Assembly: GCA_003168335.1 (NCBI GenBank)
Contig: PMSM01000007.1
Span: forward strand, 1 to 64,000
Direction: 5' to 3'
DNA length: 64,000 nt
DNA from: Blastocatellia bacterium
Lineage (GTDB): Bacteria; Acidobacteriota; Blastocatellia; Pyrinomonadales; Pyrinomonadaceae
In this document: positions 1-64,000 of the stretch, one piece after another
How the letters are laid out: every line of letters begins with the position of its first letter
Position numbering within the stretch: the first letter of the stretch is position 1
Position numbers and translations under genes: made by a program
Notes under the pieces: model-generated
The model's database searches: none
Seen by the model: the letters and a program-made list of their open reading frames with translations, nothing else
What the model was told of the DNA's origin: nothing

Positions 1-30
1 GTCGCTACCGCTCCCGGTACTGACTCCATA
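1..30. repeat. Partial palindromic repeat at window edge
   Basis: The first 30 bases are identical to positions 11929-11958, the right arm of a complete inverted-repeat element. The left part of this copy lies outside the window. A diverged relative is at 51810-51902. Confidence 0.8.
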
Positions 31-144
31 ACGTCCGCCGCAAATTAAGACACTACCGATGATCGAGCCTCATTGACTTGCCGACATCAATAGCATACAA
101 AGCAGTCGCTCTACTGAACTCTGACAAGAAATAAGGCGAGACTG

Positions 145-711
145 ATGAACTCAATCTTAGCAGTCGCACTCTTAATCGCCATCCTGTCGCTTTGCAATCT
201 TACCGACAAATCGAAGCCGACTGCCGATTCCAACTCTGCCAATAAGAACAGCTCAGAGACGACTAAGCCCGTGAACGATGACGGCCATCCGACTCAGAGC
301 AGTTCCAACCCAGGCAATCCATCAGACGTAGGCAATCCATCAAATGATCACGCAGCGTTGACGGTTGATTTGATGAAGATCGAGCACGATCTTACCACCG
401 CCAGTTTTGCCGGAGACATTTCCACCCTGGCATCTTTTGTGGCGGATGATTATTCCGGCACGGGCGCGGACGGCCGGACCCAAAACAAGAATCAATTGCT
501 GGCCTCGACCAAGCCCGACAAGATAACCAAGTCCTGGAAGATCACCGAAGGGCAGTTGGTCAGCTCGAACGAGGATTCGGCGGTGTTGACTTACATCCAA
601 ACTCAGACGCTCAGAGACGGCCGAACTGGCCGCGCCCGCGTCACCGACACCTTCGTCAAACGGAATGGGCGCTGGCTGGTTAAGTCTGAACAGCAGACCC
701 TCATCAGATAG
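145..711 (+). CDS. Putative lipoprotein with SnoaL/DUF4440-like domain
   Basis: 188 residues. The N-terminus is hydrophobic (MNSILAVALLIAILSLC) and ends in a lipobox-like LSLC, so it is probably exported and lipid-anchored. Residues about 20-70 are a Ser/Asn/Pro-rich linker of low complexity. Residues about 72-188 (starting VDLMKIEHDLTTASFAGD, then DDYSGTGADGR, ending DTFVKRNGRWLVKSEQQT) match the layout of the NTF2-like SnoaL/DUF4440 fold, a small cone-shaped domain of varied function. A weak purine-rich stretch (aaggcgag) precedes the ATG. It is followed by a repeat-filled gap and has no obvious operon partner. Substrate unknown. Confidence 0.75.
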   Translation: MNSILAVALLIAILSLCNLTDKSKPTADSNSANKNSSETTKPVNDDGHPTQSSSNPGNPSDVGNPSNDHAALTVDLMKIEHDLTTASFAGDISTLASFVADDYSGTGADGRTQNKNQLLASTKPDKITKSWKITEGQLVSSNEDSAVLTYIQTQTLRDGRTGRARVTDTFVKRNGRWLVKSEQQTLIR

Positions 712-815
712 AACCTCGCCGGCCCGGCGGTCGTCTAGCGGAATAATACGGCCCGCCCCGAAGACTCGTTTCAATCGGGTGACAAAGATTTCTCGCGCAT
801 GACAACTCCTGTCTT

Positions 816-1002
816 GCGGCTCTGCCGCTCTCCAGTGCGGTAAGGCTCAGCCTTACCGGCAAACAGCTTCTTCTAACATGCGGCTATGCCGCTGCTCTTT
901 GATCAAAGAGTAACTGGCCACTAACGGCGGCGTAGCCGCGGAAGGAAAGAATTCCTCTCCGGTAAGGCAGAGCCTTACCGCACTGGAGAGCGGCAGAGCC
1001 GC
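816..1002. repeat. Large inverted-repeat element filling gap 712-1106
   Basis: Arms of 44 bases at 816-859 and 959-1002 are reverse complements with a single mismatch, and each arm contains smaller palindromes (a GGTAAGGC/GCCTTACC hairpin and a CGGCTCTGCCG-type one). The centre (860-958) holds another imperfect hairpin. A related fragment is at about 24347-24395. The rest of gap 712-1106 shows no credible gene; the short frames there are read out of the repeat. Confidence 0.85.
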
Positions 1003-1106
1003 GGAACTGAGCACTGCCCCGAACACCCGGTCGCTACTGCTCCGGTCTTGTACTGCGGGATACTGCACTACTAGCGCGCCGGCACTGACCGATATACGAT
1101 TGCAGC

Positions 1107-1955
1107 ATGAACGACCCGAACTCTAATCAATCATCCGCTATCGCGACCTTTCGCGCGTTGCACGCATCCGGGTGTTTTGTCCTGCCGAACCCCTGGGATA
1201 TTGGATCAGCCATCTATCTTCGGCGTCTGGGTTTCAAGGCGCTGGCTACCACATCCGCAGGCTTCGCTTTTTCTCAAGGACTGCCCGATTCGGTTTCTGC
1301 GGTTCCTCGCGACTTTATGCTCGCGCACATCCGTGAAGTCGTGGCCGCAACACCCTTGCCAGTGAACGCGGATTTCCAAACGGGGTTTGCGGACGAACCC
1401 GAAGGCGTCGCCGCGAACGTGGCGCTTTGCATCGCGACCGGCGTCGCCGGTCTATCGATCGAGGACGCAACCGGAAGCAACGCCGCGCCTCTCTACGATC
1501 TCGCCCTCGCAGTTGATCGCATCAGGGCAGCGCGCGCGGCCATCGATGCTTCAGGAATTCCCGTGGTCCTTACTGCGCGTTGTGAAGCGTGGCTGGTTGG
1601 GCAAGCCGATCCCGCCCGCGTGGCTCTTGAGCGACTAGTTGCCTTTGCCGAAGCCGGCGCCGATTGTCTCTTCGCTCCGGGTGTGCGCGAGCCGGATGAT
1701 ATTGCGTCGATCGTGACGGCAGTCTCTCCCAAGCCGGTCAATGTTCTGGTGTCCGCACCCAACCCCGCGCTTTCGGTTTCCCGCCTTGCCGATCTTGGCG
1801 TCCGTCGTATCTCAGTCGGCTCAGCGTTGGCGCGTGTGGCTTGGGGCGCTTTCATGCGCGCAGCGCAAAGTATTGCTGAGACCGGCTCGTTCGATGCGTT
1901 TGCCGGCGCGGCTCCGTTCAGCGAGATTAATGAAGTGATCCTTAGTCGAAGTTGA
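1107..1955 (+). CDS. Isocitrate lyase/PEP mutase family protein
   Basis: 282 residues, the usual length for the PEP mutase/isocitrate lyase superfamily (PrpB, oxaloacetate decarboxylase, carboxyPEP mutase), (beta/alpha)8 enzymes that make or break C-C or P-C bonds next to a carboxylate using Mg2+. Visible hallmarks: FRALHASGCFVLPNPWDIGS near the N-terminus, VNADFQTGF (metal-binding Asp region) at about 90, and GLSIEDATG (Glu-Asp metal ligands) at about 135, then LTARCEAWL at about 175. The PrpB KKCGH-type catalytic Cys motif is not seen as such; ARCEAW occupies the later conserved strand. So the reaction cannot be assigned and 2-methylisocitrate lyase is not claimed. No clear ribosome-binding site upstream; likely monocistronic. 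Confidence 0.85.
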   Translation: MNDPNSNQSSAIATFRALHASGCFVLPNPWDIGSAIYLRRLGFKALATTSAGFAFSQGLPDSVSAVPRDFMLAHIREVVAATPLPVNADFQTGFADEPEGVAANVALCIATGVAGLSIEDATGSNAAPLYDLALAVDRIRAARAAIDASGIPVVLTARCEAWLVGQADPARVALERLVAFAEAGADCLFAPGVREPDDIASIVTAVSPKPVNVLVSAPNPALSVSRLADLGVRRISVGSALARVAWGAFMRAAQSIAETGSFDAFAGAAPFSEINEVILSRS

Positions 1956-2015
1956 CCCCGTTACGACCGGCGAGCGACTAAGGTTGGCCTTTCTTTAATG
2001 AACTCTCTCAGTCTT

Positions 2016-3029
2016 CTAATTCTTCGCTTGCTTCGACTCTTCGATGAATTTCATCATTTCAGCAAAGACTCGCTCGGGCAGTTCTTCCTGCGGAACGTGA
2101 CCGCATTTCTCAATTGTCACCAGCTTTGAACCTTTGATGAGTGAGTTCATTTTGCGACCGGCCTCGATCGGGATGAGCGCATCTTCCGCGCCCCAGATAA
2201 TCAATGCCGGCACGCTGATTTTGTTCAAGTCCTGTTCGATAGGAAACTGTCCCGCCTGCGTGCGTGCCCGTAAAGCCGCTAATTGTCCGCCGCGTGTTTT
2301 GAGTGGACGATAGTACGCGGCCACCCGCTCGTCGGTAACCTTCGCATCGTCGTAAAAACTCTTCTCGAGACCCTGACGCACAAGTCTGTCCGAGGTCAGA
2401 GCCAAAGCTATCAAAACGGGACCGACGACAGGAACACGTGCGTAGCCGGGCGCGAGTGAGTTGCTGCCGGGGACGCTTACGCCCGCGCTGTCAATCAGGA
2501 TCAGTCCCGCCACGCGCGGTGGATTTTGCAAAGCGAAGTTAAGCGAAACTTCGCCACCCATCGAATTGCCGGCCAGCCAGGCCTTGTCAATTTTCAAATA
2601 GTCGAGCAGGTGCGCAACCAGAATCGCCTGAGCGCGCCTGGTGTAATCGCCGTCCGGTTTGCCGGAAAAACCGAAGCCCTTGAGATCAACGGCAATCACC
2701 CGATAGCTTTTCGCCAAAGGTTCGAAAACGTCTTTCCACGAATAAGTTGACGACGTGAAACCGTGAATCAAAATCAGCGGCGTTCCCGTGCCCTTTTCCT
2801 GATAGTGGAGGCGCACTCCGTCAATGTCGGCGAAGTGGCTGTAGGCGGAGTTGGGAACGCTGGCAGAAACGTCGTCGAAAGAAACGTCGGCGGGCCGCGC
2901 AAACCAAAAGACAGTCAGCGCAATCGCCGCAATCAAGATCAGCACGAGCAGAAGTTTGAAGAGTTTTTTGATCAGGCGGGAAGGATAACTCTGGGAAAGG
3001 TGACTCAACAAGCGCCGTGGGCGCGGCAT
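2016..3029 (-). CDS. Membrane-anchored alpha/beta hydrolase
   Basis: About 337 residues. A single N-terminal membrane segment (LFKLLLVLILIAAIALTVFW) is followed by a complete alpha/beta-hydrolase domain: oxyanion region LILIHGFTSSTYSW, nucleophile elbow GNSMGG (Ser about 156), acid-loop Asp in IIWGAEDALIP and His in KCGHVPQEE near the C-terminus. The fold class covers esterases, haloalkane dehalogenases and C-C hydrolases; substrate unknown. The membrane segment suggests the catalytic domain faces the periplasm. The start is uncertain: ATG at 3029 is chosen because the upstream extension to 3071 reads through repeat-like sequence; neither has a convincing Shine-Dalgarno. Confidence 0.85.
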   Translation of the reverse strand: MPRPRRLLSHLSQSYPSRLIKKLFKLLLVLILIAAIALTVFWFARPADVSFDDVSASVPNSAYSHFADIDGVRLHYQEKGTGTPLILIHGFTSSTYSWKDVFEPLAKSYRVIAVDLKGFGFSGKPDGDYTRRAQAILVAHLLDYLKIDKAWLAGNSMGGEVSLNFALQNPPRVAGLILIDSAGVSVPGSNSLAPGYARVPVVGPVLIALALTSDRLVRQGLEKSFYDDAKVTDERVAAYYRPLKTRGGQLAALRARTQAGQFPIEQDLNKISVPALIIWGAEDALIPIEAGRKMNSLIKGSKLVTIEKCGHVPQEELPERVFAEMMKFIEESKQAKN

Positions 3030-3117
3030 ATTGGTAGCGCCGGCTGAGCGAGAGCGTAACCCGGGGATCACAACCCCATTAAGAACCGGCAGAAATTTGC
3101 CTTAACCTGAGCCGATT

Positions 3118-4998
3118 CTATTTTTGATAATTCTTTTCCAGGAGAGTCACTTTGTCTTCGACTACGCTCAAGGCGTTTGAAACCAGCCGAGGATCATGCA
3201 GGTCGATATCTAAAAAGCGCTTCAACAGGGCTTCAGGTGGAGCATCAAAACCGTTTCGCATTAGCTCAATGTAGCGCGGGACAAAATGTGCCTGGTCCCG
3301 GGTATACAGCTCGTAGAACTTGAGGGCGAGTAGGGCCCCGTAGATGTAGTTGATGTCATAGAAGGGATCCTCGAACATCAATGAAGTGTCCATCCATTGG
3401 GCTTTCAGTTCATCGTGTTTCAAGGGCCAGATCGAATAGCGGGAATAGATCCGCTTGGTGAGCGCGTCAAGATCATCCGCTCCCTTGATGGTGCCGTGCT
3501 TGACCCCGTCATAGACAGCGTGCTCGACTGCCACCTCAGGAGCGACATAGAAAATTGCTGTTCCCTTGCCTTCGAGAAACTGTTCCAGGTAGAACTGCTT
3601 AAAGGTCGGGTCAGTTTCGTGCCTGTAGAGGTAGTCCTGAAGCAAAAACTCGCTGAAGATAGCAAACGCCTCGAATAGATAATGCGGGCCTGCCGCGTAA
3701 ACCGGAAGGACGTGGCTGCGATTCATGAGTTGGCGGTGAACGGCATGGGTGGACTCGTGTGCCAGCACGCGCACATCGTTGTACGAGCCGGCAAAGCCCG
3801 CGCTGTAAAAGACACTGTCCGTGCCGATGAATCCTTCTGAGAACCCCCCGCGCTTGCGACGCTCACCGGGCACGATGTCCATCCGACCATTCGCCGGGTC
3901 AAGGAGGGCCGCCAACTCGCGCCCATAGTCCGCCCCGAGCGGCGCCAGCGCCTCGCGAATGATCTGGCTTGCCTGATCGATGGTGTAGCGGGGACGTTGC
4001 AATCCCGGCGGACGTACCGACATATCCCAGAGGTTTACTTCTTTGTAGCCCGTAATCTTCTTGATGTAGTCGGCGCGGATGCGCTGATAGCGCTTATATA
4101 AGTCGGCTTTCCGCGCGATCTCCTCTACGAGGTCGTCCACCTGCGCTTTGGTCCAGTAGCTATTGAAATAAACTTCGCTTGCCGCATCCGCAAAATGATG
4201 CAACTGCGCGAGCCGGGTGCGCGAGCTGGCCAGTCGCATGAGGGTGAAGGCATAGAGATCACGTTGCGCCGCTAACCCGGCGTAACCCTGCTTGACTGCT
4301 TCTTCAAGTGCCTTCTGGTCGGAACCGCCGGGCAGGGTGATTGGCTGCGTGCGCGCTCTCAACTTGTTGTAGAGGTCATACTGCCAGTCGTTGTTCGGCG
4401 CGGTAGTGCTCAACAGTTCCTCTTCTTTTAGCGAGAGCGTGTAGGAGTGATAGCGCCGGACAGCTGCGATGGCAGATAGATACTCTTTCAGCTGTGGTTT
4501 GCGAGCGACGAAAGCCGTGAGAGTGGGATCGTCTATTTGCATTAACTCCTGGCGAAGAAAAGCGGTGCGCGTGCTTACTTCGGCGTCGAGTGCGGAACTT
4601 TCTGCATAGCTTGTTTCATCACTGGTATTAACGGCGGAACGCAGAAACAGGTAACGATAATGCCGGTTAAACTGCACCAGCACTTTGTCGTCCAATTGGA
4701 GGGCGCGTTGCAGATTGTCAGGAGAGCCGGCGACCTTACCTTTAAGGTTTTCTAACTCTTTGAGGGTCTCATATAACTTAGCTCGGTCTGCCTTTTCCGC
4801 TTCCGCACTGGAGAAGAAGTTGCGGGCGAAGTCGATGTGGTATCGCGACATTTCCTGCGGCGGGATCGCCACAAAGGTGTCTGGCGCGCGTCCTTGTCCA
4901 AAAGCCACGCTGCTCACCATTCCACACAGTAGAAGAGTTGTGATTCCGCGCCGCGAGAATATCAGACGCGACCCTCGCATCATCACCCGGGAAAGCAT
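3118..4998 (-). CDS. Secreted M3-family zinc metallopeptidase
   Basis: 626 residues. The N-terminus has a signal peptide (hydrophobic stretch TTLLLCGMVSSVAFG). The zinc motif HESTH is at residues 414-418 in the context VLAHESTHAVHRQL, with the third ligand expected in the LFEAFAIFSEFLL helix about 25-30 residues later, as in thimet oligopeptidase/oligoendopeptidase F enzymes, which cleave short peptides inside a deep channel. The mostly helical composition and length fit the family. AGGAG lies about 11 bases before the ATG at 4998. Probably a periplasmic oligopeptidase. One of several exported peptidases in this window. Confidence 0.88.
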   Translation of the reverse strand: MLSRVMMRGSRLIFSRRGITTLLLCGMVSSVAFGQGRAPDTFVAIPPQEMSRYHIDFARNFFSSAEAEKADRAKLYETLKELENLKGKVAGSPDNLQRALQLDDKVLVQFNRHYRYLFLRSAVNTSDETSYAESSALDAEVSTRTAFLRQELMQIDDPTLTAFVARKPQLKEYLSAIAAVRRYHSYTLSLKEEELLSTTAPNNDWQYDLYNKLRARTQPITLPGGSDQKALEEAVKQGYAGLAAQRDLYAFTLMRLASSRTRLAQLHHFADAASEVYFNSYWTKAQVDDLVEEIARKADLYKRYQRIRADYIKKITGYKEVNLWDMSVRPPGLQRPRYTIDQASQIIREALAPLGADYGRELAALLDPANGRMDIVPGERRKRGGFSEGFIGTDSVFYSAGFAGSYNDVRVLAHESTHAVHRQLMNRSHVLPVYAAGPHYLFEAFAIFSEFLLQDYLYRHETDPTFKQFYLEQFLEGKGTAIFYVAPEVAVEHAVYDGVKHGTIKGADDLDALTKRIYSRYSIWPLKHDELKAQWMDTSLMFEDPFYDINYIYGALLALKFYELYTRDQAHFVPRYIELMRNGFDAPPEALLKRFLDIDLHDPRLVSNALSVVEDKVTLLEKNYQK

Positions 4999-5081
4999 AT
5001 TCGTTATCGCTCCTTAGCTTCGGTAAGGTTATCAGCGAGCGGCAAGTCTGTCTTGTATTATCTAAATCCTGAGGTATGGAA

Positions 5082-5918
5082 TTAGTGTAGACGGTAATTG
5101 ACGCGGTACTCCGCGGGAGTTATGCCGGTTAGCTTTTTGAAAGTCTTTGCGAAGTGACTCTGATCGTAGAAGCCCGCCGCGATGGCAATGTCAGCGATAG
5201 ATTCATCGGGCCTAAGGAGTTCGCGGCAAGCGAAATCGATTCGCTCACGCCGAACCAACTCTCCGATCGTGCAGTAATAATGATGACGAAACTCGCGCGC
5301 CAGCGTCACCGGATGGACGCCAACGGTGTGCGCAATATCGCCGAGTGTTAGATGTTCGAGGAAGCGCGACTTAATAAGTTCGTGCGCCTGACTCAGCCAA
5401 TGCGGTGGTTGACGCGAAGTGTTTTCACGACGGCGAGAGTCGCGTGCGATTGCAGCTATTAGTTCGAGTCCCAGTCCCTCAATCGCCAGATACGACGCTG
5501 CATCGGGCCCGCGAAATTCCTGATACAACTTGTGAGCCAGACTAATCGGCACTCCGCCACGAAAATCGCGGCCTTCCATGCAGAGATCGGGACGGCTCAC
5601 ATCTAGCAGTCGGGCGGGGTTCACCTCTACGCGAAATAGGTCTACTGCGGTCTGATCAAAATACTGGGCGTGGAGTTCGCCGGCGGGATGATACAAGAGC
5701 ATTGCCGGCTGGCAAGACCTCGTCTTCCGCTCAAAGGTTTCTTTGTAAGTACCACTCAGAACAAAACAAATATAGTGCGACTCATGCGAGTGGCGGGGTA
5801 ATGTCGAACCCGGCAGATATCGGGTTTCAGACAAGCTAAAACCACCGGCGTCATGTTGCCTCAACATCTCGCCGTAAAAGTTGCCCTGGGCTAGTCGTGG
5901 ATTCACCGCTGGGCGCAT
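5082..5918 (-). CDS. AraC-family transcriptional regulator
   Basis: 278 residues. The N-terminal half is cupin-like (LPRHSHESHYICFVLSGTYKE and later LLYHPAGELHAQYF), suggesting ligand sensing. The C-terminal half carries two helix-turn-helix motifs typical of AraC/XylS: LTLGDIAHTVGVHPVTLARE and the highly conserved ESIADIAIAAGFYDQSHFAK followed by FKKLTGITPAEYR. AGGAG precedes the ATG at 5918. The target is unknown; the divergent neighbourhood (repeat-filled gap, then thiC) gives no clear partner, and the M3 peptidase downstream on the same strand is about 80 bases away and could be co-transcribed. Confidence 0.93.
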   Translation of the reverse strand: MRPAVNPRLAQGNFYGEMLRQHDAGGFSLSETRYLPGSTLPRHSHESHYICFVLSGTYKETFERKTRSCQPAMLLYHPAGELHAQYFDQTAVDLFRVEVNPARLLDVSRPDLCMEGRDFRGGVPISLAHKLYQEFRGPDAASYLAIEGLGLELIAAIARDSRRRENTSRQPPHWLSQAHELIKSRFLEHLTLGDIAHTVGVHPVTLAREFRHHYYCTIGELVRRERIDFACRELLRPDESIADIAIAAGFYDQSHFAKTFKKLTGITPAEYRVNYRLH

Positions 5919-6018
5919 GGCTGACAGCGTACTCCTTTTTGGTGAATCACGGCACCTGCGCGATTTCTAATCAATTGTCTAGCGAACGTAAACTGATTTT
6001 CAAAGACCCATAAGTCTC

Positions 6019-6128
6019 GACAGGATTTACAAGATTTACATGATTCAGCAAAAGACTTGCATCCAATCTGAACGAACAAAAGAGCTCTTGCTTCCCAGTT
6101 CCTATCTTGTAAATCCTGTCAATCCTGT

Positions 6129-6130
<2 letters not shown>
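6019..6130. repeat. Palindromic repeat, GACAGGATTTAC family
   Basis: Inverted arms beginning GACAGGATTTAC at 6019 and ending GTAAATCCTGTC plus a repeat of AATCCTGTC by 6130. Relatives occur at 31007-31068 and 31468-31533. It fills the gap between thiC and the AraC gene and touches the thiC stop codon region. Confidence 0.75.
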
Positions 6131-8195
<2,065 letters not shown>

Positions 8196-8249
8196 CAAAA
8201 AAACCGCCCCACCTAAAATCAAAAAGGATGGAACGGTCAGCGGATGGCT

Positions 8250-8422
8250 GTTTCTCCCTTCGACGGTGTTAACCGTATCAGGTTCAAGGGGTCTCTGGAA
8301 GAATTTCGAATTGCGGAATGCGAATTTCGGATTTAACAACCCGGGGCTTCAATTCGCAATTCGCAATCCGAATTTCGCAATTCTCTCCGGACTCTCAGCC
8401 ACCAGTGCGGCTCCCCCGAAAC
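8250..8422 (-). promoter_or_regulatory. TPP (THI-box) riboswitch upstream of thiC
   Basis: On the minus strand, 5' to 3': GTTTC (P1, 8418-8422), GGGGGAGCC, GGCTGAGAG, a long insert, then AGACCCCTTGAACCTGAT, ACGGTTAACACCGTCGAAGGGA, and GAAAC closing P1 (8250-8254). CTGAGA, ACCTGAT and GAAGGGA are the conserved thiamine-pyrophosphate aptamer signatures. About 95 bases between CTGAGAG and AGACCCC form an enlarged, A/T-rich, self-complementary P3 arm. Position directly ahead of thiC gives the expected feedback control by TPP. The expression platform is not obvious because a repeat occupies 8099-8195. Confidence 0.95.
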
Positions 8423-8510
8423 GTATTTGATTTTCAATCTGTCGCAAGGGATTCTAGAACCAGAAGGCGTCAACTGCAAACTGAAATGGAAATGGTGAGC
8501 TTGAGTTTGG

Positions 8511-8642
8511 CTCATTAGCACATCGCTTCAGCGAGGTCTGTCAGAAGCCCGACCGTTAGGGAGGGCTTGCGCGCCGATACATGCCCTTGCTGACGCGCGG
8601 GCTTCTGACACTACTCTGCTGCTGATGCGAGGTGCTAATGAG
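8511..8642. repeat. Nested palindromic elements upstream of M28 peptidase
   Basis: An outer element (CTCATTAGCACATCGCTTCAGCG... at 8511-8537, GCGAGGTGCTAATGAG at 8627-8642) is interrupted by a complete inner element whose 13-base arms TGTCAGAAGCCCG (8539-8551) and CGGGCTTCTGACA (8598-8610) are perfect reverse complements. Intact outer-family copy: 44140-44280. Inner-family copy: 24167-24304. Confidence 0.82.
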
Positions 8643-8707
8643 ATCGCGTCGAGTTCAGTTATAATCCCGCTGCTTTAACACAGCCGAACTTTCCGGAGAC
8701 CAACTGC

Positions 8708-10378
8708 ATGCTGAAACCACGCTTAATCGCCCTGGGTCTGATTGTCTCGCTATCGTGTGTCCCGTTGCTGGCGCAGAAAACCGCCGACAAAGATCTGCTT
8801 GAACGCATCCGCAAAGAAGAAGCCACCAATTCCCAAATCATGAAGACGGAGCACATGCTCGCGGACGTTTACGGCCCGCGGCTGACCGGCTCGCCGAATC
8901 ACAAAGGCGCGGCGGAGTGGGCAATCAAGCAGATGACCGCATGGGGACTTCAGAATGCTCATCTCGAGCCCTGGGACTTTGGCCATCCGGGTTGGCTTAA
9001 CGAAAGATTGACGGCCCATATGATCGCTCCCGTCAAAGATGTCCTGACTTGTGAAGTACTGGCGTGGACGCCGAGCACGCGCGGCCCGGTGCGCGCGAAA
9101 GCTTATCAAATGATTCTGCCGGAGCGCCCTTCGCAGGAGCAGTTAACAGCGTTTTTCGAAAAAGAGAAAGCGAAAGTGCGCGGGCGAATTGTGATGGCCG
9201 GCAAGCACATCATCGTGCCTATCAATTTGAACCCGCCGCCGAAACGGATTACTGACGAGCAGGCACAGCAACGATTCGGTCCCAACGCCCCGGCCTTTCA
9301 GCGTCCCGGTCCGTCACCGACGCCGATACCCGATCCGAAGGCACCGAAGCCGCTGACCAACGCGCAGCTCGCGGAACAGATCGATCAGTTTCTGAAAGAC
9401 AATGGCGCGCTCGTGCGGGCCAACGATGCCGGGCGCGAATTCCGGCAGATCCGCGCCTTTAATAATCGGACCTTCGATGTCAGCAAGGCCGTGCCGACCG
9501 TCGTAATGAGCAACGAAGACTATGGTCGTATCACGCGCATCCTCGCCGACGGCACGGACGTGACGCTGGAGTTCGACATCGTCAATCGCGTCTATCCCGA
9601 AGGCAGAACTTCCTACAACACCGTCGCCGAAATTCCCGGCACAGACAAGGCCGATGAAGTGATCATGCTGGGCGGCCATCTGGATTCATGGCATGCGGCC
9701 ACCGGCGCGACCGACAACGCGATTGGCTGTGCGATCATGATGGAAGCCGCGCGAATTCTAAAGACGCTCGGCGTCAAACCGCGGCGCACGATTCGGGTCA
9801 CGCTTTGGAGCGGCGAAGAAGAAGGCTTGTTGGGATCGCAGGCTTATGTGAAGGAACACTTCGGAGCTTTCGAAAGTCCCAAACCCGGATACGAAAAGTT
9901 TGGCGGATATTTCAATATCGATTCGGGGACAGGCCGGGTGCGTGGCGCGGGTGTGTTCGGTCCGCCCGAAGCCGCAACCATCCTGCGGCAAATTCTCGAA
10001 CCATTCAAAGATGACGGCGTAGTTGGCGCCAACGCATCGCGCAGTCGCGCCCTCGGTGGTTCAGACAACACGTCATTCAATCAGGCAGGCTTGCCGGGCA
10101 TCGGCATGGGCCAGGATCCAATCGAGTATCAATCGAACACCTGGCACACCAACCTCGATACTTACGAACGCATCCTGGAAGACGATGTGAAGAAGGACGC
10201 GGTCGAAGTCGCCTGGTGCATTTATCAACTCTCGATGCGCGACGATCTGCTGCCGCGTTTTGCGAAAGGAGCGATGCCGCTACTGCCGCCAGTGACGCCG
10301 GCCGAGCCCGCGCGGCCCAAACCGCGACCGAAAGTTTCGCCGAAACCAAGGCGACGAATCACGAAGAAAGCAGCGTGA
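8708..10378 (+). CDS. Secreted M28-family zinc aminopeptidase
   Basis: 556 residues. A signal peptide ([23 protein letters not shown]) is preceded by GGAG at a good distance from the ATG. The middle (about 130-290) is a PA-like insert with a Pro-rich patch. The M28 di-zinc site is clear: GGHLDSW (His 324, Asp 326), GATDNAIG (Asp), [11 protein letters not shown] (catalytic Glu and ligand Glu), [12 protein letters not shown] (Asp) and [13 protein letters not shown] (His). The family removes N-terminal residues from peptides, or acts as glutamate carboxypeptidase. The C-terminus is a Pro/Lys/Arg-rich tail. The stop overlaps a GTG of the next gene (GTGA at 10375-10378), suggesting translational coupling. 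Confidence 0.93.
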
Positions 10379-10380
10379 AG

Positions 10381-10671
10381 ATGAAGATGAAGAAGAAGAA
10401 CTTCAAAGCCGAAGTGATCTCCGGTCACAAGGAAGACGCGGTCGAAGTTCCTTTCGATCCGGCGAAAGAGTGGGGCATCCCGCCAAAGCCTTTGTGGCGC
10501 GGGCGGCGCGGGCATTTCGTTAACGCGACCGTAAATGACTTTTCATTTGAAAGCTCCATCGTGCCGCGGCAGAAAAAGTTCTATCTGCTGATCGACACGG
10601 AGGCCGGGAAGGCCGCGAGAGTGTCCGCAGGAGTGTTAGTGCGGGTCGCGGTGGAGCCTTATGTCGAGTAA
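10381..10671 (+). CDS. DUF1905 domain protein
   Basis: 96 residues from ATG 10381; a GTG at 10375 overlapping the stop of the M28 gene (GTGA) would add VK and is an alternative coupled start. The N-terminus is Lys-rich, then FKAEVISGHKEDAVEVPFDP, RGRRGHFVNATVNDFSFESSIVPR, KKFYLLIDTEAGKAARVSAG and VLVRVAVEP follow the spacing of DUF1905, a small beta-barrel domain of unknown function. The gene overlaps the downstream P-loop gene by 11 bases, so these three genes probably form one transcript. Function unknown. Confidence 0.75.
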   Translation: MKMKKKNFKAEVISGHKEDAVEVPFDPAKEWGIPPKPLWRGRRGHFVNATVNDFSFESSIVPRQKKFYLLIDTEAGKAARVSAGVLVRVAVEPYVE

Positions 10672-11260
10672 CGCCCTCCAGAACACGATCGTGTTGCTCA
10701 TCGGCTTTGCCGGCACGGGCAAGTACACGATTGGGCGCGAGCTTTGTGAACGGACAGGCGCCAGGCTTGTCGACAATCATCTGATCAATAACCCGATTTT
10801 CCAGGTCGTCAACGCCGACGGAGTGACTCCACTGCCCGCCGGAGTCTGGGATAAGGTCAAAGAGATTAGGGCGACGGTTTACCAGGCGATATCCGAGCTT
10901 TCACCGCCCGAGATGGGTTTTGTTTTCACAATGGAACTCCGCCAGAGTAATCCGCTGGATCTTCTGGCATTTCAGGATCTCGAACTACTTGCAGTTGCGC
11001 GCCAAAGTCGCTTTGTTCCGATTCGATTGATTTGCGGAGTGGAAGAACTTTGCCGCCGCGTGGTAGATCCGGAGCGAGTGGCCATGCTCAAAGAGATCAG
11101 CCCGGAACTTGCCAGAAAGAAAATGGCGGAGGATTCGGTGCTTAACGTGCCGCATCCAAATCAGCGAACACTCGATGTGACGAAGCGATCAGCGAGTGGC
11201 AGCGTCGATGCGATTCTCGATGAAGTAAGCTCAATTGCATTAGTTTCAAACGGATCCTAA
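10661..11260 (+). CDS. P-loop ATPase/kinase-like protein
   Basis: 199 residues. A Walker A motif is at the N-terminus (VLLIGFAGTGKYTIGRELCE, residues about 9-28) as in AAA_33/shikimate-kinase-like small kinases and zeta-toxin-like folds. The rest has alternating strands and helices (ARLVDNHLINNPIF; EMGFVFTMELRQ; RFVPIRLICGVEELCRRV, perhaps the lid/substrate side; then a conserved NVPHPNQRTLDVT). The substrate is unknown; related proteins are annotated only as AAA family ATPases. It overlaps the DUF1905 gene by 11 bases and is likely translated from the same message. Confidence 0.8.
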   Translation: MSSNALQNTIVLLIGFAGTGKYTIGRELCERTGARLVDNHLINNPIFQVVNADGVTPLPAGVWDKVKEIRATVYQAISELSPPEMGFVFTMELRQSNPLDLLAFQDLELLAVARQSRFVPIRLICGVEELCRRVVDPERVAMLKEISPELARKKMAEDSVLNVPHPNQRTLDVTKRSASGSVDAILDEVSSIALVSNGS

Positions 11261-11351
11261 GCTTGCCACTACCGCGGCGGCCTGTGTAATCTGCGTAATC
11301 TGTGGATGGGCCTAAGTCATTATCGAAAACAATCTGAAAAGGACGACTAAT

Positions 11352-11810
11352 ATGTCAGCAGAAACAGGAAAACGCTTTCCGGATTTTAGTTTGCAGAACC
11401 AGGACGGCAAGACCGCTACTCTGAATGATTTCGCCGGCAAGTGGCTGGTGCTCTACGTCTATCCAAAAGATGACACGCCCGGTTGCACGATCCAGGGAAA
11501 ATCATTCACGGCGACCAAGCAGGAATTCGATGACGCTAACATTGCCGTCGTCGGTGTCAGTGCGGACGACGTGGAATCACACAAGGCCTTTTGCAGCAAG
11601 TTCTCATTCACCATCGATCTGCTCGCCGACCCGAATCACGCATTGCTTAACGCTGCGGGCGTGGGTCAGAGCGATTACAAGGGCACGATGTACTGGAACC
11701 GCACTTCATTCGTGATCGATCCTACCGGCACGCTGCGAAAGATTTACGAGAAGGTAAACCCCGAAGGACATGAGCGGGTGCTGCTGGATGACATCAAGGC
11801 GATGAAGTAG
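11352..11810 (+). CDS. bcp: Peroxiredoxin, Bcp/PrxQ type
   Basis: 152 residues, the usual Bcp length. It reduces hydroperoxides at the expense of thiols. The peroxidatic Cys is C45 in YPKDDTPGCTIQGKSF; downstream VVGVSADDVESHKAFCSKF and FVIDPTGTLRKIY are conserved in the subfamily. The classical resolving Cys five residues after the peroxidatic one (C50 in E. coli Bcp) is Lys here; a Cys at about 80 (AFCSKF) could be the resolving residue, as in alternative PrxQ types, or the enzyme may act as a 1-Cys form. Monocistronic as far as visible. Confidence 0.93.
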   Translation: MSAETGKRFPDFSLQNQDGKTATLNDFAGKWLVLYVYPKDDTPGCTIQGKSFTATKQEFDDANIAVVGVSADDVESHKAFCSKFSFTIDLLADPNHALLNAAGVGQSDYKGTMYWNRTSFVIDPTGTLRKIYEKVNPEGHERVLLDDIKAMK

Positions 11811-11857
11811 GAGTAGGACGGTCCAGGCGTATGGTTGCGAGGCGCGCAGATGATGAG

Positions 11858-11952
11858 GTCAGTACCGGGAGCGGTAGCGACCGGGTCTCGTCCTCGCGAT
11901 CTCGGACCTCGTGGAGTGTTGAGACCCAGTCGCTACCGCTCCCGGTACTGAC
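11858..11952. repeat. Inverted-repeat element with 32-base arms
   Basis: Arms at 11858-11889 and 11921-11952 are reverse complements with one mismatch, around a 31-base centre. The right arm recurs exactly at 1-24. The element sits between the convergent peroxiredoxin and S9-peptidase genes and could fold as a strong hairpin at both 3' ends. Confidence 0.88.
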
Positions 11953-11970
11953 TCCATACCGCCGGGCTTC

Positions 11971-14043
11971 TCATTCGTCCGCCGGCTCTGTGACTACGGG
12001 CGCGTTCAGGTACTTCGCGAAAAACTTAACGTAGCGCCGCACGCGGTCCAGCAGGTGACGCGGCTCAGTGAAGCCGTGGTTTTCACGCGGGTAAACCACA
12101 AACTCGACCGGTACGTTGCGCTCTTTGAGCGCTTCGTAAAACTCCTCCGCTTGCGCGATCGGCACACGCGTGTCCACCTGTCCATGGAGGATCATCGTCG
12201 GCGTTTTCACGTTCTTCACATACTTCATCGGCGATCGATCCCAATATAGATCTTCCGCCTCCCACGGCGCCTTGTCGGTGTAGAACCAGTGTAAGTAGCG
12301 ATGAATGTCGGTCTGTGAATACATCGAATAGATGTTCGTCAGCCCCGCGCCCGGCGACACCGCTTTGAAGCGATCCGTCTGGGTCAGAATCCAGAACGTC
12401 ATGTAACCGCCGTACGACCAACCGAACGCGCCCAGACGATCCGGGTCAGCTACGCCGCTCGCGATCAATGCATCCACGCCGGTCATACAATCTTCGTAAT
12501 CTCCTTTGCCCCAGGTGTTCTTGTTCGCCTGGGCGAACGCGAGACCCTTGCCGGTCGATCCGCGAAAGTTTGGCTGCAACACGGCAAAACCATTCGCGGC
12601 CAGCACCTGTACGGTGCCGCTGAAGTTGTTAAGCGAAGCTCCCGTCGGACCGCCGTGCGGATTCAACAGCAGCGGAACTTTCTTTCCGGCTAAGTAGCCG
12701 ACGGGCTTGGTCAGCAACCCTTCCACCTCGGTGCCGTCTTTACTCTTCCACTTGACGATTTCGGTATCGGCGAGTGCGTAGTCTTTCAACCAGGCGTTGT
12801 GATCGGTGATCGGTTTGAGCGAACTGAAATCGGCACTTGAGGTGTACAGCTCTGTGGGTTGCTTCGCCATCGAGGAGGTGCCGACTAAGGTCTTTCCATC
12901 ACGGCTGATTTCAGTAATGCCGGTGGAGCCTCCGCGCCGCGAAAGTTGTTTCACCTCTCCACTGGCCACGTCGCACGAGTAGACATCGATCGCTTCCAGC
13001 AGGTTGGTGCTGAAGTAGATCGTGCGGCCATCGCGCGACCACACCGGTGTGCCCACAGGCAAATCAAACTTAGTAGTTAGTTGTTTCGTTGCGCCGCCGT
13101 TTGCGGCGATCAGGTAAAGATAAGTCATTGACACGCCGCCGCTCGCGTCGGGACTTCCGGTGTAAGCGATCCATTTTCCATCGGGCGACCACCGCGCCGT
13201 GTCACTTGATCCTGTGTTGTCTTCAAGTTTCTTCTTTTCGCCATTGGCGACTTTGAGGACCCAGACATCGCTCAAGCTTCCGTCGTCAGCGTTGGGCGTG
13301 GGCCGCGTCGTATAGATGATTCGAGTTCCATCCGGCGACCACTGTGGATCGCTGACGGTGAACTTTCCTTCGGTCAGTCGCTTCTCTGCTTTCGTGTCAA
13401 CGTTCCATGTCCACAGGTGAGTCATGCGAATGTCTTGATCGATCACGATCGTATCGTCTTTGACCTTCTTACGATCTTCCTCGTCTTTGTTTGGCTGATC
13501 CGTGGCGCTCAGCAGCAGTTGTTTTCCCTCCGGCGACCAGCGAAACCCGCTGACCCCGCCCTTGTGCGCGGTGACGGCCCAGGCTTCGCCCCCATCCGCG
13601 CGCATCATCCACACTTGTCGCTCGCCGTCTTTTTCGCGATCGCTGAGAAATGCGAGCAGGCTGCCGTCCGGTGACCATTCGGGCGCCGTGGCGCTCTTGT
13701 CGCCGCGGGTGTACTGCTGAGGCTTTCCCCCAGTGATTGCGACTACCCATACCTGCGTCACGTTCTTCCACTCTTTGTCTTTCTCCATCTTTGTTTCGCT
13801 CACGGTGTAGGCCACCCGCGTGCCGTCTGGAGAAATCCTGGGATTACCCACGCCGGCGATCTTCATCAGATCGAGAGCGGTCAGGAGTTTCCTGCCGTCT
13901 TTGGTCCGCGGTTCGGATGCCGCGGTCTTCGCCGGCTTCCTATCTTCCGGCGAGGTGGACTTTTCCTGCGCGCAGAGCAATGTTACCGGCGCGAGAAAGC
14001 AAAGCGAGAGCACGAGAATGGTGGCGAAACGTTTGGGGTTCAT
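11971..14043 (-). CDS. Secreted S9-family prolyl oligopeptidase-like peptidase
   Basis: 690 residues. N-terminal signal peptide (FATILVLSLCFLAPVTLLCAQ), then a beta-propeller built of PD40/WD40-like repeats recognisable by repeated WSPDG/SPDGT motifs (about residues 60-400), then an alpha/beta-hydrolase domain with HGGP oxyanion motif, the nucleophile in GWSYGGYM (Ser 543), an Asp in ILHGQVDTRVP and His in ENHGF. This is the acylaminoacyl-peptidase/DPP-IV-like S9C group that cleaves short peptides, often at acylated or blocked N-termini. GGAGG precedes the ATG. A second S9 peptidase is at 51985. Confidence 0.93.
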   Translation of the reverse strand: MNPKRFATILVLSLCFLAPVTLLCAQEKSTSPEDRKPAKTAASEPRTKDGRKLLTALDLMKIAGVGNPRISPDGTRVAYTVSETKMEKDKEWKNVTQVWVVAITGGKPQQYTRGDKSATAPEWSPDGSLLAFLSDREKDGERQVWMMRADGGEAWAVTAHKGGVSGFRWSPEGKQLLLSATDQPNKDEEDRKKVKDDTIVIDQDIRMTHLWTWNVDTKAEKRLTEGKFTVSDPQWSPDGTRIIYTTRPTPNADDGSLSDVWVLKVANGEKKKLEDNTGSSDTARWSPDGKWIAYTGSPDASGGVSMTYLYLIAANGGATKQLTTKFDLPVGTPVWSRDGRTIYFSTNLLEAIDVYSCDVASGEVKQLSRRGGSTGITEISRDGKTLVGTSSMAKQPTELYTSSADFSSLKPITDHNAWLKDYALADTEIVKWKSKDGTEVEGLLTKPVGYLAGKKVPLLLNPHGGPTGASLNNFSGTVQVLAANGFAVLQPNFRGSTGKGLAFAQANKNTWGKGDYEDCMTGVDALIASGVADPDRLGAFGWSYGGYMTFWILTQTDRFKAVSPGAGLTNIYSMYSQTDIHRYLHWFYTDKAPWEAEDLYWDRSPMKYVKNVKTPTMILHGQVDTRVPIAQAEEFYEALKERNVPVEFVVYPRENHGFTEPRHLLDRVRRYVKFFAKYLNAPVVTEPADE

Positions 14044-14105
14044 CGAAGCGATCCTCCAGAGCAGAGAAGTTAGAGTCAGGATTTCGGAAACCGAAGAAGC
14101 GCAGG

Positions 14106-15377
14106 TTATGCCAACGCATTTGCCCTGGTCAACCCAATCTGATGTGATTGGTTCATGACTTTCTGAGCAGCATCAACGTATTGCCGCAACAAGGGCATTT
14201 CCGCAAAGGGGAAAGTTGGCAGCCTGATTAAATCGCCATTCGCTTTCTCAGTTTTAGGCAAAGCGTTTGGCAAGTATCGCGGTAGTTTCGTCTTGTCCAT
14301 TGCGGCAAACGGTCCGATCTCGGCAAACAGGCCTTCGGTGAAGAGAGGCTGTTGATGCAGCAAAGGATAGCGCGGATAGCTGATCTCGCAACCCTCGGCG
14401 GTCAAGGCTTCAACCAGGCCATCGATGGAAAGCTCTGAGCTCTCCGGGCAATAGCGAATGAGGAACTCGAAATACACGCGATTAATATGCGGTGGCGGCA
14501 AGAAGGTTTGAAAGCCAAGCTTTTCCAACTCTTCAGAAAGATAGGTGAGGTTGCGGTTTCTTTTTTCGTTTCGCCGATCGAGATGCTTGAGCTGGATCCG
14601 GGCGACAGCGGCGCTGAGCGGCGCCATTCTTGTCTTCATCCCAAAACTCGTGGCTGCAATTCGTTGCGCCGGTCCGGGTAACTCAATGATTCGCATGACG
14701 TCGCCCAGGCAAATGGCGCGCTCGTAAATCTCGTCATCGTCGGTCAGCAGCATCCCGCCTTCGCCGGCTGGGGCGAGCTTGCTTGTCTGGAGGCTGAATA
14801 CCGAAACGTCCCCCAACGTTCCGCATTTCCGGCCACACCACGTCGCTCCCGGCGCATGAGACGCGTCTTCAATGACTTTCAGATCATACTTCTTTGCCAA
14901 CTGCAGCAGCTCAGTCATCTTGCTGGGCATGCCCCAGAGATGAACGATTACAATCGCGCGGGTCCGCGACGTTATTTTCGTTTCAGCATCCGCCGGATCG
15001 ATACCCAGCCGGTCCAATTCGCTTTCGCAAAAAACCGGAATCGCGCCGACCCAAAGCATCGGAACCACCGACGCCCAATGCGTCGCCGAAGGAACCAGGA
15101 CTTCGTCGCCTGGCTTTAGTCCAACTCCGAAGAAAGCGGCCAGCAGGGCGGCAGTTCCATTGCAATGGGCCAGGGTGTGACGGATTCCAAAGAAGTCGCG
15201 GTAATCATCCTCCAACTCACGCGTGGCTTGATGAAGAGAGAGGTCGCCGTCACGCAGGACTGCCAGCACGCTCTGCTCTTCTTCTTCTGTGATTAAGGGC
15301 CAGCGGTTACCCGCCGAGCCGTCGAGGGTCACAGCGCGCGGACCGCCCAGGATTGCCGCCGTCTCATTGTTACTCAT
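14106..15377 (-). CDS. DegT/DnrJ/EryC1/StrS-family aminotransferase
   Basis: 423 residues. PLP-dependent fold-type I enzyme that usually aminates keto-sugars or cyclitols. Visible: HCNGTAALLAAFFGVGLKPGDEVLVPS (phosphate-binding and substrate region), VIEDASHAPGA (Asp 171 and His 174 that stack on PLP) and SLQTSKLAPAGEGG with the Schiff-base Lys at 200. It starts 19 bases after the FAD dehydrogenase gene upstream on the same strand, so both are probably co-transcribed. No sugar-nucleotide pathway genes are nearby, so the acceptor (sugar, inosose or other ketone) is unknown. Confidence 0.9.
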   Translation of the reverse strand: MSNNETAAILGGPRAVTLDGSAGNRWPLITEEEEQSVLAVLRDGDLSLHQATRELEDDYRDFFGIRHTLAHCNGTAALLAAFFGVGLKPGDEVLVPSATHWASVVPMLWVGAIPVFCESELDRLGIDPADAETKITSRTRAIVIVHLWGMPSKMTELLQLAKKYDLKVIEDASHAPGATWCGRKCGTLGDVSVFSLQTSKLAPAGEGGMLLTDDDEIYERAICLGDVMRIIELPGPAQRIAATSFGMKTRMAPLSAAVARIQLKHLDRRNEKRNRNLTYLSEELEKLGFQTFLPPPHINRVYFEFLIRYCPESSELSIDGLVEALTAEGCEISYPRYPLLHQQPLFTEGLFAEIGPFAAMDKTKLPRYLPNALPKTEKANGDLIRLPTFPFAEMPLLRQYVDAAQKVMNQSHQIGLTRANALA

Positions 15378-15396
15378 GGAAAGTTTCTGCTGGCCT

Positions 15397-16902
15397 TCAG
15401 CAAGAAGCGATTACGTTGTCTGTGTCAATCACTCTCGATTCGTACAAGCGCACGGCTTCCTCTGCAGAATGGCCGGCACTGGGAAGCTTTTCAGATATCT
15501 TAGTCAGGTAAATCCGATTTTCATTGTTTCGGCCCAGGCCGCCCCGCGGGATCCATTGCGAGATGTTCGTCCGCCTCCGCAGGTAATCCTCGAGCGTGCA
15601 GCATAGTTCGCGATTCACGCACCAGCGGAGGGTGGGCACTGAGATCGACAGGCCGGGGTAAGTTGTTTTCTCGAACCCTACCTGCTCGACTGCACTGCTG
15701 CGACGCGGTTTCGATCTGGCGCCGATGATCTGTCTGATTTTTGCAGTTGCGATCTGGGCTAATCTCACGCAGCCGGTTAACTTTCCGCCATAAACGGAAA
15801 TCCACGGCCGCTCCGTGTCACTGTACACTTCAAACTTTCGCGACAGCCCTAACGTCGAATCGTTTGCCTTCGTGTTTGTATTGACCACCAGAGCTCGAAC
15901 TCCATTCCGGACCGAGACGATGTCATCGACGCTCTTGGGCTCAGTAAGAAAACGATTCAGTTCTTTCAGCAAGTAAGAAATATCCGCCGGCTTAATCGAT
16001 GAAGCATCTGTAAGCCCGGTTACCGAAGACTCCGTCGGTCCCCAGAGTGAGATCGGCCCCCAGGGTGTCAGCGACATGCAATCCCCAGCATCACCAACGT
16101 CCATAGTCAGAGGCAACTCATGATTCGGAAATCTGGGTAAGCCAATAAAAACCCCTTTGCTAAAGACATGCTTGAAGGGCGTTTGAAAACCGAATTGCGT
16201 GTTTATTTGATCGGTCCAGGGCCCGGTGCAGTTTACAATCACACCCGCTCTAACCTCTGACTTCCGCTGCTCGGCGAGTTGATCCTGCAATACTACGCGC
16301 CACTGTTGGGTGTGTTTCTCAAACGATGCTTCGAGCGGCGAGCAATAGTTCAGCGCGACGGCATTGTCCGTTTGGCCTTCCAATATCCAGCGCAGGGCAA
16401 AGCGGCTATCAGAGGTATCGACGACGGCCTCTTCATAGAGAAAAGAGTTGGCAAAGACCTGGTCTTTCAGGAAACTCGTCTCTGGAAAATCAGTGCTTCG
16501 CTTCGGACGAGCGCCTCTGCATCTCCCCATTACCCAGTAACCGTGAAGCGCCGTGCTCATCAGCAGATCGCCGCGATGCCCGTTGTGAGAGACAAGATAG
16601 CGAAATTGCTGGGGCCGGACCCAGTTCGCCTTCTCCCGCACCAGCCGATCACGCGATCCACACAACCGCCACACAGTGGGAAATCTCAAGTCCTTAAGAT
16701 AGAGCAATCCTCCCCAGATCATCATCGCGGAAGATTGACTGGTGGCGCAGGCGAAGTCCCCTTTGTCAACGAGGAGCACGCGATAGCCCGCGGCACTCAA
16801 GTGGTGAAACAAGCATGCGCCGCTAATGCCACCGCCGAGAATCAAAATATCAAAACTGGTGGATTTGAGACGTGCCCATTGCGCTTGACGAGGAGTGAGC
16901 AT
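15397..16902 (-). CDS. FAD-dependent glycerol-3-phosphate dehydrogenase-like protein
   Basis: 501 residues. The N-terminus has a Rossmann dinucleotide motif (ILILGGGISGACLFHHLSAA, residues about 20-40, then LLVDKGDFACATSQSSAMMI with the GlpD-like DFAsGTSs equivalent) and WGGLLYLKDL. Later IVNCTGPWTDQI and CMSLTPWGPISLWGPTE match the GlpD/DAO core; ISVYGGKLTGCVRLA is the C-terminal FAD-contact motif. GlpD oxidises glycerol 3-phosphate and feeds electrons to quinones. The canonical C-terminal cap is short and divergent and the partner gene is a DegT aminotransferase, so it may act on another polyol phosphate; that is inference. Confidence 0.82.
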   Translation of the reverse strand: MLTPRQAQWARLKSTSFDILILGGGISGACLFHHLSAAGYRVLLVDKGDFACATSQSSAMMIWGGLLYLKDLRFPTVWRLCGSRDRLVREKANWVRPQQFRYLVSHNGHRGDLLMSTALHGYWVMGRCRGARPKRSTDFPETSFLKDQVFANSFLYEEAVVDTSDSRFALRWILEGQTDNAVALNYCSPLEASFEKHTQQWRVVLQDQLAEQRKSEVRAGVIVNCTGPWTDQINTQFGFQTPFKHVFSKGVFIGLPRFPNHELPLTMDVGDAGDCMSLTPWGPISLWGPTESSVTGLTDASSIKPADISYLLKELNRFLTEPKSVDDIVSVRNGVRALVVNTNTKANDSTLGLSRKFEVYSDTERPWISVYGGKLTGCVRLAQIATAKIRQIIGARSKPRRSSAVEQVGFEKTTYPGLSISVPTLRWCVNRELCCTLEDYLRRRTNISQWIPRGGLGRNNENRIYLTKISEKLPSAGHSAEEAVRLYESRVIDTDNVIASC

Positions 16903-16984
16903 CTGGTTGTCGTCGGATCGCTATTTCAATAGGCCTGAAGCACAATCGAGAAGCCTTCTTCATTCATCGAGCAATCCTCGGCGA

Positions 16985-17166
16985 TCTTCACGCTGAAGGC
17001 GTGAAGTCCAATAGCCGGAGGCATCGCCCCCGGACTACGGCCAACATGCGAATCGCGACCCTGGAAGGGTCGAATTGCTGCGACCCCTTCAGGCTCGATC
17101 GAAAAAGCGGTGTCTGTGATCCGTGGGCGTTGCCCACGGCTATTACATTGGACGCTTTCAGCGTCC
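16985..17166. repeat. Palindromic repeats in gap 16903-17181
   Basis: Hairpins CACGCTGAAGGCGTG, CCAATAGCCGGAGGC...GCCCCCGGACTA and GTGGGCGTTGCCCAC are visible, and the segment ends TTGGACGCTTTCAGCGTCC, complementary in part to its beginning. No coding potential is seen. Confidence 0.6.
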
Positions 17167-17181
17167 TGTTCCGGCGCTCTA

Positions 17182-17580
17182 TCAGCACGATATTCCCATT
17201 CCAGGCATTCGCTTTGTCTGACGCCTGGTCCAAAAGATCAGCACGCCGCTCACCAGGAAATACAACAAGCCTCCCACCACGAATATTGCCGTGCTTTTCA
17301 GATTGTCGGCCTGCGAACGATAAGCTGGGTACTGGAAAACCGTCATGAAAAAAATCATGACCGTAGCGAACGACAGGATGGTCCAGACGGCCAGGGCGGC
17401 CACCGCTTGCAATACGATTACACCCTGGCGCAGCTTGTTGCGTCTGAAATTCACGATGCCCAGCACCAGAATGACCAGCGGGGTGATTACCATTACGGCA
17501 AAAAACAAAACAAGAAATATTTGGCCAAGGACGTCGGTTACTTGTCTAGACAATGTTTTCGGTCCTCCACTAGCCGCCAA
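17182..17580 (-). CDS. Small membrane protein of unknown function
   Basis: 132 residues with three predicted membrane segments: residues about 18-42 (IFLVLFFAVMVITPLVILVLGIV), 53-78 (VIVLQAVAALAVWTILSFATVMIFFM) and 92-112 (AIFVVGGLLYFLVSGVLIFW). Basic residues follow the first and third segments. I do not recognise a family. The start codon overlaps the end of moaA by 11 bases on the same strand, so it is likely the distal gene of a moaA operon, but nothing ties it to molybdenum cofactor synthesis. Confidence 0.7.
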   Translation of the reverse strand: MAASGGPKTLSRQVTDVLGQIFLVLFFAVMVITPLVILVLGIVNFRRNKLRQGVIVLQAVAALAVWTILSFATVMIFFMTVFQYPAYRSQADNLKSTAIFVVGGLLYFLVSGVLIFWTRRQTKRMPGMGISC

Positions 17581-18649
17581 TGAAGCTCATCGAGCGTGAG
17601 GGCGCGACAAACTCCGGATCGTTGATGAAGTGACGCGGCTCCTTTTTCAGCACCACGCTACGGATGAAGTCGATGATTTCAGATCGGGATGCGCCGTCTC
17701 TGACTACATCGCGCAAAGAGTGCTCGACGGTCGAGAACAGGCAAGTACGAATCTGGCCATCTGCCGTTAGCCTGATGCGCGAGCACGCGCCGCAGAAAGC
17801 TTCGGTCACCGGAGCGATGATGCCGATTTCTCCCGGCGCGCCGTCGGCAAAACGAAAACGCGAAGCCGTTTCGGAACCGCGCTGAACATCCAGCGGCTCG
17901 AGTGGAAATTGCTTTTCGATGCGCTCGCGAATCTCGCGACCCGAAACCACGTCGTCGCGCGACCATTCGTGACCGGAATCAAGCGGCATGAATTCAATGA
18001 AGCGCATCTTGACGTCGTGCTCGCGCGCGAATGCGGCAAAGTCTGCCACCTCATCTTCGTTGTGACCGCGCACTACGACGGCGTTGATCTTGATCGGTTG
18101 CAGGCCCGCCGTCTTCGCGGCTGCGAGGCCCTGGAGCACTCGATCCAGAACATCGACGCCGGTCATCTGCCGAAACACATCGCGTTTCAAACTGTCGAGG
18201 CTGATCGTGATGCGATCCAGCCCGGCGTCTTTCAAGCCCTGCGCGCGATCGGGCAGATAGTAACCGTTGGTGGTCAGGGCGAGATCTTTCAGTCCGACAA
18301 ACTTTGGTTTGTCGCTGTCTGACCCATGGCTCTTCTGACGCGCGGCATCGACAAACTGAAGTTTGTCGGACATTGGCTTTTTCAGTTTCGCCAGTTTGGC
18401 GATCATGATTTCAATGTCCTGGCGCATCATCGGCTCGCCACCTGTCAACCGGATCTTTTCAATACCCAGCTCGACAAAGATTTCGCAGACGTATTCGATC
18501 TCTTCGTACGAGAGCATCTGTTCCTTTGGCGCGATGGGCGGCTCGCCGTGCGGCAGGCAATAGAAGCAGCGAAAATTGCAGCGGTCGGTCAGCGACACGC
18601 GCAGATCGCGAATCGGTCGATTGTATGAATCTTTGAGAAGCTCAGGCAT
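17570..18649 (-). CDS. moaA: GTP 3',8-cyclase MoaA
   Basis: 359 residues. Radical-SAM enzyme of the first step of molybdopterin synthesis, turning GTP into 3',8-cyclo-7,8-dihydroGTP. The N-terminal cluster motif CNFRCFYC (Cys 24, 28, 31) is followed by IRLTGGEPMMRQDI; the C-terminal cluster is CGACSRIRLTADGQIRTC; the protein ends in the Gly-Gly tail that MoaA needs. It is about 30 residues longer than E. coli MoaA because residues about 93-120 (SDKLQFVDAARQKSHGSDSD...) are encoded by an in-frame palindromic element (18292-18371) placed just before the conserved strand DLALTTNGYYL. No other moa genes are nearby. Confidence 0.97.
   Translation of the reverse strand: MPELLKDSYNRPIRDLRVSLTDRCNFRCFYCLPHGEPPIAPKEQMLSYEEIEYVCEIFVELGIEKIRLTGGEPMMRQDIEIMIAKLAKLKKPMSDKLQFVDAARQKSHGSDSDKPKFVGLKDLALTTNGYYLPDRAQGLKDAGLDRITISLDSLKRDVFRQMTGVDVLDRVLQGLAAAKTAGLQPIKINAVVVRGHNEDEVADFAAFAREHDVKMRFIEFMPLDSGHEWSRDDVVSGREIRERIEKQFPLEPLDVQRGSETASRFRFADGAPGEIGIIAPVTEAFCGACSRIRLTADGQIRTCLFSTVEHSLRDVVRDGASRSEIIDFIRSVVLKKEPRHFINDPEFVAPSRSMSFIGG
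18292..18371. repeat. In-frame palindromic element inside moaA
   Basis: Perfect 13-base arms GTCCGACAAACTT (18292-18304) and AAGTTTGTCGGAC (18359-18371). Each end also contains its own inner hairpin (CGACAAACTTTGGTTTGTCG and CGACAAACTGAAGTTTGTCG). With its flanks the insert accounts for about 28 residues absent from E. coli MoaA, without stop or frameshift. Confidence 0.87.
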
Positions 18650-18717
18650 TTATGAGCTGGAATAATACGCGTGACGGGAGGGAGTTCCAAACTCAAGCGC
18701 CGCAGCCGCTAAATATA

Positions 18718-18850
18718 ATAGCCTGGGCCAACGGCCCAGGTAGATCGTGGGAAAAGATAATGAGCGCTGAAAGCGCGAAATCAACCATGACATTTCGCGC
18801 TTTCAGCGCTTCAAGAAATACTGGGGGCCTTGTACCTGGGGCGCTGCCCC
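18718..18850. repeat. Palindromic repeats in gap 18650-18995 before recF
   Basis: GCCTGGGCCAACGGCCCAGG, GAGCGCTGAAAGCGCG and TTTCGCGCTTTCAGCGCT palindromes are present, the same set as at 50413-50650. The gap 18650-18995 separates divergent moaA and recF. A longer open frame across it (from 18652) is repeat-derived and is not credible. Confidence 0.7.
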
Positions 18851-18995
18851 GGGCTTTTGCATTACGCGCCCATGGCGCTTTGAAAAGCGAATCACGGGTC
18901 TTGTGCAGCCTCCCAGATCACGCGTGGGATCATTGCTTTTATCTTCGCTCGAAGATCGCCACAGCAAAGCAAGAGGCTATGTTAGAATTTCACCC

Positions 18996-22606
<3,611 letters not shown>

Positions 22607-22615
22607 TGGATTAGT

Positions 22616-22680
22616 AGTACAGACTTCAGTCTGTGATTTCGGTATTTGAGGAAAGCAAACACAGACTGAAGTCTGTGCGA
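22616..22680. repeat. Palindromic repeat between convergent gyrB and MEMO-AMMECR1 genes
   Basis: CACAGACTGAAGTCTGTG-type arms: TACAGACTTCAGTCTGTG at the left and CACAGACTGAAGTCTGTG at the right, around a short A-rich centre. It fills the whole convergent gap and could act as a bidirectional terminator hairpin; no T-run is present, so this is only a possibility. A half copy is at about 55092-55110. Confidence 0.75.
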
Positions 22681-24096
22681 CTAAGACTCTTCCCCATATC
22701 TATCGGCGCGAAAGCGCCAGAGCCTGATCGGATCTCCCGCGGGAATTCCCGCCTTGCGCGAAGCGATTTCTACCTGCTGGGCCACCGTTTCAATTCCTTT
22801 AAGACTAGGCAGCAACAAAGCGCGGCGCACTCCGTTTTGGTCTTCGACGATTACGCCATAAACCCGCGGGTCGAGGTCGTCGAGTTTGACTGGTTCGGGT
22901 GGCGAAAGCACATCAACCGAATACTTCAATCCTGGGAGCTCGTCTGCGCGCACGGGTGTGAAACGCGGATCACGGGTAGCCGCGCTGATTGAGTTGATGA
23001 TCACTTCCTGGGCCAACGTGTCCTTCTCCGGTTCGACCGTGCCAATGCACCCGCGCAGCTCCCCCGCGCGAGTTTTGATCGAGACAAAGCAGCCGGCGCG
23101 TTGACTGAGCAGTTCGGAAGGGTTCTCAGGTGCCTTGATCACTTTGCCTTCCTTAACGAAAGTCTCAACTACCTGGCGAGCGAGAACGGGCAACTCTGTA
23201 CCGGTCTTTTCAGTGAGGACCTGAGCGCGCTCTGCGGACGAGTCGAGCACCCCAGCCGGGCTGCCCGGCCGGGGACCCCGCACGTCCGCGCTCCCAGCAA
23301 ACAGTTGCGCGACGAGATAACCAACGCCGAACGGCGCTTCATAACTGATCACTTCACAAGATGGTTCGAGTTCCTGCGCGACTCCGATTGCGACCAGCAT
23401 CGAGCGATAGCCACATTCTCCTGCCATCCGGCGCAACTCCGGATCCAGATCAACAATGCGATTGGTAGCGCAACTGCGAATCGCGTCGACCACCTCTTCG
23501 TCGAACAGGTGCGCTTGCGGGTTGTAGCCGGCGGGCGCCTCGAGCTTCAGCCGGTGACTGAGATCGCCGCTGGCGATAAAGGCGACCGGTCGCCCCACCT
23601 GTTCGACGGCTGCCCGGATGCACTTGCCGAATCGCACGTGTTCTTCGTTGGAAAGAAAGCTGTAGCCCAACGCGACCACCCTTCCCTGCCAACCGTGGCG
23701 TTGCAGAAAGTAGAGGGGAACGGCGGTGCCATGATCGAGATCTACCCCCCGGATTCTGATCGTCGCCAGATCTTGTTCAGCCGCAGTGCGCGTGATCTCG
23801 GTGAGTAACTCGTCGTCCAGTTCGGCCTGAACGGTCGCGGTAGGCGCCCGGAAGTTCGCAAAGTCGGCATGCAGTTGTGGCCCATCGTACGCGACAAACG
23901 CTTCAGGCTCGAGCGGTGCGTGCGGCGAAATCAGAATGACAGTCTCAGCGCCGCTGCGGACCACGCGTTCGGTGAGATCGGCCATCGCATCGATCGAGTT
24001 GCGCACTTCGACAATCGCCTCACGTCCGACTTCCGGCACCATGATCGGAGGATGCGGGGCAATTCCAGCGAAGACCAGAGAACTCGTGTTGGCCAT
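22681..24096 (-). CDS. AmmeMemoRadiSam fusion: MEMO (protein B) + AMMECR1 (protein A)
   Basis: 471 residues in two domains. Residues 1-265 are the MEMO/class III extradiol dioxygenase-like fold (FAGIAPHPPIMVPEVGRE; ILISPHAPL; GVDLDHGTAVPLYFL; FIASGDLSHRL), with His residues where the metal is bound in LigB-like enzymes. Residues about 295-471 are AMMECR1 (GCFVSIKTRAGELRGCIGTV; NSISAATRDPRFTPVRADEL; YGVIVEDQNGVRRALLLPSL). In many prokaryotes these two are separate genes beside a radical-SAM gene; that third member is absent here. The linker (residues about 267-289, SADVRGPRPGSPAGVLDSS) is encoded by a palindromic repeat also found at 54140. Biochemical role unknown. Confidence 0.9.
   Translation of the reverse strand: MANTSSLVFAGIAPHPPIMVPEVGREAIVEVRNSIDAMADLTERVVRSGAETVILISPHAPLEPEAFVAYDGPQLHADFANFRAPTATVQAELDDELLTEITRTAAEQDLATIRIRGVDLDHGTAVPLYFLQRHGWQGRVVALGYSFLSNEEHVRFGKCIRAAVEQVGRPVAFIASGDLSHRLKLEAPAGYNPQAHLFDEEVVDAIRSCATNRIVDLDPELRRMAGECGYRSMLVAIGVAQELEPSCEVISYEAPFGVGYLVAQLFAGSADVRGPRPGSPAGVLDSSAERAQVLTEKTGTELPVLARQVVETFVKEGKVIKAPENPSELLSQRAGCFVSIKTRAGELRGCIGTVEPEKDTLAQEVIINSISAATRDPRFTPVRADELPGLKYSVDVLSPPEPVKLDDLDPRVYGVIVEDQNGVRRALLLPSLKGIETVAQQVEIASRKAGIPAGDPIRLWRFRADRYGEES
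23232..23297. repeat. In-frame repeat copy within MEMO-AMMECR1 linker
   Basis: This stretch is nearly identical, on the opposite strand, to 54138-54204 in an intergenic gap. Two differences in about 66 bases fall at paired positions of one hairpin stem (GCCGGG-CAG-CCCGGC here, GCGGGG-CAG-CCCCGC there, in coding orientation). It is read in frame. The right arm of the full-length intergenic element appears to be missing here. Confidence 0.85.
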
Positions 24097-24166
24097 AACA
24101 ACGAAGGGTACTCACGCGAGGCGATAAAGTTTTCGTGAACAGTCTAATTCTAGCACCGCCGCGAGT

Positions 24167-24304
24167 GTGTCAGAAGCCCGCGCGTAAGCGAGGGCGACTG
24201 TCGCATCGGTTACTTATCGCCGTCTCCAAGAACGGGTCGCCGCAGTTTTCTTCATCATGAATGCTCGCGGGTCCGGCCCTCCCTGACGGTCGGGCTTCTG
24301 ACAC
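24167..24304. repeat. Inverted-repeat element in gap 24097-24451
   Basis: Perfect 14-base arms GTGTCAGAAGCCCG (24167-24180) and CGGGCTTCTGACAC (24291-24304). The same family is nested at 8539-8610 and a half copy ends at about 33091. The remainder of the gap (24340-24400) carries a GGTAAGGC/GCCTTACC fragment related to 816-1002. No gene is seen between 24097 and 24451. Confidence 0.82.
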
Positions 24305-24451
24305 AACTTGTTCCTCAGCAGCCTCGCGATGTCCCCCCTAAACAGTCTTACCGGTAAGGCAAAGCCTTACCGCACATCGGGCGGCATAGCCGCGCCGCGA
24401 CCAAATCCATCTTTGCCAGAAGCCCAGAGGGCAAACTATCATGGCTGCCCC

Positions 24452-25693
24452 ATGGAGCAATTCGATCTCTTGATCGTTGGCGCCGGCCCGGCCGGCTCGT
24501 TTGCCGCGGAACGTCTCGCGCGCGGCGGGGCGAGCGTAGCTCTGTTCGATGGCCGGCCCCCGGGCGACCCGAAGGCCTGCGGCGGCGGCGTGACCTCGAA
24601 AGCTTTGAAGGCCTGGCCGCATTTACTCGAAGCGGTCGGGCGCACGATCGATGAACTCGACATGTACTCGCCTTCAGGTAAGCGTCTGCATTTGAAACTC
24701 GACGAGCCGTTCGCCGTCTACTCGCGGATTGCTTTCGATACTTTTCTGCGCGAACGCGCGCGTGAGGCGGGCGCGCATGTCTTCGCGGAAAAGATCGCCG
24801 GGCGTGGCTTCAAAAAAGATGAGACTGGTTGGATCGTGCGCGCGCAAAGCGGCAAAGAGTTTTCGTGTGCGTGGCTGGTGGGCGCCGACGGAGCCAACAG
24901 TCCGATTGCGAAGAAACTCGCCGGGCCTTTGCCGCCGGCAGAGATGGAAGTCGCGTTCGGTTATCGCGCGCCTTTACCGTCTGCCGGTGACGCGGCCACC
25001 GTAGTCGCTTTTCTGCCGAAATGGGTGGGCTATGCGTGGGCGTTTCCGCGTCCGGATCATGTTTCGTTCGGCATTGCGACTACCCAGGACGCGTTCGATC
25101 ATGAAGCGCTCGATAAACTGCTGTGGGATTTCATGGTGAGTTATTACGAGGTACCGCAAGTTGGAAACTTGCGTCCCCAGATGCGAATCTGGTCGAAGGG
25201 CGCTCGCAAAGGTGAGCGAACAGGAACGCGAGTCAACAGCTTGCGCCACATCAGGGCCGAACTTGAAAAATCTGCCGAGCGTTACGCGGCGCGGATTCCC
25301 GGACTCGAGCCGCGCACCTGGGATACGCGCCACGCCTGTGGCGAGCAGTGGGCGTTGCTCGGCGATGCGGCAGGCTTTGCCGATCCGGTGACTGGCGAAG
25401 GGATCTATTACGCTTTACGTTCAGCGGAACTCTTCGCCGAAGCGTACCTTTCGGGCTCACCTTTGGATTACGAAAAACTTTGGCGCGCAGACTTTGGCCG
25501 TGAATTACAGAGAGCTTCGCAGATGCGGCGAAAGTTTTACGGAAACTTCTGGGGCGCGCCCTTCACCGAACGAATGATCGAATTCGCCCGCGGTCATCGC
25601 GGCATCCGCAAAGTTCTGGGCCGGCTCGTCGCCGGTGACCAGGGCTACACTGATCTAAAGCGCAAGCTGGCGCGCAGCGCACTGAAACCATAA
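24452..25693 (+). CDS. Geranylgeranyl-reductase family FAD oxidoreductase
   Basis: 413 residues from ATG 24452 (MEQFDLLIVGAGPAGSFAAE); the frame upstream is repeat sequence. The GxGxxG FAD motif is at residues 10-15, then the ATG-type motif LVGADGANSPIAKKL, and the second FAD motif ALLGDAAGFADPVTGEGIYYALRS, all typical of the GGR/p-hydroxybenzoate-hydroxylase-like group. Members reduce isoprenoid double bonds in lipids, quinones or chlorophyll side chains. The CGGG motif in KACGGGVTSKAL matches family members. Residues about 233-244 (VPQVGNLRPQ) are encoded by a hairpin repeat (25155-25173) also found outside genes. Monocistronic. Confidence 0.88.
   Translation: MEQFDLLIVGAGPAGSFAAERLARGGASVALFDGRPPGDPKACGGGVTSKALKAWPHLLEAVGRTIDELDMYSPSGKRLHLKLDEPFAVYSRIAFDTFLRERAREAGAHVFAEKIAGRGFKKDETGWIVRAQSGKEFSCAWLVGADGANSPIAKKLAGPLPPAEMEVAFGYRAPLPSAGDAATVVAFLPKWVGYAWAFPRPDHVSFGIATTQDAFDHEALDKLLWDFMVSYYEVPQVGNLRPQMRIWSKGARKGERTGTRVNSLRHIRAELEKSAERYAARIPGLEPRTWDTRHACGEQWALLGDAAGFADPVTGEGIYYALRSAELFAEAYLSGSPLDYEKLWRADFGRELQRASQMRRKFYGNFWGAPFTERMIEFARGHRGIRKVLGRLVAGDQGYTDLKRKLARSALKP
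25155..25173. repeat. Hairpin repeat inside the oxidoreductase gene
   Basis: Perfect 8-base stem CGCAAGTT / AACTTGCG with loop GGA, identical in stem to the intergenic hairpin at 44721-44739 (loop GAT). It is read in frame and adds residues around PQVGNLR. A partly complementary segment (CAACAGCTTGCG, about 25233-25245) could mark the other end of a larger insert. Confidence 0.6.
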
Positions 25694-25720
25694 TTAGTCG
25701 CTCAAATTTGTCGAGGGAGA

Positions 25721-26653
25721 ATGGGCAAAAAAGTGCGTAAAGCTGTAGAGCTGATCTTATCCATCGCCTTCGCCGTTACACTTCAAGGGCAAACGCCACT
25801 GACCGCTCAAGACTATTTGAAGAGTAGTCTGGCGCACTTTCAAAGCGGAGACACAGAGGCGGCCCTCGCTGACGTCAATAAAGCAATCGCACTTAACTCC
25901 AACGACGTTGATGCGTTTGCTCTTCGGGCCGCGATTCGGAGCAGGAAGGGTGATACGGAAGGGACACTGGCTGACTATAGTAAGGTAATTGAGCTGGTCC
26001 CAAACGCTCCGGGTGTTGAAGCAATTTATACGAATCGAAGTATGATTCGTCTTCAAAGAGGGGATGTCGATGGTGCTCTAACTGATCTGAACAAGGCCAT
26101 TTCCATTAATCCCAATGTAGCTGAAATCTATAACGGTCGGGCGATTGCCCGATTGCAGAAAGGCGATCTGGAAGGCGCCCTTGCTGACTATGAAAAAGTT
26201 ATAGAACTTAAGCCAACTCTACCTTCCGCTTTCATGGGGCGGGGTTATTTCCGTTTGCAAAGGGGCGATCTGGATGGCGCGTTTGCCGATTTTGACAAAG
26301 CGATCGACTTGAAACCAGATTATGCTGATACCTATATTGATCGCGGCGTGGTTCGCGGTTTGAAGGGTAATATCGATCAAGCCATAGCAGACATAAAGAA
26401 AGGGGCTTCCCTTAATCCGAAGTCTATTTCGGATGTCAGCCGGGGAAGTTTCACGTCGCCTTTCGGCGACTTGAATACGTTTATTAAGTCTCATCCGACT
26501 AACGCCAGAGCTTATGAGATTCGTGGCATCCTGCGGTTATTGCAGGGTCAAACCGCAGAAGCACAACGGGATTTTCACACGAGCATGGAAATTGATCCAA
26601 AGCTTGGGCCAGAAATTACCGAAGTGACCGGTCGACTATCAAAAACCAGATAA
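25721..26653 (+). CDS. Exported tetratricopeptide-repeat protein
   Basis: 310 residues. A putative signal segment (VELILSIAFAVTLQGQTPL) is followed by about seven TPR units of 34 residues from residue 28 on, each with the form ...GDxxxALADxxKAIxLxPNxxxAY... (e.g. LEGALADYEKVIELKPTLPSA, DLDGAFADFDKAIDLKPDYADT). TPR superhelices mediate protein contacts. GAGGGAG lies just before the ATG. No partner is identifiable; it starts 27 bases after the oxidoreductase gene, so readthrough is possible. Confidence 0.88.
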   Translation: MGKKVRKAVELILSIAFAVTLQGQTPLTAQDYLKSSLAHFQSGDTEAALADVNKAIALNSNDVDAFALRAAIRSRKGDTEGTLADYSKVIELVPNAPGVEAIYTNRSMIRLQRGDVDGALTDLNKAISINPNVAEIYNGRAIARLQKGDLEGALADYEKVIELKPTLPSAFMGRGYFRLQRGDLDGAFADFDKAIDLKPDYADTYIDRGVVRGLKGNIDQAIADIKKGASLNPKSISDVSRGSFTSPFGDLNTFIKSHPTNARAYEIRGILRLLQGQTAEAQRDFHTSMEIDPKLGPEITEVTGRLSKTR

Positions 26654-26790
26654 CACTTGAATCTTCCCCGCCGAAAAATGTAATCTGGTTTAGGTCTGAA
26701 TTGTTTGGTCTCAGTTTCGGTTAGCCCTGGGTTCCACGCTAGTAAAAACCTCCTCCCTTATTTTGAAGAGCTGCCAGTAGGATTCACCCG

Positions 26791-27918
26791 ATGGGAATTC
26801 GCGGAACTCTGAAAACAATGAGTGTCTCTGACCTGCTCCAGTTTCTGGCGTCAGGTCGCAAGACCGGCACCCTTAAGCTCGGCCTGGGCAGCATCGTCAA
26901 GCACATCTATCTGGAAGTCGGATTGATCGTCGGCTCGAGTTCCAACGATCCGAAGGAGTACCTGGGCCAGGTGCTGCTGCATTACGGCAAGATCGAAGAA
27001 GCCCAACTGCAGACGGCCATGGAGATTCAACGCCAATCCGGCGGCAAGCTGGGGGTGATTCTGGCAGCGCGCGGATTTGTCACCCAGGAAGACGTGGTCG
27101 AAGTACTGCGCACGCGGACGTTGGAAATCATCTACGATCTCTTCATCTGGGAGGAAGCCCACTTCGAATTTTTCGACAACGAACCTCCGCCCAAAGATCT
27201 AATTCGCATTCAGGTCGAAGTTACTTCAGTAATCATGGACGGCATTTACCGGATTGATGAATGGGCGCGCTATCGCACAGTCATACCTTCCGCTCGCACC
27301 TTCTTCGAGTTGATACCCGGCTGGACGCAATCGCTGAACGCGAGCCAGGAAACTCGCCAGATACTCTTTCACGTCGAAAAGCGCATGACCGCGGCTGAGA
27401 TTTGCTACAACATGCACACCTCGCTGTTTCACGCGTGCGCCCTGCTGTTTGATCTGGTCAAAGAAGACATCATCCGGGTGGCCGGCGAAGCGCCGGAACC
27501 TACTCCTGAAGTTTCGACTGATTTGTCAGCGCTGAAATTGCCCGTTCCCGAGTTACTGAAGCTGGCTCGCGCTGAGATCAAAGAGAACAATGCCGAAAAT
27601 GCCCTGGCGATAATTCACAGCGCGCTCGAACAGGAAGCGAAAAACACCGAGGCCCATCGTTTGCGCGAAGAAGCCGAGAAAAAATTCGTGGCGCAAATCT
27701 TCCAGGGCGGCTTGTCTCCGCACGCTCTGCCTCGGATTCTGGTCCCGCCAGAGCAACTGGAACACGAAAGACTCGGGCCGCAGGAAGGCTTTGTGCTTTC
27801 CCGCATCAACGGCGAGTCGGATATCGAATCTATCCTTGCTGTTTGTCCCTTTCGCGAAGCGGACAGCCTCCGCATGATCAAGAAACTCTTCGATAGCGGC
27901 ATCATCGGAACTAAGTAA
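26791..27918 (+). CDS. DUF4388 (PATAN) domain protein
   Basis: 375 residues. MGIRGTLKTMSVSDLLQFLASGRKTGTLKLG at the N-terminus is the hallmark of DUF4388/PATAN, a domain found in response regulators and gliding or signalling proteins of deep-branching bacteria. The second part (YLGQVLLHYGKIEEAQLQTAMEIQ... LGVILAARGFVTQEDVVEVLR) resembles the helical MshEN/GspE N-terminal-like module that can bind c-di-GMP, but I cannot confirm binding residues. The C-terminal third has a TPR-like stretch (ENALAIIHSALEQEAKNTEAHRLREEA) and a final helical segment. Cytoplasmic; probably a signalling adaptor. Confidence 0.85.
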   Translation: MGIRGTLKTMSVSDLLQFLASGRKTGTLKLGLGSIVKHIYLEVGLIVGSSSNDPKEYLGQVLLHYGKIEEAQLQTAMEIQRQSGGKLGVILAARGFVTQEDVVEVLRTRTLEIIYDLFIWEEAHFEFFDNEPPPKDLIRIQVEVTSVIMDGIYRIDEWARYRTVIPSARTFFELIPGWTQSLNASQETRQILFHVEKRMTAAEICYNMHTSLFHACALLFDLVKEDIIRVAGEAPEPTPEVSTDLSALKLPVPELLKLARAEIKENNAENALAIIHSALEQEAKNTEAHRLREEAEKKFVAQIFQGGLSPHALPRILVPPEQLEHERLGPQEGFVLSRINGESDIESILAVCPFREADSLRMIKKLFDSGIIGTK

Positions 27919-28173
27919 AGCTGTAAGCAGCCGCCCTCAGAAATCACAACAGATACCCGCCGGGCAACGCTTTGAACAGCAACCCAGCGCCTCAAACAGC
28001 GGATAGACTATCGCGGAGGGTTTAGCCGCTACTTAGGGCCGCAGAAAAGGACATCCACGAAATCACACGAATTTACGCGAGCTGGATTCGGGCTCTGTTC
28101 GTGTGGTTCGTGGATCGGTCTCCTCCACCCACTCTTTACGAATTGCAATTCTCGGCTTACCATTCGTAACCAA

Positions 28174-28713
28174 ATGCGTATTCCTACATCAATATTTGTG
28201 CTCGCAATTGTCGTCGTCGGCGTTGCGACTTCCAGCGCCAACCACGCGACGGTTCCCGCATTTCAACCCGTTACGCTGCAACCGAACACGCTCTGCGCCA
28301 AAGACGAGCGCATCATCTTCAGTTGTCCCGTCAAGCGTCCGGCGAAGATCGTTTCCGTGTGCGGTTCGAAAGATCTGACCAGCGACCACGGTTATTTGCA
28401 GTATCGCTTTGGTGTGCCGGGAAAGATCGAGCTCGAGTATCCGAAAGATCGAAGCGGTACGCAGCAGAAGTTTCACTACAAGCACTACTTTCGCGCGCAG
28501 TTCGATCTGACCGAGATCGGTTTCACGATCGACGGATACGAGTATTCAGTTTTCGATGATTACAACGGCGAAGAAAAGCCGGTTCAAAGCTCGCAAGGCG
28601 TCAGCGTCACCGCGCCCGGCAAACCGAAAGAGGTAAGCTTCGTTTGCCGCACGAAACCGAAAGGTGACTATTCGGATTTGCAGACGGTGCTTGGTAACGA
28701 TCAGGATAAGTAA
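28174..28713 (+). CDS. Secreted protein of unknown function
   Basis: 179 residues with a clear signal peptide (MRIPTSIFVLAIVVVGVATSSANHA). Four Cys in the mature part (TLCAKDERIIFSCPVK; VSVCGSK; VSFVCRTK) are spaced for two disulphides. Repeated beta-rich segments (KIELEYPKD, QFDLTEIGFTIDGYEYSVFDDY, VSVTAPGKPKEVSFVC) suggest an all-beta fold. I do not recognise a family. It stands alone between repeat-rich gaps; no Shine-Dalgarno is obvious. Confidence 0.75.
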   Translation: MRIPTSIFVLAIVVVGVATSSANHATVPAFQPVTLQPNTLCAKDERIIFSCPVKRPAKIVSVCGSKDLTSDHGYLQYRFGVPGKIELEYPKDRSGTQQKFHYKHYFRAQFDLTEIGFTIDGYEYSVFDDYNGEEKPVQSSQGVSVTAPGKPKEVSFVCRTKPKGDYSDLQTVLGNDQDK

Positions 28714-28739
28714 GCTGGCAGAATTACGAGCCGCGTTCG

Positions 28740-28990
28740 CGCGGCTTGGCCCGCAGGGGCGGGGTCCCGCGCGGGCAGCCCGCGGTGGGGTGCCGGTTAC
28801 TAGCCCAGCCGTTTTACGGCTGGGTCAGCAGCGACGAAAGATGCCGAAAGCCTGCTTCAGCGGGCTTATTTCATTGGTGGCTTTAGCCGGATGCTCAAGC
28901 GCGATGGTAAGCACGCTGAAGCGTGCGGTCGCGGTGATCGCGCAGCGTTCAACCAGCGCTCAAAGCGCGGGCCTGGCAACCCATTGACCG
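28740..28990. repeat. Cluster of palindromic repeats in gap 28714-29140
   Basis: At about 28755-28797 is a diverged copy of the 54140 element (GGGGTCCC, stem CGCGGG-CAG-CCCGCG, then TGGGGTG). It is followed by CAGCCGTTTTACGGCTG, AAGCCTGCTTCAGCGGGCTT and GCACGCTGAAGCGTGC hairpins. No gene is seen in 28714-29140. Confidence 0.7.
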
Positions 28991-29140
28991 AGCCTGATGA
29001 ATCGGGCTCTTTCGCCAGAGACATAATCCTTCTGCAAGCCGGCTGCGCGAGCTGAGCCAGGTTTCGGCTTCGCTCCACCTGAGGGCTATACTTCTGCCGC
29101 GCCCGTTCATTTGGAAGTGTTCCATGGAGGTTCGACTGTT

Positions 29141-30979
29141 ATGTTCATTAAGGCCGTCGTCTTTGCCCTCTTTCTTGGTGTATTTGCTTTCGCCTTTGCC
29201 CAAACCGGATCTCGCATGAAACCGAACCAGACATTCCCGCCCGCCTACTGGCCGCTCGAAAAAAGCCAGCCGATCGTCGACAAGACGCAGACGATCAAGC
29301 TGGCGCCGGACCTGTCTCAGCTAAGCGCAGACGAACGGAAAGCGGTCGCCAAGCTGCTCGAAGTAGGAAAGATTTTTCAGAGCATCTATGAAGACCAGCG
29401 ACACCAGCAGGGACTTTCGTCTTATCGTGATCTGATGCAACTCGCCAAGAGTACCGGCCCGACTGTGGCTATGACGGACCTGCTCACCCTCTATCGACTT
29501 TTCCAGGGACCAATCGCCACGACACTTGAGAACAAGCGCGAACCTTTCCTGCCGGTCGATCCGGTGGTGCCGGGAAAGAATATGTATCCGTGGGGAGTTA
29601 AGAAAGAAGAGATCGAAAGTTTCGTCGCGGCGCATCCCGAGAAGCGCGACGAGATTATGGGCTCGCGCACTGTGGTGAGAACGGCAAACTCTCTGAACGC
29701 CGATAAGGATCTGGCGATGCTGCACAAGTATCCGGTGCTGGACACGCTGCATCCCGGGCTGAGAGCTGAACTGGAAACGATCCAGGGTGGCAAGGCGAGC
29801 CCGCGCGGGGCGATGCCCCTGATGCGCCAGGGCTTCTATGCCGTTCCTTACTCAGTCGCCTACGCCGATGAATTGATGAAAGCGCATGGATTGTTGAATG
29901 AAGCCGCCGCTGCTTTGCAGAAAGACGATGAAGAGTTTGCCAGGTATCTGCGCAATCGCGCGCGCGATCTTTTGTCTGATGACTATGAATCGGGTGATGC
30001 GGCGTGGGTCACCGGCCACTTTAAGAATCTCAACGCGCAAATCGGTTCGTACGAGACGTACGATGACGAGCTTTACGGCGTGAAAACATTCTTCGCGTTC
30101 AGTCTACTGGCAACGCGACAGCAGGAGACGGCGGCGCTGCGACAGGCGATGAAGGGTCTGCAGGCGTTGGAAGATTCGCTGCCTTACGATCGTCACAAGA
30201 GAATACGCGAAGACATTCCCGTCGGCGTCTATGATGTGATTGCCGACTTTGGCCAGGCGCGCGGCGGCAACACCGCGACGATTCTGCCGAATGAAAGTTA
30301 TCTGGCGCGCCGCTACGGCCGCACGATTCTTTTGCGCGCGAACATCATGCGCGAACCGAATATCTTCGAAGGCACGTCGCGCAACTTCGCGGCGGCGGTC
30401 GGAGAAGACCAGGCAAAGGAGTTGACCTCGGACGGGAATTTCTATCGTACCCTGTGGCATGAAGTGGGCCACTATCTCGGCGTCGATCGCACGAAAGACG
30501 GCCGCGATCTCGATCAGGCCCTGCTGGACGACGCCAGTGCGCTGGAAGAGATGAAGGCCGATTTGGTTTCACTGTTCGTTGCCGAAGCCCTGCGCAAGCA
30601 GGGCTACTACACGGATGCGCAACTGCGGTCGGTTTACGCGGGCGGCATTCTGCGCGTGCTGCAGAATAACAAGCCGCGGCGCGATCAACCTTACAACACG
30701 ATGCAGTTGATGCAGTGGAATTTCTTTCTCGAAAATGGGCTGTTAACTTTTGAGAACGGCAAGCTGCGTATTCACTATGACAAGTATCATGCGGTCGTAG
30801 GCAAGCTGCTCCAGAAAGTGCTCGAGGTTCAGTACGCGGGTGACAAAGCAGCCGCCGATCATTTCATCGATGAATACACGACCTGGAAAGAGGATCTGCA
30901 CGGCGTGATTGCCAAGAACATTCGCGAACAGTCGCGCTACCGATTTCGGCTGTTTAAGTATGCGGCGCTGGCCGAATGA
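29141..30979 (+). CDS. Secreted M49-like (dipeptidyl peptidase III-like) metallopeptidase
   Basis: 612 residues from ATG 29141, which has GGAGG about 10 bases upstream. Signal peptide MFIKAVVFALFLGVFAFAFAQ. The zinc site is HEVGH (His 440) in TLWHEVGHYLGV, and about 35 residues later LEEMKADLVSLFVAE supplies the second Glu, the arrangement of the DPP III / bacterial M49-like group, whose other members are mostly cytosolic or unexported. The long helical N-terminal region (YDRHKRIREDIPVGVYDVI; GGNTATILPNES) is also as in that group. Likely cleaves dipeptides from oligopeptides in the periplasm. Family assignment rests on the two motifs; substrate not known. Confidence 0.8.
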   Translation: MFIKAVVFALFLGVFAFAFAQTGSRMKPNQTFPPAYWPLEKSQPIVDKTQTIKLAPDLSQLSADERKAVAKLLEVGKIFQSIYEDQRHQQGLSSYRDLMQLAKSTGPTVAMTDLLTLYRLFQGPIATTLENKREPFLPVDPVVPGKNMYPWGVKKEEIESFVAAHPEKRDEIMGSRTVVRTANSLNADKDLAMLHKYPVLDTLHPGLRAELETIQGGKASPRGAMPLMRQGFYAVPYSVAYADELMKAHGLLNEAAAALQKDDEEFARYLRNRARDLLSDDYESGDAAWVTGHFKNLNAQIGSYETYDDELYGVKTFFAFSLLATRQQETAALRQAMKGLQALEDSLPYDRHKRIREDIPVGVYDVIADFGQARGGNTATILPNESYLARRYGRTILLRANIMREPNIFEGTSRNFAAAVGEDQAKELTSDGNFYRTLWHEVGHYLGVDRTKDGRDLDQALLDDASALEEMKADLVSLFVAEALRKQGYYTDAQLRSVYAGGILRVLQNNKPRRDQPYNTMQLMQWNFFLENGLLTFENGKLRIHYDKYHAVVGKLLQKVLEVQYAGDKAAADHFIDEYTTWKEDLHGVIAKNIREQSRYRFRLFKYAALAE

Positions 30980-31006
30980 TCGGCAGGCGCTGAATACAGA
31001 CAGGAT

Positions 31007-31068
31007 TTACATGATTAACAGGATAACCAAAGCAATCATGTGAATCCTGTTCATCCTGTCAAAAGATT
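31007..31068. repeat. Palindromic repeat, GACAGGATTTAC family
   Basis: Left arm GACAGGATTTACATGATT, right arm AATCATGTGAATCCTGTTCATCCTGTC, imperfect reverse complements. It lies just upstream of the DUF983 gene; a sister copy follows that gene at 31468-31533, so the gene is bracketed by two elements of the same family. Confidence 0.8.
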
Positions 31069-31084
31069 TTGAGAAGGTCAGCCC

Positions 31085-31462
31085 ATGAAAAGAGATCCGC
31101 GCACGATCATCCTTACGCTGCGGCGGTGTTTCAAACTGCAGTGTCCGGTGTGTGGTCGCGCGTCAGTTTTCGCGAAACCTTTCAACCTTAAAGTCCACTG
31201 CACCGCGTGCGACGTGATCTTCAAACGTGAAGAGGGGTTTTTCGTCGGTGCGATCATGGCCAACGTGGTCGCTACCGAGGTCTTGATCCTGGTTGCCTAC
31301 TTTTCCTGCCTGCTCTTCACCAACCTGAATGACCAGACTATGTTAACTGTTCTGTTCGTCTTCGGCGTCACCTTTCCGCTGGCTTTCTATCACCATAGCT
31401 GGAGTTTGTGGCTGGGACTCGATCATTTGATCGAAGGGCTGCCGCAAAGAAGCGAGCGATGA
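31085..31462 (+). CDS. DUF983 membrane protein
   Basis: 125 residues. N-terminal zinc-ribbon-like CPVCGRASVF ... HCTACDVIFKREEGFFVGA, the DUF983 signature, then two membrane segments (ANVVATEVLILVAYFSCLLF and TVLFVFGVTFPLAFYHHSWSLWLGLDHL). AGAAGG lies close before the ATG. DUF983 proteins are widespread but uncharacterised; some sit by cytochrome oxidase genes. Here it is isolated, flanked by two copies of the GACAGGATTTAC repeat. Confidence 0.88.
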   Translation: MKRDPRTIILTLRRCFKLQCPVCGRASVFAKPFNLKVHCTACDVIFKREEGFFVGAIMANVVATEVLILVAYFSCLLFTNLNDQTMLTVLFVFGVTFPLAFYHHSWSLWLGLDHLIEGLPQRSER

Positions 31463-31467
31463 GAACC

Positions 31468-31533
31468 GACAGGATCTACATGATTGACAAGATATCTAAG
31501 AGCATCATGTGAATCTTGTTAATCCTGTCGAGA
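31468..31533. repeat. Palindromic repeat, GACAGGATTTAC family (second copy)
   Basis: GACAGGATCTACATGATTGAC at the left and ATCATGTGAATCTTGTTAATCCTGTC at the right. Sister of 31007-31068 and 6019-6130. Lies between convergent DUF983 and thioesterase genes. Confidence 0.78.
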
Positions 31534-31548
31534 GTCTTAAACTCAGAG

Positions 31549-31977
31549 TCATCGTTCCGTGTAAGGTGCAAACGTGCGGCGCAGTTCTTCCGGGATCGGG
31601 ATCGGATCGAGCGTATCGCGCCGCACAGAGACGAGCACGAAATGCGCAGTGGCAATTAACCCCTCTTCGATCGTTTCGTCCGGCCGTTTGCGACGAACTT
31701 CAAAGTCCAGACGCAGCGATGTCTTCCCAATGCTGCCGACATAAACGCTGACTTCCAAGAGGTCGTCTAGCTGCGCCACGCGGCGAAAGTCGCATTCCAG
31801 GTGGACGCGTGGCAGCCAGATATCCAGCTCGTCAAAGACCTTGCCATAAGGCATACCGACCGCGCGAAACAGCTCGGTCTCAGCTATTTCAAAGAAGCGA
31901 AGGTATGAGCCATAAAAAATAATTCGCGCCGCGTCAACGTCGCCCCACAACACGCGTTCTTCGATGGTGAATTTCAT
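31549..31977 (-). CDS. YbgC/4-hydroxybenzoyl-CoA thioesterase family protein
   Basis: 142 residues, a single hot-dog domain. The N-terminus FTIEERVLWGDVDAARIIFYGSYLRFFEIAE carries the catalytic Asp of the DxDxxGxxxxxxY motif in a modified form (Asp in GDVDAARIIFYG). VSVYVGSIGKTSLRLDFEVRR is the conserved strand region. Family members hydrolyse acyl- or aryl-CoA. It starts 19 bases after the stop of the alpha/beta-hydrolase gene on the same strand; probably one operon. Substrate unknown. Confidence 0.88.
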   Translation of the reverse strand: MKFTIEERVLWGDVDAARIIFYGSYLRFFEIAETELFRAVGMPYGKVFDELDIWLPRVHLECDFRRVAQLDDLLEVSVYVGSIGKTSLRLDFEVRRKRPDETIEEGLIATAHFVLVSVRRDTLDPIPIPEELRRTFAPYTER

Positions 31978-31996
31978 TGGTTATCCGGTTCGTCCC

Positions 31997-32794
31997 CTAT
32001 TCAAGATCGTGCAGGAAGTTGAGCAACGCGGCATTGAAGACTTCCGGCTGTTCCATGTTCGTCATGTGTGCAGCGTCCTCGATTATTTCCAGACGCGAGT
32101 CACGAATCCTATCATGCATGAACTCGGCATCGGCAACCGGCCTGATCGGATCGTCACGGCCCACCATCACAAGTGTGGGTACGTTCATGCTTGCAAGGTC
32201 GTCTGAGTAATCCCGTCGCGCAGCCATGCCGCGTTGCGCCGCGGCGGCGCCTTGCGGATCACTCTGCAAAATCATCTCATGAAGGCGAGCCACTACTTCG
32301 GGTTTTTCGGCGAGCGTCCGCGGCGCGAGAAGTTTGGGTGGGCTTGCTTCGGCAATTCCGCTCATCCCATTAGCGAGCATCTGCTCCACCTGCTGAAAAC
32401 GGGCTTGCCTCTCCTGCTCGTTGTCGGCTGGGGCGCGGGTGCCGGCCAACACCAGACCATTGAGACGTGCAGGGAAGAGCTTGGCAAACTCAAAAGCAAC
32501 GTAACCACCCATCGAGAGCCCACAGATAACGGCCCGCTCGATCTCCACCCTGTCCATCAACGCAGCGACGTCGCGCGCCATGTCTGCCATCGTTGAAATC
32601 TCGCCGGTCGCTTTCGTCTCGCCCATGCCGCGCAGATCGGGAGCGACGACGCGATTGCCTTGCGCGCTCAGAACGTCGATCTGCTCGCGCCACATCGAGC
32701 GATCGAATGGATAGCCGTGCGCCAGAATCAGGGCCGGGCCGCTGCCGATGTCGTCGTAGGCCATTTCGATTCGACGCACTGTCATAATGACCAT
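31997..32794 (-). CDS. Alpha/beta hydrolase
   Basis: 265 residues (ATG at 32794; a second ATG at 32785 gives MTVRRIEMAYDD). LILAHGYPFDRSMW is the oxyanion segment, GLSMGGYVAFEF the nucleophile elbow (Ser about 95), VGRDDPIRPV the acid loop and EDAAHMTNMEQPE the catalytic His region. It resembles 3-oxoadipate enol-lactonase or pimeloyl-ester carboxylesterase-type soluble hydrolases, with no signal peptide. Co-transcribed with the hot-dog thioesterase downstream, so both may act in an acyl- or aryl-ester degradative step; that is an inference from spacing. Confidence 0.88.
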   Translation of the reverse strand: MVIMTVRRIEMAYDDIGSGPALILAHGYPFDRSMWREQIDVLSAQGNRVVAPDLRGMGETKATGEISTMADMARDVAALMDRVEIERAVICGLSMGGYVAFEFAKLFPARLNGLVLAGTRAPADNEQERQARFQQVEQMLANGMSGIAEASPPKLLAPRTLAEKPEVVARLHEMILQSDPQGAAAAQRGMAARRDYSDDLASMNVPTLVMVGRDDPIRPVADAEFMHDRIRDSRLEIIEDAAHMTNMEQPEVFNAALLNFLHDLE

Positions 32795-32814
32795 TTAATC
32801 AGCCGGCGGAGCGG

Positions 32815-33090
32815 GCGATAGCATAAAGCCCGGGGCGTAAGCCCCAGGAACGAGTAATCCAAGATTCGCCAGCCCGTGAAACGGGGACAGCGCGAACACC
32901 ACGTACCATTCTCGAATTTATTATTGCATGCAGATCGTGAATGGGCTGTGCTGCCATCCGGACCGCGGGTTGGTGATCGTTGTTGGTGTTCGATTCTGGG
33001 GCTCCGCCCCAGGCTTTATGCTGATGCCTGCTCCGCAGGCTATCGAACTCGCTGCACAGATGCCCTCCCTGACGGTCGGGCTTCTGACAC
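32815..33090. repeat. Repeat remnants in gap 32795-33090
   Basis: AAGCCCGGGGCGTAAGCCCC, GCCCGTGAAACGGG, GGGGCTCCGCCCC and a half TGTCAGAAGCCCG-type arm (ending about 33091) are visible. No gene is credible here. Confidence 0.6.
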
Positions 33091-34956
33091 TCACGCCGGA
33101 TTTCCACCTTCAGCCAGGGCGCGTTGCCGCGCGAAGTGTTCGACGATTTCTGTCGCCGTCTTGCGGCCGACGAAGGGGGCGAGCTCTTCGACTGACGCCA
33201 GAGAGATTTTTTGTATCGATCCGAACTGTCGCAACAGGCGCGTCTTTCTCTTCTCACCCACGCCGGGAATCGCCGACAACTCGGAAGTGAAGTCGCGCAG
33301 TTCGCGGCGCTTGCGATGATAAGTAACTGCGTAACGATGCGTCTCGTCGCGAATCATTTGAATCAGACGCAGAATCAGGGAATGCGAATCGAGATGGATG
33401 GGTTCATCTTCGCGACCTTTGACCAGCAGATAAGCAACTTCGTTGTGACGCAGCGGCGGCTTTACCACGCCAATCATCGGCACGGCTTCCAGATCGAGTT
33501 CGCGCATCGCTTCCGCAGCGGCGTTGAGCTGTCCTTTGCCACCGTCGATCATGATCAAGTCAGGCAGCGCCTTTTCTTCGTCACGGACGCGACGGTAGCG
33601 GCGCAACACCGCTTCATGCATTGAGGCAAAGTCATTCGCTCCCTCGACTGATTTGATCTTGAACTTGCGATACTCGCTCTTGTTCATCTTGCCGTTTTCG
33701 CTGACGACCATGCCCGCGACATTCTCTGCTCCCTGAAGGTGCGAGATGTCGAATGATTCAATCCGAGCCGGGAACCGCGGCAGCTCCAAAGTCTCCTGCA
33801 TCTCTTCCAGCACGCGCTTCATGTCGGGCTTGAGCACGCGGAAGCGCTGTTCGAAAGCCAGCTTTGCATTCTTCTCGACCAGATCGATCATGTCGCGCTT
33901 TTCACCACGTTGGGGAGCGAGGATATGCACGCGTCGTCCTCGGCGTTCGCTTAGCACTTTTTCCAGTAGCTCACGATCGTCGAACTCGATCGGAACGTGA
34001 ATCTCGCGGGGCACATAATCGCTCGAGTAATACTGCGCCAGCACCTCGCTCAAAAACTCGGCCGGGTTGAAATCATTTTCCGATAAATCCTCCCAAAAGA
34101 ATTCGCGCCGGCCGACAATGTCACCTTCGCGCATGGTGAAAAGTTGCAGCGCGAGTCGCTGGCCTTCGCTATAATAGCCAAAGATGTCGACGTCGCTTTC
34201 TCCGGTCGTGGCCATTTTCTGCTGCTCGGAAAGTTTGATTACAGTCTTGCGGAGGTCGCGATACTTCGCCGCCAGTTCGTAACGCATGTCCGCGGAAGCC
34301 TGCTCCATGCGCTCCGCGAGTTGATCGGCCAGCTCTGTGTTGCGGCCTTCGAGGAGCAGGCGTACGTCGCGCACGGCTTCCTGATATTCTGCCGGCGCGC
34401 ACAGGCCCTTGACGCACGGGCCCAGACAGCGTTTGATGTGATACTCCAGGCACGGCCGTGGCGCTTTGCCGTCGATTTCGATGTCGCAGGTGCGCAGTTG
34501 AAATGTGCGGTTGATTAGATCGATTGTCCGGCGGGCCATCGACGCCGGCAGAAATGGCCCGAAGTAAAGCGCGCCGTCATTTTGAATCCGGCGGGTGATC
34601 ACGCATTTCGGAAACGGCTCGTTGATGGTGAGCTTCAGATGCGGATAAGATTTGTCGTCCTTTAGTTTGTAATTAAAGTAAGGCTGGTGTTGTTTGACCA
34701 GCGTGGCTTCCAGGATGAAAGCTTCGACTTCGTTATCGGTGACGATGATTTCAACGTCGGCAATCTGCCTGACCAGTTCGCTGGTCTTGAGGTCGTAGCT
34801 GAAGTCAGCAGTGCTACGACCGGCCTGGAAATACGAACGGACGCGATTGCGCAGGTTCTTGGCCTTGCCGATATAGATGATCTTGCCCACCGTGTTTTTG
34901 TACAGATAGACGCCGGGCGATCTGGGAATTTCTTTGAGTTTTTCGTCTAAGGTCAC
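33091..34956 (-). CDS. uvrC: Excinuclease ABC subunit C
   Basis: 621 residues. Makes both incisions in nucleotide excision repair with UvrA and UvrB. N-terminal GIY-YIG nuclease (GVYLYKNTVGKIIYIGKAKNLRNRV), Cys-rich segment (CDIEIDGKAPRPCLEYHIKRCLGPC), UVR motif (LADQLAERMEQASADMRYELAAKYRDL), RNase-H-like 5' nuclease (IESFDISHLQGAENVAGMVV; DLIMIDGGKGQLNAA), and C-terminal tandem helix-hairpin-helix (LSAIPGVGEKRKTRLL; VEELAPFVGRKTATEIVEHF). Full family length. Monocistronic with repeat-filled gaps on both sides. Confidence 0.98.
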   Translation of the reverse strand: MTLDEKLKEIPRSPGVYLYKNTVGKIIYIGKAKNLRNRVRSYFQAGRSTADFSYDLKTSELVRQIADVEIIVTDNEVEAFILEATLVKQHQPYFNYKLKDDKSYPHLKLTINEPFPKCVITRRIQNDGALYFGPFLPASMARRTIDLINRTFQLRTCDIEIDGKAPRPCLEYHIKRCLGPCVKGLCAPAEYQEAVRDVRLLLEGRNTELADQLAERMEQASADMRYELAAKYRDLRKTVIKLSEQQKMATTGESDVDIFGYYSEGQRLALQLFTMREGDIVGRREFFWEDLSENDFNPAEFLSEVLAQYYSSDYVPREIHVPIEFDDRELLEKVLSERRGRRVHILAPQRGEKRDMIDLVEKNAKLAFEQRFRVLKPDMKRVLEEMQETLELPRFPARIESFDISHLQGAENVAGMVVSENGKMNKSEYRKFKIKSVEGANDFASMHEAVLRRYRRVRDEEKALPDLIMIDGGKGQLNAAAEAMRELDLEAVPMIGVVKPPLRHNEVAYLLVKGREDEPIHLDSHSLILRLIQMIRDETHRYAVTYHRKRRELRDFTSELSAIPGVGEKRKTRLLRQFGSIQKISLASVEELAPFVGRKTATEIVEHFARQRALAEGGNPA

Positions 34957-35055
34957 GGCTTTTGGAACGGGTAACTTAGGCTTAACAAAAGATCGTTCCC
35001 GGTGATGCTTCTAAGAGGGAAGCGTTCTATGAGCCATCGAAGATGGCGGCAGATT

Positions 35056-35195
35056 GTAGCCCCGGGCGTAAGCCCGGGGACCAGTGCCGCAAAAAATAAC
35101 AAGCCCTCGAGGAGGGCGACCGAAACTTCTGTCGCCCCTACTTGGCTCTGGGACCTTCAGGGTAACGCTACCCCCGGGCTTACGCCCGGGGCTAC
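35056..35195. repeat. Inverted-repeat element in gap 34957-35327
   Basis: Perfect 24-base arms at 35056-35079 and 35172-35195, each a palindrome around CCCGGGCGTAAGCCCGGG. The centre holds a GAGGGCGACC...GTCGCCC pair. The remainder of 34957-35327 shows a CCGCAAACGCGG hairpin but no gene and no clear promoter for the PfkB gene. Confidence 0.87.
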
Positions 35196-35327
35196 TAATA
35201 TGCCGCCCGCAAACGCGGGCTTGTCGAGCGGTATCTCTGCAGATTGGTCAAACCTCATCGTCTTTTCTCAATTCCAAACTCCAGTTTCCATCATAATAGC
35301 CCATTGAGAACGGACCCCGAAACTAAC

Positions 35328-36260
35328 GTGCGAATCCCTTTTGAAATACCTGGCAAGAACGACTTCGACGCGGTCGGCTTTGGCCTGAACGCGGTCGATC
35401 ACCTGATCGTCGTGCCTGAATATCCGGCGTTTGATGCCAAGGTCAGGTTCACGGAATACGAAAAATCAGCCGGCGGGCAGACGGCCTCGGCGATGGTTTC
35501 GTTGCAGCGCCTCGGTCTGAAGACCGCTTATGCCGGCCGCTTCGGTTCCGACGAAGACGGTCGCTTCGGCTTGCGGGCGATTGAGTACGAAGGCGTGAAT
35601 CTCGACTTTGCCGAAATGATCGACGGCGCCGACAATCAGCTTGCCTTCATTATCATCGACTCGCGTTCAGGCGAACGCACCATCATCTGGGACCGCGACG
35701 AGCGGCTCTCTTATCGACCCGACGAAGCGCCGCTTGACCTGGCCCAGCGTGGTCGAGTCCTGCACATCGATGCGCACGATCCGCCGGCGTGTGCAGTGAT
35801 GGCGCACGCGGCGCACGACGCCGGCGCAATCGTCACCGCGGACATCGACAATATTTACGAAGGCCTGCCGGATCTGCTACCGCTGATCGACGTGCTAATC
35901 ACTTCGGCCGAGTTTCCGGATCGTCTAACCGGCATCAGTAATGAACGCGCTTCGCTGGTCGAGATGAAAGCGCGCTATGGTTGCGCGATTGTCGGCACGA
36001 CCCTGGGCGCGCGTGGAGCATTGATCTACTGCGACGGAGAATTTATCGAGTCACCTGCCTGCGAAGTTCCCGGCGGCTGTCGCGACACGACCGGCGCCGG
36101 CGACGCGTTTCACGGCGGATTTATCTACGGAATGCTGAGCGGTGATGATCTGGAGACGTGCATGAAACTCGGCAACGCAGTTGCGGCGTTGAAGTGCCGC
36201 AGCCTGGGCGGACGCGCGGCGCTGCCGACGGTGGATGAGTTGAAAGATTTTCTGGGGTGA
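35328..36260 (+). CDS. PfkB-family carbohydrate kinase
   Basis: 310 residues from a GTG at 35328, chosen because homologous sequence begins just after it (RIPFEIPGKNDFDAVGFGLNAVDHL); upstream in-frame starts (35244 ATG, a TTG at about 35304) read through repeat-rich sequence. Ribokinase-fold motifs: SAGGQTASAMVSLQRLGLKTAYAGRFGSDEDG (N-terminal PfkB signature) and CRDTTGAGDAFHGGFIYGML (catalytic GAGD Asp and anion hole). A sugar or nucleoside kinase; the substrate cannot be told. Monocistronic. Confidence 0.9.
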   Translation: MRIPFEIPGKNDFDAVGFGLNAVDHLIVVPEYPAFDAKVRFTEYEKSAGGQTASAMVSLQRLGLKTAYAGRFGSDEDGRFGLRAIEYEGVNLDFAEMIDGADNQLAFIIIDSRSGERTIIWDRDERLSYRPDEAPLDLAQRGRVLHIDAHDPPACAVMAHAAHDAGAIVTADIDNIYEGLPDLLPLIDVLITSAEFPDRLTGISNERASLVEMKARYGCAIVGTTLGARGALIYCDGEFIESPACEVPGGCRDTTGAGDAFHGGFIYGMLSGDDLETCMKLGNAVAALKCRSLGGRAALPTVDELKDFLG

Positions 36261-36265
36261 CTCAT

Positions 36266-36357
36266 CCACAGATTGCGCAGATTACACAGACAAGCAGGGC
36301 ATCCCCCTATTAGCCAATCAAAGAATTTCCGCGAAATCTGTGCAATCTGCGGACAGG
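36266..36357. repeat. Palindromic repeat, CACAGATTNCGCAGATT family
   Basis: Left arm CATCCACAGATTGCGCAGATTA at its start, right arm GAAATCTGTGCAATCTGCGGA at its end. Relatives at 55109-55226, 59395-59527, 60962-61107 and 63438-63571. It fills the convergent gap between the PfkB and MFS genes. Confidence 0.75.
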
Positions 36358-36358
36358 T

Positions 36359-37624
36359 TCACGCTGCTTCAGCAACTTCACCCACGGAATATTTCTTCCC
36401 GTAAGCGCGCGCGAAATACACGGCCAGCAGAAACGCGACGAACTGAATTGCGCCGGCGGTCCAGAAGGTCCTGAGAATCGAAGAGTCGCTCATGTTTTGC
36501 GGTTGACGGTCGAAACCAATTTGGGCCACCGCGCTGTAGATCAAGATGGCCGCGATCGACGGACCGACTGCGCGCGCCAGGCTGGCCACTGATTGCATGA
36601 CGCCGAGTACGCTCCCTTGCTCGCCCGCGCTGGCGCTTTTAGAAGCCAGGCTGGAGAGCGATGGAGCTGCCAGCGCGTTCCCAACTGAAGACAGCGCACC
36701 GATCGACAGTATGCCCAACAAACCAATTGCCGGCGCCACGAACGGACTCGCGAACAAGCTCACCGAAAACAACAACCCGCCGAAAATGACCAGCAAAGGC
36801 TCGCCAAAACGCTTGACCAGTCTGCCGATCAGTCCGCCCTGCACGATGGCGGAAATGACTCCGACAAAAGCAAAGATCCAACCGCTGTGCCATGGGTCGT
36901 AACCCAGACGGAACATCATGAAGAGTGAAAACACGGCGGTCATGATCGAGAAAGCCACGATCGACAAAAAATAAATCGTGAGGACAAAGGCGAGCTGCGG
37001 TTGTCGCAGCGCCTCGATCACTTGCTTCCAGGCGCGGCCACTGGCTGCCGAAACCCGGGCGGGATGATCGCGAGTCACCGTTTCCGGCAGGGTGAAGTAA
37101 AGCAGGATGGCGTTGGCGAACGCGAGGCCGCCGGCAAACAAAAACGGAACGTTGATGCCCCAACGGCTCAGGATGCCGCCGATGGCCGGACCAAAAACAA
37201 AACCGAGACCAAAAGCCGCGCCGATCAATCCCATGCCTTTGGCGCGATTTTCTTTGGTGGTGACGTCGGCGATGTAGGCTTGCGCGGTCGAGATATTCCC
37301 GCCGGAGATGCCGTCGATGATGCGGCCGATGAACAGCATCCACAGCGTCGTCGCAAACCCGAGAATCAGAAAACCAAGACAAGTCCCCAGCAGGCTGATG
37401 AGCAGAATCGGGCGGCGACCGTGTTTGTCGGACAACCTGCCGAGCACCGGCGAGAAGACCAGTTGCATTACCGAATACGAAGCGAAAAGCAGACCGACTT
37501 CGCGCGGCGTCCCGCCAAAACGCGTGCCTTCCGCATAGTAAGGCAGCACTGGAATCACGATCCCAAAACCCACGAGATCGATGAAGACCGTGATGAAGAT
37601 GACCAGCAGAGGCGAGCGCTTCAT
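36359..37624 (-). CDS. MFS transporter, TetA/TCR-like
   Basis: 421 residues from ATG 37624 (MKRSPLLVIFITVFIDLVGFGI); upstream frame is repeat sequence. Twelve membrane segments expected. MFS signatures: VLGRLSDKHGRRPILLIS (loop 2-3 motif A) and GFGIVIPVLPYYAE; GRIIDGISGGNISTAQAYIADVTTKENRAKGMGLIGAAFGLGFV is the conserved TCR/TetA helix 4-5 region. Members export drugs by proton antiport. No regulator is adjacent, so its substrate is unassigned. Confidence 0.93.
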   Translation of the reverse strand: MKRSPLLVIFITVFIDLVGFGIVIPVLPYYAEGTRFGGTPREVGLLFASYSVMQLVFSPVLGRLSDKHGRRPILLISLLGTCLGFLILGFATTLWMLFIGRIIDGISGGNISTAQAYIADVTTKENRAKGMGLIGAAFGLGFVFGPAIGGILSRWGINVPFLFAGGLAFANAILLYFTLPETVTRDHPARVSAASGRAWKQVIEALRQPQLAFVLTIYFLSIVAFSIMTAVFSLFMMFRLGYDPWHSGWIFAFVGVISAIVQGGLIGRLVKRFGEPLLVIFGGLLFSVSLFASPFVAPAIGLLGILSIGALSSVGNALAAPSLSSLASKSASAGEQGSVLGVMQSVASLARAVGPSIAAILIYSAVAQIGFDRQPQNMSDSSILRTFWTAGAIQFVAFLLAVYFARAYGKKYSVGEVAEAA

Positions 37625-37960
37625 GAATTGTTTTCGGTTTCGAGTTTCGAGTAGCCCGTGAAACGGGCGGGAGCGTAAAGCCTGGGGCGTGAGCCCCAGG
37701 TTCCAAAGGAGTGCGGAGTGCAAGCCCGCGAAGCGGGTGACGGCGCTTTACAGATAATGCTTATCGAACTCGATCTCATACGCTTTCAGAAACGGGCGGC
37801 GATCTTTCGGCGGCAAATAACTCGGCAGAAAAGACTCGGGTACGACGGAGACTTAGGCTGTCGCCCGCTAAGCGGGCTCGCGCCATTGCATGGCTTCCTA
37901 TCCAGGGGCTGACGCCCCAGGCTTTATGCTGCTGCCCGCCCAGCGGGCTGATTCCATTTC
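37625..37960. other. Repeat-rich gap between MFS and DoxX genes
   Basis: Hairpins GCCCGTGAAACGGGC, GCCTGGGGCGTGAGCCCCAGG and CCCGCTAAGCGGG are visible, and two GGAGTGCG/GGAGTGC-like fragments near 37714. No gene is supported. Confidence 0.55.
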
Positions 37961-38395
37961 TTATCGCCGTCCCCTGCCGATCATGCGATCGACTGATGCT
38001 TGTCCGCCGCCCATGATCAGCAATGCCAGGGCCATGCCTAACATCGCCACCGCGAGCTCAATCCCTGCAGGTGCGAAGAAAACGGGCCACAGAACGGCAA
38101 TGGCGGTGACCATCACACCGACAATTAGAAGTGCGCCGACTCTCGTGAAAAATCCCAGCAGCACCAGGATGCCGCCAATCAATTCCGCGAGCGCTGCGGC
38201 GCCAAGCCACAGCCACGCCGGTCGCATGAATGGGAACGGCGCCATTTCGGAGAACGACGTCCACTTGGCCCAGCCGGGTCCGTTGAATTTCCCCAGAACT
38301 TTCTGTAAACCATGCCCGATGAAAGCAATTCCCAGGGCCAGTCGCAAAGGAACCGTGGCCCACGTGGATGAAGTTGAAGTCAGTCTGCGCAGCAT
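37961..38395 (-). CDS. DoxX family membrane protein
   Basis: 144 residues from ATG 38395 (MLRRLTSTSSTWATV). Four hydrophobic segments: LRLALGIAFIGHGLQKVLG, WLGAAALAELIGGILVLLGFFT, ALLIVGVMVTAIAVLWPVFF and LAVAMLGMALALLIMG, the layout and motif pattern (FIGHGLQKV, AELIGGILVLLG) of DoxX, a four-helix family linked in some bacteria to thiol stress or sulfur metabolism. The longer frame to 38437 lacks a better start. Isolated gene. Confidence 0.88.
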   Translation of the reverse strand: MLRRLTSTSSTWATVPLRLALGIAFIGHGLQKVLGKFNGPGWAKWTSFSEMAPFPFMRPAWLWLGAAALAELIGGILVLLGFFTRVGALLIVGVMVTAIAVLWPVFFAPAGIELAVAMLGMALALLIMGGGQASVDRMIGRGRR

Positions 38396-38519
38396 GACAG
38401 CCACCTTTCGATTCAAATCTGTTTGGATCGCGACCAACTATAAATCCGTTTCACCTTTTCAGCCTAGTGATAAAATCTGTCCTGCTCTCAGGGCCGGCCA
38501 AAAGCTGCACGGTTATCCC

Positions 38520-38770
38520 ATGACGATATCGCTGGAAGCGCAAATGATCGGCACGGATCTCGGCTGGGTCCCGGTGCCGAAATCGGAAGTCGATCTGCCG
38601 CCGCTGGACGGACCTAATGGCCTGACGTACTGGAAAGGAAGCCTGCCCTACCCGCCGACAAAGGCGGCTACAAGCTGCGCCTGGTGATCAGAGAGTACGA
38701 AGTTTTCATCGGCGGTCCCGCAGCACACATCGAAAAGCGCATCGTCTATGCGGATGTGCTGGAGTTGTAA
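38520..38770 (+). pseudogene. Frameshifted gene remnant, hypothetical
   Basis: From ATG 38520 one frame reads MTISLEAQMIGTDLGWVPV... to YWKGSLPYPP (about 38660), then the +1 frame continues as ADKGGYKLRLVIREYEVF...ERRIVYADVLEL-like sequence (EKRIVYADVLEL) to TAA at 38768-38770. The two halves look like one protein with a single shift near 38655-38675. I cannot name the family; the tail pattern LRLVIREYEVF...RIVYADVLEL is consistent with the C-terminus of a larger protein. The gap 38396-38992 contains no other credible gene. Confidence 0.5.
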
Positions 38771-38992
38771 CCGCCGGATCATTTTCCGTTTATCATCTTT
38801 CATTTCTCATTGGCCATCGTGTCCCAGGGAGAAGCGTTGCGGACATTAATAAGTGAGAAATGAGAAATTTCAAATTGAAAATGAACAGTCTCCCTACCGA
38901 CATTTCCAATAGCGGCTTTTCTTTCCCACCGCACATTCGTAGTAATATTCCCTCGCTTTAATCTCTCCAAACGCTTATGCAGAACAATTCAA

Positions 38993-40870
38993 ATGCATCG
39001 CACTAACTATTTCTTTGCTGCTATTCACCTGGTCTTTGCGGTGCTGCTAACCGGCGCCGCCACGCAGGCACAGACGACCGCACCTCTGTCGTCTGATATT
39101 TCGTACACGGTGGCGATGCCCAGGCCCTCCACGCATCTCCTGGAAGTAGAGATACGCGTGAAGATTCCGGCGAACCTTCAGGTGCCGAACGAAAGCGACC
39201 TGATCATGCCGGCATGGACGCCGGGATCGTATTTGATTCGCGAGTTCGAGCGCCACGTGCAGGACTTTGCCGCGGACGCGAACGGTCGCGCGCTTGATTG
39301 GATCAAGGTCAACAAAAATACCTGGCGGGTAAAGACGGGTGGCGCGCGCCAGTGGCGAGCGACCTATCGCGTCTATGCCAACGAGCTCTCGGTGCGCACG
39401 AGCGAGTTAAATTCGGACCACGCCTTCTGGAATAACGCGGCGCTTCTGATGTACCCGGACGGATACCTCAACGCGCCGTCGACTTTGCGGGTCATGCCTC
39501 AGACGGGTTGGAAGGTCGCCACCGGCCTGCCCGCGGTATCTGGTCAGCCAAACACTTTTCGCGCCGAGAACTTCGATGTTCTTTACGATTCTCCGGTTGA
39601 AGCCAGCAATTTCAGGGAACTGGATTTTCGGGTGCGCGGGGTCGCGCACCGGATCGTGATCGACGGCGAGGGCAACTATGATCCCGACCGCCTGCGCGCA
39701 GACGTGCAGAAAATCGTCGAGACTGAAACGGCGATGTTCGGCGGCATTCCCTATCACGATTACACGTTCATTTTGCACCTGCGATCCGACACCGGCGGCG
39801 GGCTCGAACATTTGAATTCAACCGCGCTTGGTTTCCGGCGCTTCAATTTTTCCACCGAAAAAGGCCATCAAAGTTTTCTGTCGCTGGTCGCTCACGAATT
39901 CTTTCATCTTTGGAACGTGAAGCGTATTCGCCCTGACGCGCTGGGGCCATTCGATTACACGAAAGAAAACTACACGCGCATGTTGTGGGTGGCGGAAGGA
40001 ATCACCGAGTACTACGGCCATTTGCTGGTGCGACGCGCGGGTCTGATTTCAGATGGAGGCTATCTCGATCACCTGGCGCAGCAGATTCAGGATTTTCAGG
40101 AGACGCCCGGACGCAACGTCATGAGCGCCGAGGAAGCGAGTTTCGATTCGTGGATAAAGTTTTACCGGCCGGACGAAAACTCGGTGAACTCGCAGATCTC
40201 TTATTACGACAAGGGCGAGTTGCTCGGCCTGCTGCTGGATCTCATCATTCGCGAGCGAACCAAGAATGCAAAGTCGCTCGACGACGTGATGCGTTATCTC
40301 TACACAGAGTTCTTTCAGAAGGGTAGAAACTACACGCCCGCGGATTTTCAGAAAGCCTGCGAGCTGATGGCCGGCGCTAGTCTCGAAGAATTCTTTTCGC
40401 GGTATGTGCGAGGGCATGATGATCTCGTGACGATCTATAACGAAATACTTGTCGGCGCCGGGGTGCGTTTGGAGCAAGGAGGTCGCGCAGTTGGGTTCCC
40501 TCAAGGGACGGGTGTGGACTTTTCGATGAAAGGTTTTCTGGGCGTGGATCTTGAAGACAAGCCGGATGGGGATTTCATCGTGATCAAGAGCGTCCGCGCC
40601 GGCTCGCCGGCATACGAGCAGGGCTTGAATGCCAAGGATCGGATCATCGCCCTCGACGGCGCGCGCGTTAACAAAGTCACTTTTGAAGCGCTGATTGCCG
40701 CGAAACGTCCCGGAGATACGGTACGCCTGATGGTGTTTCGCTTTGACGATCTGCGCACGTTCGACATTCGCCTGGCTGGCCGCGTTGATGCGCCCTTTCG
40801 AATTGTGCAGTTGCCAAATGCCGGCGCGGAGCAGAAGCGAATCTATCAAGCGTGGCTGGGTGCTTCTTAA
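38993..40870 (+). CDS. Secreted M61 glycyl aminopeptidase-like peptidase with PDZ domain
   Basis: 625 residues. Signal peptide FAAIHLVFAVLLTGAATQAQ. N-terminal beta domain (residues about 30-230) with the M61 pattern VEIRVKIPANLQV, MPAWTPGSYLIREFERHVQ. Zinc site HEFFH (His 301) in VAHEFFHLWNVKRIRP, with VAEGITEYYGHL as the downstream ligand helix. The C-terminal PDZ domain (FLGVDLEDKPDGDFIVIKSVRAGSPAYEQGLNAKDRIIALDG) is usual for the family. Related enzymes release glycine or alanine from peptides. No Shine-Dalgarno is obvious. Convergent or tandem neighbours do not suggest an operon. Confidence 0.95.
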   Translation: MHRTNYFFAAIHLVFAVLLTGAATQAQTTAPLSSDISYTVAMPRPSTHLLEVEIRVKIPANLQVPNESDLIMPAWTPGSYLIREFERHVQDFAADANGRALDWIKVNKNTWRVKTGGARQWRATYRVYANELSVRTSELNSDHAFWNNAALLMYPDGYLNAPSTLRVMPQTGWKVATGLPAVSGQPNTFRAENFDVLYDSPVEASNFRELDFRVRGVAHRIVIDGEGNYDPDRLRADVQKIVETETAMFGGIPYHDYTFILHLRSDTGGGLEHLNSTALGFRRFNFSTEKGHQSFLSLVAHEFFHLWNVKRIRPDALGPFDYTKENYTRMLWVAEGITEYYGHLLVRRAGLISDGGYLDHLAQQIQDFQETPGRNVMSAEEASFDSWIKFYRPDENSVNSQISYYDKGELLGLLLDLIIRERTKNAKSLDDVMRYLYTEFFQKGRNYTPADFQKACELMAGASLEEFFSRYVRGHDDLVTIYNEILVGAGVRLEQGGRAVGFPQGTGVDFSMKGFLGVDLEDKPDGDFIVIKSVRAGSPAYEQGLNAKDRIIALDGARVNKVTFEALIAAKRPGDTVRLMVFRFDDLRTFDIRLAGRVDAPFRIVQLPNAGAEQKRIYQAWLGAS

Positions 40871-41027
40871 TTTCGAGTTGAGCGGTAAAGATAGATCAGG
40901 AGTTAACGCAAAGGACGCGAAGGATGACGCAGAGTCGCGCAAAGGAAGAACCTCTTTGCGTTCTTTGCGACGAACTTTGCGACCTTTGCGTGGGAAATCC
41001 TTTTGACCAGGAGAGCCCTCCAGATTA

Positions 41028-41945
41028 ATGAAACGCCAGAGTATTAAGTTTGAGTTCGGCAACCGCAGTGCGCGCATTACGTTGCTCGCGATATTCTTTC
41101 TCTTCGCTCTCACCGTTCACGCCCAGACCGGGGCAGTCGAAACGGTCCAGTTCCGTAGCCAGCTCGTCTCTGCCACTCTGCCTTACAACGTTATTCTGCC
41201 GCCAGGCTATCGCGCGGCGCGCACGACGCGTTATCCGGTGCTCTACCTGCTCCATGGTTGGGCGGGTCACTACACCGACTGGGTGACCCGCACTAATGTC
41301 GCCGATTACGCCGCGCAGTACCGCCTGATCGTCGTGATGCCGGAAGGAAACGATAGCTGGTACGTTGATAGTGCCGGCGTGGCCACCGACAAGTACGAGA
41401 GTTACGTCCTCAAAGAATTAATTCCCGACGTCGACAAACGATATCGCACGATTCAGTCGCGCTATGGCCGCGCGGTCGCCGGACTTTCAATGGGCGGATA
41501 CGGCGCGATCAAGTACGGTTTGAAGTATCCAACCACGTTTGTCTTCGCCGCCTCAATGAGCGGGGCGTTCGGCGTCACGCGCTACACCGAGAACGAAATG
41601 GGCGGCAGCAACTGGGAACCGTTTCTGAAAACTCTTGGTCCGATCGGCAGCGAGACACGCAAGGCAAATGATGTGTTTGAGATTGCCCGGGGTTTATCAC
41701 CCGCGCGAGTGACGTCTCTGCCTTACTTTTATTTTGATGTCGGCACTGAAGACGCGGCGCAACACGTCAAACCCAACCGCGAATTGTCGGAATTATTTTT
41801 GGAGAAGAAGATCGCTCACGAGTATCGCGAGTTGCCGGGCACACACAGTTGGGCCTATTGGGATCAGCAGGTGCAGGAAGTTTTGAAGATTGCGGCGGCG
41901 AAGATGCGCATGACGCATTATTCAGTACGGAACCGCTCGCGGTAG
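41028..41945 (+). CDS. Secreted esterase D/S-formylglutathione hydrolase-like esterase
   Basis: 305 residues. Signal-like N-terminus (ITLLAIFFLFALTVHAQ); AGGAG lies before the ATG. Esterase_D fold: SATLPYNVILPPGYRAARTTRYPVLYLLHGWAGHYTDW, then VVMPEGNDSWYVD, nucleophile in GLSMGGYGAIKYG (Ser about 148), acid Asp in DVGTEDAAQHVK and His in LPGTHSWAYWDQQ. Members hydrolyse short esters, feruloyl or trehalose mycolyl-type substrates. It starts 157 bases after the M61 gene; the gap contains an AACGCAAAG-type short repeat. Substrate unknown. Confidence 0.9.
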   Translation: MKRQSIKFEFGNRSARITLLAIFFLFALTVHAQTGAVETVQFRSQLVSATLPYNVILPPGYRAARTTRYPVLYLLHGWAGHYTDWVTRTNVADYAAQYRLIVVMPEGNDSWYVDSAGVATDKYESYVLKELIPDVDKRYRTIQSRYGRAVAGLSMGGYGAIKYGLKYPTTFVFAASMSGAFGVTRYTENEMGGSNWEPFLKTLGPIGSETRKANDVFEIARGLSPARVTSLPYFYFDVGTEDAAQHVKPNRELSELFLEKKIAHEYRELPGTHSWAYWDQQVQEVLKIAAAKMRMTHYSVRNRSR

Positions 41946-42022
41946 CGGAGCGTTCTCTGTTTAGCGTCGGGCTACTGCCCGACCAGAGCGGGCGGTAGCC
42001 CGCTCCTAAACTATCAACGCAG

Positions 42023-43996
42023 TTACCTCAGCACGAACTGAAAGTTGTTTTGACCGCGGCGATTGTTGTTGACGACGACGGATTGTCCGCCGAGGATATT
42101 TTGCACGATCGAGAGTTGTGCGTTCATCCGCGGCTCAGGCAATTGAAACCGGTCCGCGGTAGCGCGGGCGTGATCAAAGTCGACCTTCGCCAGGGATGCC
42201 AGCTCCTGTCCAAACCGCGACACCATGCCGACAAGATCGCTATCGCTTTTGAGCGACAGCTCTCCTTCTTTGAAAATGTCCATTTCAAACCCGTTCAGCA
42301 CCGCCGCGGCGGACAGTAGTTCATTGAGCTGGCCGATCCCCAACTCCAACAATTCAAAGCTACGCTTCGGATCGAGCGCTGCAAACGCATCAACCACTTT
42401 GAGTTGGTCTTCGAACTCTTTGTAGCTGGTAATCCGCTTGCTCACCAGCGCCCGCGCGTCATCCAGGAAACGCAGCGCCAGTTTTGGATTGTCTTTCTGC
42501 GTCGCCGTCGACAGATCGATTAAGTACTTGACCCGGTCTGAATCGGACGGCAGCGCGGCCAGCTTTAGCCTGATCTCGTTGAGTTTTTCCGGCGCAGCGG
42601 TCGTGGCCATCTTCTTGAAATCCACAGCCTGCATGATCGAGCTTTTTCCCGATTCGTCCAGATGATCGTTGGCGATTTGCAGCGCGCGATCCGTGTTGCC
42701 TTCATCGACAGCTTTTTGCGCTGCCTGCTGATAGAGACGCGGCTGGATCTGTGGCGGAGCTGTGCTGGCGGCGGCCGCCAGACTATCGCTGGTACCCTGT
42801 TGCATCGCGGTTCGCATCTGGTTGCCGAAATTGGCGTTGGTATTGTTGCCCATACCCAGCTCGGTGAGCTTTTGTCGCAGAGCTTGAGCACGCTCAGGCA
42901 GGTACTGATCGACCTGCGGCAGGATCGACTGCAGAGAAAACAGCAATATGCCGGCATTGTTTTGTCTGGTCTGCGCTTCGTCCGGCGGATTTTGTTGACT
43001 GCCGGGCTGTGCGCCGCGCAAGACCAAAGCCCCGCGCCCACGCTGGTTATTCGCGCCGGGCCCGAGGGAGGTTACGGTAAGAGCGGCACTGATCGCATTA
43101 TCCATCAAATCGTGATAAGCCGACTCGCTCAACAACTGACCAGAGACGACGCGCGCATTTGCGCTGGTGGCTGCAATAGCCGTGGCGTTTGCAGCGACGT
43201 TGGAAGTCCCGTCGGCAGTACTGGCAACGCGTGGACCGGGCGTCAACAAATTCATCGCCAGAGTTGCGGCTTCGCGAGTGGCGACCAGATTGTCCGAACT
43301 CAAATGGCTGAGTGCTTTATCCGACAGTTTCTTGAAAGCTTCCGGATCTTTGGCTTGCAGTTGCGCGAGCACTCGGCTTAAAGCCGTCGGGTACTCACCT
43401 TTGTCCAACGCCTCGGCCGCTTTTTGATAAGCCGCCTTCGGATCGTTGGTGGCAATTGTCGCGAGCAGGTTCTGCTCCAAATTGCTCTGCGGATCCGGAC
43501 CGAGACCACGTCTGCCATTACCGGCATTCGTAGCGGGCGTTTGCTGTTGCGTCGAGTGCAATAGTTGATAACCAAGCTCAGAGTCATGGCGACCAGCCGT
43601 GAGCACTAATTCCTGGCGCAACTGAATCAGCATTTGCATCTCGCTGCGGTCGGTGCGGTCGGCATCCAGCATCATCTGGCCGAGGATGGCGCCGGCGTCG
43701 ACCAGCAGTCCGCGCGCGCGCGCGGCACTCTTGTCCCAAAGCATGTCACCGGCGGCAATCTGCACCCGAATGCGATTCTCGGGAAGCTTCAGCGTCTGAG
43801 CTTCGCTGACCACCTGCTCGAGCAACACAGTTGCTTTGTTCTCCAGCTTGAGCTTCTCTTCCTGCTGTTGTTGTGGATCAGGGGTTTGTTGCGCGGTCGC
43901 TGACTGAGAGGTCGCGTCCTGCGCCCCCGCGAACCCGGCACACGCCAACACCAAAGCTGTGAGGAACAGGGAACTCGCGATCTTCTTTAGAAACAT
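42023..43996 (-). CDS. Large secreted protein of unknown function, Gln/Ala-rich
   Basis: 657 residues with a signal peptide (SSLFLTALVLACAGFAGAQ), then a Gln/Thr/Ala stretch (TSQSATAQQTPDPQQQQEEKL). The rest is helical and repeat-like: segments such as NDPKAAYQKAAEALDKGEYPTALSRVLAQLQAKDPEAFKKL, RALQIANDHLDESGKSSIMQAVDF and NPKLALRFLDDARALVSKR suggest degenerate TPR-like helices. Central RGRGALVLRGAQPGSQQNPPDEAQTRQN is low-complexity. The C-terminus QSVVVNNNRRGQNNFQFVLR is basic. GAGG precedes ATG 43996. I do not recognise a family. Confidence 0.82.
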   Translation of the reverse strand: MFLKKIASSLFLTALVLACAGFAGAQDATSQSATAQQTPDPQQQQEEKLKLENKATVLLEQVVSEAQTLKLPENRIRVQIAAGDMLWDKSAARARGLLVDAGAILGQMMLDADRTDRSEMQMLIQLRQELVLTAGRHDSELGYQLLHSTQQQTPATNAGNGRRGLGPDPQSNLEQNLLATIATNDPKAAYQKAAEALDKGEYPTALSRVLAQLQAKDPEAFKKLSDKALSHLSSDNLVATREAATLAMNLLTPGPRVASTADGTSNVAANATAIAATSANARVVSGQLLSESAYHDLMDNAISAALTVTSLGPGANNQRGRGALVLRGAQPGSQQNPPDEAQTRQNNAGILLFSLQSILPQVDQYLPERAQALRQKLTELGMGNNTNANFGNQMRTAMQQGTSDSLAAAASTAPPQIQPRLYQQAAQKAVDEGNTDRALQIANDHLDESGKSSIMQAVDFKKMATTAAPEKLNEIRLKLAALPSDSDRVKYLIDLSTATQKDNPKLALRFLDDARALVSKRITSYKEFEDQLKVVDAFAALDPKRSFELLELGIGQLNELLSAAAVLNGFEMDIFKEGELSLKSDSDLVGMVSRFGQELASLAKVDFDHARATADRFQLPEPRMNAQLSIVQNILGGQSVVVNNNRRGQNNFQFVLR

Positions 43997-44139
43997 TTGT
44001 CTTTACCTCGAAACTAACTTCGTGCGGGAAAGCTCTCGACGATGCTTGTCTGAATCATTTAGACGGCCAGGGAGCGGATTTGGTTACCTCAAGCTTCGGC
44101 CGATGTGCGCAAATCATAGCATTGAAATTCTCTAATCTC

Positions 44140-44280
44140 ATTAGCACGTCGCTTCAGCGAGGTGGTATCGTGCGAAACGCGCGGCCAGGAAACCGCTTCA
44201 ACGGTTTGTCCGAAAGCCGTTAAAACGGCTGGCAATAATTCCTTTCAACCCATTACACCTCGCTGAAGCGAGGTGCTAAT
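44140..44280. repeat. Inverted-repeat element in gap 43997-44342
   Basis: 25-base arms at 44140-44164 and 44256-44280, reverse complements with one mismatch, each containing TCGCTTCAGCGA. A CCGTTAAAACGG-type hairpin is in the centre. It is the intact form of the outer element interrupted at 8511-8642. No other gene in 43997-44342. Confidence 0.87.
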
Positions 44281-44342
44281 TTAGGTTGGATTCGACGACC
44301 GCGCTTAGCGGGTTTCAGCCTTTTGGATATGGAGACAAATAA

Positions 44343-44717
44343 ATGGACCAGAGAAGCGTAACGCATCACCGTTGGGAGGATATGCCTAAAGAGCCACTGT
44401 CTGATGTTTTAGAGCGACGGCTGATCACCGGCGATCGAATGATGCTGGCGCACGTCTATCTCAAGAAGGGCGCCATCGTTCCGCGGCATTCGCACGAGAA
44501 CGAACAGATCACTTACATCCTGGAGGGCGGCCTGCGTTTTTGGATTGGCAGTGACGAATCGCAAGTGATCGACGTACTGGCGGGCGAGGTCCTGCACATT
44601 CCTTCGAATGTCCAGCACAAAGCCGAAGCGTTGGAAGATACGCTCGACGTGGATGTCTTCAGTCCGCCGCGACAGGACTGGTTGGACAAGACGGACGATT
44701 ATTTAAGACAGAAGTAG
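44343..44717 (+). CDS. Single-domain cupin protein
   Basis: 124 residues. One cupin barrel: KKGAIVPRHSHENEQITYILEGGLRFWIGSD carries the first metal motif (His-X-His ... Glu), and EVLHIPSNVQHKAEALEDT the second (His). GGAG precedes the ATG. Cupins of this size include sugar isomerases, quercetin dioxygenase-like and unassigned proteins; no specific function is claimed. The next gene (SDR) begins about 100 bases downstream on the same strand, so a shared transcript is possible. Confidence 0.85.
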   Translation: MDQRSVTHHRWEDMPKEPLSDVLERRLITGDRMMLAHVYLKKGAIVPRHSHENEQITYILEGGLRFWIGSDESQVIDVLAGEVLHIPSNVQHKAEALEDTLDVDVFSPPRQDWLDKTDDYLRQK

Positions 44718-44720
44718 TAG

Positions 44721-44739
44721 CGCAAGTTGATAACTTGCG
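44721..44739. repeat. CGCAAGTT hairpin repeat (intergenic copy)
   Basis: CGCAAGTT-GAT-AACTTGCG, same stem as the copy inside the oxidoreductase gene at 25155-25173 (loop GGA). Located directly after the cupin stop. Confidence 0.75.
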
Positions 44740-44821
44740 ACCGCCCGTAACGTAACGAGCGTGCTGATTGATGAGCGGCTCTGTGACCTCGTTGCTCAAG
44801 CCGAGCGGAGAAAAACCCAAA

Positions 44822-45613
44822 ATGGATCTTGGATCAAAAGGGAAAGTTGCACTCGTCGCCGCCGCTAGTCGCGGCCTGGGGCGCGCCGTCGCGGAAGAGC
44901 TCGCCGCGGAAGGCGCGGCGCTGGTCTTGTGTTCGCGCAATGCTGAGACAATAAACAAAACTGCGCGTGAAATTGCCGAAGCGACCGGGGCTGACGTGCT
45001 CGCGCTGCCGTGCGATGTTTCCAAAACCGATGACGTTATTGGTCTGGTGCAATCCGGCATCGAAAAATTCGGCCGCATCGATATTTTGGTGACTAACGCC
45101 GGCGGTCCTCCTGCCGGTAAATTCGAAAGCTTTAGTCAGGACCAATGGGAAGCTGCCACGCGTCTGACACTGTTCAGCGCGATCGAGTTGACTCGCCAGG
45201 TTCTGCCCGGAATGAAAGAGCGACGCTGGGGCCGCATCCTCAACATTACTTCTATTGCGGTAAAGCAGCCCGTCGATAACTTGATCTTATCTAACAGTTT
45301 GCGTGCGGCAGTAACAGGATTTGCACGTACGCTCGCCAATGAAGTTGCCACGTTCGGCGTGACCGTCAACAACATCATGCCGGGCTACACGCGCACCGAA
45401 CGCGTCGAAGAGTTGTCACGGATGATGGCTGAAAAAGAAGGGATCACTCCCGAGGATTTCATTGCGAGATGGGAGAAGGAGATTCCCATGCGGCGGCTCG
45501 GCGAGCCGCGCGAGTTCGCGGCGCTCGCAGCCTTTCTGGTTTCTGAACGCGCCAGCTACATCACCGGCACCTCGATTCCGGTTGATGGCGGATGGATTCG
45601 CGCCTTGATGTAA
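44822..45613 (+). CDS. SDR-family oxidoreductase lacking the usual Tyr-Lys
   Basis: 263 residues from ATG 44822, chosen because MDLGSKGKVALVAAASRGLGRAVAEEL begins the Rossmann fold and GGAG lies upstream. Features: AAASRGLG nucleotide motif, CDVSKTDDV, VTNAGGPP, then LNITSIAVKQPVDNLILSNSLRAAVTGFARTLANEV. Ser is present in NITSIA but the canonical YxxxK is replaced by a SNSLRAA segment, as known for a divergent 3-oxoacyl-ACP-reductase-like SDR subgroup. C-terminus ASYITGTSIPVDGGWIRALM is typical. Catalytic activity as a dehydrogenase is therefore uncertain; NAD(P) binding is likely. Confidence 0.88.
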   Translation: MDLGSKGKVALVAAASRGLGRAVAEELAAEGAALVLCSRNAETINKTAREIAEATGADVLALPCDVSKTDDVIGLVQSGIEKFGRIDILVTNAGGPPAGKFESFSQDQWEAATRLTLFSAIELTRQVLPGMKERRWGRILNITSIAVKQPVDNLILSNSLRAAVTGFARTLANEVATFGVTVNNIMPGYTRTERVEELSRMMAEKEGITPEDFIARWEKEIPMRRLGEPREFAALAAFLVSERASYITGTSIPVDGGWIRALM

Positions 45614-45620
45614 CGTTGCG

Positions 45621-45770
45621 GGGCAGTAGCCCGACCGTGAGGGAGGGCATGGGCCTTTCCGAAAGACCTTCCGATTCAGGAGAAATCAATACGATGCCAT
45701 ACACGCATCTCATCAGATTAAAGTTCGACTTCGGCCCTAAACGCCCTCCCTCACGGTCGGGCTACTGCCC
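45621..45770. repeat. Inverted-repeat element with perfect 28-base arms
   Basis: Arms at 45621-45648 and 45743-45770 are exact reverse complements (CAGTAGCCCGACCGTGAGGG core). A second copy is at 55966-56041. It fills the gap between convergent SDR and cytochrome genes. Confidence 0.88.
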
Positions 45771-45788
45771 GCATCCAGCCGATCGATC

Positions 45789-48407
45789 TCACTTATCGCC
45801 AATTCGTCGCGTCGCCGAAACAATCGGCAGCTTCCAATTAGCAATCGGAGTTTTCTCGACGTTGAGGTGACTGGTGAGATAGGCAAGCCTCTCGGTTTCG
45901 GCTCCTTTCCCAATCGTGAAGCGGTCTTTGAGATAGTACGGTGGAATCGCCTGGTAGTTGAGCGTGACGCGCACGGACACCGCACCGCGGGTGCGCGCGT
46001 CAAGTGGAATGCGATAGATGATTCGGTCGGCGCCAGTCGCGCCTGACTTGTTGACGTATTCCGGATCGTGTTCGGCGTCTCCGTGCGGCGCCGTGAACTC
46101 GGCATACGGTCCGTCAGATCGCCAGCCTTTCGGCAAGAGGCGATTATTCTTCAGCGGATGATCCAATCCCACGAAGCTAGTTGTGATCTTTCCCTGCGCA
46201 TCCGCGATCACTTCCTCGTAAATCTGCACCTGGCTTTCATCGGTAATGACTTCGAAGTGTGGCTGAAACACCTGCTTTCCGGTCGCCGGATCGTAAAAGA
46301 ATTCCGTCGGCAGCACTTCGTCGCTCAGTCCTTTCACGATCGCGCCCACGCTGTTGGTGCGCCCCGAAGCCCAGATCACATTCTCTTTGTCGTCCAGGAC
46401 TTCGAAAGTGAGGAAGGCGCGGCGAAATCCGACGCCGGAAGGGAAGCCGTGGCCGGCGAGGTTTTCGATCTTAACCGTCGCCTCCAGATGATTGTCGGTT
46501 CGACTTAGGGAAGTTACGTCGATGGTCGCAGTTTCTCTGCGCGCCAGATCATAGCCCGAGCTTTGGGCCGTGAGCAGACCAGGCACCGCTTCACCGTACA
46601 TGTAATCGGCCGTGCGTATTCCCAGAAGATCCGGAAACTGTTCGAACATCATCAGGCCGAACTGGTTGATTCCGAGCAGAGTGTGGCGCGAGTATTGGTC
46701 GCGTACTCTGACGGTGATGTCTTTGTCCGCGGCGCGATAGTCGGTGTAAGGGTAGTTGATGTCTTCGATATTGGCGGCGCGAAAGACGAGCGGCTGGCCG
46801 AGAAACTTCTTCTGCATGTGACAATCCTGACAGGTGCGCACAGCGTCGCGACTGATTGGTTCGCGCTCGTTCTGATAGACACTGTTCTGCCATTCCGGAT
46901 AAGTCATCTGCTCGTGAAACTCTTTCGGCTTTCCGTTCTGGTCCAGGACCGGCCGGCCACGACTGTCGAAGACCGGGAGAATGACCGTGTGGCAACTGCC
47001 GCACAGCGCCGAGGTTTTGATGTGCTCGCCGTAACGCGGAGTGATGCCCGTTGCATTTTTCATCGGCACCGTAATCAGCTGATCATAGGGGCCATTGGCG
47101 ACGTTGGGTGGATCGATTTTGAACTTGCCCGTGAATGTCGCCGGCATTCCCAGTCCTTCTTTGGAGACGCGGTGACAGACGGCGCAGGAAACGCCATCGC
47201 GAGCCAGCGCGCCGTACTTGCCGTCGGCGTCGTCAGGCTCTGCGTAAACCATTCTGTGTTCGAACGGCTGGTTCTTATCAGACTCCAGTTGCCGCTGGCC
47301 CATCACGCCGTGACATCGATAGCAGGTGTTATCAAAGAACGCTTCTTGTGAGGGACGCATCGCCTTTTCGGATTCAAGCTGGGCGTGAAAGATTGGATCG
47401 CGTCCGGCTAATCCCATCATCGACGCGCGCCACTCGGTGTAGGGCGAAAGATTGATGGGCGGCTGCGGTCCTTCTGCAAACAGAAAAGCCATGTTTTCCT
47501 TCGAAGCGGAATGACAACCGAGGCACTGGCTTGACGTGAGAAAACCCTGGGCCGCAACCGGGCTGGACGTGACGTGATCGAACGTCTCGCCGGGAAAGCG
47601 TTTTACCGCCTGCACCGGCACCAGCGGCAGGCCCGGGAAGAGACTAAGAAAGTTTGGATCGGGAGACTTTCGGGCTGTCCCGAATGGGCCACCCCTAATC
47701 TCCTTCGTGCTTGCCACCAGTTGGTGAGGGTCTTTGGTCGGAGGTGGGAGCGGCAGCATTGTCGGCGCCTCGATGGTGAAAGAGATCGGATCGCCCTCAA
47801 CATTTTTGGCAGTGATGAAGGTTGATTCCTTTTCGGCCGCAGCGTGACATCGAAGGCAATAGAGCCCGAAGCCCGAATCGGGGTAATCGATCTCCGGATT
47901 GTCGGGCGCGTAGTTGGGCGCGTGATACGACCAGTACCAGCCATCGTAAGCGCCCTTCTTGTCCTTGACCATTACGGTCCAGGCGCTCAGCGTCGAGCCT
48001 TCTTTAGCCGGAGCAGGAAACATTTCTTTGACGATGACCGCGCCGTCGGGTATCTCGCCCTGCCTGTTCTTGCGTTTGAGCCAGTCCCAGACTTCCGGCG
48101 AGTAAAACACTTTCACGGCGTTATGAGTGCCGAAGGATTTACCGCCGATGAATGGTCCGGTATTGCGAATCTGCCGGTCGGCAATCCAGCTTCGGTAACA
48201 TCCCTGTTCGAGGAACGAATAAAGCAACTTCTCAAACTTCTTAGCGCCGAGGTCGCTGGGCCTGGGCAGCGGAAACGAGATGTCGCAACGTTTGATTGTC
48301 GTCTGGACAGGATTGGTCTGGGCCTTGTTAACCCGCGTGATCAGAGCTGCCGCGAATCCCGCGAGCATAGTGACGAGCAGCAGCCGGAAGATGATTCGAC
48401 TCTTCAT
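45789..48407 (-). CDS. Secreted P460-type plus multihaem cytochrome c protein
   Basis: 872 residues with an N-terminal membrane/signal segment (IIFRLLLVTMLAGFAAALI). Residues about 40-195 resemble cytochrome P460: VKVFYSPEVWDWLKRK, IPDGAVIVKEMFPAP, DGWYWSYHAPNYAP and the haem motif CLRCH. Five further CxxCH motifs follow (CLGCH, CYRCH, CAVCH, CGSCH, CQDCH), giving six covalent haems; most are spaced as in cytochrome c554-type multihaem proteins. The last 280 residues are a beta-rich domain (VKIENLAGHGFPSGVG, VWASGRTNSVGAI). Electron transfer or nitrogen-compound oxidoreduction in the periplasm is plausible. No ccm or partner gene is adjacent. Confidence 0.9.
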   Translation of the reverse strand: MKSRIIFRLLLVTMLAGFAAALITRVNKAQTNPVQTTIKRCDISFPLPRPSDLGAKKFEKLLYSFLEQGCYRSWIADRQIRNTGPFIGGKSFGTHNAVKVFYSPEVWDWLKRKNRQGEIPDGAVIVKEMFPAPAKEGSTLSAWTVMVKDKKGAYDGWYWSYHAPNYAPDNPEIDYPDSGFGLYCLRCHAAAEKESTFITAKNVEGDPISFTIEAPTMLPLPPPTKDPHQLVASTKEIRGGPFGTARKSPDPNFLSLFPGLPLVPVQAVKRFPGETFDHVTSSPVAAQGFLTSSQCLGCHSASKENMAFLFAEGPQPPINLSPYTEWRASMMGLAGRDPIFHAQLESEKAMRPSQEAFFDNTCYRCHGVMGQRQLESDKNQPFEHRMVYAEPDDADGKYGALARDGVSCAVCHRVSKEGLGMPATFTGKFKIDPPNVANGPYDQLITVPMKNATGITPRYGEHIKTSALCGSCHTVILPVFDSRGRPVLDQNGKPKEFHEQMTYPEWQNSVYQNEREPISRDAVRTCQDCHMQKKFLGQPLVFRAANIEDINYPYTDYRAADKDITVRVRDQYSRHTLLGINQFGLMMFEQFPDLLGIRTADYMYGEAVPGLLTAQSSGYDLARRETATIDVTSLSRTDNHLEATVKIENLAGHGFPSGVGFRRAFLTFEVLDDKENVIWASGRTNSVGAIVKGLSDEVLPTEFFYDPATGKQVFQPHFEVITDESQVQIYEEVIADAQGKITTSFVGLDHPLKNNRLLPKGWRSDGPYAEFTAPHGDAEHDPEYVNKSGATGADRIIYRIPLDARTRGAVSVRVTLNYQAIPPYYLKDRFTIGKGAETERLAYLTSHLNVEKTPIANWKLPIVSATRRIGDK

Positions 48408-48524
48408 TGTTTAGTTGAGTGCACAGGCACCGGCCACATACTAGACCAGTAAGCACCCGTCTGAGAAGAGTTTCGGTTTCGCGGGTAGTGATTCATCAAT
48501 TTTAGGTTCATGGCACAACTCATC

Positions 48525-48655
48525 GCTGGGAACGCGGGCGCCCTCGCCCGGACTGAGCGCGACGCGCGAACGGGATTTCCCTGAGGCCGCTGAACTAAAG
48601 TGAGAGTTTAGCGCGCGGTGCAGGCGGTGCGGGCGAGGGCGCCTGCGTTCCCAGC
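48525..48655. repeat. Inverted-repeat element in gap 48408-48770
   Basis: Arms at about 48525-48550 and 48630-48655 (GGGCGCCCTCGCCCG core against CGGGCGAGGGCGCC) are near-perfect reverse complements. No gene is seen in the remainder of the gap 48408-48770. Confidence 0.78.
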
Positions 48656-48770
48656 AACGAGTTGGCTTTTTCTAATCCAGGATGGCAACATGGCGCTCGT
48701 GTTTCGGAGCGAATAGAAAACGATGGGCGGACCGCGCCGGTAAACCGTGCGTGTCTGCGGAGGGTTGCTA

Positions 48771-49481
48771 ATGGATCACGATGTTTTAGTCGGGCATCTG
48801 GCGGGGCACCTGGCGTCAATCCTGACGATGGCGGCGTACCTTTTGAAAGACATTCTCTGGCTGCGTACGCTTACCATTCTGTCCTGCTTTGCCGGGATTG
48901 CGTTCAATTATTTCGTCCCGGCAACACCGCTCTGGACCATCATTTATTGGAACGTGCTGTTTACCATCATCAATGTCGCGCAGGTTGCCATCATTATCAA
49001 ACAGCGCTCCGGAGTCCATTTCACCGAAGAAGAGAAAGAACTTCACGACACGCTCTTCAAGAACTTCGCGCCTTTCGAGTTCATGAAGCTGATGCGCGTT
49101 GGTAAATGGTTGGAAGCGAAGCAGGGCGAGGTCCTGGCGACCGAGACGAAGCCAATCGACAGCATTATGCTGATCTATAACGGACTGGTCGGGGTAGAGT
49201 CGAAGGGCAAAGAAGTGGCCAAGTTGAAAGACGGAAATTTCATTGGTGAGGTTAGTTTCATCACCGGTGGCGCCGCGACCGCGACCGTGCGGGCCCTGAT
49301 GCCGACGCGTTATGTCGCTTGGCCAAAGGAAGCGATCAGCAAACTCTTGAATCGCAATCCCAGCATGCGATTCGCGATGCAGGCGATGCTCAGCACTGAT
49401 TTGAGCAAGAAGCTCATGCATCGCGCACCGTCATTTCACGGGAAGATTGATTTGGATTCGATCTTGAAGCCCAAGAAGTGA
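48771..49481 (+). CDS. Popeye-like membrane protein with cyclic-nucleotide-binding-type domain
   Basis: 236 residues from ATG 48771 with GGAGGG at good spacing. Residues about 10-85 contain two or three membrane segments (LASILTMAAYLLKDILWL, LTILSCFAGIAFNYFV, WTIIYWNVLFTIINVAQVAIII), followed by a cAMP-binding-protein-like beta barrel (VGKWLEAKQGEVLATETKPIDSIMLIYNGLVGV, NFIGEVSFITGGAATATVRAL, YVAWPKEAI), with the phosphate-cassette-like FIGEVSFITG. The layout is that of eukaryotic Popeye proteins, which bind cAMP; bacterial homologues are known but unstudied. Ligand and partner unknown. The small UBP zinc-finger gene follows 200 bases downstream. Confidence 0.82.
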   Translation: MDHDVLVGHLAGHLASILTMAAYLLKDILWLRTLTILSCFAGIAFNYFVPATPLWTIIYWNVLFTIINVAQVAIIIKQRSGVHFTEEEKELHDTLFKNFAPFEFMKLMRVGKWLEAKQGEVLATETKPIDSIMLIYNGLVGVESKGKEVAKLKDGNFIGEVSFITGGAATATVRALMPTRYVAWPKEAISKLLNRNPSMRFAMQAMLSTDLSKKLMHRAPSFHGKIDLDSILKPKK

Positions 49482-49552
49482 TTGCTTGGTACAGAACCGG
49501 GAGCCAAAGAACATTTTCCATTTATCATTTCAATTTAAGCTGGCGGCGTTCA

Positions 49553-49607
49553 GAGTACCGACTTCAGTCGGGTGTTTTGATCGAAAAGACCCAACTAAAG
49601 TTGGTAC
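49553..49607. repeat. Palindromic repeat, GAGTACCGACTTCAGTCGG family
   Basis: GAGTACCGACTTCAGTCGG at the left and CCCAACTAAAGTTGGTACTC at the right. Related copy at 59091-59155. Just after the Popeye-like gene. Confidence 0.75.
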
Positions 49608-49680
49608 TCTCAACACCCTTAATGATCAATGAGAAATGGAAAATGATCCGGTCGTTCTGTAACCTACTCGGAGACTGAAT

Positions 49681-49941
49681 ATGGAATGCACACACCTCGA
49701 TCAAGTTAAGGAAGTCACGCCCAGCGCCAATGGATGTGAAGACTGCCTGCGCATCGGCGGCACCTGGGTGCACCTGCGCCTCTGCATGACGTGCGGCCAC
49801 GTCGGCTGCTGTGACTCTTCACCAAACAAACACGCGACCAGGCACTTTCACTCGACCGCTCATCCGATTATCAAATCATTCCAACCCGGCGAACAGTGGG
49901 GCTGGTGCTTTGTGGATGAAGTGATGTTTGATGAGTTGTGA
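49681..49941 (+). CDS. UBP-type zinc-finger protein
   Basis: 86 residues, GGAG before the ATG. The whole protein is a UBP-type zinc finger: CTHLDQVKEVTP, CEDCLRIGGTWVHLRLCMTCGHVGCCDSS, KHATRHFHSTAHPIIKSFQPGEQWGWCFVDE. The Cys/His spacing (CxxC, CxxCxxxxCC, HxxxHFHxTxH) matches the ubiquitin C-terminal-tail-binding fold of eukaryotic deubiquitinases. Standalone bacterial versions are known; they have no ubiquitin partner, so the ligand is unknown. Possibly co-transcribed with the Popeye-like gene. Confidence 0.93.
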   Translation: MECTHLDQVKEVTPSANGCEDCLRIGGTWVHLRLCMTCGHVGCCDSSPNKHATRHFHSTAHPIIKSFQPGEQWGWCFVDEVMFDEL

Positions 49942-49982
49942 GTAAATGCGATTGAGTAAGTTGCGATCAAAGGAGGCGACCC

Positions 49983-50399
49983 GTGAAGAGTGATAAATCA
50001 AATAGGCATCGGAATCTGGCTTGGGCAAAGACTACCCTGATGCTGCTCGTTTTGCCTCTTTCAATATTTGGGCAGGGCGCACCCCAGCGCGTCAGATTTC
50101 AAAGCGGACATTCATCGGCGACGTTGAAGGGGAGAATCATAGGCTTCGACACGAAAGACTATGTAGTCGGAGCCAGGGCCGGGCAAGCCATGACGGTACG
50201 TCTATCGTCATCAAACCCGTCGACCTATTTCGTAATCTACTCGATTAACGGGAGGGCGACCGAGATGAATGAGACCACGGAATGGTCTGAGAGTCTTTCC
50301 GAATCGGGCGATTATGTAATCCGCGTGTTCATGATGCGATCGGCGGCCAGAAGAAAAGGCGCGGCGGCAAATTTCACTTTGAGCATTTCCATTCGGTAG
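49983..50399 (+). CDS. Small secreted beta-rich protein (PliG-like)
   Basis: 138 residues from a GTG at 49983 with a near-perfect Shine-Dalgarno (AAAGGAGG). Signal segment TTLMLLVLPLSIFGQGAPQ. The mature part (VRFQSGHSSATLKGRIIGFDTKDYVVGARAGQAMTVRL, YFVIYSING, SGDYVIRVFMMR) follows the pattern of the pre-peptidase/PliG-like domain, a beta-sandwich named for inhibitors of g-type lysozyme. An inhibitory activity cannot be claimed from this alone. The gene lies 41 bases after the zinc-finger gene. Confidence 0.72.
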   Translation: MKSDKSNRHRNLAWAKTTLMLLVLPLSIFGQGAPQRVRFQSGHSSATLKGRIIGFDTKDYVVGARAGQAMTVRLSSSNPSTYFVIYSINGRATEMNETTEWSESLSESGDYVIRVFMMRSAARRKGAAANFTLSISIR

Positions 50400-50412
50400 G
50401 GAATTGGTCCTG

Positions 50413-50650
50413 GGCCGCTCCGCGGGTTTGTTCAAGCGCCAAAGGCGCGAAATGTAAAAGCCTGGGCCAACGGCCCAGGTTGGGTCATTTTGTAAAAGAC
50501 AATGAGCGCTGAAGGCGCGGAATAGAATTGAGTTCTCCTCACAAATTATTTCGCGCCTTCAGCGCTCAGACTTGTTTTGCGGTTATTGATCCAGGGGCGA
50601 CGCTTCGCTTGCCCCTGGCTATTACATCTCACGCCTTCAGCGTGAACATC
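50413..50650. repeat. Palindromic repeat cluster in gap 50400-50656
   Basis: AGCGCCAAAGGCGCG, GCCTGGGCCAACGGCCCAGG, GAGCGCTGAAGGCGCG and TTTCGCGCCTTCAGCGCTC hairpins, like those at 18718-18850. No gene is seen. Confidence 0.72.
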
Positions 50651-50656
50651 TCTCCT

Positions 50657-51751
50657 TTATTTTTCCGACTCAGCCAGCAATTCCTTCAAATACCCTTGCC
50701 AGATTGCCGGCAGAGTGTGCGTGCCGTGGCCGCGCGTCTGATCGGTTATCGGCAGCAGAATGAAGCGGCCGCGTTTTACCCGCTTGATCTCCCGCTCGAT
50801 TATTCCCAACTCCGGCGGATTGATCACATCGTCGGCGGAATTGATCGCCACGAGCGGCGCTTTGATCGTCTCGAGTTTCGGCGCCGGATTGTATTCTCGC
50901 GAAGCGTCGAGCTGATAAAGCAGATCGTTGGCATCCAGACGCGCGACTGCCGCTTTCACGCGATCTTCGTAGGACTTGTCGGCGGCGTCACGTGTGGGCC
51001 ACTGCTTCTGCCAGAATAAAGGCGCGCTGCCGACAAATAAGAGGAGATTTTCAGCTGAAGTCAGCGCCCGCATCGGCTCGGTTTTGTATTCGCCGCCGAG
51101 CCACTCAGGATCGTCGCGAATAGCATCCATGGCCATCCGGCGCCAGATGCGATTGCGGCCCGCGATTTCGACCGGCAGACTCGCCAGAGGCATCAGGGCA
51201 TCCATGAAGTCCGGATAAGTCTCGGCCCAAACCCACGCCTGCATGCCACCCATCGATGTGCCCATGACGAGACGCATGTGACTTACGCCCAGCTTCTTTG
51301 TCAGCAGTTCGTAATGCGCGGCCACCATGTCGTCGTACGTGTAATGCGGAAAGCGAGCATGCAGGCCGTCGCTGGGTTTGCTCGAACCGCCATGGCCGAT
51401 GCCGTCAGCGAGAATGATGAAGTAGCGGGTCGCGTCAAGTAACTGTCCCGGACCAAACAGGACATTGGCGAACTGTGGCGAGAGAAACTGCGTTCCCGCG
51501 CCGCCCGTGCCATGACCAATCAGCACGGCATTCAGTACGAGACCTGAGCTATTCATTTTGGGTGTGCCGATGGTGCGGTAATGAATTTTCAGTTCCGGCA
51601 GTGTTTCGCCGCTGCGGAAACGGAAGTTCGCAATTGTATAGTCGCCTTCGACGGGCGCGGGGTAATTACGTTGCGGCGGCGTGGCGGTCTGAGCCAGCAC
51701 CGCGCCGGGCGCGATGCAGAGAAGGAAGAGTAGTAGCAGGGCTAGTCGCAT
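50657..51751 (-). CDS. Secreted MetX-like alpha/beta hydrolase
   Basis: 364 residues. Signal peptide MRLALLLLFLLCIAPGAVLAQ; AGGAG precedes the ATG. The mature part is of the homoserine O-acetyltransferase type: GETLPELKIHYRTIGTP, LIGHGTGGAGTQFL, nucleophile elbow LVMGTSMGGMQAWVWAETYPDFMDALMPLASLP (Ser about 155), acid Asp in INSADDVINPPE, His in GHGTHTLP. True MetX acts in the cytoplasm in methionine synthesis; the signal peptide makes a secreted hydrolase of this fold more likely. Regulated by nothing visible. Confidence 0.87.
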   Translation of the reverse strand: MRLALLLLFLLCIAPGAVLAQTATPPQRNYPAPVEGDYTIANFRFRSGETLPELKIHYRTIGTPKMNSSGLVLNAVLIGHGTGGAGTQFLSPQFANVLFGPGQLLDATRYFIILADGIGHGGSSKPSDGLHARFPHYTYDDMVAAHYELLTKKLGVSHMRLVMGTSMGGMQAWVWAETYPDFMDALMPLASLPVEIAGRNRIWRRMAMDAIRDDPEWLGGEYKTEPMRALTSAENLLLFVGSAPLFWQKQWPTRDAADKSYEDRVKAAVARLDANDLLYQLDASREYNPAPKLETIKAPLVAINSADDVINPPELGIIEREIKRVKRGRFILLPITDQTRGHGTHTLPAIWQGYLKELLAESEK

Positions 51752-51809
51752 GGGCAGCTCCTTTGGTGATATTTTTGAAGTGTTAGCTTACCACTTGAGA
51801 AAGCAAGCT

Positions 51810-51902
51810 ACAGAACCGGGAGCGGTAGCGACCGGGTTATCCTTACTCAAAACGACTTCGGAAACCGTTTGCGACCCGCTCGCTACCGCGAGCGGTTCTG
51901 TA
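51810..51902. repeat. Inverted-repeat element, relative of 11858-11952
   Basis: Arms at about 51810-51837 and 51874-51902 (ACAGAACCGGGAGCGGTAGCG and its imperfect complement). Between divergent MetX-like and S9 genes. Confidence 0.8.
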
Positions 51903-51984
51903 CCGAAGACCAGTCTCCTCGTCTTCGTGTATCATGTGTCAGCTTCAAGCCACTAAACCCAATGACTGGTCGGAGAGAATTCTC

Positions 51985-54087
51985 ATGAAAATGTCTCGTG
52001 GATTGCTTTCTATCTTGACGCTGGTCGCCTGCTTGTTCTTCCTGACCGGCCTGGTCTCTGCGCAACCCTCTCCACGCAGCATCACACCCGAAGACTATTT
52101 TTCGTTTGAGTTCATCAGCGATCCGAACATTTCGCCTGATGGAAAGCTGGTCGCGTATGTCTTAACGAAAGTTGATCGCGGACAGAACCGGCGCAACTCT
52201 TCGATCTGGATGGTCGGGACCGACGGCAGCCGCGCGGCGTGGCAATTTACAACCTCTCCACAGTCTTCCACTTCGCCGCGCTGGAGTCCTGACGGAAAGT
52301 CGCTGGCGTTTCTCTCATCGCGGCCGGAAACGACTCCGGCGGCCGCGCCGGCCGCAGGCGCCGCTGCAACCGCAACCGCAGAGCCACCACGCGCACAGAT
52401 TTATGTACTTTCAATGAACGGTGGTGAAGCAAAGCGAATCACGAATCTCAAAAACGGAGTGGGCGTCTTTCGCTGGTCGCCGGATGGAACACGTTTCGTT
52501 GTTGTCAGTCGCATAGGACCCAGCGACAGCCGCGCCGACAGCCGCGACCGCAGCGACGTCCGTCATTACAAGAACACCTCGTACAAGTTCAACGACACGG
52601 GTTGGTTTGATGATCGTCGCACGCATCTCTGGGTCGTCGAGATGAAGTCAGGCAGCGCCAAACAGATCACCGAAGGCAACGATTGGAACGACAGCGATCC
52701 GCAGTGGTCGCCGGACGGAACCCGCCTCGCTTTTGTTTCGAACCGCACCGGCAAAGAGTACGAAGAGAACAGAAATACTGACGTTTGGGTGATTAGTGCG
52801 GAGGGTGGCAAGCTCACAAAAATCTCGGATCACGACGAAGCCGACAATCAGCCGCGTTGGTCGCCCGACGGAAGGTGGATTGCCTTTACAGGTGAAATAC
52901 ACGATCGCGATCATCCAAAGATATTTCTGGCGCCCTCGGCGGGCGGGACGCCGTCAACGCTGGCGGCCAACGGACTCGATCTGATTCCGGGTGGACTCGA
53001 GTGGTCAGAGGACGGCGGGTCTCTCTATTTTGAAACGGGTGTGAAGGGCGAGAATCATTTGTTCCGCGTCGACCTGGCCACGAAATCGGTGGCGCAGGTT
53101 ACCTCGGGCGCGCGTGCCGTGCGCGGTGTCGATTTCAATTGGCGGACAAAGACGATCGTCTATGAGGCTAACACCTTCAAGCATCTCGACGATCTCTATG
53201 TCGCGGATCTCGACGGAAGGAACGAGCGCAAACTCACCAATCTGAATGAAGCGCTGTGGAAGCAATTACAACTCGCCGACGTCGAGCGCTTTACTTACAA
53301 GAGCGCCGATGATTGGGACGTCGACGGCTTTCTGGTAAAACCGATTGGTTGGCAAGCAGGCAAAAAGTATCCTCTGATTCTCAGCATTCATGGCGGGCCT
53401 GCGGGCCAGTATGGCGTCGATTGGTATCACGAATTTCAGGTTTACGCGGCGAAGGGTTACGCCGTGCTGTTTACGAATCCGCGCGGGTCGACCGGCTATG
53501 GTCAGAAATTCGAACGCGGCATATTCAACGAGTGGGGCGGCAAGGACTATCAGGACGTCATGAATGGTCTCGACGCCGCGCTGAAAAGATATCCGTGGAT
53601 CGACACAGATCGCATGGGCGTCACGGGCGGAAGTTACGGCGGCTTTATGACCAACTGGATCCTGGGCCACACCGATCGTTTCAAAGCCGCGGTCACCCTG
53701 CGCAGCCTTTCCAATTTCATCTCAGACGATGGCACGCGCGACGGTGCTTATGGCCACACCTCGGACTTCGGCGGCGACATATTTCAAAAATTCGAGCTCT
53801 ACTGGGATCGCTCACCATTAAAGTATGCCAGGAACGTCAAGACGCCGACGCTGATCCTGCATTCAGACAACGACTATCGCGTGCCGATCGAACAGGGCGA
53901 GCAATGGTTTCGCGCGCTCAAACATTTCGGCGTGACGACAGAGATCGTTTTCTTTCCGCGCGAGAACCACAATCTTACCCGCACCGGAGAGCCAAAGCAT
54001 CTGGTCGAGAGTTTGAACTGGCAACTTTACTGGTTTGACAGATTTCTAAATGGAAACACGAGCGCCGTGCCTCCGGATGCGAAGTGA
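51985..54087 (+). CDS. Secreted S9-family prolyl oligopeptidase-like peptidase
   Basis: 700 residues from ATG 51985 with GGAG about 10 bases upstream. Signal peptide MKMSRGLLSILTLVACLFFLTGLVSA. Beta-propeller with WSPDG repeats from residue 40 to 400, interrupted by an Ala/Pro/Thr low-complexity insert (PETTPAAAPAAGAAATATAE). Hydrolase domain: HGGPAGQYG, nucleophile GGSYGGFM (Ser 550), Asp in LHSDNDYRVP, His in PRENHNLTR. Same class as the gene at 11971, only partly similar in sequence by eye, so probably an older paralogue. Cleaves short peptides. Confidence 0.93.
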   Translation: MKMSRGLLSILTLVACLFFLTGLVSAQPSPRSITPEDYFSFEFISDPNISPDGKLVAYVLTKVDRGQNRRNSSIWMVGTDGSRAAWQFTTSPQSSTSPRWSPDGKSLAFLSSRPETTPAAAPAAGAAATATAEPPRAQIYVLSMNGGEAKRITNLKNGVGVFRWSPDGTRFVVVSRIGPSDSRADSRDRSDVRHYKNTSYKFNDTGWFDDRRTHLWVVEMKSGSAKQITEGNDWNDSDPQWSPDGTRLAFVSNRTGKEYEENRNTDVWVISAEGGKLTKISDHDEADNQPRWSPDGRWIAFTGEIHDRDHPKIFLAPSAGGTPSTLAANGLDLIPGGLEWSEDGGSLYFETGVKGENHLFRVDLATKSVAQVTSGARAVRGVDFNWRTKTIVYEANTFKHLDDLYVADLDGRNERKLTNLNEALWKQLQLADVERFTYKSADDWDVDGFLVKPIGWQAGKKYPLILSIHGGPAGQYGVDWYHEFQVYAAKGYAVLFTNPRGSTGYGQKFERGIFNEWGGKDYQDVMNGLDAALKRYPWIDTDRMGVTGGSYGGFMTNWILGHTDRFKAAVTLRSLSNFISDDGTRDGAYGHTSDFGGDIFQKFELYWDRSPLKYARNVKTPTLILHSDNDYRVPIEQGEQWFRALKHFGVTTEIVFFPRENHNLTRTGEPKHLVESLNWQLYWFDRFLNGNTSAVPPDAK

Positions 54088-54139
54088 TGTGAGGAAGATT
54101 CTCGTCAAGTCAGTTGTCAGTTACGAGGCTTGTTATGCT

Positions 54140-54276
54140 GGGAGCGCGGACGTGCGGGGTCCCCGGCGGGGCAGCCCCGCTGGGGTGCTCGACTCGTCCG
54201 CACTGAGCGCGCAGCGCGAATACGGTCTTAACCGAAGAACTTTTCGCCGCTGTGCGGACGGGACGTCCGCGCTCCC
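54140..54276. repeat. Complete palindromic element (intergenic copy of MEMO-AMMECR1 insert)
   Basis: Perfect 14-base arms GGGAGCGCGGACGT (54140-54153) and ACGTCCGCGCTCCC (54263-54276). The first half, to about 54204, is almost identical in reverse orientation to 23232-23297 inside a gene. The centre contains TGAGCGCGCAGCGCG. The short open frame read through it is spurious. Confidence 0.87.
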
Positions 54277-54303
54277 GGCAATAAGGTGACCGCCGCCGAC
54301 AGA

Positions 54304-55089
54304 ATGATTTGTACTAATTATCTACGACCGCTTTTCTGTCTCTTGTGCGTTCTGGCTTTCCTTTTCCCGGAAGCATCAGCGACAGCCGCGCAGCGAAAGC
54401 GCCAGGTCAAGCCCGCGCCGAAAACGACCGCGCCGCCCGTGGATGAGCTGACCCAACTCAGAGACAGTTGGATCAAGGCGACCAAAGAATATAAAGCCAG
54501 CCTGCAAAAGTTGCTGGCTTTGTATGAGGGCAGCGAGCACAAAGCCGAACAGCGTCTGGCTCAATCGAAAGATCTCTACAAAGACGGGCTGCTCTCAAAA
54601 AGACAAGTTGAGGAAAGCGAACGAGCAGTAGGTGTCGAGAAAGAAAAAGTGAGCGGAGTCGAGCAGCAAATAGCTTCGGCCGATACTCAGATTGCGGAGA
54701 CGTTGATAGAAATCGAAGGTGACAAACAAATCGCCAAAATTGGTCGCCTGGCCAAAGGAAGGCTGGTGCAAACAAGTTCCTTCATTCGCTTTAACGGCGC
54801 CAGCGGGTTTTTACTTTCAAATGCCGGCAAGATTCAGAACTTCTTTCTCCAGAAGTTCAGCCGGCCGCTACCGATCGCCGTATTTGGCCAGGGAGCGATT
54901 CACGATCGCTGGCGGCTGGACCATCACAACGCGATGGACATTTCGTTGAGCCCTGATGGGCCGGAAGGTCAGGCATTGATGGAATTCCTGCGCACAAACG
55001 GCATTCCATTCTCCGCTTTTCGCGGGGCAATTCCCGGCGTGGCTACGGGTCCCCACATTCATATCGGACTGCCTTCACATCGATATTAG
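54304..55089 (+). CDS. Exported coiled-coil protein with M15-like C-terminal domain
   Basis: 261 residues from ATG 54304 (a GTG at 54286 is in frame). Signal peptide MICTNYLRPLFCLLCVLAFLFPEASA. Residues about 45-150 form a heptad-rich coiled coil (TKEYKASLQKLLALYEGSEHK... EVEESERAVGVEKEKVSGVEQQ), as in membrane-fusion proteins. The C-terminal domain has HDRWRLDHHNAMDISLSPDG and ATGPHIHIGLPSH: His...His..Asp and His-X-His ligands spaced like D-Ala-D-Ala carboxypeptidases/peptidase M15, but a full match is not seen. A periplasmic cell-wall peptidase tethered by a coiled coil is a reasonable guess. I do not know a named family. Confidence 0.72.
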   Translation: MICTNYLRPLFCLLCVLAFLFPEASATAAQRKRQVKPAPKTTAPPVDELTQLRDSWIKATKEYKASLQKLLALYEGSEHKAEQRLAQSKDLYKDGLLSKRQVEESERAVGVEKEKVSGVEQQIASADTQIAETLIEIEGDKQIAKIGRLAKGRLVQTSSFIRFNGASGFLLSNAGKIQNFFLQKFSRPLPIAVFGQGAIHDRWRLDHHNAMDISLSPDGPEGQALMEFLRTNGIPFSAFRGAIPGVATGPHIHIGLPSHRY

Positions 55090-55108
55090 TACCACAGACT
55101 TCGGTCTG

Positions 55109-55226
55109 TGATTGAGTCCGCAGATTTCACAGATTACCAGGCCCTCAGATTAGGAGACACCTCCAAACGATTTGTCTCTTGCTACCTCCTGTGGGGTTGT
55201 CTAATCTGTGAAATCTGCGGATTGCG
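55109..55226. repeat. Palindromic repeat, CACAGATTNCGCAGATT family
   Basis: Left end TCCGCAGATTTCACAGATTA, right end TAATCTGTGAAATCTGCGGA, with a half TACCACAGACTTCGGTCTGTG element before it (about 55090-55110). Between convergent genes. Confidence 0.75.
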
Positions 55227-55228
55227 AT

Positions 55229-55825
55229 TCACTTAATCTCGTCCAATTTATCTTTGGCCTGCGCAATAAACCAACGGAGCTTGATAAAATCATCGGGCGT
55301 CAGGTAGATCCGCGACCGATCAAAGAAGCCACCTTCCACCGCGGTGGCGACTTCACCCGAGAGTTGCTTGTAGACCATGATCTCAAAGTCACCTTTGGTC
55401 CGATAGCGGACTTCAAAGTGAGTCAGCTTGGTGATCGATTCGTTTGCTTTGGCCGCCGTATCAAACGCTTTGATAAGCTGATCGATCTCCGCATAATCGA
55501 CTAATCCGCGAATTTCTCCGGGTGGTCCGCCGTCGGCAATGATCGTGATCACCACTCCCGTGACCCGAGTCGAGCTGCCCGTGTCGCGTATTTCGGTCGC
55601 TTCAATGCGCGCAGAGCCATTCAGCGCCTTCACAGTCCCGACATAGGTGCGCCCCTTGATCAGAATGGTTTCCAAACGGCTCTCGAAATCTTCGAGCTGG
55701 TTGCGGGGCGCGTAGAAGTGCGGATCGCGTGGTGGCGGCACGCGATCCCGTCTCTGCGCACCTACCGAACCAAAAGACGAAGCTACGATCAAGGCCGAAA
55801 CGATCAATGAGTGAGTTCGATTCAT
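55229..55825 (-). CDS. Secreted protein of unknown function
   Basis: 198 residues. Signal peptide MNRTHSLIVSALIVASSFGSVGAQ; AAGGA precedes the ATG. The mature part has a beta-rich start (DFESRLETILIKGRTYVGTVKALNGSARIEATEI) and alpha/beta end (LVDYAEIDQLIKAFDTAAKANESITKL; DFEIMVYKQLSGEVATAVEGG). No Cys, no known motif. I do not recognise a family. It ends just before repeats; upstream gap of 236 bases to Lon. Confidence 0.72.
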   Translation of the reverse strand: MNRTHSLIVSALIVASSFGSVGAQRRDRVPPPRDPHFYAPRNQLEDFESRLETILIKGRTYVGTVKALNGSARIEATEIRDTGSSTRVTGVVITIIADGGPPGEIRGLVDYAEIDQLIKAFDTAAKANESITKLTHFEVRYRTKGDFEIMVYKQLSGEVATAVEGGFFDRSRIYLTPDDFIKLRWFIAQAKDKLDEIK

Positions 55826-55965
55826 AGAGTCATTCCTTTCACTGTGGCACAGACTTCAGCGACAAACTAAGGGTCCTGTTCGGATGTTCGGGAGAGATAG
55901 CCTGTTGAGTGTAACCTAAGAAACTAAGAAGAGTTCCAAAATGTATTAGTCCGCGCAGCGGACGA

Positions 55966-56041
55966 GGCAGTAGCCCGACCGTGAGGGAGGGCTTGGCAAG
56001 TCCGGATAGAGCCCTCCCTCAGGGTCCGGGCTACTGCCCCG
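55966..56041. repeat. Inverted-repeat element, CAGTAGCCCGACCG family
   Basis: GGCAGTAGCCCGACCGTGAGG at the left and CCTCAGGGTCCGGGCTACTGCC at the right, imperfect complements. Relative of 45621-45770. The rest of gap 55826-56061 is repeat-like. Confidence 0.78.
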
Positions 56042-56061
56042 CCAGGCGGACTTGCAAATCA

Positions 56062-58539
56062 CTACCGCTCTTTCGCGATCAGTGGTTCCGCGTCCTGCTC
56101 GCGTGGTTTTTCTCTGGCGCTATCGGCGGCCAAAGGCGGGAGAGGATTGGCGACGAGTCTTTCCAGCGCGGCGTCGACAACTTCGTTGATGCGGTTGACG
56201 GGAATGATCTCCAACTCGCGGCGGACGTCTTCGGGAATTTCTTCCAGGTCAGCCTCGTTGCGCGCCGGCAGGATGATCCGGCGAATCCCGGCGCGATGGG
56301 CGGACAGCACTTTCTCTTTGATCCCGCCCACCGGAAACACCAAACCTGAAAGAGTGATCTCACCCGTCATTGACGTGTCGGGACGCACGCGGCGCCCGGT
56401 GTAGAGCGAAGCGAGCGCGGCAGTGATCGTGACGCCGGCACTGGGCCCATCTTTCGGAATCGCCCCGGCCGGCACGTGCAGGTGGACGCCGTAGGACTTG
56501 AACACTTCAGTGTCAATGCCATATTCGGCCGCGTGTGACCACAGATAAGACCGCGCTGCCCGCGCCGATTCCTGCATTACTTCGCCGACCTGCCCCGTAA
56601 TCGTGAAGCCCCCGCCGCCACCCGGCAGCAGCGTCGCTTCGATGAACAGCAGCACGCCGCCCATCTCTGTCCAGGCCATGCCGGTGGCCACGCCCGCGGG
56701 CAATTCTTTGCGCGCTTCTTCGGGATAGAAACTCGGCGAGCCGAGATAGGCATGAATCTCCGCGGCATCGACCTTGACCTTTTCCGTCTCGCCCTGGGCG
56801 ACCTTCAAAGCAACTTTACGCGCCACGCGGCCGATGGTTCGTTCGAGCTGGCGCACGCCGGCCTCGCGCGTGTAGCGCATCGCGATCAGTTTCACCGCGT
56901 CGTCTGTGATCTCGAGTTGCTCTGGAGTTAAGCCGTTCTCGCGTACTTGCCGTGGCAGCAGATAACGTTTGGCGATCTCCAGCTTTTCGCGATCGCTGTA
57001 ACCGGCCAGCTGAATCACTTCCATGCGATCGCGCAGCGGCGGTGGAATCGGTCCGAGCTGGTTCGCCGTGGCGATAAAGAAACACTTCGAAAGATCGAAA
57101 GGCAGATCGAGATAGTGATCCGTAAAAGTATTGTTCTGTTCCGGGTCCAGGATTTCCAAAAGCGCCGCCGCCGGATCACCCCGGTAGTCAGCACCCAGCT
57201 TGTCGATTTCGTCGAGCATCATCACGGGGTTGTTAACCCCGGCCCGGCGGATTGATTGAATGATGCGGCCGGGCATGGCGCCAACGTAAGTCCGGCGATG
57301 ACCGCGCAATTCGGCTTCATCGCGAACGCCACCCAGACTCAAACGCTCAAAGTGGCGCACCATGGCGCGGGCGATTGAACGACCCAGAGACGTCTTGCCA
57401 ACGCCGGGCGGTCCGACAAAACAAAGGATCGGACTCTTCGCGTCAGGACGCAGTTTGATCACTGCCAGGAATTCCAGAATCCGCTCTTTCACGTCCTTGA
57501 TGTCGTAGTGATCTTCGTCGAGGACCTTCTGCGCTTCCTTCAAATCAAGTCGATCTTCGGAAGATTTTTTCCATGGCAGTTCCAGAATGAAATCGAGATA
57601 GGTACGGATAACTTGATAGTCGGGCGCCATCGACGGAAGTTTTTCCATCCGGCCCAACTCGCGTTCCGATTCTTTGCGAACTTCGTCGGGCAGTAAGGCT
57701 TTCGCCAAACGCTCGCGCAGTTGCGCAGCTTCGGCCAACTCGCCGGTTTCGCCTTCACCCAGCTCTTTCTGGATCGCTTTCATCTGCTGGCGCAGCACGT
57801 AATCGCGTTGCGCCTTGTCCATTTCTGTCTGGGCTTCGCTGGCAATCTTCGAACGCAGGCGAATGATTTCGACTTCGCGCGCGAGAAAGTCATGGGCCAG
57901 ATGCATCAGCTCGTCGACGGTGTTGGCTTCGAGCATCCGCTGCTCTTTATCAACCCCGAGAGTGAGGATCGAGCCGAGGAAGTAAGCGAGCCGGACCGGA
58001 TCGTCCGCGCTGAGCACGACCATGCGCACCTCTGGCGGCACGTGCGGCAGGTAAGCGAGCGCCTGTTGAATCAGTTGCTGCATATTGCGCTTGGCTGCTT
58101 CAACCTCTTCCTGGTTCTTTACTTCCAGATCGGGAAGAATCTGGACGCGCGCGCGCAGGAAAGGCTCGCGCTGCACCCATTCCAGCACGCGGATTCGATC
58201 TGATCCCTGGACGATCAGGTGCAGCGTGTCTTCGACGCGCTCCATGCGCTTAATCATTACCAGGGTGCCGACTTCATAAAGTTCTTCGGGCGTCGCGTCA
58301 CTGTCCGAAGTCTTGTCCAGGTGCACACTGAAGCAAGCTAGCAGCTTCTCTTCGCTGGAAAGCGCGACTTCAACCGCGGCCATTGAGGCCGACCGCCCGA
58401 CTGCGAGCGGGACCATCGTCTCCGGGAACAGCGTGGTGTTTACCAGCGGCAGGACGGAAATTTCAAACGGCACGCCTTCGCGTTTCGTTGCCACCGGCGG
58501 GGTCGTTTCCTTGTCGGATGTCTTTTCTGCTTCAGCCAT
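56062..58539 (-). CDS. lon: ATP-dependent protease La (Lon)
   Basis: 825 residues. Cytoplasmic AAA+ serine protease that degrades misfolded and regulatory proteins. N-terminal substrate domain (SVLPLVNTTLFPETMVPLAVGR), coiled region, Walker A GPPGVGKTSLGRS, Walker B MMLDEIDKLGAD, and the Lon protease domain with the Ser-Lys dyad: Ser in PKDGPSAGVT, Lys in VGGIKEKVLSA. TGMAWTEMGGVLLFIEATLLPG is the conserved domain start. The C-terminus has an acidic tail. Two small genes (hsp20, ferredoxin) follow in the same orientation upstream on the window; lon is next to hsp20 (49 bases), consistent with a stress-linked pair. Confidence 0.97.
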   Translation of the reverse strand: MAEAEKTSDKETTPPVATKREGVPFEISVLPLVNTTLFPETMVPLAVGRSASMAAVEVALSSEEKLLACFSVHLDKTSDSDATPEELYEVGTLVMIKRMERVEDTLHLIVQGSDRIRVLEWVQREPFLRARVQILPDLEVKNQEEVEAAKRNMQQLIQQALAYLPHVPPEVRMVVLSADDPVRLAYFLGSILTLGVDKEQRMLEANTVDELMHLAHDFLAREVEIIRLRSKIASEAQTEMDKAQRDYVLRQQMKAIQKELGEGETGELAEAAQLRERLAKALLPDEVRKESERELGRMEKLPSMAPDYQVIRTYLDFILELPWKKSSEDRLDLKEAQKVLDEDHYDIKDVKERILEFLAVIKLRPDAKSPILCFVGPPGVGKTSLGRSIARAMVRHFERLSLGGVRDEAELRGHRRTYVGAMPGRIIQSIRRAGVNNPVMMLDEIDKLGADYRGDPAAALLEILDPEQNNTFTDHYLDLPFDLSKCFFIATANQLGPIPPPLRDRMEVIQLAGYSDREKLEIAKRYLLPRQVRENGLTPEQLEITDDAVKLIAMRYTREAGVRQLERTIGRVARKVALKVAQGETEKVKVDAAEIHAYLGSPSFYPEEARKELPAGVATGMAWTEMGGVLLFIEATLLPGGGGGFTITGQVGEVMQESARAARSYLWSHAAEYGIDTEVFKSYGVHLHVPAGAIPKDGPSAGVTITAALASLYTGRRVRPDTSMTGEITLSGLVFPVGGIKEKVLSAHRAGIRRIILPARNEADLEEIPEDVRRELEIIPVNRINEVVDAALERLVANPLPPLAADSAREKPREQDAEPLIAKER

Positions 58540-58587
58540 TAGTTTAGAAGAATGAAAGCTCGGTCGATAATAAACGGTGGTGCCAGA

Positions 58588-58995
58588 TCACTTCGGGCTG
58601 GCGGCGCGCGCGCGGCCTTTCTGGCCCGCTGCTTCTTCCTCACGCAGCCGCAGGATCAAAAGGCCATCATGATAATCGCGTTCTACAGTCGCGTGCTCGA
58701 TTGAGCGCGGAAACTGAATCATTTTTTCAAACCGGCTGTAAGTGATCTCAAGCTGGTAATGTGAGATGCCTTCTCCGCAAATACCGTCGCGCCTCGATCC
58801 GCTGATGCGGAGCACGGGACCGTCGAGCGTGATCTGGATATCCGCGGGCTCAATTCCGGCGAGGTCGACTTTCACGATCCAGCCATTGGCCGTGCGATAC
58901 ACGTCGGCCGCGGGGCACCACAAACGCCCCGATGGCCGCTTATCACGCGCGCCCTGGATCAGGCGAAAGTAACGTTCAAGCGATTCGCCGGACAT
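58588..58995 (-). CDS. Hsp20/alpha-crystallin family small heat-shock protein
   Basis: 135 residues from ATG 58995, preferred over the upstream TTG at 59013 because GAGG lies at good distance. Alpha-crystallin domain: NGWIVKVDLAGIEPADIQITLDGPVLRISGSRRD, SHYQLEITYSRFEKMIQFPRSIEHATVERDYHDGLLILRL. The IXI tail motif (LILRL) is present, the basic C-terminal extension is short. ATP-independent holdase. Same strand as lon and 48 bases upstream of its start, so probably co-transcribed as a stress operon. Confidence 0.92.
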   Translation of the reverse strand: MSGESLERYFRLIQGARDKRPSGRLWCPAADVYRTANGWIVKVDLAGIEPADIQITLDGPVLRISGSRRDGICGEGISHYQLEITYSRFEKMIQFPRSIEHATVERDYHDGLLILRLREEEAAGQKGRARAASPK

Positions 58996-59090
58996 AACAA
59001 CAGCCTCGCTCAAAAAACATTGAAAGTCTCAGGGAAAAATCGATGAGTGGATTATAAAACTTTCGCGGACGAATGTCAGGCGAAGTTTAG

Positions 59091-59155
59091 AGTACCAACT
59101 TCAGTTGGGTTTTTCATGACGCGCGTCAAAGGCCCGACTGAAGTCGGTACTCTAA
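59091..59155. repeat. Palindromic repeat, GAGTACCNACTTCAGT family
   Basis: AGAGTACCAACTTCAGTTGGG at the left and CCCGACTGAAGTCGGTACTCT at the right. Same family as 49553-49607. Directly before the ferredoxin gene end. Confidence 0.78.
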
Positions 59156-59160
59156 CCGCG

Positions 59161-59391
59161 CTAGCCATCATTTCCGATCGCTTCCACCGGGCAGCAGGAC
59201 AGAGCTTCCTCGCAAGCTGCCAGCTCAGTTTCATTTTCAGGCTGCTTGCAGACGTAGGAATAGGCGTGTTTGAAAGATCGGAGGAAGTTGTGGGGAGCGG
59301 TATCGCGGCAGACGTCGCAATCGATGCAAGCCGAATCGACATAGAAAGAACCGGCAGTGTTTTCTTTAACTTTGTCGTTTCGGTCAGGCAC
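59161..59391 (-). CDS. Small [4Fe-4S] ferredoxin
   Basis: 76 residues, GTG start at 59391. Cluster ligands: CIDCDVC near residue 22 and the distal CCPVEAI near residue 70, giving the C-x2-C-x2-C ... C-P pattern of a single-cluster bacterial ferredoxin (ACIDCDVCRDTAPHNF; YVCKQPENETELAACEEAL). Extra Cys in the middle (VCKQ, AACEEA, SCC) leave the exact ligands open. Electron carrier. The start codon abuts a repeat element, leaving no room for a normal Shine-Dalgarno. Flanked by fumC downstream and hsp20 upstream on the same strand. Confidence 0.9.
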   Translation of the reverse strand: MPDRNDKVKENTAGSFYVDSACIDCDVCRDTAPHNFLRSFKHAYSYVCKQPENETELAACEEALSCCPVEAIGNDG

Positions 59392-59394
59392 GAG

Positions 59395-59527
59395 TCCGCA
59401 GATTACGCAGATTTCACAGATTAGACAAACTCAAAAAAGTGAGATGGCAAGAGACCGGTCGTTTGTGCTGTCATAATTCTAATCGTCTTGATCGGTAATC
59501 GGTGAAATCTGCGTAATCTGCGGATCA
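59395..59527. repeat. Palindromic repeat, CACAGATTNCGCAGATT family
   Basis: TCCGCAGATTACGCAGATTT at the left and AAATCTGCGTAATCTGCGGA at the right, with a variable centre including AGACAAACTCAAAAAAG. A near twin is at 63438-63571, including the centre. Between ferredoxin and fumC. Confidence 0.82.
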
Positions 59528-59536
59528 GATTGCGGA

Positions 59537-60940
59537 TTACGGATGCGTCATCTCTTCCGGCTTAACCAGTTCATCGAACTTCTCACCCGTCAACAAGCCC
59601 AGTTCAATCGCCGACTCGCGCAGTGAGACTTTCTTTTTGTGTGCGTTCTTGGCGATCTTTGCCGCGTTATCGTAACCCACGTGCGGATTCAAAGCGGTGA
59701 CCAGCATCAGAGAGTCGCGCAGATATTCGTCGATTTGTTCGCGATTGAGGCCCAGGCCGGCAATGCAGTACTCGACAAAGCCGTGACTGGCGTCGTGCAT
59801 CAGCCGAATTGAATGCAGCAGGTTGTGAATCATCACCGGCTTGAAGACGTTCAATTCAAAGTTGCCTTGCGAGCCGGCGAAGCCAATCGCTGCGTCGTTG
59901 CCCATCACCTGCACGGCGATCATCGTGATCGCTTCGCTCTGCGTGGGATTAACTTTGCCGGGCATGATTGACGAGCCGGGTTCGTTCTCTGGAATAATCA
60001 GCTCGCCCAAACCACAGCGCGGTCCGGAAGCCAGCCAGCGAATGTCGTTGGCGATTTTCATCAAGCTGGCTGCCAGAGTTTTCAACCCGCCGCTACAGAA
60101 AACAATTTCATCATGGGCCGAAAGCGCCGCGAACTTGTTGGGATGCGATTTGAAAGGCAGCTTGGTTAGCTCGGCGATCTTCTTCGCGGCCCGCTCGCCG
60201 AATTCAGGGTGAGCATTCAAGCCCGTGCCCACCGCCGTGCCGCCAATCGCCAGATCATAAAGACCCGGCAGCGTACCGTTCATCCGGTCGATGTCGCGCG
60301 CGAGCAGGCTGGCCCAACCAGACATTTCCTGGCCAACGGTCAGAGGCGTGGCGTCCTGCAAGTGCGTGCGGCCAATCTTCACGACGTCTTTGAACTCTAC
60401 GGCCTTCGCATCGATGGCGTTGTGGACGTTCTGAATCGCCGGAATTAGTTTGTTCATCTGCTCGGCGGCGGCGATGTGCATGGCGGTGGGAAAGGTGTCG
60501 TTCGACGACTGTGACATGTTCACGTCGTCGTTGGGATGAATCGGAATCTTTGTGCCCATGACGCCGCCCGCGATTTCAATTGCCCGATTCGAGATCACTT
60601 CGTTGGCGTTCATGTTGGTCTGAGTGCCGCTGCCTGTCTGCCAGACGCGCAGGGGAAAATGCTCGTCGAGCTTGCCGGCGATCACTTCATCGCACGCCCG
60701 CACGATGAGCTTCGCCTTGTCGGCAGGCAGCTTACCGAGATCCTGATTGACCAGGGCGGCGGCTTTCTTGAGGATGCCGAAAGCGCGAATCATCTCGCGC
60801 GGCATGACGTCGTTGCCGATATTGAAATGCAGCAAAGAACGCTCGGTCTGCGCGCCCCAGTACTTGTCGGCGGGCACTTCGATCTCGCCCATCGAGTCGG
60901 TTTCGATGCGGGTTTTTGGTTTACTGGATTCTTGAGACAT
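59537..60940 (-). CDS. fumC: Class II fumarate hydratase
   Basis: 467 residues, standard FumC length. Converts fumarate to malate in the TCA cycle, a homotetramer with no iron. The fumarase/aspartase signature [16 protein letters not shown] is present, as are the substrate-site blocks [40 protein letters not shown], and [18 protein letters not shown]. Monocistronic between two repeat elements of the CACAGATT family. Confidence 0.97.
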
Positions 60941-60961
60941 TAGGTTTTGTTTTTTTGAGCC

Positions 60962-61107
60962 AAGCCACAGATTACGCAGATTTCACAGATGGAAAAGAAA
61001 GAGCTGAAGTTCAACGCGGGTCGCATGAGACGCTGAAATGCACCGAGGTCTTTGATTGCGCCGGATCATATCTCTGCCGAGTTTCTAATCTGCGAAATCT
61101 GTGGATG
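60962..61107. repeat. Palindromic repeat, CACAGATTNCGCAGATT family
   Basis: CCACAGATTACGCAGATTTCACAG at the left and CTGCGAAATCTGTGGA at the right. Fills the gap 60941-61185 before the Ycf48-like gene together with a short unique stretch. Confidence 0.75.
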
Positions 61108-61185
61108 AACTGATCTGTACATCACGGAAGTCAACTCTTAGTCCACTCAAATAATAACATTTCGGCGCGAGACCGAGTTCATGCT

Positions 61186-63228
61186 TCAAGGCTTCACTGG
61201 TTTCTTCACTGGCGGCACGGCTTTGGGAATGTCGCCGTCATCCACCAGATTCAGTTGCTGACTGTTTTCCTGTCCGTTTAATTTCGGAGGGCCGCCACGC
61301 AAGCCGGGTGGAAGTTTCGGCGCGGAAATTTTCACCGTCGCGAGGGCTTCGGTGCGCCGCAGGATCGCGCCGCCGCGTCCCGCGACCCAGGTGTTCGAGC
61401 CGCCACGATAAGCGACCGCGAACAGCGGCGAACTTGTAATCGTCGGCTGCACTTCCCAGGTTAATCCACCGTCCCGGGAAGCCAGCACGCAGCCCTGATC
61501 GCCGGCAATCAAGATGTCATCGCGTGAGGCAACTGAAATCGCAAACAGGTTTGTCTTCACACTGCTCTCTTGATCTTTCCAGGTCTTGCCGCCGTCTTCA
61601 GTGCGCAGAATGATCCCTTTCTCGCCGACCGCATAGCCGCGCGTTTGGTCCGCGAACGCCACGGCGTACAGCCACTCTCTCAAATTATGGGAAACGTCTT
61701 TCCACGTTTCACCGCCATCTTCAGTGCGCAGGATTGTGCCGCCGGAACCGACCGCGACGCCGTGCTTTTCGTCCACGAAGCGCACGTCTTCGAGCCAGGC
61801 TTTCGTCACCGCAGGAACCTGACGCCAGACTTTGCCGCCGTCTTCCGTTTTCAGGATGTTGCCGCGCGCACCGACGACCCAACCCCGCATGGCCGAAACA
61901 AAACACACGCCCAGCAATTCCTGTTGCGTATCGGTGGCTTGTGGCGCCCAGACGGTCCCCCCGTTTTCAGTATGCAGAATCGTTCCCTGTTCGCCGACGG
62001 CCCAACCGTTGTTTTCATCGATGAAAGTGATCGCGTCCAGACGCACGTTCGTGCCGGAGGGCCGGACCGTCCAGAGCTTGCCGCCTGAGTTGGTCGCCAG
62101 AATTTTTCCGTGCCCGCCGACCGCCCAGCCGCGCGAATTATCCAGAAAGAAAATGTCGGCCAGATCGTCGCGCCCGCCTTCGGTCAGACGCTGCCAGCCC
62201 AGGCCACCATCATCGCTCCGCAGCACCAGGCCGTCGTTGCCCGCGGTCCAGCCCGTGTTCTCGTCAGCAAAGTAAACGGTCACCAGCCGCGGATTGGTCC
62301 TGACGCTGGCGGGCAACCAAAGCTTGCCGCCGGTCGCTGTGCTTAGCACCAGGCCATTGTCACCGGAGATCCACCCATGCTGCTCGTCTGAAAAAAAGAC
62401 TGAGAACAAATCGTTGGTCATCAGAACGTCGACGGGTTCCCAGGTCAAGCCGGCGTCGTTGCTCAAGATCACACGTCCGCCATAGCCTACGGCCAGGGCC
62501 CGTTTGGGCGTGATGAAAGTTGCGCTCGTAAACGGAAGCGAGCCCAGCCGCACAGCTTCTTTCCAATGGCGCCCGCCATCAATTGTTCGCAGCACGGTGC
62601 CGCGATCGCCGGTGGCCAATCCGGTGTTCTTGTTGGCAAACGAAACTGTGTAAAGGTGAACGCGGGTCGGACTTTTTTGCGCGGTCCAGGTCAAACCGCC
62701 ATCAGTCGTCGTGATGATGCAACCGTAAGTACCCACGGCCCAACCATGAGATGGACTGTCGGTGGCAAACGTAATCGAGTAGAGATGATCTTTGGTCGGC
62801 GTGTGGATCTCGGTCCATTTCTCGCCGCCGTTTTTCGTAATCACTACGGTGCCACGCGCGCCGACAACTACGGCGCGCTTCGGATCCTGCACGTAGATTC
62901 CGTTGAGACTCGCGACCAGTCGCGCACGCTGGCTCTCCCACTGAAAGCCGCCGTCCGCGGAGTAAAGAATCACTCCGTCTGAGCCCACCGCCCAACCGTG
63001 GAGCTTGTCGCCGGCGAAACGAATGGCGTTGATGGCGTTACCCTGCGGCCGAGGGTTCTGCCATTCCCAGCCGCGGTCGGTCCTTTGGGCGAGGGTAGTA
63101 GCGGCCGGCGAAGTGACGATGAAGAGAATTGAAATCAACAGACTGAAACGCAGCGAAGTTCCTGGCAAAGAGCGCAAAGGAGTACCGCTTCGCGTTCCTT
63201 TGTGGGTACCCTTTGCGTTGAGGCTCAT
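61186..63228 (-). CDS. Large secreted Ycf48/BNR-like repeat protein
   Basis: 680 residues from ATG 63228 (MSLNAKGTHKGTRS); the extension to 63339 has no better start. Signal segment FSLLISILFIVTSPAATTLA. Then about a dozen repeats of the form GWAVGxxGxILxTxDGGxTWxxQ (residues about 55-620), the Ycf48/photosystem-II-stability-factor-like and BNR pattern that folds as a multibladed propeller. The C-terminal 45 residues are Pro/Lys-rich (GGPPKLNGQENSQQ...). In non-photosynthetic bacteria such proteins are secreted with unknown roles, probably binding. Isolated gene. Confidence 0.9.
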   Translation of the reverse strand: MSLNAKGTHKGTRSGTPLRSLPGTSLRFSLLISILFIVTSPAATTLAQRTDRGWEWQNPRPQGNAINAIRFAGDKLHGWAVGSDGVILYSADGGFQWESQRARLVASLNGIYVQDPKRAVVVGARGTVVITKNGGEKWTEIHTPTKDHLYSITFATDSPSHGWAVGTYGCIITTTDGGLTWTAQKSPTRVHLYTVSFANKNTGLATGDRGTVLRTIDGGRHWKEAVRLGSLPFTSATFITPKRALAVGYGGRVILSNDAGLTWEPVDVLMTNDLFSVFFSDEQHGWISGDNGLVLSTATGGKLWLPASVRTNPRLVTVYFADENTGWTAGNDGLVLRSDDGGLGWQRLTEGGRDDLADIFFLDNSRGWAVGGHGKILATNSGGKLWTVRPSGTNVRLDAITFIDENNGWAVGEQGTILHTENGGTVWAPQATDTQQELLGVCFVSAMRGWVVGARGNILKTEDGGKVWRQVPAVTKAWLEDVRFVDEKHGVAVGSGGTILRTEDGGETWKDVSHNLREWLYAVAFADQTRGYAVGEKGIILRTEDGGKTWKDQESSVKTNLFAISVASRDDILIAGDQGCVLASRDGGLTWEVQPTITSSPLFAVAYRGGSNTWVAGRGGAILRRTEALATVKISAPKLPPGLRGGPPKLNGQENSQQLNLVDDGDIPKAVPPVKKPVKP

Positions 63229-63437
63229 CGATTTGTCTTCAGTCAACGAATTTTCGTCACGTTGGCCTTCCGCCTTCGTCGCGAGACGGAGAAAGAGCGG
63301 CCTACGGTAACGAACTGGTTTTGACGACTGTGATAACACGTGTTCTCGATGAAATGAATGGCTGTCTGGGTTTGCCGGTAGCGAGGATTATAGATTCCTA
63401 CGAATGGGAAAGCGAGCGCGAGGCGAGACCAGAACGA

Positions 63438-63571
63438 GTCCGCCGATTACGCGGATTTCACAGATTAGACAAACTTAGAAAAAGAGCATGGCAAAGCAGG
63501 CGGTTTACTGAAAGGTCCCTAATCTGATTATCTTGATAGTAATCGGTGAAATCTGCGTAATCTACGGATTA
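63438..63571. repeat. Palindromic repeat, CACAGATTNCGCAGATT family
   Basis: TCCGCCGATTACGCGGATTT at the left and TAATCTACGGATTA at the right, twin of 59395-59527, including the central AGACAAACTTAGAAAAAG. Gap 63229-63579 otherwise holds no gene. Confidence 0.78.
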
Positions 63572-63579
63572 GGCCGGCC

Positions 63580-64000
63580 TTAAAACAATTCCGGCCCGTC
63601 TTCAACTCCGTCTTCAGGCTCGGTCACACCCACCCTATCCACCGCGTCCTGCAGGACGCTGGGCTCAACATGACCCAGCGCGGCGATTTTGCGTGCGGCG
63701 CGATCGGCGGCTTCCTGGATCAAGTGGCCGGCATGACCCTGCTCCCAATTCCATTCGACTTGATGACGGGCCGCCGCATTGTCCAGGCGCTTCCACCATT
63801 CGTGATTTGTCTTGCGACGAAAACGGCCACACATTGTCTCGACGACATAGCGCGAGTCGGTGTACAGACGCACGGCACAGGGTTCGGTTAAGGCTTCGAG
63901 GCCGAGAGCGGCGGCGGCAATCTCGGCCTGCTGATTGGTTGCTTTACCCAGATAGGTTCCGAACGCGCGCCACAGTCCGCGGAAACCGAGCATCGCTACC
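63580..64000 (-). CDS. Ribonuclease H family protein, N-terminus cut by window edge
   Basis: The visible C-terminal part is about 138 residues and extends past the window end (first in-frame ATG at 63993). RNase H features: the second acid in NQQAEIAAAALGLEAL, the third in VRLYTDSRYVVETM and the fourth in EAADRAARKIA; the first Asp lies outside the window. HEWWKRLDNAAARHQVEWNWEQGHAG matches the usual W-x-x-V-K-G-H-x-G region. Cleaves RNA in RNA-DNA hybrids. The C-terminus has an acidic tail (EPEDGVEDGPELF). No neighbours visible upstream. Confidence 0.85.
   Translation of the reverse strand, partial: VAMLGFRGLWRAFGTYLGKATNQQAEIAAAALGLEALTEPCAVRLYTDSRYVVETMCGRFRRKTNHEWWKRLDNAAARHQVEWNWEQGHAGHLIQEAADRAARKIAALGHVEPSVLQDAVDRVGVTEPEDGVEDGPELF

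Follow-up and report, generated by a model that had tools for sequence, protein, structure and literature searches.

A palindromic element is read in frame within moaA

The moaA gene of the window, by which we mean the whole 64,000-nucleotide stretch of DNA that was analysed, lies on the minus strand (positions 17570–18649), comprises 359 codons and has intact radical-SAM and MoaA C-terminal Pfam domains. Within the gene lies a REPIN-like element of 80 bp (18292–18371, minus strand), whose in-frame translation contributes SDKLQFVDAARQKSHGSDSDKPKFVG to MoaA. The 5′ REP on the coding strand (18349–18371, minus) is a GTCCGACAAACTTCAGTTTGTCG hairpin with the GTCC tag at its outer end, the 3′ REP (18292–18314, plus) is inverted and carries the variant GTCCGACAAACTTTGG, an arm sequence found in only 2 of 102 sampled arms, and a variable spacer of 34 bp (18315–18348, no strand assigned) separates the two. 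Read along the moaA strand, the order is GTCCGACAAACTTCAGTTTGTCG, the 34-bp spacer and CGACAAACCAAAGTTTGTCGGAC. Both ends are 23-bp GTCC-tagged hairpins in inverted orientation, each of which folds by itself, and the two ends also pair with one another. A preliminary description of this DNA had noted 13-base perfect outer arms, two inner hairpins and a reading frame free of stops. All of this was borne out: the arms lie at 18292–18304 and 18359–18371, the hairpins at 18295–18314 and 18349–18368, and the 359-residue ORF is intact across the element. The coded residues, previously given as about 93–120 of MoaA, are ∼93–119. Likewise, the stretch from GGEP to TTNG indeed measures 52 residues in the window MoaA as compared to 24–26 in repeat-free relatives. 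The corresponding loop of Staphylococcus aureus MoaA is very short, since the blocks aligned to structure 1TV7 stop at chain residue 92 and restart at 94.

The RNA of the element is predicted to fold with −34.5 kcal/mol, as opposed to −18.9 ± 3.0 kcal/mol for shuffled sequences (z = −5.2). Conceivably, so strong a fold could mean that the palindrome acts as RNA within the moaA transcript, through an effect on pausing, stability or attenuation, for instance, and that the peptide is incidental. However, the element resides inside an ORF and lacks both stop and terminator, a fold of this kind is expected of any mobile palindrome, relatives with an empty site have no palindrome, and other sequences that fill the same loop, such as the heptamer arrays described below, are not palindromic throughout. 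We therefore consider a role at the RNA level extremely improbable.

Only one full-length match to MoaA, a cofactor-making enzyme, was recovered from the genome, namely the window protein, which resembles the S. aureus structures both in its sequence and in its fold. Strong purifying selection acts on its core, with dN/dS values of 0.04–0.06 in comparisons with the nearest carriers of the insert and the nearest relative with an empty site. Because of this selection, and because the genome gave a single full-length match, the insert-bearing MoaA is very probably a working enzyme, as judged from sequence. When the loop between the GGEP helix and the TTNGY strand, singled out in the preliminary description, was modelled with AlphaFold2, the core was predicted with confidence (pTM 0.83) and the insert appeared as a poorly ordered segment (pLDDT about 47–61) between helix 79–90 and strand 122–127. 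The ∼26 extra residues are probably flexible. In barrel folds of this type, the helix-to-strand loop is located on the side of the barrel that points away from the active site, and by analogy the insert would be positioned on that side of MoaA.

The element belongs to an abundant GTCC-tagged repeat family

Exact copies of GTCCGACAAACTT numbered 89 in the genome of the window (G000), split 50 to 39 between the two strands, and 284 in G034, a member of a different genus of the Pyrinomonadaceae with the highest count among 60 relatives. The reversed control sequence gave 0 matches in either genome. With 89 exact copies versus none for the backward pattern, the window element is far from a chance arrangement, and the possibility that the repeat has no other copy in the genome, which would have spoken against the preliminary description, does not hold. 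No Rfam family matched the element, and its exact arm sequence was absent from the papers in the literature searched.

Copies were studied in sampled stretches surrounding 59 places in G000 and 40 in G034. Most of them are inverted pairs of 55–130 bp with variable spacers, single REPs occur as well, and nearly all sampled arms carry the GTCC tag. About 96% of the sampled copies lie outside genes, and elements in frame within a convincing gene amounted to 3 of the 73 sampled from G000 and 5 of the 62 sampled from G034. Given that the window is 86% coding, such a scarcity of in-gene elements has a binomial P below 1e-40. The three cases in G000 concern moaA, a PMT-type glycosyltransferase gene and a putative FAD monooxygenase gene; those in G034 concern moaA, thiC, mutS2, agmatine deiminase and molybdopterin oxidoreductase. 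In addition, in-frame copies were found in a putative asparagine synthetase and a putative alpha/beta hydrolase of G004 and in the agmatine deiminase of G014. The usual reading frame yields SDKLQFV/DKLKFVG, while PTNFSLS is read instead in thiC and the glycosyltransferase gene.

Several candidates were not retained. A possible fourth in-gene case in G000 (L105) was left uncounted, as its ORF is short with a weak coding score, and copies at a NUDIX gene (L063), nuoE (L050), an sdhA-like gene (L097), L073, L077, L081 and L090 were set aside, being located before the likely start codon. The idea that the paired in-gene copies form a separate coding subfamily, marked by a VADARE spacer, gained no support, as the insert profile matched mostly ordinary intergenic copies.

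Two further observations concern the elements themselves. Where a GTCC element follows A and T, an ATG arises in frame with SDKLQFV (L297, L319, L107:168–758), and elements of this kind are possible new starts or N-terminal extensions, for example of an AMP-ligase-like ORF in G002. Separately, the larger elements at L069, L070, L083 and L093 start with GTCCGACAAACTTCAG, or reach the REP hairpin, and run into GGAAACTCTGAACAAGT-type sequence; they have the look of REP hairpins whose tip had received a second repeat.

The same moaA loop is filled repeatedly

To place the insert among its homologues, 80 related MoaAs were compared, and 317 of ∼324 inserted residues proved to reside at this single alignment position. 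The GTCC family occupies the same loop in L106 (G004), L107 (G034) and L109, the last with a single REP. The MoaA nearest to that of the window, L108 (G001), has an empty site, as do L111 and L112 from other close relatives. In the empty relatives the loop is of ordinary length, 26 residues, and includes a conserved GL motif, and distant MoaAs showed no conserved insert. The 89 exact copies and the three empty sites uphold the earlier proposal that a repeat family unrelated to the one in thiC had inserted in frame in moaA. In a sister clade, the same MoaA loop is filled by other sequences, namely CAAAATC-type heptamer arrays, ATTACGA-type arrays and a CCGCC...GGCGG palindrome. Genome-wide, matches to the CAAAATC-type heptamer numbered 150 in G010 and 100 in G028, the genomes where it is most evident, and 0 in G000 and G034.

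Descent rather than recurrence would imply a single ancestral moaA insertion, passed on to G000, G004, G034 and L109, and several precise losses. On a DNA tree built without the loop, the presence of the REPIN requires 4 changes. The window and L106 have in common the uncommon CCAAAG arm variant and the 80-bp length, and their monophyly was not rejected in the approximately unbiased (AU) test (p = 0.4). However, the AU test rejected clades of all four carriers (p = 0.022) and of three together (p = 0.032), and the loop with its GL motif in the empty relatives would demand precise loss many times. Furthermore, the copies differ in their distance from the conserved MoaA flanks, and unrelated repeat families fill the same loop. 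One common origin of the four carriers is thus disfavoured, and inheritance from one ancestral insertion seems unlikely to us. For the window and L106 alone, the shared CCAAAG variant and the joint clade that was not rejected imply that they may represent one insertion, later lost in L108. Pointing the other way, the arms of these two copies are identical despite a dS of about 1.06 over the remainder of the gene, and so appear either to postdate the species split or to have been homogenised.

Alternatively, the insert could be a selected part of the enzyme, such as a beta-hairpin, an oligomerisation segment or a regulatory segment, with its amino acids conserved. This would be in line with the retention of the frame SDKLQFVD...DKLKFVG in four MoaAs, MutS2, agmatine deiminase and other proteins. 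By contrast, the arms match a genomic DNA repeat that is mostly extragenic, the spacer diverges between the window and L106 (dN 0.24, dS 0.17 over 78 nt), the modelled loop is of low confidence, and there are relatives without the insert. We therefore regard a selected enzyme segment as highly improbable.

Unrelated repeat families share sites in thiC and agmatine deiminase

The thiC gene of the window (6129–8150, minus strand) contains in frame a TTTGGAGTGCG...CGCACTCCAAA palindrome (7522–7584, minus) that is unrelated to the GTCC family. This site, between RENLGR and PRDSL, is occupied by the TTTGGAGTGCG palindrome in G000, by single GTCC REPs in G034 and G014, and by a GGTACGC...GCGTACC palindrome in G004 and G005. 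Similarly, the agmatine deiminases of G034 and G014 carry a GTCC element and that of G004 a GTACGC palindrome, so that three palindrome families use the thiC site and two the agmatine deiminase site. The GTACGC family has 37 copies genome-wide in G005 and 11 in G004.

These shared sites bear on the notion that the GTCC family owes its positions to a preferred DNA target within these genes and not to filtering according to what a site tolerates. AT usually occurs before and after the copies, and ATGTCCGACAAA was found in 53 of ∼91 arms, as a preferred target might entail. A target specific to one family would not, however, predict unrelated families at the same sites, and the distances to the flanks differ. 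Target preference is accordingly a very unlikely explanation in our judgement.

Additional repeats were observed around thiC. A second TTTGGAGTGCG...CGCACTCCAAA palindrome lies just upstream of the gene, at about 8090–8190, and the 320 kb of genome sampled contain TTGGAGTGCG 38 times, in some cases adjoining GTCC elements. Upstream of thiC there is also a TPP riboswitch (8238–8427, minus), the variable arm of which is filled with inverted ATTGCGA/GAATTGC-type heptamer repeats; therefore, a structured RNA has been enlarged by repeats as well. Elsewhere in the window, two Acido-Lenti-1 RNA matches exceeded the Rfam gathering score (35032–35079 and 50435–50479, minus).

Relation to known repeat families

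REPINs are REP doublets that form hairpins (PMC3116915). The GTCC family is a REPIN by anatomy, as it consists of inverted REP pairs with a short spacer that are able to form a hairpin, and it is dispersed in high copy number, mostly extragenically, within one genome. Among the Y1 loci inspected, there was no RAYT (Y1 transposase) flanked by GTCC REPs. Specifically, exact or one-mismatch GTCC REPs were absent within 1.5 kb of the eight best of the Y1 transposases of G000 (six weaker matches being left out) and of 30 Y1 loci in three relatives (G002, G004 and G034), two-mismatch matches occurred near just three Y1 loci, and none of the high-copy 12-mers near RAYTs was linked to the GTCC family. 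One Y1 transposase gene of G000 (L010:1380–2024) has on both sides GGCCCGAAGGGC palindromes, which are unlike the GTCC REP; it is likely a RAYT with its own REP family.

The GTCC tag in nearly all arms places the family outside the GTAG REP superfamily (PMC3733652). The CGTC superfamily is defined by a CGTC (or TGTC/CCTC) tag, a stem starting with A-T pairs, a loop of 4–5 nt and a CCA tail (PMC3733652). The tag of the GTCC family could be read as TGTC, but the stem of its REPs starts with C-G/G-C pairs, their loop is ∼2 nt and the CCA tail is missing. Some intragenic GTAG/CGTC REP dimers reside in ORFs, where they encode 20–30 amino acids, in several phyla, and a same-site case is known from recB in two Xanthomonas species (PMC3733652). 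The GTCC family resembles REPINs and these dimers in its inverted REP hairpins with a spacer, its many copies and its mostly intergenic location with some copies in ORFs. It differs from them in the GTCC tag, in the lack of an adjoining RAYT at the inspected loci, in its Pyrinomonadaceae host and in that unrelated families occupy the same site in three genes.

Rickettsia palindromic elements (RPEs) are in-frame palindromes in the ORFs of likely functional proteins, and RPE-4 and RPE-6 are CGTC-tagged (PMC3733652). With RPEs, compared here by description, the GTCC elements share in-frame insertion into intact ORFs (moaA, thiC, mutS2, agmatine deiminase and others), whereas sequence and phylum are different. 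PARCEL (palindromic amphipathic repeat coding sequences) is described as a pattern of tandem repeats within the genes of surface-type repeat proteins (PMC2996958). To judge from that description, both are palindromic DNA repeats that become translated, while our cases are single elements in loops of metabolic enzymes.

Discussion

We consider it highly likely that non-autonomous mobile palindromes insert widely and that the rare in-frame copies retained by selection are those in tolerant loops. The source of the window element would be a high-copy, non-autonomous family of REPIN-like elements, built of paired GTCC-tagged REP hairpins in inverted orientation, and the filled and empty sites in relatives suggest that this family is mobile, presumably by transposition. 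One copy would have inserted into the helix-to-strand loop of moaA in a soil acidobacterium of the Pyrinomonadaceae. The gene would have survived because the main frame (SDKLQFV...DKLKFVG) contains no stop and the net insertion preserved the reading frame, and the enzyme would thereby have gained about 26 extra residues in a surface loop, probably as a neutral change. Across the genome, selection would remove most of the in-gene insertions, leaving survivors that are nearly all intergenic. An in-gene copy would persist where it leaves the gene in frame, where the frame in which it is itself read is free of stops and where it enters a loop able to take up added length. Since in-gene copies would last only where a loop tolerates the insert, the same few loops would be reused across species and by different repeat families.

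Translated palindromic elements in Rickettsia and GTAG/CGTC REP dimers in other phyla are already known (PMC3733652). New with respect to the literature searched are the GTCC-tagged family in Pyrinomonadaceae and the finding that, in three enzymes, unrelated repeat families have made repeated use of the same loops. Whether an in-frame palindromic insertion is an accident or marks a predictably tolerant loop has so far been hard to test. Orthologous loops of three enzymes that hold unrelated repeats, together with sister sequences that are empty, constitute a natural insertion screen, which allows tolerance, independent gain and the later use of added residues to be measured. A more far-reaching view, to which we give a rather low probability, is that translated mobile repeats regularly supply new loop sequence in the Pyrinomonadaceae, where a few enzyme loops would time and again gain, lose and regain inserts from unrelated families of palindromes and heptamers, and some of the insertions may become useful protein segments.

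Follow-up and report, generated by a model that had tools for sequence, protein, structure and literature searches.

A 39-nt hairpin cassette nested in REP/REPIN-like repeats of Acidobacteriota, a probable non-autonomous single-strand element

Few bacterial repeats are as common as REPs, and we know of no settled account of how they insert. RAYT is a Y1, IS200/IS605-like transposase. Cyanobacteria also carry tiny, sequence-conserved repeats that look mobile, the very small dispersed repeats (SDR). At 39 nt, the cassette described here, from soil Acidobacteria, would be among the smallest mobile DNAs known to us. It resembles the REPs and REPINs of RAYT (TnpA_REP), the GTAG super-family, in being an imperfect, bulged hairpin (20-40 nt) of high copy number that folds on one strand, lies between genes and sometimes within them, and inserts without clear target duplication. 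The repeats that house it are themselves of the REP/REPIN kind. In contrast to GTAG REPs and REPINs, the cassette has no GTAG tag, no cognate RAYT was found adjoining it, and it lies inside other REP families instead of standing free.

Nesting has been described before. REPs occur inside palindromes in T. roseum (GTAG-23) and A. variabilis (GTAG-15 dimers), with hundreds of empty targets in the case of GTAG-23 (PMC3733652). These are likewise hairpin repeats inside another palindrome, but each of these REPs has one target consensus and carries GTAG, whereas the cassette is tagless and occupies about ten unrelated hosts in several Acidobacteriota families. In GTAG-3 the same REP stem bears either a short or a long, self-pairing loop (PMC3733652); both loop types there come from a single REP family, whereas the cassette is common to unrelated families and lies outside the hairpin in two of them (hosts A and H, below). 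Rickettsia palindromic elements (RPE) lie in frame in protein genes, as one of our copies does, but the cassette differs from them in being a 39-nt unit that is nested in another repeat and is mostly intergenic. In the open-access literature we found no report of one tagless cassette common to many unrelated REP families.

The cassette, its hosts and its distribution

The window analysed here comprises positions 1-64000 of a contig in a 5.16-Mb draft genome of a Blastocatellia bacterium (Acidobacteriota, Pyrinomonadaceae). The features under discussion are:

22681-24096 (-): ORF of 471 aa with LigB/MEMO and AMMECR1 domains; composite 1 lies in the inter-domain linker
23221-23299 (-): composite 1, host repeat B (TGCTGGGAGCGCGGACGT...CTCGTCCGCAGAGCGCG), whose loop holds cassette 1
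23243-23281 (-): cassette copy 1, 39 nt, - strand sequence GCGGGGTCCCCGGCCGGGCAGCCCGGCTGGGGTGCTCGA, keeping frame within the MEMO-AMMECR1 linker; boundaries set by empty host B (GCGGACGT / CTCGTCCGC)
28730-28824 (+): host repeat H of copy 3, consisting of hairpin GCCGCGTTCGCGCGGC, a cassette-bearing linker and hairpin CCCAGCCGTTTTACGGCTGGG
28758-28796 (+): cassette copy 3, 39 nt, with a diverged stem (covariance model E 2e-6)
51934-54087: Peptidase_S9 gene, which neighbours composite 2, as does an ORF at 54286
54136-54214 (+): composite 2, host repeat B plus cassette 2, intergenic
54154-54192 (+): cassette copy 2, 39 nt
54254-54272 (-): empty inverted host B repeat GCGCGGACGTCCCGTCCGC, partner arm of composite 54136-54214
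11859-11951: empty host G inverted pair, TCAGTACCGGGAGCGGTAGCG, for comparison; arms 11859-11879 (+) and 11931-11951 (-)
50445-50466 (-): empty host A repeat, for comparison, inside an Acido-Lenti-1 (RF01687) match at 50435-50479

The window also contains a TPP riboswitch (8238-8427, -) with a 94-nt insertion in a variable helix, and repeats of 123-nt period (61574-62103) that probably encode a 41-residue protein repeat.

An initial annotation of this DNA had noted near-identical repeats on opposite strands. Indeed, 23221-23299 (-) and 54136-54214 (+) are 92% identical over 79 nt (E 3e-26), and the compensated change that it described in the central stem is present (GCCGGG/CCCGGC to GCGGGG/CCCCGC around the loop CAG). 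The third, diverged copy that it proposed is the same hairpin with a different complementary stem (28758-28796). Its 66-bp repeat did not hold up as the shared unit: only the inner 39-nt cassette is common to the three copies. Outside it, copies 1 and 2 consist of host repeat B, and copy 3 is embedded in the unrelated host H; cassette-free examples of both hosts exist.

A covariance model search of the genome found ~58 copies (best E 3e-15), which places the resemblance far outside what chance would give. In alignments of these copies only the inner hairpin is common; the surroundings are unrelated repeats, roughly ten in number, which are also present uninterrupted. The empty junctions, with the insertion point at the stroke, are:

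Host A: CCCAGG / CTTTTACATTTCGCGC
Host B: GCGGACGT / CTCGTCCGC
Host C: GCCCGACC / GTnAGGGAGGGC
Host D: GCGGCGACA / AGTCGCCG
Host E: GCGGAAAGG / CTATGCCTTTCCG
Host F: GCACGCGCAT / CTTGCGCGTG
Host G: ACCGGGAGCGG / TAGCGACCGG
Host H: GCCCGCAGG / TTRCTAGCCC, beside the RAYT locus L035
Host I: GCGCCGGCAGAGC / GCAGCGGCGACGGCGC

To find empty sites, the two flanks of each of 58 sampled copies were joined and compared with ~1.6 Mb of sequence for an uninterrupted counterpart. A well-matched empty host was obtained for 42 of the 58, and in 32 of these 42 the insert was uniquely 39 nt. Joined flanks gave at least 32 of 40 matches for 38 of 58 copies, compared with 0 of 58 when the right flank was reversed; mispaired flanks matched chiefly where both belonged to one host family. 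Host B occurs uninterrupted at 136 places in the genome (at most one mismatch; 31 places for the pattern read backwards) and is filled at about a dozen. The boundary between empty and filled forms can be placed in one way only for A, B and E, which means that these three hosts show no duplicated target bases. The combination of terminal inverted repeats with target-site duplication that marks a MITE was not found. Its orientation is constant within each host.

No constant GTAG or CGTC tag was found at the cassette, which ends in GC..GCTMGA or (A)CC..GGT, and none of 44 RAYT loci is flanked by it. Two loci that had been taken for cassette-flanked RAYTs (L170, L172) proved on inspection to have other flanking sequences. 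The cassette is a short palindromic repeat in many copies (~58 of 39 nt), as REPs are; because it has neither the tag nor the flanked RAYT we do not file it in the GTAG REP family. As far as the sequences allow, it behaves as an element of the REP/REPIN kind outside that family.

The cassette was present in all seven same-genus genomes tested (2 to 63 copies each) and, in a sample of the family, in two more genera (24 copies and 1). Among 40 relatives it was found in 9 and was absent from 31. Across the phylum it occurred in 8 of 297 genomes, in four families, with up to ~20 scored copies each. One of these, a distant Acidobacteriota family, has the cassette within a further common hairpin repeat, and at one locus of that family (L188 in genome G174, about 1464-1541) two cassettes stand in tandem at a 38-nt period inside a CACCCCGGCGAAAGCCGGGGTCC repeat. 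No viral contig searched matched the exact cassette pattern, and no plasmid searched matched the cassette.

Conservation of the hairpin

On the GGGGTCCCC strand the cassette folds into at least two outer pairs, a 5-nt GGGGT bulge facing T, and an 11-bp stem. The loop is GCA(G/T), that is CAG or CAT, and the GGGGT bulge is conserved. In 30 copies pairing is maintained in 94.5% of cells, and six pairs have changed on both sides (32 cells). The covariation score of these copies was reached by none of 500 shuffles, and pairing falls to 42-61% when the partner positions are slid. Among 70 distinct sequences, which were prefiltered for hairpins and GGGGT so that their percentages are upper estimates, there are 132 two-sided cells, compared with at most 59 in 1000 shuffles.

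The wobble pairs are asymmetric. One conserved pair is G.T in 40 cases, A-T in 29 and A.C in none; the remaining pairs include 14 G.T and 3 A.C. The excess of G.T over A.C indicates that the constraint acts on the GGGGTCCCC strand alone and, judged from these substitutions, shows this to be the folding strand. Folding as DNA gave the same nested hairpin, with -25.8 kcal/mol for the GGGGTCCCC strand and -21.7 kcal/mol for the other. The earlier proposal that the hairpin is under selection is therefore borne out by strong two-sided covariation and by the strand-specific wobble asymmetry. Broken stems or a lack of further copies had been named as what would speak against it; further copies exist, and pairing is kept in ~95% of cells.

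Host repeats and RAYT genes

Analysis of the genome gave 14 Y1_Tnp matches (L031-L044), most of them flanked by inverted copies of some repeat. Host A flanks L031 in this way, host H L035 and host G L044, and inverted copies of A, G or H also stand on both sides of Y1_Tnp in relatives (L157, L163 and L180 among the loci). This arrangement marks A, G and H as RAYT-associated REPs. No RAYT flanked by host B or C was found, so that for these two the REP label rests on their form and their inverted pairs. The genome thus holds many different RAYT genes, most with an inverted flanking repeat of its own, a rich set of REPtrons for comparing RAYT specificity.

Host repeats in the window are mostly inverted, REPIN-like pairs. 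The composite at 54136-54214 and the repeat at 54254-54272 form a REPIN with one arm filled. Wherever a filled arm has a detectable inverted REPIN partner, the partner is empty (26 of 26). L074, L082, L085 and L079 belong to one REPIN family, with a common spacer; the first three carry the cassette in one arm and L079 carries it in the opposite arm, which suggests separate insertions; an inversion between the arms may give the same pattern.

Matches to the Rfam "sRNA" family Acido-Lenti-1 (RF01687) also form inverted pairs in the window (35032-35079, 50435-50479, 37653-37700, 35172-35221, 32801-32848, 18835-18879 and others). In several genomes this family stands inverted on both sides of RAYT genes, at six loci in all (L031, L032, L037, L157, L163, L165). 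Given this placement, Acido-Lenti-1 most likely represents a DNA repeat, a REP tied to RAYT, and not an sRNA.

Origin of the cassette

The initial annotation had left a choice between a structural RNA and a mobile DNA hairpin, and the evidence favours the second. We put at roughly 0.6 the probability that the cassette is a single-strand hairpin element, nested and non-autonomous, for which other mobile hairpins serve as landing sites and which is probably moved by RAYT-type chemistry. What the sequences supply is a constant insert size, empty hosts, host diversity, a conserved structure, strand asymmetry and patchiness. Mobility in particular is indicated by the precise 39-nt insertion in many host repeats, by the patchy occurrence and by presence and absence at the same gene.

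On this reading, insertion into or next to the hairpins of some ten REP/REPIN families would have happened many times over, always in a single orientation for a given host. The cassette would travel as folded single-stranded DNA, and REP hairpins would be targeted because they are extruded or exposed as single strands and can absorb an insertion. Cutting and joining would be carried out in trans by a RAYT-type HUH enzyme, and the composites would then also spread along with their hosts. TnpA_REP recognises bulges and loops and cuts single-stranded REP substrates between C and T, on either side (PMC8266576). In hosts A, B, E and F, CT directly follows the cassette, which together with this cutting specificity favours a RAYT-type mechanism. 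Hosts C, D, G, H and I, about half, have no CT after the cassette, and this argues against such a mechanism, as do the missing cognate RAYT and GTAG tag. A bias toward the lagging strand was considered and set aside: strand runs on contig C23 of genome G005 looked suggestive, but GC skew in the genus is too weak to define replichores.

The main rival, which we regard as unlikely though well ahead of the other alternatives, is that the cassette is an alternative apical-loop module, passed among REP families through recombination, gene conversion or template switching, duplicated along with the host that carries it, and lacking any insertion chemistry of its own. Short and long self-complementary loops do coexist among GTAG-3 (E. 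coli-type) REPs (PMC3733652). At its outer base pairs the cassette differs between hosts (GC/GC or CC/GG), and certain core variants are limited to one host (CCGAGCAKCTCGG in host A), both of which fit a loop module; host-specific outer pairs would also arise if composites evolved and spread in part together with their hosts. In favour of insertion, cores identical over 31 nt are present in as many as four unrelated host families, where partial convergence is possible because few stem pairs vary. Against exchange of loops, no sequence that could guide recombination is common to the junctions of hosts A, B, C, G and H, the insert is constantly 39 nt long, and the cassette lies beside the hairpin, outside the loop, in A and H.

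A structured RNA, either a small RNA or a cis-regulatory or processing hairpin whose fold is selected in transcripts, would account for the strong covariation, for compensatory changes that keep base pairs and for a fold on one strand. The orientation of the cassette to genes is nevertheless random: with ORFs from a home-made, coding-composition-based caller, three genome sets gave 23 sense and 21 antisense copies in the gaps between tandem genes and 15 sense and 12 antisense copies inside ORFs. A sense bias downstream of genes, seen with a cruder first ORF caller, was gone with this one. The Rfam search matched no family at the three window copies, and copy number ranges from 2 to 63 inside one genus. 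The lack of orientation bias makes a transcribed RNA role unlikely, and we consider a structured RNA quite improbable.

The MEMO-AMMECR1 linker bears on the same question. Copy 1 is in frame in the 471-aa ORF (39 nt is 13 codons), whereas most other copies are intergenic; the nearest relatives found with this protein are MAGs of Acidobacteriota, of which one is named gp4, and Pyrinomonas methylaliphatogenes. The cassette is sense in this linker, whereas in the relative G005 it is antisense and in a different host repeat, which counts against an RNA. By repeat classes assigned by eye from sequence, the same linker holds an empty, in-frame host B repeat in G004, an inverted pair of host-G-like repeats in G003 and B-like repeats in G006, all without the cassette. 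On this comparison the LigB/MEMO-AMMECR1 linker is an in-frame REP landing site within the genus.

That the cassette is a protein-binding or cruciform DNA site of non-mobile origin, serving chromosome organisation or transcription termination, is very improbable: GC-rich hairpins in gaps suit such roles, which have been ascribed to REPs in other bacteria (PMC3733652), but most same-family genomes have no cassette, and it also occurs inside genes, is mostly nested in other repeats and has no preferred orientation to genes.

Returning to the nested single-strand element, we propose more tentatively, at a little short of even odds, that it is a hyperparasitic hairpin, which would be specialised for insertion into hairpins belonging to many unrelated REP/REPIN families, be recognised as a folded single strand, and be moved in trans by its hosts' RAYTs or by another enzyme. 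A 39-nt unit with exact boundaries, empty forms of about ten targets and more than 50 copies in a genome would provide a footprint of single-strand hairpin insertion that is testable with purified RAYTs. The analysis also re-reads an Rfam "sRNA" family, Acido-Lenti-1, as a probable transposase-linked DNA repeat, and it suggests that even very small mobile DNAs may have parasites of their own.
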